Shown one piece after another: positions 1-64,000 of a DNA stretch of 64,000 nt. The position numbers and the translations under genes were made by a program. The stretch is from Pirellulales bacterium (GTDB lineage Bacteria > Planctomycetota > Planctomycetia > Pirellulales > JAEUIK01). The DNA is taken from assembly GCA_019745975.1 (NCBI GenBank), contig JAIESQ010000094.1:1-64000 (forward strand). The letters run 5' to 3'. Each line of letters starts with the position of its first letter. Position 1 is the stretch's first letter. The notes beneath the pieces were generated by a model, which saw nothing but the letters and a program-made list of their open reading frames with translations, ran no database searches and was not told where the DNA came from.

Positions 1-48
1 TCTCGCAACCGCAGCATGAAGGGAGAGCCGTTTTTCATGGAATACCAG

Positions 49-1449
49 TTACCGACGATTTCTCAGAAAGTGCAGCCAGAAGACAAACGCGGCGAAAAAC
101 GTCTGTACCCGTGACGTAGCGAGCATCGAATGTACAAGTTCCGCGGCTTCCTGAGACGGACAAGCTAGGAAGTTGGTGGTATCGTCGAAGACGACCGGCT
201 TCTGGTGGCGTGGCCCCACTTTGCCGAAGCGCAGGGATTTGTACATTCCCGCGATAGCAACTTTCCATGGAGCAAAGCTGTACTCACCCACTCCGAACAC
301 GGAGAACTCGGGCTTATCGGTATAGATTGAACTGGCGCGGTTGCTCAGCAAGTCTCGGTGATGCTGTAAGTAGTTCCACGTTTGGGGTGCATGGTGAACG
401 ATTTCGGCGGTACTCTGGCCAATCCGTTGCTGCGGGACAATCATCCAACGTGTCGACGTCCGGTCGGCAACTTTGGAGACCTCCGAGCTCTTGAGCATGG
501 GGAACAAGTAGTCTGGCTCAAGATCGACAAGATCGCCGAGGCCATTCCGAAACTGATTTCCCTCTTGCCGCAATTCCATCACTCGAGAGCAGTCGTGCTT
601 GATGCCGGAGCGCCACTTGATTGCTGAGCCGCCGTCGAGTTGCTTAGTCTGTCGATATGCCTGTAGATCGGCAACCATTGACTTGGCCATCACGCCAATT
701 GTCCTACACGGTTGCCTGGACTCGGAAAGCTGATCGTAGCAGTGCGCGACACGCGGACCGATTACCGGCCCAAAATTCATGACGACAAGCGATGCATCCA
801 CGGCAACGTCGAAATGGGCAGCCGCATCGATGCCAAACAGATTAGCCCTTGTCAGCGAGTAATCACGCTTCCAGCAATAATGCAGCAACTTGCGGGCAAC
901 GACGTTCTTCACCAGCATTGCCAACATCGCGTCGCGACCATTCAGGGCATCGGCGAGTTTCGATAGCATCCATTCGGAGATATCGAAGTTGGACTTGCCG
1001 GTAAGCGCATCCAGTCCTTTGTGACGTTGGAAATTCGTTTTCGTCGGCAAGTTCGATCCGCCCAGCGCACTGACATGCGCGTTGGTCACCCAGGGTGGGT
1101 TGCCAACGACCAGAATCGGCTCAGCAAGGTCGGAAAGTACCGCCGACAAATCCAGTTCAAAGAAGTCGGCGCAGTCGAGAGAGAATCTCGCGTTGTCAGA
1201 GCGCGAGCGCACGGTATCCGCGGCCTTGGCGACGTGAGCCGGATTGATGTCAATTCCTTTCACGACTGCCGCTGTCGGCCACTGGTCTGCAGCGGCCAAG
1301 AGAAATCCGCCGCGGCCACAGGTTGGCTCGAGAATTGTAGCCGCGTCGACTCCCATTTCCTTGAGCAGCGCGCAACAGCGCGTCGCGAGCAGAGGCGGCG
1401 TCTGGAAGTCTCCGAACTCGGCGATTGCCTGGGACTTTGTACGAGGCAT
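49..1449 (-). CDS. N6-adenine DNA methyltransferase, Eco57I-like, possibly truncated at the C-terminus
   Basis: The 466-residue protein has the two motifs of an N6-adenine methylase: a SAM-binding motif I (EPTCGRGGFLLAA, about residues 41-53) and the catalytic NPPW motif IV (about residues 117-120). Such enzymes methylate adenine in a restriction-modification system or act alone. It lies 13 bases downstream of a broken gene on the same strand (1463-2283), which would be the natural place for its endonuclease. The C-terminus ends abruptly after FAAFVFW. Relatives as I recall them continue with a D-x-KRP-x-T segment, and another frame just past this point reads EKSSVTG, so a frameshift near position 70 is possible. 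The region is visibly lower in GC than the neighbouring genes. Methylase assignment is firm; target sequence and activity are unknown. Confidence 0.85.
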   Translation of the reverse strand: MPRTKSQAIAEFGDFQTPPLLATRCCALLKEMGVDAATILEPTCGRGGFLLAAADQWPTAAVVKGIDINPAHVAKAADTVRSRSDNARFSLDCADFFELDLSAVLSDLAEPILVVGNPPWVTNAHVSALGGSNLPTKTNFQRHKGLDALTGKSNFDISEWMLSKLADALNGRDAMLAMLVKNVVARKLLHYCWKRDYSLTRANLFGIDAAAHFDVAVDASLVVMNFGPVIGPRVAHCYDQLSESRQPCRTIGVMAKSMVADLQAYRQTKQLDGGSAIKWRSGIKHDCSRVMELRQEGNQFRNGLGDLVDLEPDYLFPMLKSSEVSKVADRTSTRWMIVPQQRIGQSTAEIVHHAPQTWNYLQHHRDLLSNRASSIYTDKPEFSVFGVGEYSFAPWKVAIAGMYKSLRFGKVGPRHQKPVVFDDTTNFLACPSQEAAELVHSMLATSRVQTFFAAFVFWLHFLRNRR

Positions 1450-1462
1450 AACAATCGGTTCA

Positions 1463-2283
1463 CTAGAAGTACCGAACGCCTTCGGCGGCAGGGTTGTACT
1501 GATATCGCCACTGCAATGCGAACGAGATGGAGATTTTTCCGTTCAGCGGCGAGGTCTTGAACGCGGCCCATTCCACGTCTTTCGGCAATTCGATCTTGCC
1601 CTTGGCGGCCATTACTTCCTCGTATGCTTCAACCGTGGCGCGGATGACCGCGATCTCATCGCGCTGAAGTCCCTTATGCAACGCCTTGTATCCAGCCGAT
1701 GTTTTTCGGGCAAAGACGATCGCGCGCAGCGCGCGCTTCGCCATCTCTTCATCCACGGCGTTGCTGTTGAGACGCTCCCGCAATAGTCGCGCGCTCGCGC
1801 AGAGCTGCTGATCAGCGACTTCTGTTCGCGCGTAGTACATGGCGGCCGTGATCTGTAGCGGTGTGCTCCGCTGCGATTTCAGGAAGTCCGTGCCGTTGTC
1901 CGTTGTAAATGCAAGCCAGAATATCGTATTTGGCGCCTAGCACTCGCTCGTACGGGGAGTCGAATGGCTCGCTAGATTGCGGTTGTTTATCGGATGTCGC
2001 CTTTGTGTTTAGAGACAATTCTGGAATGTCCACGCCTGACGCGGCGCTGCCCGTAAGCGTGATACCGAGCTTTCGGGAGATTTCTGCTTTCAAGAGTTTT
2101 TCGATATAAGTACCTAGCTAGCGACTTGCCGTCCGTTCTTGGCGGTATTCCATGTTGCTTCAGGTGAGCGAGCCACTCGTCGCCGGCGATGCTGGAGCCT
2201 TTGAGCAGTTGATGCTGATCGCCCCGCAGGTAATGGTTGACTTGCTTAACAATGTCGGGAATTTGCGTCGCGTTGAGCCGCAT
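1463..2283 (-). pseudogene. Frameshifted gene upstream of the methylase, possible restriction endonuclease remnant
   Basis: Three overlapping frames on this strand each read like protein in turn. The first starts at 2283 (MRLNATQIPDIVKQ) and runs to about 2110. A second frame continues (YIEKLLKAEISRKLG) to about 1940. The third reads APNTIFWLAFTTDNG and onward to the stop at 1463. The third frame has an in-frame TAG at about 1941, so it cannot be read from upstream without a shift. Joined together the product would be about 270 residues with no motif that I recognise. Position just upstream of the methylase suggests a cognate endonuclease, but that is inference only. Two independent shifts argue for a decayed gene rather than one sequencing error. 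Confidence 0.6.
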
Positions 2284-2546
2284 GGTTCCCAATTCTAGCC
2301 GCGGTGCGCAGCGTCGAAAATGGCTGGCTGTCCGTGGCCCGCTCGAGTCATCGCTTCGGGTGTGCGCCAAGTCAGGCGGACAACCTCAGCACGCGAAATA
2401 GGTTCTAAAGTCGGCCAGCAGGCGTTGGCGTAACGTGGATGTCCACCGCGCGCTGTCGCGCGGAAAAGCTTCACAACGAAGCGGCGATGGAACCGCTACG
2501 GACCTGCCTCGCGTGGCGCGCGCTCGGCACGGCCATTCGCATCAAC

Positions 2547-2583
2547 AAAAAAAGCCGGCCGCCATCGTCAGACAGCGGCCGGC
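2547..2583 (-). terminator. Rho-independent terminator of the candidate RNA
   Basis: On the minus strand the stem GCCGGCCGC/GCGGCCGGC (9 bp, 12-base loop; plus coordinates 2554-2562 and 2575-2583) is followed directly by seven T residues. This is a textbook intrinsic terminator and no annotated gene ends next to it on this strand, which is why a short upstream transcript is inferred. Confidence 0.8.
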
Positions 2584-2719
2584 CGGCCGATATGGCTTGG
2601 TTTGCCACAAGGGCTATGAGAAAGATTGGCTGCCTAGCCAAGGTCGTGACCGCTTGAATCGGACTCCACGAGGGAGACCCCTCAAGCAAGGCCCAGACAA
2701 GCAGCCCGTCGGCTGCTCG

Positions 2720-2752
2720 CTAGGCGAGCCACCTCTGGTTACCACTACACAT
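2720..2752 (-). CDS. 10-residue peptide ORF with near-perfect Shine-Dalgarno
   Basis: The ORF encodes MCSGNQRWLA and stops with TAG inside the loop of a GCTCG/CGAGC hairpin. Eight bases before the ATG is GAAAGGAGGTGGTCC (2755-2769 on the plus strand as its complement). This matches the exact complement of the 16S rRNA 3' end at 14 of 15 positions, and the fifteenth can still form a G-U pair. Such an extended site is far beyond what translation normally needs. The peptide may be a regulatory leader, or the site may titrate or sense ribosomes. Function is not known to me. Confidence 0.4.
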   Translation of the reverse strand: MCSGNQRWLA

Positions 2753-2790
2753 GCGGACCACCTCCTTTCGACCGGGATCACCCCGCCCCG

Positions 2791-3201
2791 GCGCCAGTCC
2801 AGCCTGACAGAGGGCGGGCTTTCGGTCCGGCCGGGGCCACGTTAGCCCCCGGCACTCGCTACGAGCGAATCGTAGGAATCCGGCGCCGATTAGGCAAGAA
2901 AATTCAGCGGGTTGCCGCAGGGGCAAAGTACGCGAAATCTGCCGGATTGGCAGGCACGTACCGCTAAATCCCCAGGTTCTGGCGGCATCCTGCAATGCAA
3001 AGGTGCTCTTCCGCCTGCGATCGACTCCAACTATAAGGGCAGTCAGATAAGGAACTTGCGACGGCAGCGGTCCTGCTGGCGCCGGGCCCGTTCGATTGGT
3101 ATCGGAGTTGCTACCACAAAGCTGTTGCCGATTCGAAGAGCCGTTCGAAACCTCGATTTCAACCGTCGCAATTCGGTAGCCTTCGCGTCGAGGGCATAGG
3201 C
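2791..3201. other. Intergenic stretch without a recognised gene
   Basis: About 410 bases between the candidate RNA and the receiver-domain gene. The ORFs present on both strands have no recognisable protein character. It must hold the promoter of the minus-strand RNA and of the plus-strand receiver gene, but I could not place either with confidence. Confidence 0.4.
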
Positions 3202-3585
3202 GTGGTCAACGTTACTCCTTCCATCCTGATTACCGACGACGATCGCGGGTTCCGCGAGACCGTTCGCGACCTGTTGGAGCCGCAGGGTTTTCGCACCTTG
3301 CTGGCGGCCGACGGCGAGGAGGCGCTGGAGATCGTTCGTTTCGAGCCGGTGCACCTGCTCGTGCTCGACATGCACATGCCCAAGTTGACCGGGCTGGAAA
3401 CGATCCGAGAAATCAAGCGGATGCGCGCCTTGCTGCCGTGCATCCTGGTTTCGGCGGCATTTGACGAAGAGCTTGAGCGGCTCGCGCAGGAGCAGGCCTT
3501 CTCGGTGTTGCACAAGCCGGTCAGCGGCCACAAGATCACGCAGACCGTGCGGCTGGCCTTGCGCTGGACCTACAACTGGCGGTAG
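3202..3585 (+). CDS. Stand-alone response regulator receiver protein (CheY-like)
   Basis: At 127 residues this is a single receiver domain with no output domain. The acidic triad DDD (residues 11-13), the phospho-acceptor aspartate in LLVLDMHMPKLTG (about residue 56) and the conserved lysine of LHKPVSG (about residue 107) are all present, so it should accept phosphate from a histidine kinase or phosphotransfer protein. GTG at 3202 is used as start because it places the first beta strand (SILITDDD) normally; there is no strong ribosome site. No kinase gene is nearby, so the partner is unknown. The next gene, moaB-like, follows by 55 bases and seems unrelated. Confidence 0.85.
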   Translation: MVNVTPSILITDDDRGFRETVRDLLEPQGFRTLLAADGEEALEIVRFEPVHLLVLDMHMPKLTGLETIREIKRMRALLPCILVSAAFDEELERLAQEQAFSVLHKPVSGHKITQTVRLALRWTYNWR

Positions 3586-3640
3586 CCGGCGACCGTCGGA
3601 TAGCCGTCAACTTCACACGCATCGCGGCGCAGAACACCCG

Positions 3641-4150
3641 ATGAGCCAATCGGCCGCCGAGCATCGCAGTCAATCTCCCGAGCGCGTCGGTTGCGCGGTC
3701 GTGACCGTGAGTGACACCCGCACGCTGGAGACCGACACTGGGGGCGGGACAATCGTTGAACGATTGACTGCCGCCGGCCACGAAGTGATGGCGCGCGAGA
3801 TCGTGCCCGACGAACCGCGCCAGTTGCGCTCGCTATTAGTGGCGTTGTCGAATCGGCCGGAGGTCGACGCGATTTTGATCACCGGTGGCACCGGTATTTC
3901 GCGACGCGATCGCACGTTCGAGACCGTCACCGACTTGCTCGACAAACAGATACCCGGCTACGGCGAGCTGTTTCGCTGGTTGAGCTTTGCGGAGATCGGC
4001 GCGGCGGCCATGCTCAGCCGCACGATCGGTGGGCTGTTGGGGCAGACGGTCGTGCTCACGATGCCGGGCTCGCCGCATGCGGTCTGCCTGGCGATGGAAA
4101 AGCTCGTTCTGCCGGAGTTAGGACATCTGGTGCGTGAGGCGCGGCGGTAG
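3641..4150 (+). CDS. moaB: MoaB/MogA-family molybdopterin adenylyltransferase
   Basis: The 169-residue protein shows the MoaB/MogA fold signatures: VTVSDTR near the N-terminus, ITGGTGISRRD in the middle (the conserved GGTG loop that binds molybdopterin) and the later MPGSPHAV segment. These proteins adenylate molybdopterin before metal insertion in molybdenum cofactor synthesis. The ATG at 3641 is preferred over the upstream extension, which overlaps the receiver gene and reads as low-complexity arginine-rich sequence. There are no other Moco genes in the window. Confidence 0.9.
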   Translation: MSQSAAEHRSQSPERVGCAVVTVSDTRTLETDTGGGTIVERLTAAGHEVMAREIVPDEPRQLRSLLVALSNRPEVDAILITGGTGISRRDRTFETVTDLLDKQIPGYGELFRWLSFAEIGAAAMLSRTIGGLLGQTVVLTMPGSPHAVCLAMEKLVLPELGHLVREARR

Positions 4151-4401
4151 GCGACAAGCTTTGGCGAGGCGAATGGCAACCGGCGCAGTGCCATACGCCG
4201 AAAAGCGCGACCTTCCCTGGCACTTCTCATCCTCAACTTGCTAGCACCTCGGTGCGATTGCTCTAGGGCCACACTGCTCGGCTCGCTATCCTAGCCGCCC
4301 CGCTGGACGGCTGACGCTGCTCCCATACTGTGCGCTGCGCGCCCGCGGTCCAGAACCTAGCTGTAGGTCGCATTCGTCGCGGAAAGCCACGGAGGGCTCT
4401 C

Positions 4402-5382
4402 ATGCGCAAGGGTCTCATGCCCCTGCTGTTGTTGGCGGGCGTGGTCGCCGCCGGCGTTTATACCGGCAAGATCGACATTGCCAGCCTGAAGAAGCTGGGA
4501 ACGCTGGCCACGAGTGTGGTCACGTCGGGCGGATCGCGCGAAGAGACGATCCCGGCCGCGTCGGGCGATACGATTCGCATTGCCAGCTTCAACATCCAAG
4601 TGTTTGGCACCGCGAAGTTCAACAAGCCCGAGGTGGTTGACATACTCGCCCGCGTGGTGCGGATGTTCGATGTGGTGGCGATCCAGGAAGTGCGCTCAGC
4701 CGACGAGACGCTGTTGCCGCGATTCGTCGATCTGGTGAATTCCACGGGGCGGCATTACGAGTATGTGATCGGTCCGCGGCTGGGGCGCACGTCGAGCAAG
4801 GAGCAGTATGCGTTCGTGTTCGACAGCGAGCGGATCGAAGTCGATCGCCGCACCGTGTACACGGTCAACGATCCCGCCGATCGGCTGCACCGCGAGCCGC
4901 TGGTGGCCGAGTTCCGCGTGCGCGGCGTGCCCACCAACGAGGCGTTCACCTTCAAGCTCGTGAACATTCACACTGATCCCGACGAGGTGCCGGCCGAGCT
5001 CGAGGCGCTGGCCGACGCGCTGCAGGCGGTGCGCCGCGATGGCAGCGGCGAGGACGACGTGCTCGTACTTGGCGATCTGAACGCCGACGACGATCACTAC
5101 GGGGCGCTGCGGGGCATCTACGATCTGACTTGGGCACTGTCGCGGACGCCGACGAACACGCAGCAGAACCACATGTACGACAATTTGCTGTTCGATCGCA
5201 ACGCAACTGGCGAGTTTCTGGGGCGCTCCGGCGTGCTCAACTTACGGAGCGAATTCGGACTGTCGCTCGACCAGGCACTGGCGGTCTCCGATCACTTACC
5301 GGTTTGGGGGGAATTCAGCGCGTACGAAGGTGGCGGCGAGCAGCGACTGGCAACGCGTCCCGACGAAGCGCGGCCGCGGTAA
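4402..5382 (+). CDS. Endonuclease/exonuclease/phosphatase family protein, membrane-anchored or secreted
   Basis: The 326-residue protein begins with MRKGLMPLLLLAGVV, a hydrophobic signal or anchor, then after about 55 residues enters an endonuclease/exonuclease/phosphatase fold. Visible signatures are IRIASFNIQVFG (strand with the metal-site Asn), VVAIQEVR (metal-binding Glu), LVLGDLNADD (catalytic Asp/Asn) and the terminal VSDHLPVWGEF (catalytic Asp-His). The fold covers DNase I-like nucleases and phosphodiesterases, so substrate cannot be given; export favours an extracytoplasmic nuclease or lipid phosphatase. The start at 4402 follows a good GGAGGG ribosome site; the earlier in-frame start has none. 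Confidence 0.85.
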   Translation: MRKGLMPLLLLAGVVAAGVYTGKIDIASLKKLGTLATSVVTSGGSREETIPAASGDTIRIASFNIQVFGTAKFNKPEVVDILARVVRMFDVVAIQEVRSADETLLPRFVDLVNSTGRHYEYVIGPRLGRTSSKEQYAFVFDSERIEVDRRTVYTVNDPADRLHREPLVAEFRVRGVPTNEAFTFKLVNIHTDPDEVPAELEALADALQAVRRDGSGEDDVLVLGDLNADDDHYGALRGIYDLTWALSRTPTNTQQNHMYDNLLFDRNATGEFLGRSGVLNLRSEFGLSLDQALAVSDHLPVWGEFSAYEGGGEQRLATRPDEARPR

Positions 5383-5426
5383 CGGTATTCGACGTCGATC
5401 TCGATGCAGCCCATGGCCGGCGCGAG

Positions 5427-7541
5427 TCAGTCGGTCGGGGGTTTCGGTGGCGCGTCGCGGTACGGCTCGCCGCGACGGTATTGCTCCAACCGCGCTGCGA
5501 GCGGGACCAGGCTATCGGCCGATGTTCGCGGATCGGAGCGGGCCAGCGACAGCGCTTTCTCTTCGGCAGCGATCGCCTGATCGAACTGCCGGTTCTCGGA
5601 ATAGGCCGCGGCCAAGGTGTCCCAATACGACCACGGCACTTGCTTCGGCTTGCGAACGAGCGACTCGGCCAGCGCCAATGCCCGTGCCGCGTCGCGAAAT
5701 CGCTCGTCGGGGCAAGTGGCAAGCAGCCAACCGAGGTTGTTGACGGCAGCGAGATGCTCCGGATTGGCATTCAAGAGACTTTGTAGGAGCGCAATTGCCT
5801 CAGCGTACTCCCCCTGTTGCTTCGCGCAATTCGCCAGGCCAAGTTGGGCGTCGGCGTTCTTAGGTTCGAGTTCTCGAACGGCCTCGTATCTCCGCCGGGC
5901 TGCCGAGAACCGTCCGTCGCGCAGGTCGCACTCCGCCAGATTCAACATTGCCGGCAGAAACTTCGCGTCGGCGGCGACCGCCTGCTCGAATCGCTCGCGC
6001 GCGGCCGCGGCATTGCCTTCGGCCAGCAAGAGAATGCCCGCGCCGGTGTGCGCGGGCGCGAAATCGGGGCGCACCGCAATCGCTTCGTCGAGAAAGCGGC
6101 GGGCGCGGGTTGCGTCACCGGCTTGCAGAAGCCGCTGCGCGTGGGCGGTTTTGGCAGCGGCCATTCGTGAGCTGGCGAGATCGGCCAACCGTTGCTGGAA
6201 TGTCAAATCGGGCTGGTCGGCGCGCCAGCGCCGGAGCACGCCGTCACTGCGCGCGGCGTCGACGTTGATTAAGTGATCGCGAAGTTGAACGAGCTTCAAC
6301 TTGTCGCCGCTCGAGGTCTTGAAAGTCAGGCTTTCGTCGTCGCGAAACGGCAGATGACAGTCGATGCAGTTGGCGGCCAAGCGCGGACCGATGTTCGCGG
6401 CGTCGGGATGACTTTCGGGCGCGTGGCACTCGGCACAGCGCTGCGAATAAACCTCCAGATCGCCCCGGTCGGCCACGTGGGGATCGTGGCAAGTCGTGCA
6501 GGTCATGTGCGGCGATTTGCGGAAGCACGCCGACTGGCTCAGGCGGTCCAGTTGGTTGACCGTGTGCACTAGTCCTACGTCGGCGGCGCTCGTGTCGAAA
6601 CGAAATGAGTCGGCCAGCGCCTCGCCCGCCGCGTAGCTGAACGAGGGCTTGATCGGACGACCGGCCGCCCCATGGCACAGCGAGCAATTGTCGAGCTGCA
6701 ATTGGCGACTGAGCAAACGGGGATCGACGATGTGTTCGCCGCGCGTCGCCTCGGGATGGGCACGGTGAAAGGCCACGTGCTGGCTGCCGCGCCCGTGGCA
6801 GCGTTCGCAGGAGATGGCGGCGATGAAGTTGTCCTGCCGGTAGGAGTTCGTCGTGCCGGGCACATGCTCGAAATAGGTCGCATGGCATTCCAGGCAGCGC
6901 GGCGAGATCGGGCGATCCCACCAGGCGAAGCGATCGGAGAACCCCGGCGCGTTGGTCCAGCTTTCCAGCGGCACGAAGTACACCAGCGGCATTTGAAACA
7001 GTTGGTCGTTGTGCCAATACAGGTAACCAAGTGCGAGCTTGCCCGACCCCATCACCAAGTCGGCCCGGTGCGTCGTGCGCACCATCCCTTGCGGCGTTCC
7101 TTCGAACGAAGTTTGAAACATGCCCTGTTCGTTGGCCGCGACTTCGTACCAGAGGTCGTCGCGGCGAGTGCGCACGACGCTTTTTTCAGGACTGAAGTCG
7201 CCAAAGCGCTCGGCGCCTGTGGCGACCCGCAGGCTTTGTGCATGCGCCGTGGCCGCGAAGGACTCGACTTTGTCGGCGTGACACTCGCGACACGTTTCCA
7301 CGCCGGCGAATGGGTCGTCGAAGTTCCGCACAGCCAGAGGTGTCAGCGCCGCCCCTTCCGCAGTGACTACATCCTCTATCCGATTGCGTCGCATGAACCA
7401 GACAACCGCCGCGCCCGCCGCGATCGCTAGCAAGGCGACTAGCGCGACGCGCCGCCACCAGATCGGCGTGCGCGTGGTGGTCGCTGGAGCGGTGTTCTCG
7501 GCGGTGGCTTCGCCGTCCGATTCTGTGGTAGTACTCGACAT
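5427..7541 (-). CDS. Seven-haem cytochrome c with C-terminal TPR repeats
   Basis: The 704-residue protein has one N-terminal transmembrane helix (about residues 32-50) and then seven CxxCH haem-binding motifs at about residues 84, 216, 245, 286, 348, 369 and 392. From about residue 470 the chain becomes alanine-rich helical repeats typical of tetratricopeptide repeats (for example ARRFLDEAIAVRPDFAPAH and RYEAVRELEPKNADAQLGL). The haem part resembles the cytochrome c554-type multihaem proteins common in planctomycetes. It should sit in the periplasm anchored to the membrane, moving electrons, with the TPR part binding a partner. The neighbours (nuclease-like and oxidoreductase genes) do not reveal the partner. 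Confidence 0.88.
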   Translation of the reverse strand: MSSTTTESDGEATAENTAPATTTRTPIWWRRVALVALLAIAAGAAVVWFMRRNRIEDVVTAEGAALTPLAVRNFDDPFAGVETCRECHADKVESFAATAHAQSLRVATGAERFGDFSPEKSVVRTRRDDLWYEVAANEQGMFQTSFEGTPQGMVRTTHRADLVMGSGKLALGYLYWHNDQLFQMPLVYFVPLESWTNAPGFSDRFAWWDRPISPRCLECHATYFEHVPGTTNSYRQDNFIAAISCERCHGRGSQHVAFHRAHPEATRGEHIVDPRLLSRQLQLDNCSLCHGAAGRPIKPSFSYAAGEALADSFRFDTSAADVGLVHTVNQLDRLSQSACFRKSPHMTCTTCHDPHVADRGDLEVYSQRCAECHAPESHPDAANIGPRLAANCIDCHLPFRDDESLTFKTSSGDKLKLVQLRDHLINVDAARSDGVLRRWRADQPDLTFQQRLADLASSRMAAAKTAHAQRLLQAGDATRARRFLDEAIAVRPDFAPAHTGAGILLLAEGNAAAARERFEQAVAADAKFLPAMLNLAECDLRDGRFSAARRRYEAVRELEPKNADAQLGLANCAKQQGEYAEAIALLQSLLNANPEHLAAVNNLGWLLATCPDERFRDAARALALAESLVRKPKQVPWSYWDTLAAAYSENRQFDQAIAAEEKALSLARSDPRTSADSLVPLAARLEQYRRGEPYRDAPPKPPTD

Positions 7542-7660
7542 GAATTCCGCAAGAAAATGTGTCCACGCCAGCGTAGACCATCAGTCTGAGTATAGTCCTC
7601 CCAAGGGATCGGACTGAATTGCCGAGGCGCGCTGGCGCGGCGAACCCCGTGGACCAATCG

Positions 7661-8767
7661 CTATTTCAGGCCCAACAGCGGATGCTCGCCACGCGACAAC
7701 GGGAAGCTGACCGGTCCGCCCGCGCGCTGCGACTGGAACACCGCCAGGATCATTTCCATCGCCGTGCGGCCGGCGACGCCATTGCACAAGGGTTCGCGCT
7801 GCGCTTCGATGGCGGCAATCAAGTCGAGGGCTGCGGCCACGTTGCCGGCGCTAGCCGGAGGATTATCGATCGGCTCGATCACGCCGACCCCCGCGCTCGA
7901 TACGTCCTTCCATGCCGCCCCGCTGCGCCCCGGGCACCAGCCGGGGTCTTCCAATAGTTTGACGGTGGGCAGATAGCCCGTGGCGATCTCGATAATTCCG
8001 CGGCTGCCGTAGATCTGCAGTGCGAAGCGCGAGGGATTGCCGGCCGCGCCGCGCGTCGATTGAAACGTGGCGGTCGCGCCGCTGGCCAGGCCGTAGGTGG
8101 CCCGCACGTCGTCGCCGGCCAGCGGGCCGAGCCCTTCGTTCCCCTCGACCACGTCGCTGCGGCGGATCGGGCGTCCTTCCTGGCGGACGTGCGCGAAGCA
8201 CCACTGGGGCGCCCCGCCATATTCGGCCGTGAGGTTCATGATGTGCGTGCCGAGCACCCACAAGTCTTCGGCGCCGCCGCGATGGTCTTCCTTGCCGCGA
8301 CCGCGATACTCGAACACCTTGCCGATCGCGCCATCAGCCAAGAGCTCGCGGACGCGGTCGAATTTGGGGCTGTAGCGCGTAATCATGGCCAGCGCCAGCC
8401 GCGTGTGGGTCATTTCGCAGGCGCGGATCACGGCGTCGGCCTCGGCCAAGGTGCGGCAGAACGGCTTCTCCATGTAGACATGAATTCCGCGCTGAGCGCA
8501 GGCCGTGGCAATCTCGGCGTGGCGATCGATCCACCGCATGGCGATGGCCGCGATATCGGGCTTCTCGCGATCGAGCAGTTCGCGAAAGTCGGCATACGCG
8601 CGCTCAACGCCCACCTTCTTGGCGGTGGCGGCGAGCCCTGCGGCATTGTCGTCGGCAACGGCGACCACCTGCGTGCGCGGCACGTCGCGCCACATGACGT
8701 CGAGGCCGTGACCGTAGTCGCCGCGCCCCGTGCTGCCGATCACCGCCACGCGATAGGTCTTGTCCAT
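7661..8767 (-). CDS. Gfo/Idh/MocA-family NAD(P)-dependent oxidoreductase
   Basis: At 368 residues this has the usual length of the family. It opens with a Rossmann dinucleotide site (VAVIGSTGRGDYG), has VVAVADD at the end of the second strand, and shows the EKPFCRTLAEAD motif (about residues 100-112) with the lysine that binds cofactor and substrate. The C-terminal half is the alpha/beta substrate domain. Family members oxidise or reduce sugars, inositols and related polyols; planctomycetes carry dozens of paralogues and the substrate is not predictable. A GGAGGG ribosome site lies about 7 bases before the ATG. No N-terminal twin-arginine signal is seen, so it is cytoplasmic. Confidence 0.88.
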   Translation of the reverse strand: MDKTYRVAVIGSTGRGDYGHGLDVMWRDVPRTQVVAVADDNAAGLAATAKKVGVERAYADFRELLDREKPDIAAIAMRWIDRHAEIATACAQRGIHVYMEKPFCRTLAEADAVIRACEMTHTRLALAMITRYSPKFDRVRELLADGAIGKVFEYRGRGKEDHRGGAEDLWVLGTHIMNLTAEYGGAPQWCFAHVRQEGRPIRRSDVVEGNEGLGPLAGDDVRATYGLASGATATFQSTRGAAGNPSRFALQIYGSRGIIEIATGYLPTVKLLEDPGWCPGRSGAAWKDVSSAGVGVIEPIDNPPASAGNVAAALDLIAAIEAQREPLCNGVAGRTAMEMILAVFQSQRAGGPVSFPLSRGEHPLLGLK

Positions 8768-8813
8768 CGTCGGCCCTCCGGAGAAGAGCCGCCGATTATA
8801 CCTGCTTCAGAGG

Positions 8814-9995
8814 TCACTTGGGGGACGTGGCGAAATCGTGCTCGAATTCCAGCGGCGCGTAGTACGGCCTGCCGTTCAGGTTGCGCACTTTCTGAAACCA
8901 CAATCGGTTGGCTTCCTTGGGCGTGAACGACCAGGCCTGGCGGTGGTAGTTCCAGTTGTCGGGGGCCAGCCGCTGCGACTCGCCCCAGTAGCGCTTGGCT
9001 GCGTCGTCGTCTCCCTGTTCGTGCAAGTAAACGCCGAGCTGGAAGTTCGCTTCGGCCAGGCCGAGCTGTTCGTCGGGCGGAGTCAGTCGCTTGCGCATTT
9101 CCTCGGGCGAGAGAGCGTACTTGCTGTCGGCCCCCTTCTCGATCCAGTCGCGCAGGGCAGCCACGTATTCGTCCCCCGGCAGCTTCACGGTCAGCACCTG
9201 CATCGTGTGCGAGTAGGCGACCTCGGGCGGGCGCACCATCCGCCCTTGTTCGTCGATCCAGACGCCGCTGGGGACATTCACCATGTGATACAGCCCGCTG
9301 ACGGTGTGATGCGGATCGACCAGCGACGTGAACGTGGCCTTCGCCTTGTCGTAGAACTTGCGCGCTGCCGCTTCGCCCCCCGTGTCTTGGGCGACGGCCA
9401 CAATGTGAAAGTTCTTGCCAGCCAGCTCTTCGTAGAGCTTCTGCCAGCCGGGCAGATCCTGGCTGCAGCCGCACCACGAAGCCCAGGTCAAGAGCAGCAC
9501 CTTTTTACCGCGGAAGTCGGACAAGCGCACCAGCTTGCCTTCGCGATCGGCCAGCGCGAAGTCGGGGGCCAGCACTGAATCGAGCGCAGTCGATGAAGTC
9601 TCGGGCATAGGCCCGAAGCTCCACACCCCATGCTCGCGATCGACGACGACTGGCTGCTTGAGTCGCGTGGCCAGTTTCGAGACGTTGAAGTAGTCGCGAT
9701 TGTCGACCTTGCGGAAGAAGCCCGCCGCGGGCGAACGATCGAGCGGGATGCACAGCCCGGCACGGCAAGCACCCTCGGGCTTGATCTCGAAGCCGAGCGC
9801 CGCGGCGACTTCGTCGTTGGGGATATAAAGTTCGTCGCCAGCGATGAGGGGCTGGGCAATCTTGGTCGAATGATCGACGGTGAGAATCGTGGCGATAGGT
9901 GCCTCGTTGGTCGTTGGTTCGGCGGCCCTGGCGGCGAGTGTCGTGCTGAGTAACGCGGCAATTGCCAAACGAAACGACAGCTTGCTGCGTCGCAT
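8814..9995 (-). CDS. Secreted thioredoxin-like (redoxin) protein
   Basis: From the ATG at 9995 the 393-residue protein has a signal peptide (LSFRLAIAALLSTTLAARA), a region that resembles a copper-amine-oxidase-like N-terminal domain (ELYIPNDEVAAALGF), and a thioredoxin fold with the redox motif WASWCGCSQDLPGW (about residues 182-195). The C-terminal part from about residue 300 is helical. It should act in the periplasm on disulfides or peroxides. An upstream in-frame ATG at 10100 exists, but the extension is a translation of a dispersed palindromic repeat (SHCWTSQQWHP), so it is not used here. The WCGC site instead of WCxxC with a Pro is unusual. Confidence 0.8.
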   Translation of the reverse strand: MRRSKLSFRLAIAALLSTTLAARAAEPTTNEAPIATILTVDHSTKIAQPLIAGDELYIPNDEVAAALGFEIKPEGACRAGLCIPLDRSPAAGFFRKVDNRDYFNVSKLATRLKQPVVVDREHGVWSFGPMPETSSTALDSVLAPDFALADREGKLVRLSDFRGKKVLLLTWASWCGCSQDLPGWQKLYEELAGKNFHIVAVAQDTGGEAAARKFYDKAKATFTSLVDPHHTVSGLYHMVNVPSGVWIDEQGRMVRPPEVAYSHTMQVLTVKLPGDEYVAALRDWIEKGADSKYALSPEEMRKRLTPPDEQLGLAEANFQLGVYLHEQGDDDAAKRYWGESQRLAPDNWNYHRQAWSFTPKEANRLWFQKVRNLNGRPYYAPLEFEHDFATSPK

Positions 9996-10011
9996 GTTTA
10001 ACAATCTGTCT

Positions 10012-10040
10012 GGGTGCCACTGCTGGCTTGTCCAGCAGTG
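10012..10040. repeat. Palindromic repeat of the GTGCCACTGC family
   Basis: The sequence reads GGGTGCCACTGCTGG, a short loop, then CCAGCAGTG, forming a hairpin. The same core occurs at 20731-20880, 22143-22214 and twice inside leuS (50741-50863). Here it lies directly upstream of the thioredoxin-like gene. Confidence 0.75.
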
Positions 10041-10154
10041 CGATGCACAAGACAGCAAGCAAATCGATTGCACGCGGCGCGACACAAGCATCGATGGCAT
10101 ATCCCTCTCCTGGCGAAATATGACTGACGAGGCTGGCCTGCGTTGTTCTAGCGA

Positions 10155-11084
10155 TTACGTAGCAGTTCTGTCGGAAGATTGCGCGTCGCTCGCGGTTCCG
10201 TCGAAAGATATCGTTTCGCTAGAGCCGTAAAACGGTTCGGCAGGCAAACGAGTACTGTGGCGAACGAGCTCGACGATCGCGTCGACTTCGGCATCGGTCA
10301 GCGGGGTGACGCTGGCCTCGGCCGGCTTGCGGGCCACGGTATAGACCTGCACGAGCCGAATCTGGCCGGCGGAGGCGACGATTTCGTTCAGTCGATCAGC
10401 GAAGGCAGACAGCTCGGCCGGCGATGGCGGCTCGCCGGCGATCCGCATGAAGAGGGATTGAATCACGATCGGCCGCACCCGTGCCGCGGCCGCGATGTTC
10501 TCTAGGACTTGCCGGAACGGGATGCTGGTCCGCTCGACGAGCTGATAGTAGGCGTCGGTCCCCGCTTCGAGCTTCGCCCAGATTTCACCGTTGTTGGCGT
10601 CGAGCGTCGCCAGGCCGCGTACGACTTGCGGGCGGTGCAGCATGCTGGCATTGGTGATCAGCACCAGCTTGACGTCGGCCAGGCCGTGGCGGCGCTTGAC
10701 CTCGGCCACGCGGGCGACGATCTCGTCGAAATTGCGATAGGTGGTCGGCTCGCCGTCGCCGGAGAAGGCGATGTCGTTCAAGCGGCGCAGCGGCTCGGGC
10801 GTGGCCGCGAACTGCGGAGTGCGGAACAGCTCGCCGGAGGTCACGAGCCTGAGCATGTGGTCGAGCTCGGCGAGCACGGCGTCGAGTTCGACGAAGCGGG
10901 TTTCGCTCGCCTGCACGCGATCGACCTGGCAATAAATGCAATCGAAGTTGCAGACCTTGTCGGGGTTGAGATTGACACCGATCGACACCCCGCGCGAGCG
11001 CCGGCTGACGACCGGATAGACAAACCGGTTGTGCTCGTACAAGCGTTGGTGCTGGGCGAAGAGGGGTGAAGTGGGCGTGGACAT
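10155..11084 (-). CDS. Radical SAM protein
   Basis: The 309-residue protein carries the cluster motif CNFDCIYC (Cx3Cx2C, about residues 43-50), which holds the 4Fe-4S cluster that cleaves S-adenosylmethionine, followed by the SAM-binding SGDGEPT segment (about residues 111-117). The preceding VSIGVNLNP stretch is typical of the group of stand-alone radical SAM proteins that database annotation leaves unnamed in planctomycetes. There is no auxiliary cysteine cluster at the C-terminus. No precursor peptide or partner gene sits beside it, so the reaction is unknown. The ORF starts just before a heptamer repeat array. Confidence 0.85.
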   Translation of the reverse strand: MSTPTSPLFAQHQRLYEHNRFVYPVVSRRSRGVSIGVNLNPDKVCNFDCIYCQVDRVQASETRFVELDAVLAELDHMLRLVTSGELFRTPQFAATPEPLRRLNDIAFSGDGEPTTYRNFDEIVARVAEVKRRHGLADVKLVLITNASMLHRPQVVRGLATLDANNGEIWAKLEAGTDAYYQLVERTSIPFRQVLENIAAAARVRPIVIQSLFMRIAGEPPSPAELSAFADRLNEIVASAGQIRLVQVYTVARKPAEASVTPLTDAEVDAIVELVRHSTRLPAEPFYGSSETISFDGTASDAQSSDRTAT

Positions 11085-11091
11085 TAGAACT

Positions 11092-11300
<209 letters not shown>

Positions 11301-11344
11301 GCCTCCGGAGAGTATGAGTCGAAGCAATGGCCGTAGGCTGCGGC

Positions 11345-11730
11345 CCCCCCAGAATAAGTTTGTCCGGGAATTTGCGTCCCGACCGTCCCGGCCTGCCGCT
11401 GCCTGCGGTTAACCTCTTTGTTTGTAGCAACTTGTGCCGGGACGCAAAACGGAAAAGCTTGCGTCCCGCTTGCGTCCCGGCGAGTGTTTTGCGTCCCGGC
11501 ATTTTTGGTATTGGACCCGAGCTCGATTGGACTGCACAACGAGCGGTCCGTCCGCAGTGATTGGGATTAGCGTATCCCTCTGGTCTCTCGACTCTGGCCT
11601 CTGGGCTGTTCTGACATTTTGCGTCCGGGTGATCGTCCGGTTTGCGTCCGGGTGTTTTGATATTGGACCCGAACTCGAATAGAGGGCACAATTTAGGGCG
11701 AATGTAACACCGCGCAGTTTGCGTCCGGGT
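11345..11730. repeat. TGCGTCC-rich dispersed repeat
   Basis: The block begins CCCAGAATAAGTTTGTCCGG (first bases near 11347), continues GAATTTGCGTCC, and then contains many copies of TTGCGTCC and TTGCGTCCGGGTG together with two copies of TATTGGACCCGA (about 11509 and 11662). The opening segment and the GCGTCC core occur again, inverted, at 57095-57270. No convincing gene is seen from 11300 to 11866. Confidence 0.75.
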
Positions 11731-11866
11731 GAAGGGTGCTCATTCCCTCTCTGGTCTCCGACCTCTCACCTCTTGCCTGTCCCTTTGCTTGCGTCTGGCT
11801 CGGGCGCCTCGCGCCGTGGCGCGAAGGCGATTAATTTACAATTTACTACATAAACCAACTAATATA

Positions 11867-11895
11867 TTGACAATGTAAAACCGATGCGACATGAT
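11867..11895 (+). promoter_or_regulatory. Sigma70-type promoter of the QueC-like island
   Basis: A perfect TTGACA (11867-11872) is followed after 17 bases by CATGAT (11890-11895, four of six consensus matches). It sits in a markedly AT-rich stretch (11830-11895) that stands out against the GC-rich surroundings and lies 29 bases before the first possible start codon of the island. Confidence 0.6.
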
Positions 11896-11923
11896 ATAGG
11901 CAGCGGGGGTGAGAAAGGTACGC

Positions 11924-12103
11924 ATGCCAGAGAACGAGACTTTAAGTCGCGACTCAAGAACTGCCAGGCGATGGGCTCCGATTCGCGTTCGGCTCGACCG
12001 AGGAGAGACTGCGACCGTAGTTTTCCCAGCGATCGAAGGCGAGTTCTATGCGCGGGGTAAGAGGGTTTGGCAGCAAAGGCGTGGAGGCACCCGAGTTATT
12101 TGA
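11924..12103 (+). CDS. Small basic protein of the island, uncertain
   Basis: A 59-residue ORF starting MPENETLSRDSRTARRW, preceded by GAGAAAGG about 5 bases upstream (a GTG at 11909 would add five residues). It is arginine-rich and has no motif that I know. Its end overlaps the next ORF by 56 bases in another frame, which is unusual, so either this ORF is not translated or the next one starts later. It directly follows the island promoter. Confidence 0.35.
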   Translation: MPENETLSRDSRTARRWAPIRVRLDRGETATVVFPAIEGEFYARGKRVWQQRRGGTRVI

Positions 12104-12452
12104 AGCCGCGTTGACCAATCGAAATCGACTGGTGGAATTGATTAAGCGCACAGGCAATGACGACTTTGCAAGGCGTTTACTAGATGTAGCGAAGGTTCTC
12201 GAGGACTCAATCCGAGAGCGCCTCATTCGCGGGTTTGTCAATGCGATGTGGGACGACGTACGGATAGAACTTGGAATCGACGTACGAGAAGGTGCACTGT
12301 CCTTAGAATTCGTGCGCGACACGCAGCGGATGCGGAACCGGATCATCGATTCGTTGCTCAAGAACCCCTCGCGTTTTCCCAGCAAGCCCTCTCGAAATGA
12401 ACCACCACCGGATCTCAAGGCACAACTCGGTGAGACTCTTCTTGATTATTAG
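12048..12452 (+). CDS. Hypothetical helical protein preceding the QueC-like gene
   Basis: The 134-residue protein looks almost entirely alpha-helical, with charged heptad-like stretches (LFEAALTNRNRLVELIKR, LLDVAKVLEDSIRERLIRG) and a proline/arginine-rich linker before a short C-terminal tail. An in-frame stop at 12018 limits the start; ATG 12048 follows AAGGCGAG. It ends 8 bases before the QueC-like gene, so the two are almost surely co-translated. I do not recognise a family. In systems with QueC-like enzymes the adjacent gene is often the modified or dependent partner, which makes this the natural candidate substrate, by inference. Confidence 0.65.
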   Translation: MRGVRGFGSKGVEAPELFEAALTNRNRLVELIKRTGNDDFARRLLDVAKVLEDSIRERLIRGFVNAMWDDVRIELGIDVREGALSLEFVRDTQRMRNRIIDSLLKNPSRFPSKPSRNEPPPDLKAQLGETLLDY

Positions 12453-12460
12453 GCCGCGCG

Positions 12461-13834
12461 ATGAACGCACTAAATGCCAGATTCAGGTTCACTGTCAGCG
12501 ATGGCGAAAGAGTGCTGTCACTGCAAGAAAGTGAACACTTCCGGATCTATCCCACTGAAAGATTCGGACGTTTCGGTGAAGACTTGACCGCGCGGCAAGT
12601 CGACATGATTCGCATCGCGACAGCGGTGCATGTCGCCGATTCGTGGTGTCGTAGGCGGCAAGAGTATAGCGGGTTAAGAATTCCGGTGCTTCAAGTCGAG
12701 GTGCTTGACCCGGCATTTTGGTTGCAGCCGGCGACGATGGATTATCTGAAGCCTTGTGTCGATTTTGTGAGCGGCGGTGACGATTGGCAGTTTTCCTTTT
12801 TAGACGCGAAGATCCATCACGAACGCGTGGCGACTCTTTTTCCCAAGTACTGTCATGACACGCTTGTCGCGCCGTATAGCGGCGGATTGGATTCGGCATG
12901 CGGTCTGGCCCTGAGGGCGGCGGCGCAACCGGGTCGAATGTTTGTCCCTGTAACAATCCGGCACCAGATGCAGAAGTCGTCACTAGTCCGCAGGCACTTC
13001 GCGTTGCTGTTGGATCGCCTGCTACTAGAACGGGCGGACCTGAATGCATTTCAGGCAGGCGCGTTTATTCGGAAGAAGCATATCGAACGCGATTTAGGTG
13101 AAGTGTTTCGTGAGACGACGCATCGTTGCCGCCCCTTGCTTTTTATGGCGGTCGCCGGGATCGTCGCACACTCCTTTAGTGCGCCAGTAGTGGAAGTCTT
13201 CGAGTCTGGAGTTGGTTCGATTAATCTCCCCTTGGTCGGTGGTCCCGCCGATTACCACACCACCCGGAGCACCCATCCGGCGTTTCTGCGACTGCTTTCG
13301 GCGCTACTGAGCCACGTCAACGATTCTGCCGTTTCGTATGTCTTGCCATTCGCTGACAAGACGAAGGCGGAAATGGTGAAGCAGCTAAAGGGCCTTGGAC
13401 TCGAAGAACTCGCCCGCAGTTCTTTCTCTTGCATAGCGCACCCGTTGCGGCGGAATGGCTGGCAACAGTGCGGGTATTGTCCTGCTTGTGTGTTTCGCAG
13501 GCGGGCGATGCATTCGGCGGGAATCGTTGAGCAGGAAGCATACGCGATTGATCTCTTTGCGGGAGCCGATTCTCATACTGCGATCTCAGAGAGGCAGATG
13601 TTTTGTGTGAGGGCATTTCATCAGCAAGTGGAGCATCTCCGCGAACTGGATCATGGCGTCGCGCCGGAGAGCTTCTATCGTTACCTGAGGGCGACGGAAG
13701 TTCCTTTGACCGAGGACGCGATGGCACTTGAGGTCCATCGGCGCTACCGAGAAGAGTGGCTGTTGCTGATCGCGGAGGGGCGGCACCGCGGTTTTCCGTG
13801 GCTCGTGCCGACCACCTCGTTGGCCGTCGCCTAA
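12461..13834 (+). CDS. QueC-like ATP-dependent enzyme (QatC/Cap9-like), probable defence component
   Basis: The 457-residue protein has the PP-loop ATP site PYSGGLDSACG (SGGLDS at about residues 140-145) and a zinc site C324-x12-C337-x2-C340-x2-C343 (QQCGYCPAC), which is the arrangement of 7-cyano-7-deazaguanine synthase QueC. It is about twice the length of housekeeping QueC (roughly 220-240 residues), with about 130 extra residues in front of the PP-loop and a long C-terminal extension. Long QueC-like proteins are known from anti-phage systems (QatC of Qat, Cap9 of type IV CBASS). No queuosine genes are nearby. Downstream lie an XRE-ImmA gene and a PIN-like gene. Lower GC than neighbours suggests transfer. 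QueC-like is firm; the reaction here is not. Confidence 0.85.
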   Translation: MNALNARFRFTVSDGERVLSLQESEHFRIYPTERFGRFGEDLTARQVDMIRIATAVHVADSWCRRRQEYSGLRIPVLQVEVLDPAFWLQPATMDYLKPCVDFVSGGDDWQFSFLDAKIHHERVATLFPKYCHDTLVAPYSGGLDSACGLALRAAAQPGRMFVPVTIRHQMQKSSLVRRHFALLLDRLLLERADLNAFQAGAFIRKKHIERDLGEVFRETTHRCRPLLFMAVAGIVAHSFSAPVVEVFESGVGSINLPLVGGPADYHTTRSTHPAFLRLLSALLSHVNDSAVSYVLPFADKTKAEMVKQLKGLGLEELARSSFSCIAHPLRRNGWQQCGYCPACVFRRRAMHSAGIVEQEAYAIDLFAGADSHTAISERQMFCVRAFHQQVEHLRELDHGVAPESFYRYLRATEVPLTEDAMALEVHRRYREEWLLLIAEGRHRGFPWLVPTTSLAVA

Positions 13835-13845
13835 GGAGCCATCCG

Positions 13846-15063
13846 ATGACGACTGATGTTGTCTCGCCGCGAATCCTCGGGCAACGCCTGGCCGAAGCCC
13901 GCAAAGCGCGCTCGCTCACGCAAGAAGCCGCCGCCGAGCATCTTGGATTGAGCCGCCCCACGTTCATCGCCATTGAAAAGGGGGAACGCGCGGCCAAGGA
14001 GGACGAGATTGTCAAACTGGCTGCGCTCTATGGCCGGCCCGTCCATCAGTTCGTCCGCGCTCTAGAACCCCTCGCCGACTTTCAGCCACATTTTCGCGCG
14101 GCGATCGAGCGAGCCAAGCCGGCCGACGCCGCGCAGCTTGAGCTGGCGGTCGGCGAGTTCAAGGACTTCGTGGAAAACTACCTCGACCTCGAACGTCGCA
14201 TGAAGGCGCCCTTGCGGAGGAACGATCCGCCGGAAATCAAGCTAAGCCCGCACGTCAACGTCAGTGAGCTCGCCGAAGATGTTGCGCAGCGCGAGCGCCA
14301 ACGACTTGGCCTTGGCGATCAGCCCATTCCCAATTTGCGCAGCCTGTTGGAGGCGGAAGTGCGTGTGCGCATCTTCTACGCGAAGCTGCCAAGTTCGCAC
14401 GCGGGCATGTACATCTTCGTGGATGGGCTGGGGGGCTGCATGCTGATCAATAGCGTCCACCCGGCCGAGAAGCAGCGTGCGTCGATCGCGCACGAGTACG
14501 CCCACTTGATCGTGGATCGTTACACCCCGGGCATAGACTATTTGAGCGTCGGCGGCCGCAGGCCCGCCAATGAGCGCTTCGCGGAATCGTTTGCGATGAG
14601 CTTTTTGATGCCGGCCTCGTCGGTGCGATTTCGCTTCAACGAGATCAAGGCGGCCACGGGTGACTTCCAGGTCGGAGACCTGGTCAAGCTGAAGCACTAC
14701 TTCGCGGTGTCGATGGAAGCGATGGCGCTGCGGCTGGAATCGCTGGGCTTGCTCAAGTCGGGCACTTGGGGGCTTCTAAAGGGTAAGAATGTGCCGGTCC
14801 GCGAGGCCGAACGGCGGTTGGGTTTGGCCCGCCAGAGCAAGCCTGAAGCGGCCTACCCCGAGCGGTACAAGTTTCTGGCCGTGCACGCGTACGAACGAGG
14901 CGAGCTCAGCGAGAAGGAACTAGCCAACTACCTGCGCTGCGACATCTGGGAAGCGCGCAGGGTAATCGGAGAGTCGCTGCAAAGTGAAGAGGTCGACGCG
15001 AGCGGCCAGGCACACACGCTGCAAGCCAACTTCGCAACTTCGATGTTGGTCGATCGCGCGTAG
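13846..15063 (+). CDS. XRE-family HTH plus ImmA/IrrE metallopeptidase
   Basis: The 405-residue protein has an N-terminal XRE helix-turn-helix (LGQRLAEARKARSLTQEAAA to about residue 65) and a zinc peptidase domain with HEYAH (about residues 216-220; HExxH) followed by ERFAESFA, which supplies the third ligand. Such proteins bind DNA and cleave a regulator or act as antitoxin to a downstream PIN-type toxin. The ATG at 13846 follows AAGGAG that overlaps the stop codon of the QueC-like gene (TAAGGAG), so translation is coupled. The PIN-like gene follows by 21 bases. Likely autoregulatory repressor of the island or of its own pair. Confidence 0.88.
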   Translation: MTTDVVSPRILGQRLAEARKARSLTQEAAAEHLGLSRPTFIAIEKGERAAKEDEIVKLAALYGRPVHQFVRALEPLADFQPHFRAAIERAKPADAAQLELAVGEFKDFVENYLDLERRMKAPLRRNDPPEIKLSPHVNVSELAEDVAQRERQRLGLGDQPIPNLRSLLEAEVRVRIFYAKLPSSHAGMYIFVDGLGGCMLINSVHPAEKQRASIAHEYAHLIVDRYTPGIDYLSVGGRRPANERFAESFAMSFLMPASSVRFRFNEIKAATGDFQVGDLVKLKHYFAVSMEAMALRLESLGLLKSGTWGLLKGKNVPVREAERRLGLARQSKPEAAYPERYKFLAVHAYERGELSEKELANYLRCDIWEARRVIGESLQSEEVDASGQAHTLQANFATSMLVDRA

Positions 15064-15084
15064 GGAGCGGACGGGAGTCGCGTC

Positions 15085-15636
15085 ATGCCGTCCGTCATTC
15101 TCGACGCGTGCGGACTACTGAACTTGTATGCGAGCGGGTGTTTCGTGCGAATCCTCACGGAACTGCCACACGACTGGTACCTGCCAGCCGCCAGCGAACG
15201 CGAGTCTCAACAATATCGGCAACCCGACCCTGCGGACCCAGAGCGACTTGTGGTCGCGTCGATCGACTTGAGTCCCGTCATTGCTAGCGGGGTTCTTCGT
15301 CGCTGCGATTGCGAAGGGGACGAGGAAACGAGACTGTATATCGAGCTGGCGGCGCAGATCGGCGACGATGGGGAGTCGATGGGCCTGGCCATCGCCAAGT
15401 GCCGTGGGTGGTCGGTGCTTACCGACGACAAAAAGGCGCGAAGGATTGCCGGTGAATTAGGTGTTCAAGTGACCGGCACTCCGGATGTGCTGAAAGCGTG
15501 GTCCGAACTTGTCAAACCCAACCCGGCCGAATTGTCCGCCGTGTTGGCAGCCATCGAGAGGTTTGCCAACTACAGGCCAGGCCGAGGCGCGGAGCATTTT
15601 GACTGGTGGGTATCGGCGATCAAGAGTGGGAGTTAA
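15085..15636 (+). CDS. PIN-domain-like nuclease, putative toxin
   Basis: The 183-residue protein begins VILDACGLLNLY with the first acidic residue of a PIN-like active site (D7), has DDGESMGLAIA in the middle (E97) and LTDDKKAR (D114/D115), which is the usual spacing of acidic residues in PIN-like RNases. It pairs with the upstream XRE-ImmA gene, a known toxin-antitoxin arrangement. The ribosome site GGGAG lies before the ATG at 15085. It may be a toxin whose release is tied to the QueC-like system, or an independent module that only travels in the same island. Confidence 0.75.
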   Translation: MPSVILDACGLLNLYASGCFVRILTELPHDWYLPAASERESQQYRQPDPADPERLVVASIDLSPVIASGVLRRCDCEGDEETRLYIELAAQIGDDGESMGLAIAKCRGWSVLTDDKKARRIAGELGVQVTGTPDVLKAWSELVKPNPAELSAVLAAIERFANYRPGRGAEHFDWWVSAIKSGS

Positions 15637-15926
15637 CGCTGCTGGTCGTTCTATTGCGAATCAGCCCGCGGCGCTGGTCGACGCTTTCCGCCTCTACTGT
15701 GGGCCGACGATGAACGGTCGATAAGATACGAACTCGCGGCGCAAGCTAGGGTGCAGCGCGGCATCGGCGAGCAGAGTCGCTCGGTCACTCCCTCGCTGCG
15801 CTTCGGGCTAATGTTTTGCACTCGTGGCGCGGCTGCGGCGCGCGTTTGGTTTGATACGATGGGTTGCACCACGGCTTGGCGATCGCGCCGATGCTCGGCG
15901 TCTCATAGCCTCGATTGGAGCCCGAC
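15637..15926. other. Intergenic region with a dispersed repeat fragment
   Basis: About 290 bases without a gene. At 15785-15812 is CCCTCGCTGCGCTTCGGGCT, whose complement recurs at about 54590-54615 (CAGCCCGAAGCGCAGCGAGG). The rest shows nothing I can name beyond the likely promoter of the next gene. Confidence 0.5.
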
Positions 15927-16952
15927 GTGACCCGCGAACACGCGCACTGGCGACGAATTGTTGTGGTCGCCGCCTCCGTCGTCGTCGCGGCGCGCGTTCT
16001 GTCGTCGCCAACGGCCTTCGCGGAGGATGCGCCACTCGGGCCGGCCGTGGAGATGGCGACGATCGCTGCTGGCGACTTGTCGGTGCGCTTCCGCGACAAT
16101 TCCCGCTCTCCGGAAGTGCTGAGCGGCATCGACGCGCTGTTCAACACCAGGCAGGCCGCGGAGTTCGATGCCTTTGATCCCGATGGCCGGGGGTCGTCGG
16201 CCGGGCTCAACTTCGAGCACATCATTTCCGGCGCGCGGAATCCCGACAACAAGTTCACGCCGCGAAATGGGACATACACGTTGCACGCCTTGCCCGACGG
16301 CCGCAGCGTGCGATTGGTGCGGCGAGCTGAGGATTGCCCCTGGAAGGTGGCCAGCACGTTCACTTACACGGTGACGGCGCCGCACTACATCGATTTTGAG
16401 TTCGCAGCCACGCCGCGCGACGCAAGCGTCTTTGGCCAGCGCGGCTGGGCGATCTGTTTCTTCGCCAACTACATGCACGATGTCGCCGACATCGCCATCC
16501 ACTTCCGCGGCGTGGCGGCGCCCGGCGGAGCGGAAGCCTGGATCGCGGCCGACGCGCCCAAGCAGCACGCCGATTGGAACGCCGGCGGAACGTACCGGCA
16601 CGTGTCAGCGCCTGCGCTTGAGTACGACGCCGACCACGACTTCCGGCTCAACAACTGGAGCTACGACTGGCCCCGCTACACGCAACCCTTTTACTTCGGC
16701 AAGGCGGCCCACGGCATGACGCTGCTGCTGATGTTCGATCGCGCCTACAGCGAGCGCGACGAGATTCGCTTCAGCTTGTTCAAGTTCAAGGTGCCCAAGC
16801 AGCCGCGCCCAGCGTGGGATTTTCAGTACGTGATCCACAAGGTCGAAGCGGATGCGCAGTATGGCTTTCGTGGTCGGCTCGTCTGGAAGAAGTTTGTCGA
16901 TGCGGACGATTGCTGGAAGGAATACGAGGATTGGCGCCGAGCCACGCGGTAG
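15927..16952 (+). CDS. Secreted protein of unknown function
   Basis: From GTG 15927 (GGAG six bases upstream) the 341-residue protein has a twin-basic start and a hydrophobic signal peptide ending near FAEDAPL. The mature part is rich in aromatic residues and beta-type sequence (YIDFEFAATPRD, WSYDWPRYTQPFYFGK), similar in style to planctomycete secreted carbohydrate-related proteins, but I see no catalytic motif. An earlier TTG at 15915 would add four residues. No operon partner: the next genes are on the other strand. Confidence 0.65.
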   Translation: MTREHAHWRRIVVVAASVVVAARVLSSPTAFAEDAPLGPAVEMATIAAGDLSVRFRDNSRSPEVLSGIDALFNTRQAAEFDAFDPDGRGSSAGLNFEHIISGARNPDNKFTPRNGTYTLHALPDGRSVRLVRRAEDCPWKVASTFTYTVTAPHYIDFEFAATPRDASVFGQRGWAICFFANYMHDVADIAIHFRGVAAPGGAEAWIAADAPKQHADWNAGGTYRHVSAPALEYDADHDFRLNNWSYDWPRYTQPFYFGKAAHGMTLLLMFDRAYSERDEIRFSLFKFKVPKQPRPAWDFQYVIHKVEADAQYGFRGRLVWKKFVDADDCWKEYEDWRRATR

Positions 16953-17001
16953 CGGGTGAGGAGGTACGAAGGTCCCCGGGCAATGTCGGACCCGGGCGGG
17001 A

Positions 17002-17088
17002 GGGGGACAGGTACGGGACAGGTCCATGTTTTCGGCCGGCGCTTGTTGATTCGTGCCAAGTCTAAAACCGAAAAACGGGACAGTCCCC
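17002..17088. repeat. REP-like hairpin, GGGACAG family
   Basis: A left arm with GGGGGACAGGTACGGGACAG and CATGTTTTCGG is matched by a right arm CCGAAAAACGGGACAGTCCC. It belongs to the same family as the elements at 31939-32045, 32554-32660 and the two flanking the RAYT gene. Confidence 0.7.
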
Positions 17089-17092
17089 GGGC

Positions 17093-17157
17093 GCGAGCTA
17101 GCGCGCGGACTTCGACAAGCTCAGTCGAGCAGACAAGTCCCGCGGCTAACCACCGTC
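17093..17157. repeat. Repeat half-copy with CGCGGCTAAC end
   Basis: It contains GAGCTAGCGCGCGGA and ends CCGCGGCTAAC-like (CCCGCGGCTAACC). The same two blocks close the inverted repeat at 43368-43472. It lies just after the stop of the RND permease gene. Confidence 0.5.
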
Positions 17158-17184
17158 GGATCGCATTGCGCGAGCGCCATCGAT

Positions 17185-20100
17185 CTACTTGCCCACCTCG
17201 GTCGGCGGCGCGTCGCCCGGCGGCGTTTCGAGCCGGTCTTGCCGCGCGCCGTGCCGTCGCTCGTCGCGCGTCGTCAGCCAGCGGATCACGTAGTAGAAGA
17301 CTGGCGTGAAGAACAACCCGAAAAACGTCACGCCGATCATGCCGCTGAGGACCGCCACGCCGAGCGAAAAGCGCATCTCGGCGCCGGCCCCTTTTGAGGT
17401 CACCAGCGGCGCCACGCCGAGAATGAACGCCAGCGAGGTCATCAGAATCGGCCGCAACCGCAGCCGGCAGGCGGACACGATGGCCTCGATCCGCTCGGTC
17501 CCCTGGTCTTCCATCTGCTTGGAGTATTCGACGACGAGAATGGCATTTTTGGCCGCCAGGGCAATCAGCACGATCAAGCCGATCTGCACGAAGATGTTGA
17601 TGTCGAGGCCGACGAGCCACACGCCGATCAGAGCGGCGAGGATGCACATCGGCACGATCAGCAAGATGGCCAGCGGCAGACTCCAGCTTTCGTACTGCGC
17701 GGCCAGCACCATGAAGACGAAGACCACGGCCAACGGAAAGATCAGCTTGCTGAGGGTATCGCGCGAGGCGAGCACCTGCTGCAGCGTGAGCTCGGTCCAC
17801 TCGTAGCCCATCGTGCCAGGCAAGTTATCGCTGGCCAGCCGCTCCATGAGCGCGACCGCCTGGCCGGCGCTGGTCGTGGGGGCGGGGATACCGTTGAGCT
17901 CGGCCGAGGGATAGAGGTTGTAGTGGTTCACGAGCGCCGGGCCGCTGACGTCGCGGATCTTGATCATCGACGACAGGGGGACGCGATGTCCGTCGGCGTT
18001 GCGCACTTCGAGGCGGCCGATGTCCTCGGTCCGCTGGCGGAACTTGGGGTCAGCCTGCACGTTCACCTGCCAGTTGCGGTCTTGAAAGGTGAAGTCGTTG
18101 ATGTAGTACGAGCCGAGGCAGGCTTGCAGCGTGAGGTGGATTTCGTCGAGCGACACGCCTTGCGACTTGGCTTTCTCGCGATCGATGTCGACGTAGAGCT
18201 GCGGCTGGGCGACGCTGAAGGTCGAGAAGAGCGCGGCCATGCCCGGCTGCGCCATGCCGACGGCGGCGAGGTTCTTGACGGCCCCTTCGAGCTCGGCAAG
18301 TCCGGCGGCGCGGCGATCCTGCACCTGCATTTTGAAACCGCCGGTGCTGCCGATTCCTTCGACCGGAGGCGCGCCGAAGACAGCAATCTCGGCCCCCCAC
18401 AGCGAGGCCAGCTTCGGGCGCAAGGCGGCCATGATGGCCCCGGCCGAGAGCGCCCGTTTGCCCGCGCGATCTTCGAACGGATCGAGCACAACGAACATGC
18501 CGCCCGAGTTGCTCTGATTGGTCGACAGCAGCACCGAGTAGCCGGGGAGCTCGAGCGTGTGGGCGACGCCGGGGGTGTTGCGAACCAGGCGGGCCATCTG
18601 CGACACGATCGCTTCAGTGCGCTCGAGGCTGGCGCCGTCGGGCAAGCGCGCTTCGACAACCAGGTAGCCTTTGTCTTGATTGGGAATGAAACCTTTGGGA
18701 AGCGCGCTAAAGCTCCCGCCGGTGAGGGCCAACAATCCGCCGTACAAAACCAGCATGATCACGCTGGCGCGCAGCAGCCCGCGGGCAGTATGACCGTACA
18801 AGTTCCCGACGCGATCGAAGGTGCGATTGAAGCCCCCCAGGAACCAGGCCAGGGCGGCATTGATCGGCCGATAGGCGATCCAGGCGATGGCGCCACCCAG
18901 CGTGAAGAGCACGGCGCGCGTCGCCCAGGTGATCGCGGGCGACGCGGTCGCGTGTCCGCCGGCGACGTGCACGCCCCCTACTTGCCGCAGCACCGGGCTT
19001 TGCAGCACGGAGACCGTAGCCAAGCCCAACAGGATCGCCAGTCCCCAGCGGGGCAGAATCTCACGCGCGCCGTGCGTGTGCTGTTCGGTCGCGTGGGGGC
19101 GGATCAGCGTGACCGCGCGGGCCGGGGCCATCGTCATGGCGTTGATGGCCGAAATGATCGTCGAAGCGGCGATCGTTAGCGCGAACTGCCGGTAGAACTG
19201 CCCGGTGATGCCGGCCAGAAACGCGGTGGGAATAAACACCGAGCTTAAAACCAGTGTGATGGCGATGACGGGGCCGGTGATCTCGGCCATCGCCTTGAGG
19301 GTGGCTTCGCGCGGCGGCAGCCCCTTGGACATCCAGCGCTCGACGTTTTCGACCACGACGATCGCGTCGTCGACGACGATGCCGATCGCCAGCACCAGGC
19401 CGAACAGCGTCAGATTGTTGAGCGAGAAGCCAAGCGCGGCCATGACCGCGAACGTGCCGATGAGCGACACCGGCACGTCGATCATCGGCAGGAGCGTGGC
19501 CCGCCAGTCCTGCAGAAAGATGAGCACGACGATGAACACGAGCACGAAGGCTTCGAGCAGCGTCTTGTAGACTTCGTGCAATGATTCGTCGATGAAGACC
19601 GTGGTATCGTAAACGATCTTGTAATCGATCAGATGGCGCTCGCGGCCGTGGTCGAGCGTCTTGGGGAAGCGGTCCTTGAGCTGTTCCATTTTGGCGCGGA
19701 CCGCCTCGGCGGTGGCCAGGGCGTTCGAGCCGGGCAACTGGAAGATGGCGATGGTGATGGTCGGCTCGCCGTCGAGGTAGCTGTCAACCTCGTAGTTCTT
19801 GGCCCCCAGTTCGATGCCGCGCTCGACGACCCGGCCCGCCGCGTCGCGCTTGGTTTCGGCGACCACGTCGCGGAGATAGACGAGTTGCCCCAGGTCGCCG
19901 CGCTGGACGACGATGTTCTCGAACTGCTCCTCGTCTTGCAGGCGGCCCTGGGCCAGGATCGGCAACTGATAGGCCAGATGCGAGCCCGCGGGGACCGGCG
20001 GCTGACCCAACCGCCCGGCGGCCACTTGCACGTTCTGCTCCTTGACTGCGCGGACGACGTCGCTGGCCGTGAGTTGCAGCGAGGCCAGTTTGTTGGGGTT

Positions 20101-20685
20101 GAGCCAGATGCGCATGCTGTAGTCGCGGGCGCCCAGGAAGTTCACGTCCCCCACGCCGTTGATGCGGGCCAGGTCGTCCTTGATGTTCAGCGTGGCGAAG
20201 TTGCTCAGATGCAGTTGGTCGTAATAGTACGAACCGTCGGCGCGCTTTGCCGACACGAGGTTCACGCACAAGAGAATGCTCGGCGATTTCTTTTTCGTGG
20301 TGACGCCGATGCGGCGGACGTCCTCGGGCAGTTTCGAGAGCGCGATCGAGACGCGGTTTTGCACGAGCACTTGCGCGGTATCGAGATCGGTCCCCAGCTC
20401 GAAGGTGACGTCGAGCGTCATCTGCCCGTCGTTGGTTGACTTCGAGCTCATGTAGAGCATGCGTTCGACGCCGTTGACTTCCTGCTCGATCGGCGTGGCG
20501 ACGGTTTCGGCGACGGTCTTGGCGTCGGCCCCCGGGAAGCTGGCGGTCACCGAAATCGTGGGGGGGACGACGTCGGGATACTGGGCGACCGGCAGCCGCG
20601 TGTAGGCGACGCCGCCAATGATCACGATCACGATCGACAAGACCGTGGCGAAGATCGGGCGGTCGACGAAGAACTTGGCGAACAT
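17185..20685 (-). CDS. RND efflux transporter permease, HAE1 family
   Basis: From the ATG at 20685 the protein is 1166 residues. It opens MFAKFFVDRPIFATVLSIVI, the signature start of AcrB/MexB-like pumps, has paired large periplasmic loops, GIVVDDAIVVVENVERW in helix 4 (the proton-relay Asp-Asp) and a C-terminal half with EYSKQMEDQG. It exports small molecules using the proton gradient with the adaptor gene upstream (20891-22282). It is about 110 residues longer than usual; the excess is an inserted segment at about residues 545-640 with extra hydrophobic stretches. The in-frame extension before 20685 reads through a palindromic repeat and is rejected. Confidence 0.92.
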   Translation of the reverse strand: MFAKFFVDRPIFATVLSIVIVIIGGVAYTRLPVAQYPDVVPPTISVTASFPGADAKTVAETVATPIEQEVNGVERMLYMSSKSTNDGQMTLDVTFELGTDLDTAQVLVQNRVSIALSKLPEDVRRIGVTTKKKSPSILLCVNLVSAKRADGSYYYDQLHLSNFATLNIKDDLARINGVGDVNFLGARDYSMRIWLNPNKLASLQLTASDVVRAVKEQNVQVAAGRLGQPPVPAGSHLAYQLPILAQGRLQDEEQFENIVVQRGDLGQLVYLRDVVAETKRDAAGRVVERGIELGAKNYEVDSYLDGEPTITIAIFQLPGSNALATAEAVRAKMEQLKDRFPKTLDHGRERHLIDYKIVYDTTVFIDESLHEVYKTLLEAFVLVFIVVLIFLQDWRATLLPMIDVPVSLIGTFAVMAALGFSLNNLTLFGLVLAIGIVVDDAIVVVENVERWMSKGLPPREATLKAMAEITGPVIAITLVLSSVFIPTAFLAGITGQFYRQFALTIAASTIISAINAMTMAPARAVTLIRPHATEQHTHGAREILPRWGLAILLGLATVSVLQSPVLRQVGGVHVAGGHATASPAITWATRAVLFTLGGAIAWIAYRPINAALAWFLGGFNRTFDRVGNLYGHTARGLLRASVIMLVLYGGLLALTGGSFSALPKGFIPNQDKGYLVVEARLPDGASLERTEAIVSQMARLVRNTPGVAHTLELPGYSVLLSTNQSNSGGMFVVLDPFEDRAGKRALSAGAIMAALRPKLASLWGAEIAVFGAPPVEGIGSTGGFKMQVQDRRAAGLAELEGAVKNLAAVGMAQPGMAALFSTFSVAQPQLYVDIDREKAKSQGVSLDEIHLTLQACLGSYYINDFTFQDRNWQVNVQADPKFRQRTEDIGRLEVRNADGHRVPLSSMIKIRDVSGPALVNHYNLYPSAELNGIPAPTTSAGQAVALMERLASDNLPGTMGYEWTELTLQQVLASRDTLSKLIFPLAVVFVFMVLAAQYESWSLPLAILLIVPMCILAALIGVWLVGLDINIFVQIGLIVLIALAAKNAILVVEYSKQMEDQGTERIEAIVSACRLRLRPILMTSLAFILGVAPLVTSKGAGAEMRFSLGVAVLSGMIGVTFFGLFFTPVFYYVIRWLTTRDERRHGARQDRLETPPGDAPPTEVGK

Positions 20686-20730
20686 GTGCGGATTACCTGA
20701 TTGTGCCGATGCCATGTGCGCTGCATCGGT

Positions 20731-20880
20731 GTGCCACTGCTTGCCGCTTGCTAGCCGAGGCCGTTTCATTCCCGTCTGCGACTGGCAAGCAGTGCTGTCT
20801 TGCTGCAGCATGGCACTGCTTGCTCGCTGGTAAGCACCTCACTTGTGAAGCACTTTGCCTTGCGAGCAAGCAGTGGCACA
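20731..20880. repeat. Two palindromes of the GTGCCACTGC family between permease and adaptor
   Basis: First unit: GTGCCACTGCTTGCC (20731) facing GGCAAGCAGTG (20783-20793). Second unit: GGCACTGCTTGCTCGC (20812) facing GCGAGCAAGCAGTGGCAC (20862-20879). Both form long hairpins in the 205-base gap of the efflux operon, so the polycistronic mRNA would carry them. Confidence 0.75.
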
Positions 20881-20890
20881 CAACTATCGA

Positions 20891-22282
20891 TTACTCCGTT
20901 TCCTGTCGCTCGACTGACTGTGTTTCCGCTTGTTGCGACCCTACCGTGACTCGCGCCAGCGGCCGGCCTGCGGCGTCGACCGGTTCGGCCGGATAGTTCA
21001 CCCGGGCCGATTGCATCCCTAGGACGATGACATGGTCGTCGGGGCGGAGCGAATCGGCATCGCTGGCGGCCGGCAGCACGACGCGCATGCCATCGTCGAG
21101 CAAGCGCCCCAGGTTCACTTCGCGGCGGAGCACGATGTTGCCCGGGCCCACCACCAGCACGTAGCGCTTGCTTTGATCGGCGAGGACTGCTTCGTCGGGA
21201 ATCAAGAGCGCCTGATACGGATCGCTGACCGGCACGCGCGCCCGGACGCGCTCGCCGGCGACGAGGTTGCGGAACTTGTTCTCGGTGACGCCGCGCACCT
21301 GAATCGTGCCGGTGTTCGGGTCGACCTTGTTGTCGGCGAAGTCGAGCACGCCGTGATGCGGAAAGCCGGTTTCGGTTTCCAGGGCAAACTCGAAGGGAAT
21401 CTTGGCGGCGGCCAGCGGCTCGGTGGCTTCGGGCCGGCCCGTGTCGCGGGCACGTTTCTGATAGCGCTGCAGCGAGCGCTCGTCGACGTCGAAATAACAA
21501 TAGAACGGGGTAATCGAAGTCAGGCGCGTGAGCGCCGTGATATCGGCGTTCACGAGATTGCCCTCGGTGATCAGCGTGCGGCTGAGGATACCGCCGATCG
21601 GCGCGGTGACTTTCGTGAAGCCAAGATTGAGCTCGGCTTGCGCCAGGGCCGCCTGGGCCGCCTCGAGCGAGGCCTTGGCGACGTCGTGCTCGGCGACCTG
21701 GCGATCGAATTCTTCCTGCGTGATGGCCGCCGTGGGCCGCAGCTTTTGCGCGCGGGCCAGGTTGGCAGTGGTGCGCGCCAGCTCGGCTTGCCAGCGGGCC
21801 ACGTCCGCCACGGCGCGATCGACTTCGGCCTGAAACTGCCGCGGATCGATTTCGAAGAGCACGGTCCCTTGCTCGACGCGATCGCCAGCGGCGAAGTGCA
21901 CCTTGTTCAGGTATCCGCTGACCCGGGCGCGAATCTCGACGGTCTGCGAGGCGTCGAGATGCCCGTTGTAGGTGTCGAAATCGGTGACCTCCCGCGTCTG
22001 CGGCTGTTGCACGGTCACGCGCGAAGGAGGGAGCTTGGCGACGGGCACTTCGTCGCTGCAGCCGGTTGCCAGCGCTAACGACAACCAGGCGCCGACGATC
22101 GATGTCCAGCGAAGCGCTAGAAGTTGTTTCAAAACCAGGCTTGGGTGCCACTGCTGGCTTGCCCAGCAGTGCAAGGTTCGATACAGCACTGCTAGACGAG
22201 CTAGCAGTGGCACCCGACGTCGGTTCAATGCTGGTTTTGAAACTGCTTCTAGTGAGGCCGCGGACCGTGCGTTGTAGTTCAT
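20891..22282 (-). CDS. RND efflux periplasmic adaptor subunit, lipoprotein
   Basis: The core is a membrane-fusion protein: barrel-sandwich start (VEIRARVSGYLNKVHFAAGD), a coiled hairpin (about residues 135-205), matching second half (LGFTKVTAPIGGILSR) and a beta-barrel. It links the inner-membrane pump encoded downstream to an outer-membrane channel, which is not in the window. The true N-terminus is unsettled. The ATG at 22282 gives 463 residues, but residues 15-50 translate a palindromic repeat ([10 protein letters not shown]). A lipoprotein signal (WLSLALATGCSD) lies just after, so TTG 22132 is a plausible original start. Confidence 0.88.
   Translation of the reverse strand: MNYNARSAASLEAVSKPALNRRRVPLLARLAVLYRTLHCWASQQWHPSLVLKQLLALRWTSIVGAWLSLALATGCSDEVPVAKLPPSRVTVQQPQTREVTDFDTYNGHLDASQTVEIRARVSGYLNKVHFAAGDRVEQGTVLFEIDPRQFQAEVDRAVADVARWQAELARTTANLARAQKLRPTAAITQEEFDRQVAEHDVAKASLEAAQAALAQAELNLGFTKVTAPIGGILSRTLITEGNLVNADITALTRLTSITPFYCYFDVDERSLQRYQKRARDTGRPEATEPLAAAKIPFEFALETETGFPHHGVLDFADNKVDPNTGTIQVRGVTENKFRNLVAGERVRARVPVSDPYQALLIPDEAVLADQSKRYVLVVGPGNIVLRREVNLGRLLDDGMRVVLPAASDADSLRPDDHVIVLGMQSARVNYPAEPVDAAGRPLARVTVGSQQAETQSVERQETE
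22121..22249. repeat. 129-bp palindromic element inside the 5' end of the adaptor gene
   Basis: Outer inverted repeats (AGTTGTTTCAAAACCAGGC at 22122-22140 and GCTGGTTTTGAAACTGCTT at 22230-22248) enclose two hairpins of the GTGCCACTGC family (22143-22171 and 22186-22214) that are themselves inverted copies. The whole thing is a nested palindrome resembling a miniature mobile element. Confidence 0.75.
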
Positions 22283-22508
22283 GTCAGAGACTCAACGAGG
22301 GGCAAACCATGTCAACGAGGAGACGACACGCGAGGCGCGGCGCTCGATACAAGCGAAAGCAGACACAAAACACGGCAAAACAACAAGAAACCGTAGAAGC
22401 GCTGCAACCGGCAGTCAATTCAGGTTGCGCTTAGTCAATGCGTCCCGATGCCCAGTCGAGGCCGCCTGGCGCGACCGCGCAGGCCGTGACGCCGCGGTTA
22501 GGTCACCA

Positions 22509-23477
22509 CTAAGCGCCGACGGCGCGCGAGCCCGCTGCTCGGCCGTCGAGGGGATAGGCGTCGATCCCGGCGCGCCGCAAGTGTTCGACGAAGCGCGGCG
22601 GGCCGTGCGTGCAGTAGACGACCTTGGGATCGACGATCGCAATCGCCCTGAAGAGCTGGTCGTAGTCGGCGTGATCCGAGAGGGGCAGCGCGTAATCGGA
22701 TTGCGACCAGCGTCGCGTGTTGGCGACCGCAGCCCAGCCTGTCAGGGCGATCGTCACTTGGCGCTCGACGCCGTGCAGCGGCCGCCAGCGGTTGACGTAC
22801 GGCGGCACGACGATCACGTGCCCCGGCTGCGCGTAACCCGGATAGCGCCGGTAGCCGCCCAGCGACACGCCGCAGGCTTCGTAAACCTGGCTGATTGCGA
22901 ATACCTCGGCATGCTGCAGCACCGGCAACCCGGCGCTGGTGAGAATGGCCGTGACTTCTTGCGCTTTGCCCAGCGCGTAGGCCTGAATCACGGGGACGCA
23001 CTCGCGCGACAGCAGGCGCCGCACGAGGTCGATGAACTCGGCAATGACGGTGTCACGCGGCGGCAGCCGATAGCGGGGATCGCCGAACGTGCTCTCGACG
23101 ACCAAGATGTCGGCCGGCGGCAGTTCGGCGGCTTCGGCCGTGAGCGATGGGCCGAGTTTGAAGTCGCCGCTATAGAGCAGCGTCTGGCTACCCTCTTCGG
23201 CCAGGAGCATCGCCGAACCCAAACAATGCCCAGCCGGGTAGGTAGTCAACCGCAGCCCACCCCAATCGAGCGGCTCGCGGTAGGGCATTTCGAGGACGGG
23301 TCGCGGCCCCAGGCGATGATGATACAAGCGCGCCGTGGCAGGCGTGCAGAGCGCCAACTCGTGGCGACCCATATGATCGTTGTGTGCATGCGAAACGAAC
23401 GCGCGCGGCTGGCGACGGCGAACGTCGACTGCCAGATCGGCCTTGGTGAGCTTGAGTCCGCGGTCGTAATGCCACAC
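22509..23477 (-). CDS. Metallo-beta-lactamase-fold exonuclease (DNA ligase-associated type)
   Basis: The 322-residue protein has the metal motif SHAHNDH (about residues 29-35), a second site at PAGHCLGSAM (about residues 81-90), the GDFKLG metal aspartate (about residues 104-109) and the LSDHADYDQL segment of the beta-CASP group. Such proteins process RNA or DNA ends; bacterial stand-alone members are often linked to ATP-dependent DNA ligase and Lhr-like helicase, which are not in this window. The start is GTG 23477 with GGAGAG about eight bases before it. The following gene on this strand is unrelated in type. Confidence 0.82.
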   Translation of the reverse strand: MWHYDRGLKLTKADLAVDVRRRQPRAFVSHAHNDHMGRHELALCTPATARLYHHRLGPRPVLEMPYREPLDWGGLRLTTYPAGHCLGSAMLLAEEGSQTLLYSGDFKLGPSLTAEAAELPPADILVVESTFGDPRYRLPPRDTVIAEFIDLVRRLLSRECVPVIQAYALGKAQEVTAILTSAGLPVLQHAEVFAISQVYEACGVSLGGYRRYPGYAQPGHVIVVPPYVNRWRPLHGVERQVTIALTGWAAVANTRRWSQSDYALPLSDHADYDQLFRAIAIVDPKVVYCTHGPPRFVEHLRRAGIDAYPLDGRAAGSRAVGA

Positions 23478-23546
23478 GAAACAGCTCTCCGTAGCGCTGC
23501 CGTTGGAACGCGTTCAGCTGGTGCGCGACCGGCAAGCGGCCGACCG

Positions 23547-24440
23547 CTACGTGCGCACCGCCGGCGCGGCGAGCTTGCCAGCCGGCGTGAGCCCGGACGC
23601 TTTCCACAGTTGATCCATGGCGGCGCCAATCTGGCGCATCGAAGCGTCGCGTCCGACGCTGCCCATCCGCTGGCGGTTGGGAACCGGCGTGACGGGCCCG
23701 TCGTATCCCAGCTCGGCCAGCAGCGCCAACTGAGCGGGCAAGTCGATGACGCCCGATTCGCAGGGGAGCAGGCGGTCGTGGTCGGTCAACTCTTCGCGCG
23801 GCTTGTCGAGCGGCGCGTCGGCGACGCGCACTTGCACGAGCTGCTGCGGCTTGAGCTTGCGCAACTCGTCGATCGTGCCGCCGGAGACATAGTGATCCCA
23901 GAGATCGACCACGACGCCGATGTTCTTGGCGCCCACCGAGCCAACAAGCAACACCAGCGCGTCGAGCTTGTGGATGAACTCGAACGACTTATCGCTGCGC
24001 AAATTGGCCGGGGCGGCGAACCCAACTCCCAGCCGCATCTGCAGCGGTGCCAGCATCGCGGCGATTTCGCCGAAGCGTTTGCGGTGCAACTCGAAGTTCT
24101 CATGATAGGGCAACGCATCGCAGCCCGGCGCGAGTGTCGTCACCACGCGCGTGCAGCCGATGGAGCCGGCCAATTCGGCTTGTGGTTTGAACTGCTCGAG
24201 CGCGGCGCGGAATTCGGGCTCGTCGGCCGCGGGGTCGAAGGGGAGCCGGCACGCGGTGATCTTGAGCTTGGCGCTGTCGATCAAGCGCCGCGAGTGCGGC
24301 AAGCCGTACGTCGCCACGCGCTCTTGAAATTCGACCGGGTCCAGATCGAGGCCCCGGAATCCATACGTCATTGCCAATTCGATCTGTTCGGCTTGCGTTG
24401 CCGCCAGACCGAGCGTCTGCAGACTCAAATCGCGATACAT
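23547..24440 (-). CDS. Sugar phosphate isomerase/epimerase (xylose isomerase-like TIM barrel)
   Basis: The 297-residue protein is a TIM barrel of the AP endonuclease 2/xylose isomerase-like group: LAMTYGFRGLDLDPVEF near the N-terminus, a central VVDLWDHYVSGG with the metal-binding Asp and His, QVRVADAP and the late DLPAQLALLAELGYDGPVTPVPN. Substrates of these proteins vary and cannot be named. ATG 24440 has GGAG six bases upstream; the ATG at 24488 and earlier starts do not. Confidence 0.82.
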   Translation of the reverse strand: MYRDLSLQTLGLAATQAEQIELAMTYGFRGLDLDPVEFQERVATYGLPHSRRLIDSAKLKITACRLPFDPAADEPEFRAALEQFKPQAELAGSIGCTRVVTTLAPGCDALPYHENFELHRKRFGEIAAMLAPLQMRLGVGFAAPANLRSDKSFEFIHKLDALVLLVGSVGAKNIGVVVDLWDHYVSGGTIDELRKLKPQQLVQVRVADAPLDKPREELTDHDRLLPCESGVIDLPAQLALLAELGYDGPVTPVPNRQRMGSVGRDASMRQIGAAMDQLWKASGLTPAGKLAAPAVRT

Positions 24441-24786
24441 CAAGGGCTCCGCCGCAATCCGCCACACAGCTTGCCAGGGGAATCGCATTATGGCAAATTC
24501 ACGCGCCCCGACAATGGGGCTCGCGCGTTGTGCGCTGTCGTTGCGTGCTGCTACCGCGCAGCAGCATGGCGGTACCCAGACACACACCACCGGCAAACAC
24601 GACTCGACCGTTGAACTTCTCCCCACCCACGGCCACCGCGACTCTCGATTTCTCGGCGCCCCCCTTGCCTGGGTGGAAAGACAGACCAATTCTTGCCGGG
24701 CGGGGGAATTCTTCACGCTCGACGAGAGCAGCGCGCGCTAACACGTCGTCCCAATGACGCCCCTGACCGCAGACTGAGCAAGCGCC

Positions 24787-25590
24787 GTGGCGGAACTTCT
24801 CAACATTGTCGTGCTGGGCGCGGTGCAAGGGCTTACTGAGTTTCTCCCGATCAGCTCCGACGGACACCTGGTACTTGCCGACGCGCTGCTCGAGCGGCTA
24901 ACCGGGCAGGCCAATCACGATCTGCACGGGCAAACGATCGTGCTGCATGCCGGCACGCTGCTAGCAGTGCTGTGCGCCTATTGGCAGCGACTGTGGCGGC
25001 TGTTGGGAGAAGATCGCCGCGTGATTTTGCCGCTGGTAGTTGGCACGCTTCCCGCGGTTGCATTTGGGCTCTTCGCGCACCTGGCGATGAAAGAGCTGCT
25101 CGAGAATCTGCTGCTGACTGGGTTTGGATTGTTAGCCACTGGGGCCCTACTCATTTGGGGGGGGCGGCAGCCGTTGGGCGCGATCGACTATCGGCAACTT
25201 AGCTGGTCGCAGGCGCTGTGGATCGGCTTGTTCCAGGCGGCGGCGATCTTGCCCGGGGTGTCGCGCAGTGGGAGCACGATTGCCGCGGGATTGAACGTGG
25301 GGTTGCGGCGCGACGCAGCGGCCACGTTCTCGTTTCTGCTGTCGGTGCCAGCCGTCGGCGGAGCGTGTTTGCTCGAAGCGATCAACCTGCTCGCGCCGGG
25401 CGAAGGAGGGCTCGCCACTCCGTCGCTGAGCCTTGTGCAGATGGCGGCCGGAGTCGGCACGTCATTCCTCGTCGGCCTCTTCGCGCTATGGTGGCTCCTG
25501 CGCTGGCTCGAGCATGGGCGCTTGCACTACTTCGCCTATTGGTGTCTGCCGCTGGGGCTGGTGATCATCGTCTGGCAACTCATGGCCTAG
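24787..25590 (+). CDS. uppP: Undecaprenyl-diphosphate phosphatase
   Basis: The 267-residue polytopic membrane protein has both catalytic loops of the UppP/BacA family: VQGLTEFLPISSDGHLVL (residues about 13-30) and ILPGVSRSGSTIAAG (about 155-170). It removes a phosphate from undecaprenyl diphosphate so the lipid carrier can be reused for peptidoglycan and other envelope polymers, and raises resistance to bacitracin. The second residue of the family's SS-G-H motif is SSDGH, a common variant. GTG 24787 is the start. It stands alone, with no operon partner. Confidence 0.95.
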   Translation: MAELLNIVVLGAVQGLTEFLPISSDGHLVLADALLERLTGQANHDLHGQTIVLHAGTLLAVLCAYWQRLWRLLGEDRRVILPLVVGTLPAVAFGLFAHLAMKELLENLLLTGFGLLATGALLIWGGRQPLGAIDYRQLSWSQALWIGLFQAAAILPGVSRSGSTIAAGLNVGLRRDAAATFSFLLSVPAVGGACLLEAINLLAPGEGGLATPSLSLVQMAAGVGTSFLVGLFALWWLLRWLEHGRLHYFAYWCLPLGLVIIVWQLMA

Positions 25591-25607
25591 CGCGGCGTCG
25601 GAGTTTA

Positions 25608-25661
25608 CTGTGGCCGGGGTCTGCGACCCCGGACCGGCCTCGCAGAGGACCGGCTACAGTT
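25608..25661. repeat. GCCGGGGTC palindromic repeat
   Basis: The sequence runs CTGTGGCCGGGGTCTGCGAC, then CCCGGACCGGCCTCGC and a closing GGACCGGCTACAG. It has an inner GGGGTC/GACCCC hairpin and an outer CTGT-GCCGG/CCGGCTACAG pairing. The same element occurs twice inside leuS (50681-50741, 51333-51437). Confidence 0.75.
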
Positions 25662-25831
25662 GTTCAACCGGGTGCTCGCCTGAACCATCGAAGGCCGCCC
25701 GCCGCAAGTCGCTCCGCGGAAAGGGCTTGCTTGAATCGGCCTCACTTAACACACTCAAGGGTTCGGGCACCGCGTAGCGACGCCCGAGCCGGACTTTCCA
25801 GCACGCCCATCGACGCGAGCCCGGGAGCACA

Positions 25832-27778
<1,947 letters not shown>

Positions 27779-27814
27779 GACACCACCGCGCGATCTAGTT
27801 GGGGTGGAGACGAT

Positions 27815-28075
27815 ATGCCCGAAATCAGCCGCTTTTTCGGTCTGATTATCACCATGTACTACAACGACCACCAGCCGGCACATTTTCACGCGCGGTACGC
27901 TGGTAAACAGGCGGTGATCGGCATTGACCCGATCACCGTGATAGCAAGTAAGTTGCCGCCCAGAGCACTAGCCCTTGCTATGGAATGGGCTGCGTTGCAC
28001 CAAGATGAGTTGCTCGCAAATTGGGAGCTAGCTCGGCAGCAACGAGAGTTGCTTCCAGTCGCTCCGCTGGAGTAG
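27815..28075 (+). CDS. DUF4160 protein
   Basis: The 86-residue protein starts MPEISRFFGLIITMYYNDHQPAHFHARY, the characteristic opening of DUF4160, with the conserved HxPxHFHARY. Members are usually encoded next to a DUF2442 protein, as here (gap of 4 bases), and the pair is regarded as toxin-antitoxin-like. The mechanism is not known to me. It begins the accessory cluster that follows speA. Confidence 0.85.
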   Translation: MPEISRFFGLIITMYYNDHQPAHFHARYAGKQAVIGIDPITVIASKLPPRALALAMEWAALHQDELLANWELARQQRELLPVAPLE

Positions 28076-28079
28076 CACT

Positions 28080-28346
28080 ATGCTCAACGAGATCGTTCGC
28101 GTCGAACCCCTGGACGGCTATCGGCTTCGCCTGTGGTTCGACGACGGCACCGAAGGTATCGTCGATATCGCCAAGTGCGTTAGCTTCACAGGTGTGTTTG
28201 CGCCGCTGGCTGATCGCACGGAGTTTTCGCGGGTGACCGTGAATGCCGAATTGGGAACCGTCGTTTGGCCCTGTGGCGCCGACCTCGATCCCGATGTGCT
28301 GCACGCGCAAATCACGGGCGAGACCCTGCCAGCAACGCGGCGCTGA
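28080..28346 (+). CDS. DUF2442 protein, partner of DUF4160
   Basis: The 88-residue protein has the DUF2442 pattern (VEPLDGYRLRLWFDDGTEG, IVDIAKC, GTVVWPCGADLDPDVLHAQ). Start ATG 28080 is 4 bases after the previous stop, so the pair is co-translated. Probably the antitoxin-like half of the module; the role is inferred from pairing only. Confidence 0.85.
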   Translation: MLNEIVRVEPLDGYRLRLWFDDGTEGIVDIAKCVSFTGVFAPLADRTEFSRVTVNAELGTVVWPCGADLDPDVLHAQITGETLPATRR

Positions 28347-28378
28347 GCCAGGGTTTCGTTGCCGAGGGAGAATTCGCC

Positions 28379-28585
28379 ATGCCGGCAAACGACTATCAAG
28401 GCTTTGGCTGGATCAAAGTGCCGAAGTACGTGATGGATGAGACGTTGTCGTGGGAAGATCGCTACCAGGCGCTTGAAGCGCATCATGTCCGGGAAACAAC
28501 ATTTCTGATCAATAAGGTGCGCGAGCTAGCCGCGGAGCTCGCGAATCTGCGCGCGGTAGTAGAATCTGAGCATCGGCCAGACTGA
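28379..28585 (+). CDS. Small hypothetical protein with C-terminal coiled coil
   Basis: The 68-residue protein starts MPANDYQGFGWIKVPKYVM with GAGGGAGAA upstream. The last 30 residues form an amphipathic helix (INKVRELAAELANLRAVVESE). It follows the DUF2442 gene by 32 bases on the same strand. No family recognised. Confidence 0.6.
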   Translation: MPANDYQGFGWIKVPKYVMDETLSWEDRYQALEAHHVRETTFLINKVRELAAELANLRAVVESEHRPD

Positions 28586-28627
28586 ATTCGTCGGCGCCCA
28601 AGCGACACGAGATAACAGGACACACCG

Positions 28628-28882
28628 ATGGACGAAGCTCAACTTCTCGCCCGTATTACCGTCAATCCGCAGATTTTTGGTGGCAAGCCGATCGTGCGTG
28701 GCCATCGGCTCGCGGTCGAGCACGTACTGGGGATGCTCGCCGCCGGCGACGACATCCCCACAATTCTCGACGGCTACCCCTGGCTTGAGCGCGAGGATGT
28801 GCTGGCGTGCCTAGCATTCGCAAAGCGCCGCGTCGAAAACGAACGGATCGAGCCGCTGACAATTGAGACGGGCTTGCCGTGA
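28628..28882 (+). CDS. DUF433 antitoxin
   Basis: The 84-residue protein has the DUF433 signature: ITVNPQIFGGKPIVRGHRLAVEHVLGMLAAG and DGYPWLEREDVLACLAFAKRR. DUF433 is a small winged-helix-like DNA-binding domain that acts as antitoxin to DUF5615 PIN-like toxins. It overlaps the next gene by 4 bases (GTGA), which is the standard layout for such pairs. Confidence 0.9.
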   Translation: MDEAQLLARITVNPQIFGGKPIVRGHRLAVEHVLGMLAAGDDIPTILDGYPWLEREDVLACLAFAKRRVENERIEPLTIETGLP

Positions 28883-29265
28883 AAGTCCTCCTGGACTCGT
28901 GCGTGTGGGGCAAAGCCGCTGGGCCGCTACGGCTGCTCGGCCACGATGTAGTTTGGGCGGGCGATTGGCCGCGCGACCCAGGTGACGAGGAGATTCTGGC
29001 TCGCGCATTTGCGGAGGAACGGGTACTAGTCACGTTGGATAAGGACTTCGGTGAACTGGCGATCCTGCGAAATCTCCGACACTTCGGCATCTTGCGGTTG
29101 GTTGGCTTTAGAGCTGGCAAGCAGGCCGAGGTTTGCGCCGCGGTCTTGGCGTCGCATGGCGCGGAACTGCTAGCCGGTGCACTCATTACAGCCGAGCGTG
29201 GTCGATTGAGAGTTCGAACTCCGGGGCCGTCGACCGCCGATGAACTCGACGAGGGCCCAAATTGA
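28879..29265 (+). CDS. DUF5615 PIN-like toxin
   Basis: The 128-residue protein opens KVLLDSCVWG with the first catalytic Asp and has VLVTLDKDFGELA in the middle, the DxDF-type motif of DUF5615 PIN-like nucleases. It is the toxin partner of the DUF433 protein. Its final bases overlap the TTG start of the ATP-grasp gene. A fragment of a second copy of the RDPGDEEI region lies at 30091-30153. Confidence 0.88.
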   Translation: MKVLLDSCVWGKAAGPLRLLGHDVVWAGDWPRDPGDEEILARAFAEERVLVTLDKDFGELAILRNLRHFGILRLVGFRAGKQAEVCAAVLASHGAELLAGALITAERGRLRVRTPGPSTADELDEGPN

Positions 29266-30089
29266 GTACCGTGCCCGTCACATGGGTGCTCGAATCGCAA
29301 GTATTTCCCGCGAGCCATCCTAAGCTCCGCGAGGCATTGGCTCGCGCCGGCCATGCGATCGTCGACTGGCAAGATGAATGGTGGCTCGAAGAGTCCTGGC
29401 CACGGCTTAGGGGTACGCCCATTATCTTTCACGGCAGTTTGGAGAATGCCGCGAAGATTCGCCAATCGCTCAACTGGCGACCAGGTTCGTATTGCGACGC
29501 GGCAGCCTTCCACTGCTCGAACTGGTATCCGAGCGCTCGGGAATGGTTACTGCATCGCCAGTGGCAAATACTGCCTGCGAAAGAACTAGTCGACGATGGT
29601 CCCCGCGTGCTGGAAGCATTGGGGAACCCAGCGACGGTGTTCGTTCGTCCCGACAGCCCGCTAAAGCCGTTCTCGGGTCGCGTCTTGGCGAGCGACAGGC
29701 TAAGTCTGGAGGCACTTGACTACGGGTACTACTACGACGATGCATCGATCCCCGTCGTTGTCGCACCCGTTCGCGAGATCGCTCGCGAATGGCGGTACGT
29801 GGTTGTCGAACGGCGCGTGGTGGCAGGCAGTGCTTACGTCGCGAACGTTCGCAGCGCAGCCCCAGAGGATCCAAGCGGTAAACCCTGGAAGATTGCAGCC
29901 GAGATCGCGGCTCGACTCGATCCGCCAGAGTCGGCGTATATCCTTGACCTGTGCGAAGCGGACGGCGAATTGCGCCTGTTGGAGCTGAACCCTTTTAGCG
30001 GCGCAGACCTGTATGCGTGCCGGCCCGAGGATGTCGTTGCTGCGATCAGTGACCTTGCCGTCGAAATGCACCGCGATGCGTCAAACTGA
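29262..30089 (+). CDS. ATP-grasp domain protein (DUF4343-like)
   Basis: The 275-residue protein has the layout of the ATP-grasp proteins of the DUF4343 group: FVRPDSPLKPFSG (lysine of the ATP site), REWRYVVVERRVVAGSAYV and the metal-binding LLELNPFSGADLYAC at the end. Such proteins join a carboxylate to an amine using ATP, or are linked to phage and mobile DNA. The start is TTG 29262 overlapping the toxin stop by 4 bases, or GTG 29271. Translational coupling to a toxin gene is unusual. Confidence 0.75.
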   Translation: MSTVPVTWVLESQVFPASHPKLREALARAGHAIVDWQDEWWLEESWPRLRGTPIIFHGSLENAAKIRQSLNWRPGSYCDAAAFHCSNWYPSAREWLLHRQWQILPAKELVDDGPRVLEALGNPATVFVRPDSPLKPFSGRVLASDRLSLEALDYGYYYDDASIPVVVAPVREIAREWRYVVVERRVVAGSAYVANVRSAAPEDPSGKPWKIAAEIAARLDPPESAYILDLCEADGELRLLELNPFSGADLYACRPEDVVAAISDLAVEMHRDASN

Positions 30090-30090
30090 C

Positions 30091-30153
30091 GTGCGTGACC
30101 CAGGTGACGAAGAGATTCGGGCGATTGCGCTGGCCTTCGGCCCGAATAGGTAA
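30091..30153 (+). pseudogene. Remnant of a DUF5615-type toxin
   Basis: The 20-codon stretch reads VRDPGDEEIRAIALAFGPNR then stop. It matches the segment RDPGDEEILARAFAEE of the intact toxin at 28976-29022, also at DNA level (GACCCAGGTGACGA). It lies between the ATP-grasp gene and the next ORF and is a leftover of duplication or recombination. Confidence 0.65.
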
Positions 30154-30154
30154 A

Positions 30155-30661
30155 ATGAGCGCGGAACAGGACGAGATACGGAAGTGTCTTGACGACTCAT
30201 TCTTGGATGAGTGGTACCGAATTATTGCACCTCCAGGAAACCCGTTGTCTCGCACTTGGGGCGATGATACAGAGTTTCCGTTTCTGCACTACTGCCTCAC
30301 TGCCAAGGATTTTGACATTCGAAGGACCACGTTCCCGGACCGTACTTTTGGCGCGATTGGCGACGCGATTTCAATCCTTTCTGAAGATCAGTTTCTATGG
30401 TTCCTTCCACATATTGTTCTAGTGGTTCTCACCCAGGCTCCAATCGAGAGAATCGCTTGCAAGAGTTTCATCGACGAGTTCACGAAGGTCGGGCGTGGAA
30501 CGACATGGCGAGTTCTTAGGTCAAGGTTGAGCAACAGAATATTGGATTGTCTTGCGACAGCCTGCCGGTTTGCGTGCAGAGAGGGCTGGTCAGACACACG
30601 ACGCCAGGCAGCGAGAACCGAGTCGTGCTTACAAGTCCTCGGCAGGTCTAGCCTAGCATGA
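30155..30661 (+). CDS. Hypothetical protein, atypical composition
   Basis: The 168-residue protein begins MSAEQDEIRKCLDDSFLDEW and is mainly helical, with an LWFLPHIVLVVLTQ hydrophobic stretch in the middle. Codon use is more AT-rich than nearby genes. No family recognised. Its position after a toxin remnant suggests an acquired accessory gene, perhaps an immunity protein, but nothing shows that directly. Confidence 0.55.
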   Translation: MSAEQDEIRKCLDDSFLDEWYRIIAPPGNPLSRTWGDDTEFPFLHYCLTAKDFDIRRTTFPDRTFGAIGDAISILSEDQFLWFLPHIVLVVLTQAPIERIACKSFIDEFTKVGRGTTWRVLRSRLSNRILDCLATACRFACREGWSDTRRQAARTESCLQVLGRSSLA

Positions 30662-30676
30662 GGTGCATCCGGCCCT

Positions 30677-31507
30677 TCACGCAGCGCGGGGGATTCGCCG
30701 GCCGTCGAGCAGCGCGTGGCGTGCGTGATCGCCGTCGCTGCTAAAGTCATCGGCGCCGAGCCCGTCGCCGCCGTCGTGCCCGTCGAGCCGGCGCTTGAAG
30801 TGCAAGAGCGCCCAGCCGGCCACCAAGAGCGGGAAGGAGAACCGCAGGCACTGCGCGGCGCTCGGATGGCTGTTCAAGCCAAAGCCGATCAGCAGTTGCC
30901 CGTTGCCCGGGCGCGTCGGCCAGCGCATGTCGGAATGGAAGGCCGCGGTTGCCAGCGAGATCAACGCCAGCGACACGGCGATCCAGCGCCACGTCCGCCC
31001 ACTGCGCGCCGACATGCGGCACACCCAGAGAGCAATCAGTGTCGGCGGCACAATCGCCCACAATACCAAGACCACGGGCATGCCATACCGCCAGGCGGCC
31101 GGCACGGCAGCGCCGCTCTCCGGCCCCAGCCAGGCGAACAAACTCGTGACCGCCACGACGACCGCGGCCCAAGCCACGAGCGCCATGGGGAGTGGCGCGA
31201 CGAGAAACATCAGGATCGGATGCCGACCGCTAAACGTGCGGCGCTGGTACTCGTGGGCGGCGCCGGCGGCCAGCGCCACGGGATCGCCTAACTGCCCACA
31301 AACTGCTTGGATACGCTCGGCTTCCATGCCTTGGTCTCCCTGTTGAAGCGAATTGGTGGTAGAGAAGAGTCTGTCGCAATGCCGATCGTCGAGGGCGTCG
31401 TGGAAATGTTCGGTCAACTCGGCGGCCAGGCGCCGGCGATACGCGCGCGGCAACCCTTGGCGCCGCAGCTCACCTTCGAGTTGTTCATGCCAGCGCCGGG
31501 CTTCCAT
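30677..31507 (-). CDS. Membrane protein in a PadR operon
   Basis: The 276-residue protein begins MEARRWHEQLEGELRRQGL, a permease-prefix-like helical region (to about residue 75), followed by four hydrophobic segments (for example MFLVAPLPMALVAWAAVVVAV). Its start codon lies inside the end of the padR gene (overlap of 23 bases), so both are made together. Such PadR-linked membrane proteins are usually transported-stress or export related; function is open. Longer ORF readings upstream of 31507 are the PadR gene in another frame. Confidence 0.75.
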   Translation of the reverse strand: MEARRWHEQLEGELRRQGLPRAYRRRLAAELTEHFHDALDDRHCDRLFSTTNSLQQGDQGMEAERIQAVCGQLGDPVALAAGAAHEYQRRTFSGRHPILMFLVAPLPMALVAWAAVVVAVTSLFAWLGPESGAAVPAAWRYGMPVVLVLWAIVPPTLIALWVCRMSARSGRTWRWIAVSLALISLATAAFHSDMRWPTRPGNGQLLIGFGLNSHPSAAQCLRFSFPLLVAGWALLHFKRRLDGHDGGDGLGADDFSSDGDHARHALLDGRRIPRAA

Positions 31508-31844
31508 GCTCGTCGCTCTCCATGATTCTCTCGACCGCGCCGACGACGCGGCGCCACGCTTCGAGGGCTTCGCTGAGTTTGCGCTTGCCAGGCACCGTAA
31601 CGCGATAGACCACGCGGCTGCGCCCCGCGACTTCCATGCGCCGGCTCGACAGCGCCCCTTCGGCTTCCAGCCGATGCAGCACTGGGTAGATTGAGCCCTC
31701 GCCGAATTCGAGTCCCTGCCCGCTCGACTGTTCGATGGCTTTGACCAACTCGTAGCCGTACATCGGGCGCTGCGACAGCAAGCGCAGTACGACGAGCTCG
31801 GGCACGCCATTTAAGAAATCGGGATTCGTGCGTCCGCGTGTCAT
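31485..31844 (-). CDS. PadR family transcriptional regulator
   Basis: From ATG 31844 the protein is 119 residues with the PadR winged helix: FLNGVPELVVLRLLSQRPMYGYELVKAIEQSS, then GEGSIYPVLHRLEAEGALSSR and YRVTVPGKRKL. These bind DNA as dimers and usually repress their own operon and a neighbouring membrane protein, here the overlapping gene 30677-31507. The N-terminal extension offered by the longer frame crosses a REP-like hairpin and is not used. Confidence 0.92.
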   Translation of the reverse strand: MTRGRTNPDFLNGVPELVVLRLLSQRPMYGYELVKAIEQSSGQGLEFGEGSIYPVLHRLEAEGALSSRRMEVAGRSRVVYRVTVPGKRKLSEALEAWRRVVGAVERIMESDEHGSPALA

Positions 31845-31938
31845 GGGGGCGAGCTTATACCTGGAACCACGAGGCATGGCAAGGCGAGAATTCCGCGTCG
31901 ACACGCCAGGCGATTCTAGCGCGCTGTCCGCGAGGGGA

Positions 31939-32045
31939 ACTGCAAAGTCAAAAGTCCAAGTGGGACAGGTACATGTTTTCGGTCGACGTGAGTTGGCACG
32001 CAGTGACTGGCGAGCCGAAAAATGTACCAGTCCCCGACTTTGCAG
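31939..32045. repeat. REP-like hairpin between padR and DUF4405 gene
   Basis: Outer arms ACTGCAAAGTC/GACTTTGCAGT (31939-31949, 32035-32045) enclose GGGACAGGTACATGTTTTCGG (from 31962) facing CCGAAAAATGTACCAGTCCC. The pairing has the same A-A mismatch as the other family members (GGGACAGG against CCAGTCCC). Confidence 0.8.
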
Positions 32046-32050
32046 TTCGC

Positions 32051-32440
32051 CTACGGTGCTTGCACCGACAGGCAGGCCACGGCCAGGGCCACGCCCAGGA
32101 TGTTGACCACCACGATCAGCGCGGCGGCGCCGTAGATGGTCTGGCTGCCGTCGTCGATGCGAGTCTTCTCCCCTCGCAAGCGCGACACGCGGTTGGCGAT
32201 CACGCCGCAGACCCACGACCAGTGCAGCATGATGTGCAGCAGGATCGCGCCGAGCAGCACCAAGAACAGGGCAAATTGCACGCCCGCCCAGGCATCGTAG
32301 CTAAAGCCCCAGAGCAGGTAGCCGCCCGCGGCGGTGGCGTTGGGAAACGCCACCCGCAGCATGAACGTCACCCAGACGAGCGCGAGAAAGAAGAGCAAGA
32401 GCAGGCAATCGAGCAGAAAGTTGACCGTGGTTCGCGACAT
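32051..32440 (-). CDS. DUF4405-type membrane protein
   Basis: The 129-residue protein has three to four transmembrane helices and the LLHIMLHWSWVCGVI segment with paired histidines that is typical of DUF4405, thought to be haem- or cytochrome-related. It is bracketed by two nearly identical REP-like hairpins (31939-32045 and 32554-32660), so it may have moved with them or simply have attracted them. No partner reductase is nearby. Confidence 0.7.
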   Translation of the reverse strand: MSRTTVNFLLDCLLLLFFLALVWVTFMLRVAFPNATAAGGYLLWGFSYDAWAGVQFALFLVLLGAILLHIMLHWSWVCGVIANRVSRLRGEKTRIDDGSQTIYGAAALIVVVNILGVALAVACLSVQAP

Positions 32441-32553
32441 GTACTAGGGCATCCCGGGCGCGTTGATGCAGGAGAGACTTTCACCGGAGAATCGCGCGTA
32501 GCCTAGCAATCGACGTGCGATCGCTCAACGGTGTGGCGGAATGACTCCAACAG

Positions 32554-32660
32554 ACTGCAAAGTCAGAAATGCGAGGGGGACAAGTACATGTTTTCGGCCG
32601 ACGCGAGTTGACAAGGAATGACATCGGCGCGCCGAAAAATGTACCAGTCCCCGACTTTGC
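32554..32660. repeat. REP-like hairpin, second copy beside DUF4405 gene
   Basis: ACTGCAAAGTC (32554), GGGGACAAGTACATGTTTTC and the right arm CCGAAAAATGTACCAGTCCC followed by CGACTTTG. It is closely similar to the copy at 31939-32045 in the arms but differs in the loop. Confidence 0.8.
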
Positions 32661-32692
32661 TCAACGGTGCGGCGGAACGCCGCGGGCCAACG

Positions 32693-34351
32693 CTACTTCG
32701 CCGCCGAAGTTGGTGAGTTCTTGGCCGCCGCGCGATCGCGCAACCAACGCGCACGCAGCAGATTGCCCGTGCGCTGCAGGCCGCTGGTCGCTTCCAGCGC
32801 CGCGACGGCCGGCTCGACTTGCCCTAGCTCTTCGTGCGCGCGCGATTTCAGATACAGCCCGGCTTCTCGCCAGGGGGTTGCCGCTTCACTATCGGACGCG
32901 AGCACGCGTTTGTCGAGATGCTCAAGTGCCGAGTCGAAACGCCCGCGTTCGAAGGCCACCAGCGCCAACCAATAGCTGGCGCACTGTTTGGCCGCACGCA
33001 GCGCGGAGAGCTCGTCGGCGGAGAGCTGGGCGGCGGCCAGGTCTTCATCGGCGACGCGGGCGCGCTGGTAAGAGCGATTCGCGCTCGGCTCTCCCGCCTC
33101 GCCGGCAAACTTTCCCGCGAGATGCAAGGTGCGACCCCGCGCCAGCTCGACCACAACGCCCTGGAACTTCTTGGGAACAGCCTCGGCGTGAAAGGCGAGC
33201 ATTTCGCGCTTGGCGGACGCGGTTACGTCCGGACTGGCCTGGTAGCGCAGCCGCTGGTAGGGGAGCCGCCAGAGTTGCACCTCGTGAACTCCCGGGCATT
33301 TGCTCAGCGCATCGGCGACGGAGGCCGGCTGCGTCGTTAGCACGATGCGCCGGTCGCCCGTGAGGCGTGATTCGACAAGCTTCATGCGCTTCGACAGATA
33401 CCCCGGCGATCCTTCCACGAGGGCAATGCAGCCGGCGAGTTGCGCGGCGGTCACGGGATAGGGATGTTCGGCATCGAGGTCTAGTCGCCGCAAGAGCGCG
33501 TCATCGGCCGCCAATTCCGAGAGCTTGGCGACCCCCTGGCCGTCGGCTGCCGGAATTGGTAGTCCGAGCTGCGGATCGAAGACGTAGAGTTCGCCGCCAA
33601 CGAGCACGCCCACGGCCCAAGGGCGCGGGGGCGCTTCGGGAGCTTCGCCCGGCAAGGCCAGCACCGCGGCATCGAGCCCGAGTTGGCGGCACAACAGCAC
33701 AAACACCCACGCGCGGTCAATCACTTCACCACGCCCGAGAAAGATCGATTGATACGGCAAGTGATTGGGCTCGAGCGGCCGGCCGGCGCTGTCGGCGCCG
33801 AGCTCGCCGAGCTGCATCAGCGCAAGGTTCCGCACGACCCAGTCGAACAAGCGCGTGGCGCGCGCCAGTTCGTCGGCCTGCTGGCCGCGGGCATCGCGGG
33901 CGATGTTGCGCAGGGTGGCCGCTTCCTGCAGGTAGAAGCAATCGAACACCAGGAACTTGTCAGTCACCAGGTCGCGCATGGGCTGCAAGTCGCGGTCGCT
34001 CTCGGGGAGCGACGCCACGAGCGGATCGACGTGCCAATCGAGCGGGCGCGACCAATCGATCGATTCGTTCAAGTGCTCGACAATGCGTCCGAGCATGTCC
34101 TCGGCATGGAACTGTTCGAGATGGTTGAGATTGTCGATCGCCGTATCGAAGAGCTGCTTCTTGACGCCGGGATCGGCGATCGCGGTTGCGTCGGCACCGG
34201 TGCCGACCGTCGGGCCGCTCGAACCGCATCCGCTCGTTCCCAGCAGCAAGCCCAGCGACGCCAGCGCGACGATGAGGGCACTTCGGAGTTCGCAATATGG
34301 GCGGCCGTCGGCGTCAAACAAGCGGCCGGTAGCGCTCAGGATTCCGATCAC
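32693..34351 (-). CDS. Lipoprotein with transglutaminase-like domain
   Basis: The 552-residue protein has a lipoprotein signal ([17 protein letters not shown], cysteine at about residue 42). The middle contains [40 protein letters not shown] and [15 protein letters not shown], which match the layout of transglutaminase-like protease folds in planctomycetes, with the Cys-Asp arranged around residues 220-265. The C-terminal third is TPR-like. It begins with GTG overlapping the kdsA stop (GTGA), so it is translationally coupled to kdsA. Function in the envelope is likely but not shown. Confidence 0.7.
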
Positions 34352-35175
34352 AGAGCCTCCACGGCCGCGCGAAGGTGCAGCAAGCGCGAAAGTAGCTGCT
34401 CGAATTCCGCCAAGGGAACCATATTGGGCCCGTCGCTGGGGGAGCTGTCGGGATCGGGGTGGGTTTCGAAAAACAAGCCGTCGGCTCCCAAGGCCGTGGC
34501 CGCCCGCGCCAACGGCTCGACCATGGCGCGGTTACCCCCCGTCGCGGCGCCCAACCCCCCAGGTTCCTGTACGCTGTGCGTGGCGTCAAAGATCACGGGA
34601 GGGCCCAACGCCTGCATTTGTGGGATCGCCCGCATGTCGTTGACCAGCCGTCCGTAGCCGAAGAACGTGCCGCGCTCGGTCAGCAGCAGATTCTGGCAAC
34701 CGGCGGCCTCGAGCTTGGCGACGACATGTTTCATGTCCCAAGGGGCCAGGAACTGCGCCTTCTTGACGTTGACGGGCCGGCCCGTGTGGGCTGCGGCTTG
34801 CAACAAATCGGTCTGGCGGCACAAAAAGGCTGGAATCTGTAGTAAATCGACGGCTTGCGCCACCGCGGCGGCTTGGTGCGATTCGTGTAGGTCGGTGGTC
34901 ACCGGCAACCCGCAGCGCTCGCGCACGCGCGCCAGGATATGAAGACCTTCGTCCATCCCGAGGCCGCGAAACGCCGCGGTGCTCGTGCGATTGGCTTTGT
35001 CGAACGAGGCTTTGAAAACCAGCGGCAGCTCTAGGCGCTGGGCGATCGCGGCCAACTGTTCGGCGATCGACAGGGTTAGCCGTTCGCTCTCAATGACGCA
35101 GGGCCCAGCAATCACAAGCAGCGGCCGTCCGCGACCGCATTGGTAAGGCCCGATTGATGCTGGATTTGCCGTCAT
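34348..35175 (-). CDS. kdsA: 3-deoxy-8-phosphooctulonate synthase
   Basis: The 275-residue protein has all main blocks of Kds[65 protein letters not shown] and [10 protein letters not shown]. It condenses phosphoenolpyruvate with arabinose 5-phosphate to give Kdo-8-phosphate, for the lipopolysaccharide core, which supports a Gram-negative envelope. ATG 35175 is used; the earlier start adds a low-complexity basic stretch. It heads an operon with the lipoprotein gene at 32693-34351. Confidence 0.95.
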
Positions 35176-35689
35176 GGCAGCCGTGCCAGTCGTTTCAGGT
35201 TGAGAACTAATCGAGCCGCGCAGACCAATCCGGGAGGCCACGCGTCGCCGGCAATATAACGGCCAGGCGCGTTCATCCGTAAGCCACCGAGACATCGTCT
35301 GAAGTCCCGGGATGGCGATTGAGTAAGTGTCGACCGTTCAATGGCTTGGCGAGCGTCGCCGACGCACGCTGGAAGGCAGACGCTAGCGAGTCGTCTCAAG
35401 GCGAGACAATCTGGCTGGTCGGCTGCCATCGACCCACACTTTGGGGGTATCTGCCCGGCAGGCCGCTACAGCGAGATAATGCACCTGTTGCAGCGTTGGG
35501 CGCGCGGAAACAAGGGAGATCGTAGTGCTCGCGGCTCGAGAAGATTTTGCCACGCCACAACTAAATGCCTTGCCGAAAGACACTTAGCGCCGATGCCGGC
35601 AAACATTTATCGCACCAATCGACAGCGAATGGCACACCGGATGCACCTCTCGCATTCGGTCTTCTTCTGGAAGGAAGGCCACAAGCTGG
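35176..35689. other. Gene-free stretch upstream of the structured RNA
   Basis: About 500 bases with only unconvincing ORFs on both strands. It includes the kdsA promoter region. If the structured RNA at 35690-35812 is the 3' end of a longer RNA, its body would lie here. Confidence 0.35.
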
Positions 35690-35812
35690 ACTGGCCCGCG
35701 GGGCCTCTGACGATTCTGGCGCGATGGTTAACTGCCCCTGGCCATCGCGTCTCGAGCCAATGCGGAAGTGGCACGTCAGAGGCCCCCGTTTTTTTGCGCG
35801 GGCCCGCTGGAA
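35690..35812 (+). ncRNA. Structured RNA or large terminator in a gene-free region
   Basis: A perfect 13-bp stem, GGGGCCTCTGACG (35700-35712) with CGTCAGAGGCCCC (35774-35786), closes a 61-base loop that holds a second perfect 7-bp stem (GCGATGG 35721-35727, CCATCGC 35742-35748). The outer stem is followed after CG by seven T residues (35789-35795). A rival pairing, GGCCCGCG (35693-35700) with CGCGGGCC just beyond the T-run, would break the first stem, like an antiterminator. No protein gene is on this strand nearby. Confidence 0.45.
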
Positions 35813-35855
35813 CTTCGAACGTTGCCGCGGGGTAAGTTCGGTGCGCGGCGAAAGG

Positions 35856-36098
35856 CTACGACTTCTGGTAGCCCAGCGACTGAATGACGCAGAGCATCTC
35901 TTCGTATGAGATGAAGCGCCGCCGATGACGCAACTTGTAGGCGTCGATGGCCGTGGCGAGTTCTTGCGCGGCGGGTGAGAGCTCGGCGTGGCTATCGGCG
36001 AACTGGCGCCGTTCTTGGGGACCGCGCACGGCGCCAAGCTCGCGGCTGCGGCGATCGATAAACTCCGTCTCGGGCAGTCCTAGTACCGTGGTGGCCAT
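35856..36098 (-). CDS. Small hypothetical protein
   Basis: The 80-residue protein starts MATTVLGLPETEFIDRRSREL and ends with a conserved-looking YKLRHRRRFISYEEMLCVIQSLGYQK. The C-terminal pattern looks like a small planctomycete-specific domain that I cannot name. Codon use fits the neighbourhood. It is the last gene of the minus-strand run that begins with the AAA ATPase at 37991. Confidence 0.65.
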   Translation of the reverse strand: MATTVLGLPETEFIDRRSRELGAVRGPQERRQFADSHAELSPAAQELATAIDAYKLRHRRRFISYEEMLCVIQSLGYQKS

Positions 36099-36161
36099 CT
36101 TCCAGCTCCTGGGCGCAACTTTTCCCCGACAAACATAGCTTGGCGGCAGAAACTATCAAAT

Positions 36162-36374
36162 TCACGCGATCGACATCGGTTCGGCCGGGTTGGTCGGCGT
36201 GCCGCTCGTTGGCTCGGCTGCCGATCGCGTAACCAGACACTCGGCTTGCCGTGGCAGGTTCTCGCGGATCTTCTGGAGGTGACGGCGCAGCGGCTGCGAG
36301 AAGTGCACGCGCTGGGTTTCGACAGCAGTTGCGGGCCGGTCGGCACGCAGGGACTCGAAAACTTCGACGGACAT
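36162..36374 (-). CDS. Small hypothetical protein, doubtful
   Basis: A 70-residue ORF (MSVEVFESLRADRPATAVET) with one plausible amphipathic helix (FSQPLRRHLQKIREN) and a low-complexity tail. It has no clear ribosome site. It sits in the gap between the ATPase and the 80-residue protein on the same strand. Could be non-coding. Confidence 0.4.
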   Translation of the reverse strand: MSVEVFESLRADRPATAVETQRVHFSQPLRRHLQKIRENLPRQAECLVTRSAAEPTSGTPTNPAEPMSIA

Positions 36375-36470
36375 GGACGGTATTTCTCGGGGTGAGGGAT
36401 GTAGGAAACGTAGCGGGTCATTGCACAGCGGCCGCGTCCGGACTCCTTCTTCGACCCAAGCGCGGCGCGG

Positions 36471-37991
36471 TTACATGATCGCGAAGTAGTTCTCGACGGC
36501 AAAATCGAAATTCTCGCGGGTCATTTCCGGTGATTGTCCCTGATAAGCGCAGAAGTTTTTGACCTGCAGCAGCAGGTCGCGCGGCTGGCAACAGCGGAAC
36601 GGTCGCTGTTTCGCCCGATAGTGCTTGTCGATCAGGTAGTCGACCGGGTCTTCGTGATAGACGAAGCCGAGCTTGGGCGCCATTAGCTGGAACAGTTCGC
36701 GGAATTGGTCCTCCGACGGATCTTGGACATCGATCTTGTAAGGAATACGCCGCAAGAAGGCATCGTCGACGAGATCCTTCGGCTCGAGGTTCGTCGAAAA
36801 GATAATTAGCTGATCGAACGGCACCTGAATCTTCTTGCCGCTGGCCAGGTTCAAGAAGTCGTAGCGCTTTTCCAACGGCACGATCCAGCGGTTGAGCAGC
36901 TCGTCGGTGCGAATCCGCTGCCGACCGAAGTCGTCGATCACCAACACGCCGCAGTTGCTTTTCATCTGCAGCGGCGCTTCGCTGATGTTGGTATTGCCAT
37001 TGAGAGTGATTTCGAGGTTTTCCATCCTGAGCTCGCCGCCAACCACGATCGTCGGTCGCCGGATGCGGACCCAGCGCTTGTCGATGCGCCGATGATCCAG
37101 CAAGCCGTCTTGAGCCTCGAGCGGCATTTCCTCGTGAGTGCTGGGATCGAACAGCCGCAGGATGTCGCCGTCGATTCCCAGCGCGCGTGGAATCCAGATG
37201 GTCTGGCCGAAGGCCTTGGTGATTCGCTCGGCGATGCTGGTTTTGCCGTTGCCCGGCGCGCCGTAGAGGAACAAGCCGCGTCCGGAGTTGACCGCCGGTC
37301 CGAGCCGGTTGAGCATCCGCTGACTCAAGAGCAAGTCGGCGAAGGCGCGGCGCAAGTCGTCAACGTTGCACTGCTGATGCTCGATCGACTGGGCCTTGAC
37401 GCTGGCAATGTACTCTTCGAGCGAGACGGGGGCCGCGCCGAAATACGTGCAGTGCTCGAACTCGCGGCGCCCGCGCTCCCGCCCCATGTCGGTGATCGTG
37501 TAGGTGTAGTCGTTCATGGGCGCGGCGCCCTTGTAAACGACCAACTGATCGTGCTTCATCTGCCGCAGCAGGGTCTCGATCAATTTGAACGGCAACCGCG
37601 TTTGATCGGCGATGAGGCGGCCCGTCGCTTCTCCGGTGTTGAACAAGAATTTGAGAATGAGCGCTTCGACTTGCGTATCGGTCAGGCCGGCGTCGGACAG
37701 CGACTCGGGCTCGACCGGCAGAAACTCGTCGTGGGGTGCTTCCCCACCGGCGGCAGCCGCGCCGGTTTGTTCGATCAAGCTCGAGATCCGCTGGCACATG
37801 TGGTCGAGCGCGTGCTCGCCGCCATGCTTGCCCGGCTCGGCCTTGTCGTCCCCGTCGCGTTCGACGCGTGCTCCTGCCCGCTGGCTGTGTTCGGGCTGCG
37901 TGGGACGAATGTTCTCCCAGGGGTTGGCGCCATCTGCTGGGCCGAGCCCGGCCAGCTTCGCCAACAACTCGTCGCTTGCACTTTGAGGCAT
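36471..37991 (-). CDS. AAA-family ATPase with N-terminal winged-helix-like region
   Basis: From ATG 37991 the protein is 506 residues. It has Walker [11 protein letters not shown], Walker [12 protein letters not shown] and a sensor-like [19 protein letters not shown], so it is an AAA+ ATPase. The region before it (about residues 90-150: [23 protein letters not shown]) resembles a winged helix. The first 80 residues are low-complexity. Planctomycetes carry several such proteins and their job is not known to me. No partner of known type is nearby. Confidence 0.85.
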
Positions 37992-38363
37992 AAGGGAATT
38001 TGGGTTTGAGCGTTGCGCAGGGCGACGGCGCACCGGCGGGGCGCGGTCGTTCCGCGGCGCGGTAACGTGTGAAAAACCACTTGAAAACTAGGTTGGCGCC
38101 GTCCCGTCGGCAAATCATCGGAGCGTCGAAGGCGGCGGTTCCTAACGGACGACATGACGGTCGGGAATCCAACGCTACGGGCCCCGGCGGACCGTCAAAA
38201 TCGGCGCGGGTGGGCCGATGAATTACACGGCCGGCAACGGCACGCCATGTGCATTAGGTCGTTGAAATTGCGTTGAAAACGTTCAACCGATCATCGTATG
38301 CTTACGGTTTGATCGGTTACCGCGTTTGCTAGCCGCGTCGCCCCACCAGTCGGGAGGGATGCC
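37992..38363. other. Divergent intergenic region
   Basis: About 370 bases separate the minus-strand ATPase from the plus-strand DUF1501 gene. Both promoters must be here. The only clear feature is the promoter/inverted repeat at 38273-38318. Confidence 0.5.
38273..38318 (+). promoter_or_regulatory. Promoter with an inverted repeat around the -10, upstream of DUF1501 gene
   Basis: TTGAAA (38273-38278), an 18-base spacer and TATGCT (38297-38302) form a reasonable promoter. A perfect 9-bp inverted repeat, AACCGATCA (38285-38293) and TGATCGGTT (38310-38318), brackets the -10, so a dimeric regulator could block it. The gene starts 46 bases further on. Confidence 0.4.
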
Positions 38364-39743
38364 ATGCTCACCATTTGGGGACCGAAACAGGTCGGCCGCT
38401 GCGACGGCATTGTTCGTCGCGACTTTCTTAAAGCCGGCTCGTTGGCGCTCGCCGGACTAGGTTTGGGGGACGCACTTCGACTTCGCGCCGTGGCCAGCCC
38501 CAATACTCTGCCGACCAACAAGAAGTCGGTGATCATCTATTGGGTCGACGGCGGGCCGTCGCACCTCGAAACCTACGATCCCAAGCCCGACGCCCCGGCC
38601 GAGTTCCGCGGCATGTTCAGCCCGATCCGCACCAACGTGCCGGGCATCCTGATCAACGAGCTGTTGACGGAGCACGCCAAGGTGATGGACCACTGCGCGC
38701 TGTTGCGCTCGGTGCATCACGACAGCGGCGATCATTTCGCCGGTGCGCACATGATGCTCACGGGCTACTTTGGCGCGACGGGCGCCAACACCGATCCGAT
38801 TTATCCGTCGGCTGGGTCGATCGTCACCAAGCTGCGCGGCGCCAACGTGCCCGGCATGCCCGCTTATGTCGCGGTGCCCCACGCCGCCACGGTTGGACTG
38901 GTGCCTGGATATAACAGCGGTACTTACCTGGGCGTTGCGCACAACCCGTTCCCGGCGGGCGGCGATCCGAGTGCCGCCGGATATCGCGTGCCGAACCTCG
39001 ATCTGGGGGCGGACCTGACGCTCGATCGATTGGGCGATCGCCGCACACTGCTCACGTCGTTCGATCGCGTGCGCTCGGCCGCCGATCGCGAAGGGGTGAT
39101 GCGCGGCCTCGATTCGTTCAATCAACAAGCCTTCTCGATGGTCACCGGCGAGGCGGCCCGCCGAGCGTTCGATATCAATTCCGAGGATCCGCGCACCCGC
39201 GACAAGTATGGCCGCGACACCTATGGGCAAAGCGCGCTCTTGGCCCGCCGCCTGGTCGAAGCGGGTGTCACTTTTGTCACGATCCACAACGGCGGCTGGG
39301 ACCACCATTGGGACCTGGAGTCGGGCATGAAGGGGCGGCTGCCGTCATTCGATCGTTCGATCGCCGCCCTGATCGACGACCTGGCTGAACGAGGAATGCT
39401 CGACGATACGCTCGTGCTCGTGATGGGCGAGTTCAGCCGCACGCCGCGTTTGAACGACGGCGGCAACGGCGGCCCACCCTTGAGCAAGGGGCAGCCCGGC
39501 CGCGATCACTGGGGCAACGTCATGTCGGTGTTGGCGGCCGGCGGCGGTGTCCGCGGCGGGCAGGTCGTCGGCGCTTCGAATTCCAAAGGCGAATTCCCGG
39601 CCGAGCGCCCGATTCTGCCAGCCGATATCCTAGCCACGCTCTACCACATCATGGGGATCGACCTGGCGACGCACTTTACGAACCTCGCCGGAAGGCCGGT
39701 GCCCATCAACAACGGCGGGCATGTGATCAGCGAATTGTTGTAG
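38364..39743 (+). CDS. DUF1501 protein with twin-arginine signal
   Basis: The 459-residue protein has a twin-arginine export signal (IVRRDFLKAGSLALAGLGLG) and then the DUF1501 fold, related to sulfatases and alkaline phosphatases: VIIYWVDGGPSHLETYDPKP, the DNS/HHDSGDHFAGAH region, FVTIHNGGWDHHWDLE and VMGEFSRTPRLN near the C-terminus. Planctomycetes carry dozens of these, usually next to a DUF1549/DUF1553 cytochrome gene; here that partner is absent. It should be exported folded to the periplasm. Confidence 0.93.
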   Translation: MLTIWGPKQVGRCDGIVRRDFLKAGSLALAGLGLGDALRLRAVASPNTLPTNKKSVIIYWVDGGPSHLETYDPKPDAPAEFRGMFSPIRTNVPGILINELLTEHAKVMDHCALLRSVHHDSGDHFAGAHMMLTGYFGATGANTDPIYPSAGSIVTKLRGANVPGMPAYVAVPHAATVGLVPGYNSGTYLGVAHNPFPAGGDPSAAGYRVPNLDLGADLTLDRLGDRRTLLTSFDRVRSAADREGVMRGLDSFNQQAFSMVTGEAARRAFDINSEDPRTRDKYGRDTYGQSALLARRLVEAGVTFVTIHNGGWDHHWDLESGMKGRLPSFDRSIAALIDDLAERGMLDDTLVLVMGEFSRTPRLNDGGNGGPPLSKGQPGRDHWGNVMSVLAAGGGVRGGQVVGASNSKGEFPAERPILPADILATLYHIMGIDLATHFTNLAGRPVPINNGGHVISELL

Positions 39744-39794
39744 CCGACATGCCAAGGTTGTGCGGCTTGCCGAACCTTGCCAGGCGCAGGGTGG

Positions 39795-40757
39795 CTACCG
39801 CGCGTTTTCGGCGTTCAGGCGGTGGGCGAAGTCGTCGATGGTCCGCTGCAATCCAGCGGCCAGTGGCACGCGCGGCTCCCACTTCAAGTTGCGCTTGGCG
39901 CGCGTGATGTCGGGGCGGCGCTGCTTGGGATCGTCGGCCGGCAGCGGCTGGCGCACAATGCCCGAATCTCCGCCCACCAGCCGGTTCACTTCCTCGGCCA
40001 GCTCTTGCATGGTGAACTCGGCAGGGTTGCCGATATTGTGCGGCTCGTGGCACTCGGGACCTTCGTAGTGCATCAGGGCCAGGAGCCCTTCGACCAGGTC
40101 GTCGACGTAGCAAAAGCTGCGCGTTTGTTGACCATCGCCGTAGAGGGTCAGTGGCTTCCCGGTAAGCGCCTGCACGATGAAGTTGCTGACGACGCGGCCG
40201 TCGTGAAATGCCATCCGCGGCCCGTAAGTGTTGAAGATCCGCACGATGCGAATGTCGACCTCGTTGGAGCGGTGGTAATCGACGAACAGCGCCTCGGCGC
40301 AGCGCTTCCCTTCGTCGTAGCACGAGCGAATGCCGACCGGATTGACGCGCCCCCAGTAGCTTTCGGGCTGTGGATGGACATCGGGGTCGCCGTAAACTTC
40401 GCTCGTGCTGGCCTGCAGAATTCGCGCGCCCACGCGCTTAGCCAGCCCCAGCATGTTGAGCGCGCCCATCACCGACGTCTTGATGGTCTTGATCGGGTTG
40501 TGCTGATAGTGGCGCGGCGAAGCGGGGCAGGCCAGGTTGAAAACCCACTCGACTTCGACCAGGATCGGCTGGATCACGTCGTGCCGCAACAGTTCGAAGC
40601 GCGGATGATCGCGTAAGTGTTCGATGTTCTGCTTGCTGCCGGTGAAGAAATTGTCGAGACAGATTACCTCATGCCCGATGGCCAGCAGTCGCTCGCACAA
40701 GTGCGAGCCTAAGAAGCCTGCGCCACCGGTCACCAGCACGCGCGGTTTTTGCGTCAC
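39795..40757 (-). CDS. UDP-glucuronate decarboxylase (UDP-xylose synthase), SDR family
   Basis: The 320-residue protein has the NAD site [16 protein letters not shown], the TSEVYGDP motif and the catalytic YDEGKRCAE (Y-x3-K). The stretch [19 protein letters not shown] is characteristic of UDP-xylose synthases rather than other epimerases. The enzyme turns UDP-glucuronate into UDP-xylose for polysaccharide or LPS. There is no glycosyltransferase beside it. The next upstream gene (PgpA) starts 545 bases away on the same strand and is probably separate. Confidence 0.92.
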
Positions 40758-40795
40758 GTCGTAACCTCGATTTCACGATTGTTTGGCATGTGCCA

Positions 40796-41302
40796 TCATC
40801 CCAGCAAGCCAGCCCACACGCACGCCCGCAGCACCAACGCTGCGTAAACTGCCGCGACACAGTCGTCGGCCACGATCCCCAACCCATCGGGCAGGCGCTC
40901 TACCGCGCGAATCGGCGGCGGCTTGGTGACGTCGAACACGCGATGCAGTACGAACGCCGCCAGCCATACACTAGCGTGCGACAGGTCGAGCCCTAGCAGC
41001 ACGATGGGCAAGCTGGCGATTTCGTCGAGCACGATCGCGCTGGGGTCTTTGCCGCCGATCCGCCGCGCCGCTTGTGTGCAAATCGGTACGCTGATCAAGA
41101 TTAGCCCCAGCGTGGCCGCCAGTTGCAGCGTCAGGCCCGGCAACCGGGAGACGGACCAGACCCAGCCAAGTCCGACCAGGGTGCCGAGCGTGCCAGGCAC
41201 CCACGGGGACAACCCGACATAGCTCCCCGTGGCAGCCCACATGGCCAGCGAGCTTGCTTTCAAATCGACCTTCGGGGCGGTCATGTGCGGTTGCCGAGGC
41301 AT
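40796..41302 (-). CDS. pgpA: Phosphatidylglycerophosphatase A
   Basis: From ATG 41302 the protein is 168 residues with the PgpA motifs GTLGTLVGLGW, the metal site VLDEIASLPIV and the late RVFDVTKPPPIRAVERLPDGLGIVADD. It dephosphorylates phosphatidylglycerophosphate at the cytoplasmic membrane. ATG 41284 six codons later is also possible. The GTG/ATG extension up to 41395 is not supported by a ribosome site. Confidence 0.92.
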   Translation of the reverse strand: MPRQPHMTAPKVDLKASSLAMWAATGSYVGLSPWVPGTLGTLVGLGWVWSVSRLPGLTLQLAATLGLILISVPICTQAARRIGGKDPSAIVLDEIASLPIVLLGLDLSHASVWLAAFVLHRVFDVTKPPPIRAVERLPDGLGIVADDCVAAVYAALVLRACVWAGLLG

Positions 41303-41425
41303 GGTGGAATCGTAGCCATGGACGCGGATTTCAGCGACCGGCGCGCGGTTCTGGCGGAAAAGCGGCTTGTTTTCGGCCTGGGTACCTAAGCCCAATAATC
41401 GCTATACTCTAACGCCGGGCCGCTT

Positions 41426-41456
41426 ATAATGACGATTATCATTGTAATGATTGTCA
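41426..41456 (+). promoter_or_regulatory. TATAAT promoter with a Fur-like palindrome over the transcription start
   Basis: A perfect -10, TATAAT (41426-41431), is followed by ATCATTGTAATGAT (41439-41452), a perfect palindrome that extends to 41435-41456 with partial symmetry. The AT-rich ATTATCATT/AATGATT words resemble ferric uptake regulator boxes. A repressor here would block the start of transcription of the siroheme/iron-sulfur reductase 60 bases downstream. Confidence 0.5.
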
Positions 41457-41514
41457 ACATTCCGCTGGCGTCTTCTGACGCTTAACCGCTGACCCCGCCG
41501 TTGCGAGCTGCTCT

Positions 41515-43362
41515 ATGCCTGACGCGCAAAGCACCGCGCCCGAAGCGAGCGCAGACCAGATGAATTCCGGATCGACCACGGCCAAGCCGGCCGCCAAACC
41601 CAGCGCCGCCGAAGGAGTGAAGCTCGCCAGCAACTACCTGGCGGGCGACATCGCCAAGGAGTTGGTCGACGGCCAGTCGATGTTCGGCAAGGCGAGCACG
41701 GTGCTGCTCAAGCATCACGGCACCTATCAGCAAGACGATCGCGAAACGCGCACCGTGCGCGAGGGGCAGAAGTCGGCCCGCGAGTATAGCTTCATGGTCC
41801 GCTGCCGCATTCCCGGCGGCAAGCTGACGCGCGAGCAGTTTCTGGCGCAACTCGATTTCGGTGATCAGTTGGCCAATCACACCGTGCGGATCACGACCCG
41901 GCAGGGGATCCAGTTCCACGGAGTGCTCAAGGGAAACCTCAAAGAGCTCATCAAGCGCATCAACGACGTGCAGCTTTCGACTTTGGCCGCTTGCGGCGAC
42001 GTGGAGCGCAACGTGATGTGCTGCCCGGCGCCGCACTATCAAGACCCGGTGCACGCCGAGTTGCAGGATTTGGCCGATCGCTTGGCGCATCACTTGGCGC
42101 CGCGCACCCGTGCGTATCACGAGATCTGGCTGACCGACCCCGACACCGGCGAGGAGTCGCTCGTTGGTGGCGGTCCGTCGCCGAATGGCGCGGCCCATGG
42201 GCAGGTGCATCATGGCAACGGGCACGCCGGCGAAGACCACGTCGAACCGATCTACGGCCCGACGTATCTGCCGCGCAAGTTCAAGACGGCGATCGGCCTG
42301 CCCGGCGACAACTGCGTCGACTTGTACGCCAACGATCTGGGGTTGATGGCGATCTGCGAGAACTACAGGGTGATCGGCTACAACGTGCTGGTCGGCGGCG
42401 GGTTTGGCGTGACGCCCAGCGCGGCCAAAACCTTTCCGGCGGTCGCCAAGCGAATGGCGTTTTGCTCGCCGGACGAAGTAGTCGACCTGGCCACGGCCGT
42501 GATCAAGGTGCAGCGCGACTACGGTAATCGCAGCGACCGCAAGGTCGCCCGGCTCAAGTACCTGATCGCCAATCGCGGGCTCGATTGGTTCAAGGAGCAG
42601 GTGGAGCAGTACTTCGGCCACAAGCTGGCCGACCCTCATCCCGACGACGTCCACGGCTTCGATGATCACCTCGGCTGGCACGAACAAGGCGATGGCCGGC
42701 TGTTCTATGGATTGAATATCGAAAACGGCCGTGTGCTCGATCGCGAGGGGTTCCGGCTCAAGAGCGCGCTGCGGGCGGTGCTCACGCGCTTCGGGCCAAA
42801 CGTTCGGCTTACGTCGCACCAGAGCCTGCTTTTTACCAATCTCGATCCGCGGCATCGCGACGACTTGGAAGCGACCTTGCGCGAGCACGGCGTGCCGCTC
42901 TCCGAAGAAATTAGCGCGGTGCGCCGCTGGTCAATGGCTTGCGTCGCCTGGCCCACGTGCGGATTGGCGATCACCGAGAGCGAGCGCGTGCTGCCCGGCG
43001 TGATCGACACGTTTGAGCAGGAGCTGGCTCGGCTCGGCCTGTCGCAAGAAGTGTTCACCGTGCGGATGACTGGCTGCCCGAACGGTTGTGCCAGGCCGTA
43101 CAACTCCGACATCGGCCTGGTGGGGAAGGCGCAGGGGAAGTACACGATTCTGCTGGGCGGGCGCTTGATCGGCGATCGGTTGAATACGATCTACAAGGAC
43201 CTGGTGCCGCTCGACGAGATCGTGTCGACCTTGTCGCCGGTGCTGAGCTACTTCAAGCATGAACGGCTTGAAGGGGAGACGCTGGGAGACTTTTGCCATC
43301 GCAAAGGTGTGGCCGACCTGGCGGCATGGAGCGAGCGGTTCGTGGGGCAAAACGCTGGGTAA
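41515..43362 (+). CDS. Assimilatory sulfite (or nitrite) reductase, siroheme protein
   Basis: The 615-residue protein has the two repeated ferredoxin-like and siroheme-binding halves of the sulfite/nitrite reductase family: RQGIQFHGVLKGNL, CGDVERNVMCCPAP, and the cluster-binding cysteines in ACVAWPTCG and TGCPNGCARPYNSDIGLVG. It reduces sulfite to sulfide (or nitrite to ammonia) with a siroheme coupled to a 4Fe-4S cluster; the length and NADPH-type layout favour sulfite. There is no flavoprotein subunit beside it, so the electron donor is unknown. A long stretch around residues 205-245 is rich in His and Gly (HGQVHHGNGHAGEDH), an insertion not usual in the family. Confidence 0.85.
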   Translation: MPDAQSTAPEASADQMNSGSTTAKPAAKPSAAEGVKLASNYLAGDIAKELVDGQSMFGKASTVLLKHHGTYQQDDRETRTVREGQKSAREYSFMVRCRIPGGKLTREQFLAQLDFGDQLANHTVRITTRQGIQFHGVLKGNLKELIKRINDVQLSTLAACGDVERNVMCCPAPHYQDPVHAELQDLADRLAHHLAPRTRAYHEIWLTDPDTGEESLVGGGPSPNGAAHGQVHHGNGHAGEDHVEPIYGPTYLPRKFKTAIGLPGDNCVDLYANDLGLMAICENYRVIGYNVLVGGGFGVTPSAAKTFPAVAKRMAFCSPDEVVDLATAVIKVQRDYGNRSDRKVARLKYLIANRGLDWFKEQVEQYFGHKLADPHPDDVHGFDDHLGWHEQGDGRLFYGLNIENGRVLDREGFRLKSALRAVLTRFGPNVRLTSHQSLLFTNLDPRHRDDLEATLREHGVPLSEEISAVRRWSMACVAWPTCGLAITESERVLPGVIDTFEQELARLGLSQEVFTVRMTGCPNGCARPYNSDIGLVGKAQGKYTILLGGRLIGDRLNTIYKDLVPLDEIVSTLSPVLSYFKHERLEGETLGDFCHRKGVADLAAWSERFVGQNAG

Positions 43363-43367
43363 GCCAG

Positions 43368-43472
43368 TTAGCCGCGGGATTTATCCCGCGCGCTAGCTCG
43401 CGCGACGTGATCGCGGTTGTCAGTGCGATGCTAAATCGAGCCAGCTAGCGCGCGGAGCAAGCTCCGCGGCTA
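43368..43472. repeat. Inverted repeat with GTTAGCCGCGG ends
   Basis: It opens GTTAGCCGCGGGATTTATCC and closes GCGCGCGGAGCAAGCTCCGCGGCTAAC-like (ending CCGCGGCTAAC), with an inner GCGCGCTAGCTCGCGCG palindrome. It lies between the reductase and the next gene. A half copy is at 17093-17157. Confidence 0.65.
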
Positions 43473-43494
43473 ACAGAGATCGAAAGGGATTTCG

Positions 43495-43974
43495 ATGACT
43501 CCGCTGTTGCCTTGGATGCGCTACTTGCTGCGATTCGTGGCCGTGTATAACGTGCTGGCCGGCCTCGTGATGCTGGTCTTCTACCACGAGTCGTTCAAGT
43601 TCCTCGGCGTGCAGAAACCAACGATGAACCTGCCGATCCAGCTCGACGGGGCGCTCGTGATCCTGTTCGGTGTCGGCTATTGGCTAGTGCAGCGCGAGCC
43701 GTTGGATAACCGCAACTTGCTGCGGCTGGGGATGTGGAGCAAGGCGCTGGGGTCGCTGCTGGGGACGTACTACGTGTGGGTGGGCAAGTTGCCGCCGGTG
43801 TTCTTCGCGCTGTTGTTCGTGTCGGACATTATCTACCTGCCGCCGTTCTGGGTGATGCAGCGGCGTATCGACCGGCTGGCGGCCGAGCGCAAGCGGCAAG
43901 TCGCGGAATTGCTCGGCGAGGCAACCTTGTCGAACGCTGCCCGACCTACAGCGATTCGCCCCTTCGCCGCCTAG
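43495..43974 (+). CDS. Hypothetical membrane protein
   Basis: The 159-residue protein has four hydrophobic segments (LLRFVAVYNVLAGLVMLVF, IQLDGALVILFGVGYWL, LGMWSKALGSLLGTYYVWVG, VFFALLFVSDIIYLPPFWVM) and a basic tail. The layout resembles small integral membrane proteins of the DoxX/DUF4267-like type but no motif is decisive. It overlaps the next gene's end by 4 bases on the opposite strand. ATG 43495 follows GAAAGGGA. Confidence 0.7.
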   Translation: MTPLLPWMRYLLRFVAVYNVLAGLVMLVFYHESFKFLGVQKPTMNLPIQLDGALVILFGVGYWLVQREPLDNRNLLRLGMWSKALGSLLGTYYVWVGKLPPVFFALLFVSDIIYLPPFWVMQRRIDRLAAERKRQVAELLGEATLSNAARPTAIRPFAA

Positions 43975-44195
43975 CTCGTGCGTTTTTCGATGCGGTGCCA
44001 GGTGAATCCGCAACGCGGGCAGCGCGCCCAGCGCCGTGGCTTACCGGCGGCCTTGAAGCGAATTCCGCCGGCGTCCCAGATCGAGATCTCGTGGCCGCAC
44101 GCGCAGCGCATTACCCACTGGCGCGATTGTGCTTCGATCGCGGCCACCCAGCGCGTGGGCAAGAGTACCTTGATGACCTTCTGAATCAAGCTCAC
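43971..44195 (-). CDS. Small zinc-ribbon protein
   Basis: The 74-residue protein has two cysteine pairs, RCACGHEISIWD and ARCPRCGFTWHR, which would form one zinc ribbon. The N-terminal 20 residues are hydrophobic-basic. It faces the membrane protein gene tail-to-tail. Function not known. Confidence 0.7.
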   Translation of the reverse strand: MSLIQKVIKVLLPTRWVAAIEAQSRQWVMRCACGHEISIWDAGGIRFKAAGKPRRWARCPRCGFTWHRIEKRTS

Positions 44196-44324
44196 GCCAA
44201 CCTCACGCGCTTGAGCTTAAGGTTTTCGCGGTCGGGTTGCGAATCTCTTTCGGCCATGCTGGACAAGCGTGGCCAGCAGTGCTGTACTTGGGCTTACATT
44301 ACCAATACAAGAAAGGCAGAGTCG

Positions 44325-45884
44325 ATGTTTATTCATCGCTCAATCGCGCTTCTCGTCGCGACGCTGCTAATCTCCACAACTTCCGCCCGCTCCGACGACG
44401 GCAGCGTTGTCCGCGTTCACAGCGGCCTGGTGCGCGAGTGTGCCGCCGCGCGATCGGGCGACGTGCGCGTCTTTCGCGGTATTCCTTATGCCGCTTCGAC
44501 CGCCGGCGCCAATCGTTGGCGATCGCCGCAGCCCGTCGACCCGTGGGATGACGTTCGCGCTTGCGACAACTTCGGTCCGGCTTGTCCGCAGCCGGCGTAT
44601 CCCAAAGAGTCGATCTACTACCGCGAGCCGGAGCCGCAGGGCGAAGATTGCCTTTGTCTCAACATCTGGACTGCCGCGGGTGATGCCGCCGAGCGCCGAC
44701 CCGTGATGGTTTGGATTCACGGCGGCGCGCTCACGCGCGGCAGCGGCGCGGTCAATGTCTACGATGGCACCGCCCTGGCTCGCCAAGGCGTGGTCGTCGT
44801 CACCATTAACTACCGGCTGGGGCCGTTCGGCTTTTTCGCCCACCCTGAGCTGTCGTCCGAGTCACCCCAGCACGCCTCGGGCAATTACGGTCTGCTCGAC
44901 CAGATCGCCGCGCTCCACTGGGTGCAGCAGAATATCGCTGGCTTCGGAGGCGATCCCGGCTGCGTGACGATCTTCGGCGAATCGGCCGGTTCACTCAGCG
45001 TCAACGCACTGGTCGCGTCGCCCTTGGCCAAGGGTTTGTTCCATCGCGCGATCGGGCAGAGCGGCACGGCGTTTCGGCCACTCACCACGTTGGCCGCCGC
45101 CGAAGAGCAAGGCCAAAAGTTGGCCGGCGACACCGCACTGGCCGACTTGCGGCAACTCCCGGCCGACAAGTTGATTGAATTGGCTGCCTCGCGCGGCGAC
45201 GGCCGGGCCGCGCCGATTGTCGACGGCTGGTTCCTCCCCGCGCAGCCGCTGGCAATCTATGCCGCTGGCAAGCAGAACCTCGTCCCCACGATCGCCGGCT
45301 CCAATGCCGACGAAATGACGACCCTCGCCCCGGTCGCGTCGCGCCCCAAGACACTCAAGGCGTTGCAGGCCCAGATCGCGCTCTTGCTGGGCGATCCGGC
45401 CGCCGTCAATCGACTTTACCCCGCCACAAGCGACGCCGACGCCGAGCGCGCCTATCTCGATCTCGTCGGCGACGTGACGTTCACGCTCCCCGCGCGGATG
45501 TGGGTGCGTTGGACCTCGCAGGCCGGCAGCCCGGCGTATCTCTATCGATTCACCCACGTGCCGCCGCAGGCGCAGTCGGCTGGGTTGGGCGCGTTCCATG
45601 CCGCGGAGATTGCTTACGCGTTTGATAACGTCCAGCGGCTCGACCGCACGGTCGCCGACGCCGACCGGCAATTGGCCGCCGCGATGTCGGCCTACTGGGT
45701 CAACTTCGCCCGCTCCGGCGATCCCAACGCGACCGGCTTGCCGGAGTGGAAGCCGTACACCCGCGACGGCGAGGCGACGATGGATTTCGGTGACCAGGCG
45801 CGGCTCGTGGCGCACGTGCGGCAGGAGAAGCTCGACTTGCTCGAAGGGCTGCTGGCTAAGCGGCTCGCGCCGCAGACGAACTAG
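44325..45884 (+). CDS. Carboxylesterase type B, secreted
   Basis: From ATG 44325 (GAAAGG upstream) the 519-residue protein has a signal peptide (IALLVATLLISTTSARS) and the carboxylesterase/cholinesterase fold: FRGIPYA, DCLCLNIW, the oxyanion segment VWIHGGALTRGSG, the nucleophile elbow TIFGESAGSLS (serine), and the late acid and histidine residues (SNADEMT, LGAFHAAEIAYAF). It hydrolyses esters outside the cytoplasm. The much longer ORF that begins at 43734 runs through neighbouring genes in another frame and is not real at its N-terminus. Confidence 0.92.
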   Translation: MFIHRSIALLVATLLISTTSARSDDGSVVRVHSGLVRECAAARSGDVRVFRGIPYAASTAGANRWRSPQPVDPWDDVRACDNFGPACPQPAYPKESIYYREPEPQGEDCLCLNIWTAAGDAAERRPVMVWIHGGALTRGSGAVNVYDGTALARQGVVVVTINYRLGPFGFFAHPELSSESPQHASGNYGLLDQIAALHWVQQNIAGFGGDPGCVTIFGESAGSLSVNALVASPLAKGLFHRAIGQSGTAFRPLTTLAAAEEQGQKLAGDTALADLRQLPADKLIELAASRGDGRAAPIVDGWFLPAQPLAIYAAGKQNLVPTIAGSNADEMTTLAPVASRPKTLKALQAQIALLLGDPAAVNRLYPATSDADAERAYLDLVGDVTFTLPARMWVRWTSQAGSPAYLYRFTHVPPQAQSAGLGAFHAAEIAYAFDNVQRLDRTVADADRQLAAAMSAYWVNFARSGDPNATGLPEWKPYTRDGEATMDFGDQARLVAHVRQEKLDLLEGLLAKRLAPQTN

Positions 45885-45902
45885 CGTCGCCGGCGCGGCT
45901 TC

Positions 45903-45976
45903 GGGGACTGTAGTCGTTTCCGCCTCACGACGAAGCTACGGCCTAAAGCGCTCGCCGGAAAGGACTTCTGTCCCCC
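45903..45976. repeat. Left REP-type hairpin of the RAYT element
   Basis: GGGGACTGTAGTCGTTTCCG faces CGGAAAGGACTTCTGTCCCC across a 34-base middle. It is the reverse-oriented counterpart of the hairpin after the transposase gene (46750-46822). Each has a single conserved mismatch near the GGGGAC end. Confidence 0.8.
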
Positions 45977-46058
45977 TCGTAAAGCGAGTTGCGACAAGGA
46001 GAACTGTAGGGAACGTGATTCTTGACCCTAGCGAATTCTCCTTTGTACTCTCATTGCC

Positions 46059-46736
46059 ATGGCTCGGAGTCCCCGTAGGATCATTGGCGGCTACGTCTAT
46101 CACGTCCTAAATCGCGCGGTGAGTCGTCGAACACTCTTTGAGCACGATCGAGACTATGCGGCCTTCGAGAAGGTGCTCTCTGAGGCACACCAGCGCGTGC
46201 CCTTGCGCGTGGTCGCCTACACGGTGATGCCGAACCATTGGCATTTCGTCGTCTGGCCGTGTCCGCAGGCGGATTCACAAGTGTCCGATTTCTTTGGCTG
46301 GCTGACGCTCACGCACTCGCAGCGCTGGCACGCACACCGCGGCACCTCGGGTACGGGTCATGTCTATCAGGGGCGATTCAAGTCCTTTCCCGTCCAGGGC
46401 GACGAACATCTGCTACAGGTCTTGCGGTACGTGGAAAGGAACCCGCTACGAGCCAAGCTTGTATCTCGTGCTGAAAAATGGCGATGGGGGAGCCTGTTCC
46501 GGCGAGCTCATGGCACGGTCGACCAACGACAATTGTTGACCGACTCCCCGGTGAACTGCGGCGCCGATTGGACTCGCCAGGTCAATGAACCGCAGACCGA
46601 TGCCGAGTTAGCGGTTCTGCGCGCTAGTGTCGCGCGCGAAAGACCGTTCGGCGGAGCCGTGTGGCGCGCGCTATTGCGCCGCCGGACCGGACGCTCCGAT
46701 CCGCTGCGCGTCGAGCCACGCCCGCCTGTCGCCTAG
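46059..46736 (+). mobile_element. RAYT (REP-associated tyrosine transposase)
   Basis: The 225-residue protein has GGYVYHVLNRAVSRR at the start, the HUH motif MPNHWHFVVWP (about residues 55-65), HVYQGRFKSFPVQGDEHLL and the catalytic tyrosine region VLRYVERNPLRAKLV (about 125-140), with WRWGSLF after it. This is the single-strand DNA transposase family that moves REP palindromes. Oppositely oriented REP-type hairpins flank it (45903-45976, 46750-46822), and at least three similar hairpins are elsewhere in the window. All catalytic residues are present, so it may be active. The C-terminal 50 residues are arginine-rich. Confidence 0.92.
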
Positions 46737-46749
46737 TGTTGACTCGAAA

Positions 46750-46822
46750 GGGGGACAGGAGTCGTTCCGGAATGCGCAGTTGCAGATGGCTGGCCGACAG
46801 GCCGGAACGACTCCAGTCCCCG
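46750..46822. repeat. Right REP-type hairpin of the RAYT element
   Basis: GGGGGACAGGAGTCGTTCCG faces CCGGAACGACTCCAGTCCCC with only one mismatch (A against A in GGGACAGG/CCAGTCCC). It begins 14 bases after the transposase stop. Confidence 0.85.
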
Positions 46823-46833
46823 CCCGTGGCCAT

Positions 46834-47469
46834 TCAAAACAACCGGGGCCAGCCGGGCAGCGACTCGACGAGCCGCACCAGCTCGCAGGCCAGCGGAATC
46901 GCGCACCAGCGCAGCGCGCGTCGTGCTTCGAGCCACAGGGTGCGCAGGTCGATTTCGAGCTTTTCTCCGGCTCGAAAGCCGTCGAATCGTGGCCAGAATC
47001 GCGGCACCCGCGCGCAATACTCGTCGAACACCGCGCCTTGCCGCGCTTGCAGCCGCCGCTCCTCGGAGGCCACGGTCGCGCGCAGGTACACCAGCAAAGC
47101 AAGGCCCAGCCCAATCGCCAGCAGTGGGCTGCCGAGAAAAAAAGCGATCGACAGCACCAACAGAAAGATCCCCAGGTACAAGGGATTGCGGCAGAGCGAG
47201 TACGGCCCTTCGCTCACCAGCTCTTTGCCCTTGTGACCGCCGATGTAGAGCGTGGCCCACAAACGGAGGCCAGTACCGGCGACGAAAAACGCCCACCCCA
47301 GCGCGTCGAGCGCCAGCTTTAGCCACGGCTGCGACTCGCCCAGCGGAGTATGAAACAACCCGGCCACGGCAAATGGAGCCAGGATCGCGATGCCGATGAC
47401 TGCCCGTCCACGCTCCGCGAATCTTCTCTGGCCCGCAACTTCGCCAGACGTGAGAGAGATCGAACTCAT
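46834..47469 (-). CDS. Isoprenylcysteine carboxylmethyltransferase-like membrane methyltransferase
   Basis: The 211-residue protein has four hydrophobic segments and the ICMT/PEMT-type SAM motif ELVSEGPYSLCRNPLYLGIF with a following ASEERRLQARQGAVFDEYCARVPRF. Such enzymes methylate lipids or small membrane substrates. The family is broad and the substrate is not predictable. It lies just outside the right REP hairpin of the RAYT element. A long alternative frame on the same strand (to 47692) overlaps it and is rejected. Confidence 0.82.
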   Translation of the reverse strand: MSSISLTSGEVAGQRRFAERGRAVIGIAILAPFAVAGLFHTPLGESQPWLKLALDALGWAFFVAGTGLRLWATLYIGGHKGKELVSEGPYSLCRNPLYLGIFLLVLSIAFFLGSPLLAIGLGLALLVYLRATVASEERRLQARQGAVFDEYCARVPRFWPRFDGFRAGEKLEIDLRTLWLEARRALRWCAIPLACELVRLVESLPGWPRLF

Positions 47470-47802
47470 GCAAGGCTCCGGCTACTGGTCTGCGACGGTT
47501 CGTGGCAAGCTGGCATCGGCAGGCGGTGGCGAAGAAATTGTTGAGCGTTGGACAGCCTAGCTCTTCGATGGCAAAGATTCGCTCGCGCGCCCCGACTTCC
47601 TTGCCGACGGTCTCCAGCGAGCGCAGGCTCAAACCCACGGGTGCGAATCCTAGTCGCGAGTATCGGCGTGCAACAAGGCGAAACTTTGCCAAGTGGCATT
47701 ATTTCTTGATCAGAAACCACCCGCGCTGCTTGCATTGTCGACTTTTACCAGCCGCGTGTGTGATTTCACGCCGAATATTGAGAATTGAGATCGCGTCTCG
47801 CG
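47470..47802. other. Intergenic region without a recognised gene
   Basis: About 330 bases. A minus-strand frame gives readable protein-like sequence (FRLVARRYSRLGFAPVGLSL), which I could not match to any family. It may be a gene remnant. No palindrome or promoter stood out. Confidence 0.4.
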
Positions 47803-49425
47803 TCAGCGGATCGTCGTTCGATCGCCGCCGATTGATTCCACGCGCCGCGCCGTCACGTGCTGCGTGTTCAACTCGGGCAGAAAGCCCAGCGTGCCGTTGA
47901 TTCCCACCTCTTGCCCGATGTAGTGCTGCAGATTGGTGCCAGGCGAAGGGGTCACGTAGAACCGCACCACGCCGGTCGTGTCGGTCAGGGCAAAGGCGGG
48001 CACGCCGGCGCGATCACTCTGCACGCGCGCCAACCGGCCGACGCCGTCGAACTCAGGGCGCATGTGCGGCCCGCGCGACTGGCTCGGCGAAGCCGACACC
48101 AGCGAGTTGCGCCGCTGTGTGTCGGCGGCAATGTTCGCCGCGGTGTCGAGCCGCGACTTGATGTCGGCGAACTTCTCCAGCTTCGTAAGCACACGCCGCA
48201 CGCGCCCGCGCTCCAGCGCCGTCTGGCCGCGCGCCAACAGCGCCTCGCCCCGCGCCCGCAGGTTCGTGAAGCTCCACTCGGTCGCCTCTTGCGCCACCAT
48301 CGCCGAAAGTTCCAGATCGAGCTGGTCGATCTCCGACTGAAAGCGCTCGTCGGTCGAAAGCGCGGGCCGGGACTCGGCCGCCTGATCCGTGGTCCGGCGC
48401 CGCCCGCCACGGTTGCGCCATGCGCCTTCTTCGGGGGTGTCGTCGCGCTGGTCGGCTGGCGCGTCCGGTTCATGATCCACCTCGCCGGCTTCAGCGGCCC
48501 GCCGTCGTCGTTCGCGCAAGGCTGCCCGCTGGCGGACAAGCTCCGCGGCCGCGGCTTCCTCTTCGGCTTCGGCCGCCTCGCGCAGTCGCTGCCGCCGCGC
48601 GCGATCGCGCCGCGCAGCCGGCGATTCGGGGTCCTCGCCAGACACGTCATCTTCCGCGTCGTCAACTTCATCGCGGTTGTCGACCGAATCGTCGTATGCT
48701 TCGTCGAGATCGTCGTAGCTGTCTTCGGCCGCGCGGCGCTTCGAGACGCGCACCGTCGGCACGTGCCGCTCCTCGTCGTCGAAATTCTCACCCGTCACGT
48801 CGTCGAAATCTTTTCGCTCGTCCGCGCCAGGGTCGCGGTCGAGGTCTTCATCGGCGCGCTCTGGCTCGGCGTCGGTTTCGGGCGAGGGGTCATCCTCGGC
48901 GGCGTCGGGCTCCAGCGGCTGACTCGACACATACCGCCCGTGTACCCAGCGGAACTCCCCCGGCGGCGGCGCGATCTGATACCACACCTTTGGTCCGGCC
49001 CCGTCGTCGAACTCCTTCGACCCGAGGATTTGCACCTGCTCGCCGCGGTTGAGCCGCACCTGGATCACGTCGCGCGAATTGTCCAACTGGCTCCCCACGC
49101 GCACGATCACGCGGTCGCCAATGACTTCGCCCACATCCTCGGCGCCGGGGCGGACAAATTCGCCCGACACCCAACTGAAGCTGTGCTGCGGCGGGCGAAT
49201 GGCAAACCAGCCGCCGGGATCGTGCCGATAGACCTCGACGCGATCGCGGCGTCCCAGTCGCATCGTCGAGTAATACTCTTCGCCCGGCCCGCTCCGCGCG
49301 TCGACATCGTCGGCGGTTACGTATCCCATGTACGGCGGTCGACCATCGGCCGCGCTAGCCAGCGCCGCCGACAGACCACTTGCCAACAACGTCAACAACC
49401 ATTGCGAAGCGTGACGGCGCGCCAT
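47803..49425 (-). CDS. Secreted SH3-domain protein with acidic middle region
   Basis: The 540-residue protein has a signal peptide (LLTLLASGLSAALASA), then two bacterial SH3-like domains (about 32-92, VDARSGPGEEYYSTMRLG, and 95-165, EQVQILGSKEFDDGAGPKVWYQI). A very acidic low-complexity stretch (about 170-290) follows, then a charged coiled-coil section rich in EAA/ERR (about 280-330) and a C-terminal helix plus beta region ending in an OB-like GQEVGINGTLGFLP. SH3-type domains bind peptidoglycan or other envelope polymers, so it likely sits in the periplasm. The function is not known. Confidence 0.75.
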   Translation of the reverse strand: MARRHASQWLLTLLASGLSAALASAADGRPPYMGYVTADDVDARSGPGEEYYSTMRLGRRDRVEVYRHDPGGWFAIRPPQHSFSWVSGEFVRPGAEDVGEVIGDRVIVRVGSQLDNSRDVIQVRLNRGEQVQILGSKEFDDGAGPKVWYQIAPPPGEFRWVHGRYVSSQPLEPDAAEDDPSPETDAEPERADEDLDRDPGADERKDFDDVTGENFDDEERHVPTVRVSKRRAAEDSYDDLDEAYDDSVDNRDEVDDAEDDVSGEDPESPAARRDRARRQRLREAAEAEEEAAAAELVRQRAALRERRRRAAEAGEVDHEPDAPADQRDDTPEEGAWRNRGGRRRTTDQAAESRPALSTDERFQSEIDQLDLELSAMVAQEATEWSFTNLRARGEALLARGQTALERGRVRRVLTKLEKFADIKSRLDTAANIAADTQRRNSLVSASPSQSRGPHMRPEFDGVGRLARVQSDRAGVPAFALTDTTGVVRFYVTPSPGTNLQHYIGQEVGINGTLGFLPELNTQHVTARRVESIGGDRTTIR

Positions 49426-49851
49426 GCGCTGTCTCCTTGCGTGTTTCAGCGGAAATCCAACGAACCGCGCGCCACCGTCGGCCAGGGCCGCGCGGCGCGC
49501 CGACAGTCATGTAATCGCTTGTTCAAGCGCTGCCGACAAAAACTCCGGCGCGCGATGCTGCCAAAAAAGCCCGATCGGGCTGTATCTCGACGACTTACTT
49601 ACAGACAAAGGCCGCGTCTTGTACCGAAGCACCCAGCGGCGCGGCAAGAGCAATCGCCGCCAGCACCCTCGTCGTCGCTCCCCGGCTCCTACCTCGCCCA
49701 CGCAACTCCCGGTAAAATCGCCAGCTTCCCTCGCCCGCCCCGAACATGACAGCGATCCAGCGCGTCGTAAGTTAGCGGATGCCGACAAGCTGCTAGCTAG
49801 CCGGCGCGCCGCGTCATCCACCACCATTCCGCACTAAGAACCGCAAGCGCC
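49426..49851. other. Divergent promoter region between SH3 protein and leuS
   Basis: About 425 bases without a recognised gene. Promoters for both flanking genes are expected here, but I could not place them. A small minus-strand ORF (49507-49827) has low-complexity arginine/serine content and is not supported. Confidence 0.45.
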
Positions 49852-53034
<3,183 letters not shown>

Positions 53035-53035
53035 G

Positions 53036-53130
53036 GTACGCACTCCGTGCGTACCAGAGCATTGTCCCCTCTCCCCTTGCGGGAGAGGGCTAGGGTGAGG
53101 GGTACAGACGTAGGGTACGCAACCCGTGCG
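53036..53130. repeat. GGTACGCA inverted repeats after leuS
   Basis: Two hairpins GGTACGCACTCCGTGCGTACC (first part near 53035-53057; second near 53113-53132, GGTACGCAACCCGTGCGTACC as 21 bases each split by an internal CGTGCG) flank a CCCTCTCCCCTTGCGGGAGAGGG-like hairpin (about 53066-53092). These are typical intergenic palindromes and probably also end the leuS transcript. Confidence 0.65.
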
Positions 53131-53156
53131 TACCAACCTTAGATAAAGCGTTGTGC

Positions 53157-54317
53157 ATGCAAATTCTTCGATTCCTTACGGACACCGACGCAACTGTCAT
53201 CGACGTCGAGTACCGTCTCCTTTGCAGTGGCACACTGTATCCCGCAAATGTCCAAGGAGACTGGCGCAAATCTGACGGCGCCAGAATCCTCCTGCGTGAG
53301 CCGTTCAACCTGATCGTTGCGTCCCAGCCCTACGACGACTATCCCCAGGAACTAGCCTTACGATTCACGACAAAAGTAGTCAGCGAACAACATGAGAGCG
53401 GCGGGAAAGTCACATCCTTGCGCAGCTTCGTTCCGGACGACGAAATTGCCGCTGATCTGGCGGCGTTGCTGAGCTTGCTCGGCAGGCGCCTTGTCACAGT
53501 GGCCGGAAAGGTGCGGCAGCGATTCTCTGACGGGCAACTCCCACCTGAATTGTCCGATTTTCCCTCGCCACTTGCGATGCGTTTGAAGAAGATATTTTGG
53601 CCTCCTCGATTGGCAGAAGTTGTCCATCACCGCGACGGCGTCGATTTTAAGGACAATCAGCCGGCGCCAACGCCATTCGATTGGCGAATTGTTGCTGGCA
53701 TCCTTAAAGCTATCCCGTCGCATCCCGCAGCCGAAGCAATCATTCGTTCAGCACGTCAGTACGCACTGGCGCTGGAGTTGATTGAAGATCGATTCGAACT
53801 CGCGTACCAGCAATTGATCTCGGCGATCGAGACGGTTGCCGGGCCCGCGCTTTCAGATTGGACTCCCGAGCCCGAGTCGATGATCGAATCGAAGCAATGG
53901 CTTATTGCTGCCTCACGGTCCAAAGGACTGTCAATTGAGGATGCACAGCAACTCGCCATCGAAGCGTGCGCACGTGAACGTTGGGCAAGTCGCAAGTTCC
54001 TGACTTTTGTCTTGAAGCACATAAACGCCGAAGTTCTCAATGGCGACGACGATCTGTTCTTGGTTCCAGAATTTGCTAGACCGAAAGGAACAGGTATCGA
54101 GAAGACTCTGAGGCAAATCTACGAGATGCGAAGCGGAGCTTCGCACGGAGGAAAATCGTATCCCGCGAGCGCATCGATCGGACCGTCACCGACAATCCCA
54201 TCAAGTGTCATCCACGAGGTATTGGAAGGTAAGGCGCCATTTCCTCCGATCGGATGGTTTGAGCGTCTGGTGAACTCGGCAATCGTCGGTTACATCAAGT
54301 CGACGATGCCTGTGTGA
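53157..54317 (+). CDS. Orphan protein with HEPN-like C-terminal region
   Basis: From ATG 53157 (a TTG lies two codons earlier) the protein is 386 residues. The N-terminal half has no known motif. The last 120 residues form helices with LEKTLRQIYEMRSGASHGG (GIEKTLRQIYEMRSGASHG), an R-x4-H motif as in HEPN ribonuclease domains of the ApeA-like group. Codon use is more AT-rich than in the surroundings. It stands alone after leuS, between repeat blocks, with no antitoxin gene. A role in abortive infection is possible by family only. Confidence 0.6.
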   Translation: MQILRFLTDTDATVIDVEYRLLCSGTLYPANVQGDWRKSDGARILLREPFNLIVASQPYDDYPQELALRFTTKVVSEQHESGGKVTSLRSFVPDDEIAADLAALLSLLGRRLVTVAGKVRQRFSDGQLPPELSDFPSPLAMRLKKIFWPPRLAEVVHHRDGVDFKDNQPAPTPFDWRIVAGILKAIPSHPAAEAIIRSARQYALALELIEDRFELAYQQLISAIETVAGPALSDWTPEPESMIESKQWLIAASRSKGLSIEDAQQLAIEACARERWASRKFLTFVLKHINAEVLNGDDDLFLVPEFARPKGTGIEKTLRQIYEMRSGASHGGKSYPASASIGPSPTIPSSVIHEVLEGKAPFPPIGWFERLVNSAIVGYIKSTMPV

Positions 54318-54410
54318 CGGCTGCTTGTCACCGAAACTTGAGCAACCTCGTGATCTAGATCGTCGGTCACACACTCCTGTCGCTGCACGCTCTGGCCGCA
54401 ATCCAATCTA

Positions 54411-55260
54411 GCTGTCATGCACGGCGTGCATCACCTACGCCGGTTTGCCGCGTCGCTTCCAAATGTTCCAGCCCCCGCGCTGCCAGGCCGCTGGCGGGGA
54501 ACTCCGCGAGCGCTCGCCGCAGATACCCGTTAGAGGTCAGAGGTAAGGGGCTAGAGGTCTGAGATTAGGGGTCGGAGCATTGGGATCGACACACCAGCCC
54601 GAAGCGCAGCGAGGGGGAGCAACCGTCGTGGCTCGTCCCGCGCGCCAGCCGCGCAGCGAATTAAAACCAAGAGGATGACGGCGTTCCATGATACCGGGCG
54701 TCTCGCACCACGGCATCGGTCGTGCTGCGACGAACCCTTGCTGCGCTGCGGGCTACTGAAACGCTCTCGATACGCGCCATCCACACCCGGGGCTGTCATG
54801 CACGGCGCGCATGACCTACGACTAGCCACCGATCACCGATGACCATGCGCTCTCAACCGCGAAGCGGTGACAGCCAATAGCCAGGGGCGGGAGCCCCTGG
54901 TAGCGTTACCAACATCCGCCAAGCCCCAATCGGGGCGGTAGTAAACTCAGGGGCCGATCCGCTATGCCGCGGTCCATTGCGTCCCTTCATTGCCAGCGGG
55001 CGTGTTCAGCACGAAGCTCCGTCAGCCCACGATTCCGCGAGCATAGATCGATCGCCCCGGTGGGGCTCTTGTTGGATTGCCAATCCGTCACCAGGGGCTT
55101 CCGCCCCTGGCTATTGACGAATGCCCCGTTGGGGCAAATCGCCGCGCCAGCCGCGCAGCGCGTGACAACCACGGGGATGACCGCGTCCATGATATCGGGC
55201 GTCTCGCACCACGGCATCGGTCGTGCTACGACGAATCCTTGCTGCGCTGCGGGCTGGTAT
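54411..55260. repeat. Repeat graveyard with a 115-bp direct repeat
   Basis: The region holds a direct repeat of about 115 bases at 54638-54753 and 55142-55255 (shared words CGGGCGTCTCGCACCACGGC and CATCGGTCGTGCT). Other units are GCTGTCATGCACGGCGTGCA (54411 and 54794), an AGGGGCGGGAGCCCCT hairpin (about 54885), CCCCGGTGGGGC and CCAGGGGCTTCCGCCCCTGG hairpins (55050-55110) and the CAGCCCGAAGCGCAGCGAGG word (54590). No gene is supported between 54318 and 55414. Confidence 0.8.
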
Positions 55261-55414
55261 TCGTGTCGCGCGCTTTCGCCCACAGCGCGAATGATGCCAC
55301 GGCTACGACAACCAGCACGATCGCGCCGGCGACAAGGTACACCAGCGTGCCCGCTAGTGGCGACAGGCGTCAGACCACAGGCGACAGGGAAGACCTCGAC
55401 GCATCGGCTTCGTG

Positions 55415-55711
55415 CTACGACAGCACGATAACGGCTGTGACCAAGAAAATGCACGCCATCCACGTGAGCCAGACAACCACGCTGGCCAGCGTCATCCGCG
55501 GAATCGTCGCTCCTTTCCAGGCGACAAACGACACCAACGCGGTCGCGGGCAGGAATGCCCACACGTTCCATTCATCGAACGTGCTGCGAATGCACCCTCC
55601 GCGCTCCTGGTACCACGGCCAGGTCGCCATGCCGCCGGCCGCGATCGCGGTCAGCATCAAGACCGTCGACAGCCGAACCTGAAACCAGCGACGCGGTCCC
55701 GCTGCTGCCAC
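55415..55711 (-). CDS. Small hypothetical membrane protein
   Basis: Using GTG 55711 the protein is 98 residues, opening DVAAAGPRRWFQVRLSTVLM and holding three hydrophobic segments (VLMLTAIAAGGMATWPWY, VWAFLPATALVSFVAWKG, MTLASVVVWLTWMACIFLV). The RWFxVRLSTxLML start is typical of small planctomycete membrane proteins of unknown function. The longer reading upstream overlaps the next gene and is low-complexity. Confidence 0.6.
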   Translation of the reverse strand: MAAAGPRRWFQVRLSTVLMLTAIAAGGMATWPWYQERGGCIRSTFDEWNVWAFLPATALVSFVAWKGATIPRMTLASVVVWLTWMACIFLVTAVIVLS

Positions 55712-55761
55712 ATCGTCGGGCACTTGCTGCGGCGTCCTAGGATGCAAGTTTCGCAACTCCG

Positions 55762-56469
55762 TTATCGCGTCCTTCGTTGCCGCCGAAGCGCCGTCAGCAG
55801 CACCAAGCCCGCTCCGCTGCCCAGCATGGCCCAGGTGCTTGGCTCTGGCACAACAATCGCCAACTGCGGATTCGACCAGGTAGCGACCGACGATCGCCAA
55901 CTAAGCCCGACTTGCGTGCCCCCGGAGTTTCTGGCGGCGATTGTCAAGTGATCCGCGCCGCCTTCGAGCGCGCTTCGGACAAGAGACGTCAAATCAAAAG
56001 TGGTCGGTGTGGCCGCCTGGATGGCGATCGTACGATCGTTGAACGGCGCGAGGCTGAACGTCCCCAGCCCCACGGTCTTTGTCGTCGCGTAGAGGCGCAG
56101 CTTCGCCGTGTAGTTCGTCACTGACTCATCGACCGATAGCGTGGCGCTCTTCACGACCGCGCTACTCGAGATTTGACTCAGGTCGAAGTTGAGGGCGAAT
56201 ACCCGGTAGGACGAATAGCTGTGCGTCGCCAACGATGAGTAACTGTTCGACGCATTCAGATCGGTGCTCGACAGCGGGTTGTAAGCGGAGGCGCCAAAGC
56301 CGTTGCCGTAGTAGTTGTAAGACAGGCTGCCGTTCTGGACCGAAAACGGGGCGAGAACTACGTCGGCGCGAGCCACCCCAGCAGAGATGACAGCAACGAT
56401 CTGCGTGGCCGCTGCGCCAGCCACTACTGACTTGCGAATCACGGCGCCGAGTTCGCTTCGCATGAGCAC
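55762..56469 (-). CDS. PEP-CTERM surface protein with DNRLRE-like domain
   Basis: The 235-residue protein has a signal peptide (SVVAGAAATQIVAVISAGVARA), a beta-rich domain of DNRLRE type (VFALNFDLSQISSSAVVKSA to SVATWSNPQLAI) and a C-terminal sorting signal VPEPSTWAMLGSGAGLVLL followed by LRRQRRTR. PEP-CTERM proteins are anchored and processed by an exosortase. This one probably forms part of an extracellular matrix. The exosortase is not in the window. ATG 56463 inside is an alternative start. Confidence 0.88.
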   Translation of the reverse strand: MLMRSELGAVIRKSVVAGAAATQIVAVISAGVARADVVLAPFSVQNGSLSYNYYGNGFGASAYNPLSSTDLNASNSYSSLATHSYSSYRVFALNFDLSQISSSAVVKSATLSVDESVTNYTAKLRLYATTKTVGLGTFSLAPFNDRTIAIQAATPTTFDLTSLVRSALEGGADHLTIAARNSGGTQVGLSWRSSVATWSNPQLAIVVPEPSTWAMLGSGAGLVLLTALRRQRRTR

Positions 56470-56692
56470 CCCTTCAATTTTAAACCGTGTCGGCGCCGAA
56501 TCGAGTTGCCGGTCGACGCGTCAAACAGGTCTCCTCGAATCCAGAGAGCGCGGGAACGCTTCGATTTTAGCGACTGGGCTAGGTGTTGGACACACTCGCC
56601 GCAATCCATAACCGCAGGACACGACCTCCTACGATAGTTCTGCCTGGCCCCAGCGCAGCGGTGGCGCGGATCCGCCCGAGCAGCCAGTCGGC

Positions 56693-57068
56693 ATGTCGCT
56701 GCGTTTAGAACTGTTCGTGAGCGACCTGGAGAAGTCGGCCGAGTTTTACACCAAGGTGCTCGGCTTTGAGCGGCAGCCGGGCGAAGACGACTACCTGCCG
56801 GTGCGCTCTGGTTCGGTGGTGATCGGCTTGGGGCCCACGGCGGGCTTGCCGAAGCGCCACTACTTCAATCCCGAGCTGCAAACGGCGTGGCGCGGCTTGG
56901 GGACCGAGTATCGTGCTGGAAGTTGACGACGTCCAAGCTCTCTACGATCAGGTAAAAAAGTCGGCGGCCAAGACGATCGCGAGCCCGTTGCGCCTGCAGT
57001 CGTGGGGGCTGACCGATTTCCGCGTCATTGATCCCGACGGCTACTACTTGCGGATTACCTCGCGGTGA
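56693..57068 (+). pseudogene. Frameshifted VOC/glyoxalase-family gene
   Basis: The first frame (56693-56926) begins MSLRLELFVSDLEKSAEFYTKVLGFE and runs to GLGTEYRAGS. From about 56918 another frame reads VLEVDDVQALYDQVKKSAAK to VIDPDGYYLRITSR and stops at 57068. Intact relatives read GVGVEIVLEVDD here, so one extra base after GAG breaks the gene. Both halves belong to a vicinal-oxygen-chelate fold (metal-binding enzyme family). It may be a recent inactivation or a sequencing error. Confidence 0.75.
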
Positions 57069-57094
57069 CCCCCTGGCGGGGAGCGGAGCGTGTG

Positions 57095-57270
57095 CCCGAC
57101 GGCTTTGGACGCAAAACTCGCTTTGGACGCAACTTGGACGCAAGCGCTCGGCGGTTTGCGTCCAAGAATAACTCATTGACGAGCAATGACTTAACCGCGT
57201 GTAACAGCCGCTTTGGACGGATTGGACGCAAATTCCCGGCAAATCTTATTCTGGGCCCCCTCAGCGATGA
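57095..57270. repeat. TGCGTCC-rich dispersed repeat, second copy
   Basis: Read on the minus strand it begins CCCAGAATAAGATTTGCCGG and GAATTTGCGTCC, as the copy at 11345. It then contains several TTTGCGTCC/TGCGTCCAA words and a short inverted repeat (TTGACGAGCAATGACTTAAC). No gene is seen from 57270 to 57672. Confidence 0.7.
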
Positions 57271-57672
57271 CGAGGCGCTATCGCGCAAGGTGGCGTCGCG
57301 GGCGCTAACGCGGAGCGCGTTCCGGCTCTGGCAGTCCGGCTGCTCAAAGCGGTGGCAGCGCTTCTCACGTGTTGATTGCCGGCCCATTTCCCACGCCTGT
57401 CGCAACGAGACATCACCATCGAATGCATCGCCAAAGACTTCGCCGAGCGGCGGTTGACACCCTGCGGTTAAGCCCGTAACATCGTCGGTTCGCTCGCGAC
57501 GGCTCGCTGGCAGTCGGAGGGGTGCGTTGCTCCGCCCAAGTAGGCGGTTCTGGCGGCGCGCCGAGCAGGGTCCGTATGCCTGGGGGAGATGCAGCCGCGC
57601 CACCGTCGGCCGGTCGTCGCAAGCAGGGTTGGAGAGTCGTCCGCGTTAGCGTGAGCGAAGGTCGGGAAGTCG

Positions 57673-57987
57673 ATGGAAACGATTCGGATCCGGATGGAGG
57701 CATACGATCACGCCGTGCTCGATCAAAGCGCGGCCGAGATCGTCGATACAGCCAAGCGCACCGGATCGGAGGTCCATGGACCGATTCCGCTGCCGACACG
57801 CATTGAGCGCTATACGGTTCTCTCCAGTCCGCACGTCGACAAGAAGGCGCGCCAGCAGTTCGAGATTCGCACGCACAAGCGGTTGATCGACATTGTGCAG
57901 TCGACCGCCAAGACGATCGAAGCCTTGAACAAGCTGAGCTTGCCCGCCGGCGTCGACATTAAGATCAAGGCTTCGAGTCGCCACTAG
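57673..57987 (+). CDS. rpsJ: 30S ribosomal protein S10
   Basis: The 104-residue protein shows the S10 hallmark segments [55 protein letters not shown] and IKIKASSRH-type end. It binds 16S rRNA in the small-subunit head. It opens the S10 operon, here without tufA or fusA ahead of it within view. The gap to rplC is 207 bases, longer than the other gaps in this operon, so a second promoter or a leader is possible. Confidence 0.97.
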
Positions 57988-58194
57988 CGCCGCGCGTTGG
58001 CCCGGTGGTAAGGTGATCAGCAGGCGCCGGCTCGCCGCGGCGACCTGCAGCGACAATTGGGCAACAACTCGAGGTCGTGTTATCGGTACGAAATCGCCAG
58101 TCGAGCACAGTTGAATATGCACCGGAAGTTCGCGGCGTAACCGCACGGCAACCCCGGCGGTCGTCGCGGGCAAACTCCCACGCAGGCAAGAACG
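57988..58194. other. 207-base gap between rpsJ and rplC
   Basis: No gene is evident. It is unusually long within a ribosomal operon. I saw only weak symmetry, no terminator. Confidence 0.4.
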
Positions 58195-58881
58195 ATGGCC
58201 ATAAGCTTACTCGGCCGCAAGGTCGGGATGACCCAACTGTTTGATGAAGCCGGTCAGGTCGTGCCGGTCACGATCCTGGCGGCCGGTCCGTGTCGCGTGC
58301 TGCAAGTCCGCTCGCAGGATCGCGACGGCTACGAGGCCATGCAGTTGGGTTTCGCCGACAAACCGCGGCGGCTGGCCAGTCGCAGCCAGCGTGGGCAGGT
58401 TGCCAAGCTCGACAGCAAGCGCGCCAAGCGGCGCAGCGCGGCGGGGATCGAACCCCTCGCCAAGGCCGATTGCGAACCGCAGCGCTTCGTGCGCGAGGTA
58501 CCGCTGACTTCGGCCGATGTCGAGGTCGGCCAGGAGCTCAAGGTCGACATCTTCGCCGAAGTGCCAGCGGTTGACGTGATCGGCACTTCTAAGGGTCGCG
58601 GCACCGCGGGCGTGATGCGGCGCCACAATTTCAGCGGCCAGCGCGCGTCGCACGGCGTCAAGAAAGTGCACCGCCATGCCGGCTCGATCGGCCAAAGCCA
58701 GTTTCCGGGCCACGTTCCCAAGGGGCGTCGCATGGCCGGCCGCTTGGGCAATTCGCGCAGCACGATGCGCAACATTCGCGTCGTCAAAGTCGACGCCGAG
58801 AACAACCTGCTGCTCGTGCGCGGCGCCGTGCCCGGGCCCAATGGCGGTTACGTAATCATCCGGGCGACAAATCAGGTTTGA
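58195..58881 (+). CDS. rplC: 50S ribosomal protein L3
   Basis: The 228-residue protein starts ISLLGRKVGMTQLFDEAG and contains the FSGQRASHGVKKVHRHAGSIGQ and KGRRMAGRLGNSRST blocks of L3. It sits in the large subunit near the peptidyl transferase centre. The gene is 7 bases before rplD, so both are co-transcribed. Confidence 0.97.
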   Translation: MAISLLGRKVGMTQLFDEAGQVVPVTILAAGPCRVLQVRSQDRDGYEAMQLGFADKPRRLASRSQRGQVAKLDSKRAKRRSAAGIEPLAKADCEPQRFVREVPLTSADVEVGQELKVDIFAEVPAVDVIGTSKGRGTAGVMRRHNFSGQRASHGVKKVHRHAGSIGQSQFPGHVPKGRRMAGRLGNSRSTMRNIRVVKVDAENNLLLVRGAVPGPNGGYVIIRATNQV

Positions 58882-58888
58882 GACACTC

Positions 58889-59614
58889 ATGGCGACGCTC
58901 CCTGTTTTCGACCGCGCCGGCAACGAGATCGGCAAATACGAGATCGATCCCACGGTCCTCGCGCCGCGGATCAATCGACAACTGCTGCACGATGCCGTGG
59001 TGATGTATCAGGCCAACCTGCGGCAGGGTACGCACAAAACCAAGACGCGCGCCGAGGTCGCCGGCACCACCAAGAAGATGTATCGCCAGAAAGGGACGGG
59101 CAACGCCCGCGCTGGCTCGCGGCGCAGCGGCGTGCGGCGCGGCGGCGGGCACATCTTCGCCCTGCGGCCGCGCGATTACAGTTATCGTCTGCCGCGCAAA
59201 GCGCTGCAGTTGGCCACGCGCATGGCCCTGGCCGCCAAGATTCGCGATTCTGAGGTGGTGCTGATCGACGAGCTGAAGTTCGCCACGCCCAAGACGCGCG
59301 ACATGGCCGCGATCCTCACCGCCCTGAAGCTCGGGGGGCAAAGCGTGCTGGTCGCCACGGCCGGTCACGATGTCAACGTTTTCAAGAGCGCCCGCAACAT
59401 CGACCGTGTGGCGGTTTCGCCAACCAGCGACTTGAATGCGTTGTCGCTCCTGAAAACCAGGCACGTCCTGATGACGCGCGACGCGCTCGACACGTTCCGC
59501 AAGCTGGCTGAGAAAGCCGGTCAGGGCGAGGGCGCGACGGCCGCATCCGGGCAGGCCAAGGCCGCGCGGTCGAAGCCGTCTCGCGCCAAGTCGCCGCGCG
59601 CCGCGGCAACCTGA
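58889..59614 (+). CDS. rplD: 50S ribosomal protein L4
   Basis: The 241-residue protein has ATLPVFDRAGNEIGKYEI, RQGTHKTKTRAEVAGTTKKM and RQKGTGNARAGSRRSGVRRGG, the L4 loop that reaches the exit tunnel. The C-terminus is extended by about 35 residues of lysine, alanine and arginine (AKAARSKPSRAKSPRAA), a lineage tail. Confidence 0.97.
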   Translation: MATLPVFDRAGNEIGKYEIDPTVLAPRINRQLLHDAVVMYQANLRQGTHKTKTRAEVAGTTKKMYRQKGTGNARAGSRRSGVRRGGGHIFALRPRDYSYRLPRKALQLATRMALAAKIRDSEVVLIDELKFATPKTRDMAAILTALKLGGQSVLVATAGHDVNVFKSARNIDRVAVSPTSDLNALSLLKTRHVLMTRDALDTFRKLAEKAGQGEGATAASGQAKAARSKPSRAKSPRAAAT

Positions 59615-59670
59615 TTGGGCAGGACCAGCGAATTGCCAGCAATTTCGCCGAGTGAATATCGAGATCAACC

Positions 59671-60012
59671 ATGAGTCAGCCAACCGCATCAGCCGACGCA
59701 AGCACTGCCGCCAGCGACGCCGAGGCCTTCCAGCTCGCGCCGCACCAGGTAATCCTGCGGCCGCTGGTCACCGAAAAAGGGATGCACCGTTCGTCGCGGC
59801 ATAACGCCTACGCGTTCGAGATCAACCGCCTGGCCAGCAAGGACGACGTAAGGCGGGCGGTCGAAGAGCTGTTCAACGTCCGCGTGCTGCGCGTGCGCAC
59901 GCAACATCGCCGGGGCAAGCCGCGCCGCAGCCGGTTCCGCTCCGGTCGCACTCCCGATTGGAAGAAGGCAATCGTGTCGCTGCATGGAGAGGATCGCATC
60001 AACTTCTTCTAA
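59671..60012 (+). CDS. rplW: 50S ribosomal protein L23
   Basis: The 113-residue protein has a 27-residue N-terminal extension rich in Ala and Ser, then the L23 core HQVILRPLVTEKGMHRS, YAFEINRLASKDDVRRAVEELF and the arginine-rich end. It binds 23S rRNA near the tunnel exit. Confidence 0.97.
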   Translation: MSQPTASADASTAASDAEAFQLAPHQVILRPLVTEKGMHRSSRHNAYAFEINRLASKDDVRRAVEELFNVRVLRVRTQHRRGKPRRSRFRSGRTPDWKKAIVSLHGEDRINFF

Positions 60013-60117
60013 ACCCGCCAAGCGCCAGCGCGCGTGTTGGGTGAAAAAGACGACTAACGAGTACACGTCGGCCGGGCCTTTGCCATCCCCGGTCGCTGAC
60101 GCCAGAAAGTAATCGCG

Positions 60118-60975
60118 ATGGGACTACGACGCTACAACCCGACTACCCCCGGACGCCGCGGCGCTTCGGTCAGCGATTTCGCCGACATCACCAAGGGCGC
60201 TAAGCCCGAGAAGTCGCTCATGCGCCCACTGCGCCGCAGTTCCGGGCGCAACAACCAGGGCGTGATCACCTCGCGCCACCGCGGGGGTGGGCACAAGCGC
60301 GCCTACCGCTTGATCGATTTCAAGCGCGACAAGGATGGCGTGCCCGCCAAGGTCGATTCGATCCAATACGATCCGAACCGTTCGGCCCGCATCGCCCTTT
60401 TGCACTATGCCGACGGCGAGAAGCGCTACATCCTTGCTCCGCAGGGCCTCGAGGCGGGCGTCACGGTACAAAGCGGCGCTGATGCCCCGCCGAACGTCGG
60501 CAATTGCCTGCCGCTGGCGAACATTCCGCTGGGCTTGAACGTTCACAACATCGAGATGCAGCCGGGTCGCGGCGGCCAGTTGTGCCGCTCGGCCGGCATG
60601 GGCGCCACGCTTGTGGCGCGCGACGGCAACTGGGCCCAGATCACGCTCCCCAGCGGCGAAATCCGCCGCATTCCGGCCGCTTGTCGGGCGACGATCGGGG
60701 CGATCGGCAACGCCGACCACATGAATGTCACCTACGGCAAGGCGGGGCGTCGCCGCTGGCTTGGCCGTCGGCCGCACGTCCGCGGCACCGCGATGAATCC
60801 GATCGACCACCCGCACGGTGGTGGCGAAGGCCGCACCAAGGGTGGCCGGCATCCGGTCAGCCCAACGGGCAAATCGTCCAAGGGTGGATCGACGCGCAAG
60901 CGCCGCAAGCCGTCGAACGTGGCGATCCTGCGTCGCCGCCGTTCGCGCCGCTATGGCGTTTTGAAATTGAGATAA
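60118..60975 (+). CDS. rplB: 50S ribosomal protein L2
   Basis: The 285-residue protein starts [20 protein letters not shown] and has the L2 blocks [40 protein letters not shown] and the arginine-rich end. The conserved histidine of the PHGGG segment is present. It organises the peptidyl transferase centre and subunit joining. Confidence 0.98.
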
Positions 60976-61058
60976 ACCGCGGCACGCGGGCAATGGTTTT
61001 GGAATTGTTTGCAAACGGTAACCGCTTAACTCGACGCACGAGGATGGGAAGCTGACGC

Positions 61059-61328
61059 ATGGGTCGTTCGCTCAAAAAAGGGCCATTCGTCGACGGCAAG
61101 TTGTTCGTCAAGGTCGAACGCCTCAACGCCGACGGCGCCAAGCGCGAGCTCAAGACCTGGGCCCGCGCCTGCACGATCGTCCCCGAGTTCGTCGGCCACA
61201 CCTTCCTGGTGCACAACGGCAAATTGCACCAGAAGGTGTTCATCACCGAAGAAATGGTCGGCCACAAGCTGGGAGAGTTCGCCCCCACGCGAACCTTCCG
61301 CGGACACGGCACCAAAGGCAAGAAGTAA
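61059..61328 (+). CDS. rpsS: 30S ribosomal protein S19
   Basis: The 89-residue protein begins [19 protein letters not shown] and has [39 protein letters not shown]. It binds S13 and the 16S rRNA head. A gap of 107 bases precedes rplV. Confidence 0.97.
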
Positions 61329-61435
61329 ACCCCAGCACCTAAAGCCCAGAACCGAGAGCCCCGCGCTTCGCGCTCAGCCAGCAGTCAACGTCGGCGAACG
61401 CCCACGCGGCCATCGCCCGCCTGAGAGGATCGGCA

Positions 61436-61774
61436 ATGCCTTACACCGCCACGCATCGCTTCGCCCGGATGAGCGCCCGCAAGGTGCGGCCGTTGGCCGA
61501 CCTGATCCGTGGCAAGGCCGCGGACGACGCGCTCGACATCCTCAAGTACCAGCCGCACCGGGGCGCGCGCCTGCTGGAAAAGGTGCTCAAAAGCGCGCTG
61601 GGCAATGCCGAGGACTTGCGCGCCACCAACATCAGCCGGCTGGTCGTCACCGACGCCCGGGTCGACGGCGGGCCGATGTTCAAGCGCGTGCGGCCGCGAG
61701 CACGTGGGATGGCGTTTTTGATCAAGCGGCGGATGTGCCACATTCGCGTCTCGGTCGACGCGCCGACGGAATAA
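61436..61774 (+). CDS. rplV: 50S ribosomal protein L22
   Basis: The 112-residue protein has HRFARMSARKVRPLADLIRG, ALDILKYQPHRGARLLEKVLKSAL-like segments and the beta-hairpin DGGPMFKRVRPRARGMA that lines the exit tunnel. The ATG at 61436 follows GAGAGGATC. Confidence 0.97.
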   Translation: MPYTATHRFARMSARKVRPLADLIRGKAADDALDILKYQPHRGARLLEKVLKSALGNAEDLRATNISRLVVTDARVDGGPMFKRVRPRARGMAFLIKRRMCHIRVSVDAPTE

Positions 61775-61849
61775 AGTCACGACCAGTTCAGCCAGCAAAC
61801 CCAAACCAGTTCACGGCCCCCGGGCCGCAGCACACTCGAGACCGTTGCG

Positions 61850-62554
61850 ATGGGTCAAAAAGTCAACCCCACCGGATTCCGTACCGGCGTCATGGTCGGC
61901 TGGAAGAGCCGTTGGTACGCCTCGAAGAAGGAGTTTTCCGAGCTCTTGCTCGAGGACTTCAAGCTCCGCAGCTACATCAAGAAGAAGTTTCACCACGCCG
62001 GTATTCCTCGTGTCGAGATCGAACGTACCCGCGACGAGGTTAAGGTCGTGCTGTTCACGGCGCGGCCGGGCGTGATCATCGGCCGCAAGGGACAAGAAGT
62101 CGAGCGCTTGCAAGATGAGCTGCAACAACTCATCGGCCGGCGGATCAATATCAAGATCGAGGAAATCTCGCGTCCGGAAATTCAGGCTCAGCTCGTGGCC
62201 GAGGATATCGCCGAGCAGTTGAGCAAGCGGGCGGCGTTCCGCCGCACGATGAAGCGGGCGCTCGAGCAAACAATGGAGGCCGGCGCCAAGGGAATCAAGA
62301 TTCAGTTGGCAGGCCGGTTGGGCGGGTCGGAAATGGCCCGCTGCGAGAAACAAAGCGCCGGTTCGCTGCCGTTGTCGACGTTGCGTGCCAAGATCGACTA
62401 CGGCTTTACCGAGGCCTCGACGGCCCAGGGCAACATCGGCGTGCAGGTGTGGATCAACCAGGGCATGTATCACGAAGACGAGGAGGCCGCCCATGGCGCT
62501 GATGCCCAAGCGGGTCAAGCACCGAAAAAGCCAAAGAGGACGTATAAAAGGTAA
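61850..62554 (+). CDS. rpsC: 30S ribosomal protein S3
   Basis: The 234-residue protein has the KH domain (VVLFTARPGVIIGRKGQEVERL) and the later IKIQLAGRLGGSEMAR with the C-terminal KPKRTYKR tail. It forms part of the mRNA entry channel. Its end overlaps rplP by 62 bases. Confidence 0.97.
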   Translation: MGQKVNPTGFRTGVMVGWKSRWYASKKEFSELLLEDFKLRSYIKKKFHHAGIPRVEIERTRDEVKVVLFTARPGVIIGRKGQEVERLQDELQQLIGRRINIKIEEISRPEIQAQLVAEDIAEQLSKRAAFRRTMKRALEQTMEAGAKGIKIQLAGRLGGSEMARCEKQSAGSLPLSTLRAKIDYGFTEASTAQGNIGVQVWINQGMYHEDEEAAHGADAQAGQAPKKPKRTYKR

Positions 62555-62909
62555 CGCCTTGCGCGGCAATCGCGTCGTCTTCGGCGACTACGGCCTGCAG
62601 TGCACCCAAGCTGGCTGGCTGAGCGCGGCGACGATCGAAGCCGGGCGTGTGGCGGCCTCGCAGTACCTCCGCAACGAGGGACGTCTGTACATTCGTGTCT
62701 TTCCCCATAAGCCGATTACGTCCATTCCGCTGGAAACGCGGATGGGCAAAGGCAAGGGAGAGCCGGAGTACTGGGCGGCCGTCGTGCGCCCAGGGACGGT
62801 GTTGTTTGAGATCGGCGGGGTGAGCGAAGAGGCCGCGCGAATGTGCCTGGCGCGGCTGGCGCACAAGATGCCGATTAAAGTGCGGTTTTTGAAGCGGCGG
62901 CCGGCCTAA
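62493..62909 (+). CDS. rplP: 50S ribosomal protein L16
   Basis: The 138-residue protein starts MALMPKRVKHRKSQRGRIKG, with FGDYGLQCTQAGWLSAATIEAGR, RIFPHKPITSIP-like VFPHKPITSIPLETRMGKGKG and the C-terminal KMPIKVRF. ATG 62493 has AGGAGG seven bases upstream; ATG 62502 is the other candidate. The start lies within rpsC, so translation is coupled. Confidence 0.97.
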   Translation: MALMPKRVKHRKSQRGRIKGNALRGNRVVFGDYGLQCTQAGWLSAATIEAGRVAASQYLRNEGRLYIRVFPHKPITSIPLETRMGKGKGEPEYWAAVVRPGTVLFEIGGVSEEAARMCLARLAHKMPIKVRFLKRRPA

Positions 62910-62954
62910 CCCGTATTGGCCCGAACGCAGCGGTTTGACTGAGAGCACCTAGCG

Positions 62955-63167
62955 ATGTCCCACGCCAGCGAATTACGCGAGATGAGCGACGAGCACTTGG
63001 CGCTCACGCTTAAGGAATCGATCGAGACGCTCTTCAAGCTGCGCATCCAGGCGCAAACCGAGCGGCTCGACGCCCCCAGCGAACTGCGCCGGCATCGGCG
63101 GCTGGTCGCCCGCATCAAGACAATCCAGAACGAGCGGCGGCGGCAGCGCGCCGCGGCCGCAGGCTAA
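62955..63167 (+). CDS. rpmC: 50S ribosomal protein L29
   Basis: The 70-residue protein is a two-helix L29: ASELREMSDEHLALTLKESI, LFKLRIQAQTERLDAPSELR and RLVARIKTIQNERRRQ. It lies near the tunnel exit beside L23. The gap to rpsQ is 96 bases. Confidence 0.96.
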   Translation: MSHASELREMSDEHLALTLKESIETLFKLRIQAQTERLDAPSELRRHRRLVARIKTIQNERRRQRAAAAG

Positions 63168-63263
63168 GTCCACGTGGCCACTGTCCAGCGATTGTCCATC
63201 GGTACCGGACCAAGTAATCACCAACCGAGCAATTACCAACCGACGAGTTGAGAGAACACGGCA

Positions 63264-63593
63264 ATGCCCAAGCGAGTAGTGATCGGCGTGGTCACCAGCG
63301 ACAAGTCGGCCAAGACCCGGCGCGTCGAAATCCAGCGGCTGGTGCGCGAGCCGAAGTACGGCAAGTACCAGCGGCGGCGCACCGTCTGCCACGTGCACGA
63401 TGAACAGAACGATTCGCACCTGGGCGACACGGTCGAAATTCGCGAATGTCGGCCGCGCAGCCGCAGCAAGACTTGGGAGTTGGTGCGCGTCGTCACTCGC
63501 AACCAAGGGGTCGACTTCGCCGCCCTGCGCGCGGCAGCTCGCATCCGCACCGAGCCGCTGGCCGAGGCCACGTTGGCCCCCGCCAAGCAGTAA
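63264..63593 (+). CDS. rpsQ: 30S ribosomal protein S17
   Basis: The 109-residue protein has PKRVVIGVVTSDKSAKTRRV, RLVREPKYGKYQRRRTVCHVHDEQND, LGDTVEIRECRPRSRSKTWELV and about 20 extra residues at the C-terminus. It binds 16S rRNA in the small-subunit body. Confidence 0.97.
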   Translation: MPKRVVIGVVTSDKSAKTRRVEIQRLVREPKYGKYQRRRTVCHVHDEQNDSHLGDTVEIRECRPRSRSKTWELVRVVTRNQGVDFAALRAAARIRTEPLAEATLAPAKQ

Positions 63594-63723
63594 CGGAATG
63601 AACCACCAAGACACCTGACAACAAGACAGTAAGCCAGCACGCGGCGTGCTCTCGCCCAGCGAGCCACGCCCGACTGCCTCGCGGCCCGGCGAGTTGTCGG
63701 CCGCGGAGATTGGGAGCAAGACG

Positions 63724-64000
63724 ATGATTCAGATGCAAACCCGGCTCAATGTGGCCGACAACACGGGCGCCAAGGAGGTGCAGTGCATCAAGGTGCTCGG
63801 CGGCACTCACCGCCGCGTGGCCGGCCTGGGTGACATCATTGTCTGCAGCGTCAAGAGCGTGATCGCCGGCTCCGACATCAAGAAGGGGGCCGTCGTTCGC
63901 GGCGTGATCGTCCGTTGCAAGAAGCCTACCCGCCGGGCCGACGGCAGCTACGTTCGCTTCGACAACAATGCCCTGGTCATCATCGACAACGAACAGAACC
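63724..64000 (+). CDS. rplN: 50S ribosomal protein L14, partial
   Basis: Starting at ATG 63724 the reading frame gives [20 protein letters not shown] and continues through [20 protein letters not shown] and [18 protein letters not shown], the L14 family. It runs off the right edge of the window; about 92 of the usual 122 residues are present. Confidence 0.96.

What the first reader, a model, noticed from the sequence alone, without database searches (positions are those of the whole stretch)
2547..2790. Structured RNA with a 10-codon ORF behind a near-perfect Shine-Dalgarno and an intrinsic terminator
A GAAAGGAGGTGGTCC site pairs with the whole 16S 3' end (14/15 Watson-Crick, one G-U). It precedes MCSGNQRWLA, whose TAG lies in a hairpin loop, followed by three more perfect stems and a 9-bp GC stem with T7. 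No gene follows. This looks like a ribosome-sensing or titrating RNA, or a short-peptide small mRNA, and I cannot match it to a family.
Basis: partly seen in the sequence, partly recalled or inferred. Interest (0 to 1): 0.6.

Follow-up and report, generated by a model that had tools for sequence, protein, structure and literature searches.

The report
Planctomycete RNA with ribosome-binding mini-gene
The spot is one copy of an apparently undescribed small RNA gene, single-copy in planctomycete bacteria wherever we found it, that carries an unusually perfect ribosome docking site in front of a tiny 8-18 codon gene; the tiny gene is always kept although its peptide keeps changing, so being read by the ribosome may itself be the RNA's job.

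Summary
On the minus strand (about 2862-2547, promoter at 2897-2869) lies a free-standing RNA gene of about 315 nt. Homologues occur as exactly one copy per genome in 119 of 297 Planctomycetota genomes at a strict cut-off; at least 6 of 20 re-checked "negatives" also have one. There were none in 115 and 60 genomes of two other phyla and no Rfam match. In 136 homologues: a purine tract pairs at least 13 contiguous nt with the 16S 3' tail in 128; a start codon follows 5-11 nt after GGAGG; an 8-18 codon ORF ends with any of the three stops. In 125 of 130 the stop lies within 12 nt of a conserved CGACGGG-type hairpin (6 expected after shuffling). The last codons and the stop form one strand of a covarying long-range helix (P1). 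Neighbour genes are not conserved, so it is not a leader. The peptide diverges (118 distinct), and one RNA motif is read in different frames in different clades. Best reading: a ribosome-engaging, translated regulatory RNA, whose P1 domain is opened by translation. Existence, structure and ORF conservation are shown; transcription, ribosome binding and output are inferred.

The parts
2869..2897 (-). sigma70-like promoter, -35 TTGCCT (2897-2892) and -10 TACGAT (2874-2869)
   Evidence: aligned with CTTGAC-N17-TANNAT in other members of the order
2830..2853 (-). 5' hairpin with loop CUAACGUGG; the loop carries the RACG motif also seen in P2
   Evidence: (covarying stem)
2770..2828 (-). 5' branched domain; closing helix GACCG/CGGUC abuts the Shine-Dalgarno directly
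   Evidence: closing helix varies by eye (ACUGAAG/CUUUAGU, CUAGAG/CUCUAG, ACCAA/UUGGU); covariation of the closing helix not scored by a tool
2755..2769 (-). extended Shine-Dalgarno GAAAGGAGGTGGTCC, complement of the whole 16S 3' tail
2720..2752 (-). mini-ORF ATG..TAG, peptide MCSGNQRWLA
2719..2735 (-). P1, 5' strand: end of the ORF including the stop
   Evidence: covariation in a related clade
2702..2717 (-). P2 hairpin GCAGCC-GACG-GGCUGC (CGACGGG motif)
2640..2699 (-). P3, variable hairpin between P2 and the P1 3' strand
   Evidence: variable in length
2627..2639 (-). P1, 3' strand GGCUAGGCAGCCA
2547..2588 (-). intrinsic terminator, GC-rich stem and T7
   Evidence: found in 111 of 136 homologues

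Best explanation
This is a free-standing, single-copy RNA gene of Planctomycetota whose product is meant to engage the ribosome. A structured 5' domain and a structured 3' domain flank a site that is complementary to the entire 3' tail of 16S rRNA, followed by a start codon and an 8-18 codon ORF. SHOWN by comparison: the 16S complementarity, start, frame, stop, helices P1 and P2, terminator, and absence of a partner gene. INFERRED: the RNA is transcribed; 30S subunits with an exposed anti-Shine-Dalgarno tail dock on it; the mini-ORF is translated; and the ribosome reading its last codons and stop opens P1, so that the 3' domain switches between a closed untranslated and an open translated state. 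The act of translation, rather than the peptide, would then be the signal, making the RNA a sensor or modulator of ribosome state. Its downstream target is unknown.
For: 119 of 297 planctomycete genomes, one hit each; earlier model 47 of 392, one each; 0 of 115 and 0 of 60 in two other phyla. Contiguous 16S pairing of at least 13 nt in 128 of 136, with the position after GGAGGTG split 63:63 between A and G, both able to pair with the 16S U. In 20 relatives the site with a start codon occurs only in this RNA; other hits are the 16S antisense strand or sites without a start. All 136 analysed have the ORF, with mixed starts and stops; start and stop placed relative to the motif in 125 of 130 versus 6 expected. 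P1/P2 covariation 0.290 versus 0.231 shuffled, 0 of 500; slid controls at most 0.139. Own P1 partners rank better than swapped ones (median rank 0.14; 0.51 for a control segment). No conserved neighbour. The GAGGTGGC motif is read as AGG-TGG-C in one clade and GA-GGT-GGC in another. Planctomycetes use few Shine-Dalgarno genes (PMC5397173), and an extended Shine-Dalgarno is used in Flavobacterium to respond to ribosomes with a freed tail (PMC9976891).
Against: No transcript, ribosome-binding or translation data. The full 15-nt pairing runs almost to the start codon, so it may compete with start-codon placement rather than help initiation. Predicted folds do not leave the Shine-Dalgarno clearly more open than elsewhere (mean unpaired 0.41). 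No target or output was found. A conserved Arg/Lys near the C-terminus (118 of 136) leaves room for a peptide function. Whether planctomycete ribosomes occlude their 16S tail was not examined.
Confidence: 0.45

Rival explanations
1. Small mRNA: the 8-18 residue, Cys- and Arg-containing peptide is the product, and the RNA structure only controls its synthesis.
For: ORF in all 136; Arg kept with CGA 33, AGA 13, CGG 2, AGG 2 codons in the RGG clade; R/K at -6 to -4 in 118 of 136; Asp/Glu in the last six residues in only 12.
Against: 118 distinct peptides of 136, length 8-18, no residue kept throughout; the same RNA motif is read in different frames between clades; the 3' end of the ORF is constrained as an RNA helix.
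Confidence: 0.2
2. Untranslated antisense to the 16S 3' tail: the RNA titrates, protects or matures 30S subunits, and the ORF is incidental.
For: Complementarity runs past a normal Shine-Dalgarno into GAUCC, the 3' flank that pairs with 16S GGAUC, in most sequences; single-copy, free-standing gene.
Against: Start codon, frame and stop position are conserved in 125 of 130 versus 6 expected, with start spacing peaking at 7 nt as for real initiation.
Confidence: 0.15
3. Cis-acting attenuator or leader of a downstream gene.
For: Promoter, short ORF, alternative helices and terminator resemble attenuators; in one clade a downstream strand can also pair with the Shine-Dalgarno (mean z -1.5 versus -0.4 elsewhere).
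Against: No neighbour family is shared across the phylum; the largest cluster is 13 of 60 loci at scattered positions and strands.
Confidence: 0.05
4. Chance: an rRNA fragment, or the 16S antisense strand misread as a Shine-Dalgarno.
For: The tract equals the antisense of the 16S 3' end, and weak model hits in non-matching genomes are exactly that.
Against: No rRNA, tRNA or tmRNA at the locus; the element is separate from the 16S genes and carries its own ORF, helices and terminator.
Confidence: 0.01

Closest known systems
Extended Shine-Dalgarno of rpsU in Bacteroidota (Flavobacterium johnsoniae; PMC9976891)
   Same: An exceptionally long 16S-tail complement found at essentially one locus, in a phylum with little Shine-Dalgarno use
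   Different: There it lies in the leader of the bS21 gene and autoregulates it; here no protein gene follows and the ORF has 8-18 codons
Dual-function small RNAs (SgrS/SgrT, RNAIII/hld, Spot 42/SpfP; general knowledge)
   Same: Free-standing, terminated, structured RNA with a translated short ORF
   Different: Those conserve the peptide or a target-pairing seed; here the ORF architecture and 16S complement are conserved and the peptide is not; spread is phylum-wide
Leader-peptide and uORF motifs (odc1, uORFC-8-2, uORFC-6-1; PMC8632094)
   Same: About 10-codon ORF built into a structured RNA
   Different: Those sit upstream of a defined gene; this one has no conserved downstream gene
yfr6 / Downstream-peptide RNA (PMC2864571)
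   Same: RNA of about 250 nt with a short ORF
   Different: Reported as a conserved 5' UTR of a short ORF in another lineage; Rfam 15, searched whole, gave no match here
prfB programmed frameshift site (general knowledge)
   Same: An SD-like purine tract (GAGGUGG) lies a few nt before the P-site codon at the stop
   Different: No slippery codon, all three stops used, no long second frame kept

Membership tests
Any Rfam 15 family | covariance-model score above the gathering threshold | tested here: not met
   (20 homologous loci; only one unrelated tRNA); best sub-threshold hit Hrs13, 18.9 versus 52 bits
tmRNA / tRNA | ARAGORN tRNA or tmRNA call | tested here: not met
Dual-function sRNA | free-standing terminated RNA with a short ORF | tested here: met
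   (sequence level only)
Dual-function sRNA | separate base-pairing or regulatory activity on targets | not testable with these tools
   needs experiments
Dual-function sRNA | functional, conserved peptide | tested here: inconclusive
   118 distinct peptides, yet R/K kept at -6 to -4
Attenuator leader peptide | conserved regulated gene downstream | tested here: not met
rpsU-type extended-SD regulation | extended 16S complement unique in the genome | tested here: met
   (exact pattern only, 20 relatives)
rpsU-type extended-SD regulation | controls the gene for bS21 | tested here: not met
   no conserved downstream gene
rpsU-type extended-SD regulation | 16S tail normally occluded on the ribosome | not tested
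   would need planctomycete ribosome structures

The most novel reading that the evidence does not exclude
A new class of housekeeping RNA, specific to Planctomycetota, in which translation of a minimal ORF with a dispensable peptide is the signal: the RNA docks on 30S subunits through a complement of the whole 16S tail and reports or controls ribosome state through a helix that only a translating ribosome opens.
Probability: 0.3. Interest if true: 0.9.

Novelty: new variant of a known kind. Interest (0 to 1): 0.75.

Why it matters
Single-copy RNA genes conserved across much of a phylum are rare, and this one appears to be undescribed. It sits where RNA meets the ribosome: the site mirrors the entire 16S tail, in bacteria reported to use few Shine-Dalgarno sequences. 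If the act of translation rather than the peptide is selected, it would be a clean case of an ORF kept as a ribosome-driven switch, testable with start- and stop-codon mutants in a culturable planctomycete.

Tried and rejected
Known RNAs: rRNA, tRNA, tmRNA and all Rfam families searched, none fit. Guanidine-I riboswitch (E 1.2) and Hrs13 (E 0.04) were below threshold and rejected. The exact pattern AAAGGAGGTGGTCCNNATG in genome contigs mostly returned unrelated Shine-Dalgarno sites in many phyla; only the planctomycete locus L035 showed the element when searched for its motifs. A downstream mimic of the 16S tail (GGATCACC) looked universal at first but is confined to some clades (20 of 136 versus 2.5 expected); likewise pairing of the Shine-Dalgarno with downstream sequence. 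RNAalifold on 13 sequences recovered two 5' hairpins but not the closing helix. In the P1 swap test only 25 of 136 own pairings rank in the best 5%, so that test is supportive in the median rather than sequence by sequence. Papers on planctomycete small RNAs were searched without a matching report; subscription journals and preprints are not in that library.

Full report
What is there. On the minus strand of the window, 2769-2755 reads GAAAGGAGGTGGTCC, followed by ATG at 2752 and a ten-codon ORF, MCSGNQRWLA, ending in TAG at 2720. Downstream come a hairpin GCAGCC-GACG-GGCUGC (P2), a variable hairpin (P3), a strand GGCUAGGCAGCCA that pairs back to the end of the ORF (P1), and a terminator at 2588-2547. 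The predicted fold has z -4.3 over 246 nt and z -4.1 over 316 nt. No rRNA, tRNA, tmRNA or Rfam family is found.

It is conserved. Searching 57 relatives with the DNA gave matches in 15 genomes counting its own, covering the Shine-Dalgarno, the ORF and P2. One relative's contig (G003:C408, 12,910 bases) corresponds to the named record JAGQPT010000002.1, "Planctomycetales bacterium isolate HKST-UBA47", which sets the phylum. Aligning these loci showed a longer unit: a promoter (CTTGAC-N17-TANNAT type), a 5' hairpin with loop CUAACGUGG, and a branched domain ending directly at the Shine-Dalgarno. In the window the promoter is TTGCCT/TACGAT at 2897-2869, which puts the RNA at about 2862-2547.

Spread and copy number. 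A model of the core (R1) found 47 of 392 Planctomycetota genomes, one hit each. A broader model (R2) found 119 of 297, again exactly one hit each. It found none in 115 genomes of the phylum of a Lentisphaerae record and none in 60 of the phylum of a Nitrospira record; these empty answers used Infernal's stricter filters. Twenty planctomycete "negatives" were searched again with laxer filters: at least six hold a clear homologue just below the cut-off (L233, L234, L235, L239, L240, L244), while the other recurrent weak hit is the antisense strand of the 16S 3' end. Prevalence in the phylum is therefore underestimated, and real absence in some families is not excluded. Two further homologues turned up by chance in G001 and G010. 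The genome set is unnamed, so I do not assign genera.

Free-standing. All-against-all comparison of ORFs within 7.5 kb of 60 loci found no neighbour family shared across the phylum; the largest cluster covers 13 loci at scattered distances and strands. A terminator-like hairpin with a T-run was found in 111 of 136 homologues, at a median of 164 nt after GGAGG.

The 16S complement. Relatives' 16S genes end in GGCTGGATCACCTCCTTTCTAAGG. Across 136 homologues the tract pairs contiguously with this tail over at least 13 nt in 128. The base after GGAGGTG is A in 63 and G in 63, both able to pair with the 16S U, and the following T and C pair in over 90%. In 20 relatives an exact search for AAAGGAGGTGRTC found, besides this RNA, only 16S antisense sites and sites with no start codon behind them.

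The ORF. All 136 analysed homologues have a start codon 5-11 nt after GGAGG (mode 7; GTG 85, ATG 35, TTG 16) and an ORF of 8-18 codons with TAG 48, TAA 46, TGA 42. A start in that place and a stop within 12 nt of the CGACGGG-type motif occur in 125 of 130, against 6 expected when the bases between are shuffled. These sequences are related and were found with models that contain the region, so the counts are not independent trials; the models do not enforce a frame. The peptide is loose: 118 distinct sequences of 136. Its steadiest feature is an Arg or Lys 4-6 residues before the stop (118 of 136), with Arg encoded by four different codons in one clade. The nucleotide motif GAGGTGGC lies in different frames in different clades: CAG AGG TGG CTC here, CAG CGA GGT GGC in a genome of the same family. 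This points to selection on the RNA and on the existence of the ORF more than on the peptide.

Structure. On 33 sequences of a related clade, P1 and P2 score 0.290 for covariation against 0.231 in shuffles (0 of 500 as high) and at most 0.139 when partners are slid; 87% of cells pair. The shuffle control does not remove relatedness; the slid control does. Over all 136, the ORF end pairs better with its own downstream strand than with others' (median rank 0.14, against 0.51 for the first half of the ORF). In 13 close relatives, 10 of 13 predicted pairs of two 5' hairpins show compensatory changes. The closing helix next to the Shine-Dalgarno varies in step by eye and appears in the window's fold, but was not scored by a tool.

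How it may work. The Shine-Dalgarno and start lie between two folded domains, and the last codons and stop are one strand of P1. A ribosome that docks through its 16S tail, starts and reaches the stop must open P1. The step from there to an output is unknown. The nearest precedent is the extended Shine-Dalgarno of Flavobacterium rpsU, read by ribosomes with a freed 16S tail (PMC9976891). Planctomycetes are named among phyla with few Shine-Dalgarno genes (PMC5397173). In some clades downstream sequence can also pair with the Shine-Dalgarno, or mimics the 16S tail; this is not general and is not part of the main claim.

Verdict. That this is a real, conserved RNA family with a conserved mini-ORF I hold at about 0.97. 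The ribosome-engaging mechanism I hold at 0.45. It is a new family, not in Rfam 15 and not found in the open literature searched. I file it as a new variant of the short-ORF or dual-function RNA kind, not as a member of any tested family.

Noticed in passing
L016 (G000:C160:41197-41284), next to a 6-phosphofructokinase-like ORF: A second, decayed-looking copy in the same genome: 5' hairpin and ORF-like stretch recognisable (75% identity), but the Shine-Dalgarno and P2 are lost.
   Followed up: partly
homologues, mainly family f21 (for example L139, L152, L210): A GGATCACC stretch about 45 nt after the mini-ORF stop copies the 16S 3' tail and could pair with the RNA's own extended Shine-Dalgarno; 20 of 136 versus 2.5 expected.
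   Followed up: partly
5' hairpin (window 2830-2853) and P2 (2702-2717): Both hairpins carry a similar RACG loop; in some clades both are CGACGG, as if one factor bound twice.
   Followed up: no
window 49-2370, minus strand: A methyltransferase-like ORF (49-1449, weak Pfam match below cut-off) followed by overlapping ORFs without Pfam match; possibly a broken gene downstream of the RNA.
   Followed up: no
mini-ORFs of the homologues: Cys is encoded by TGT in 124 of 147 cases and a TGTA stretch recurs near the ORF start, which hints at nucleotide-level constraint.
   Followed up: no
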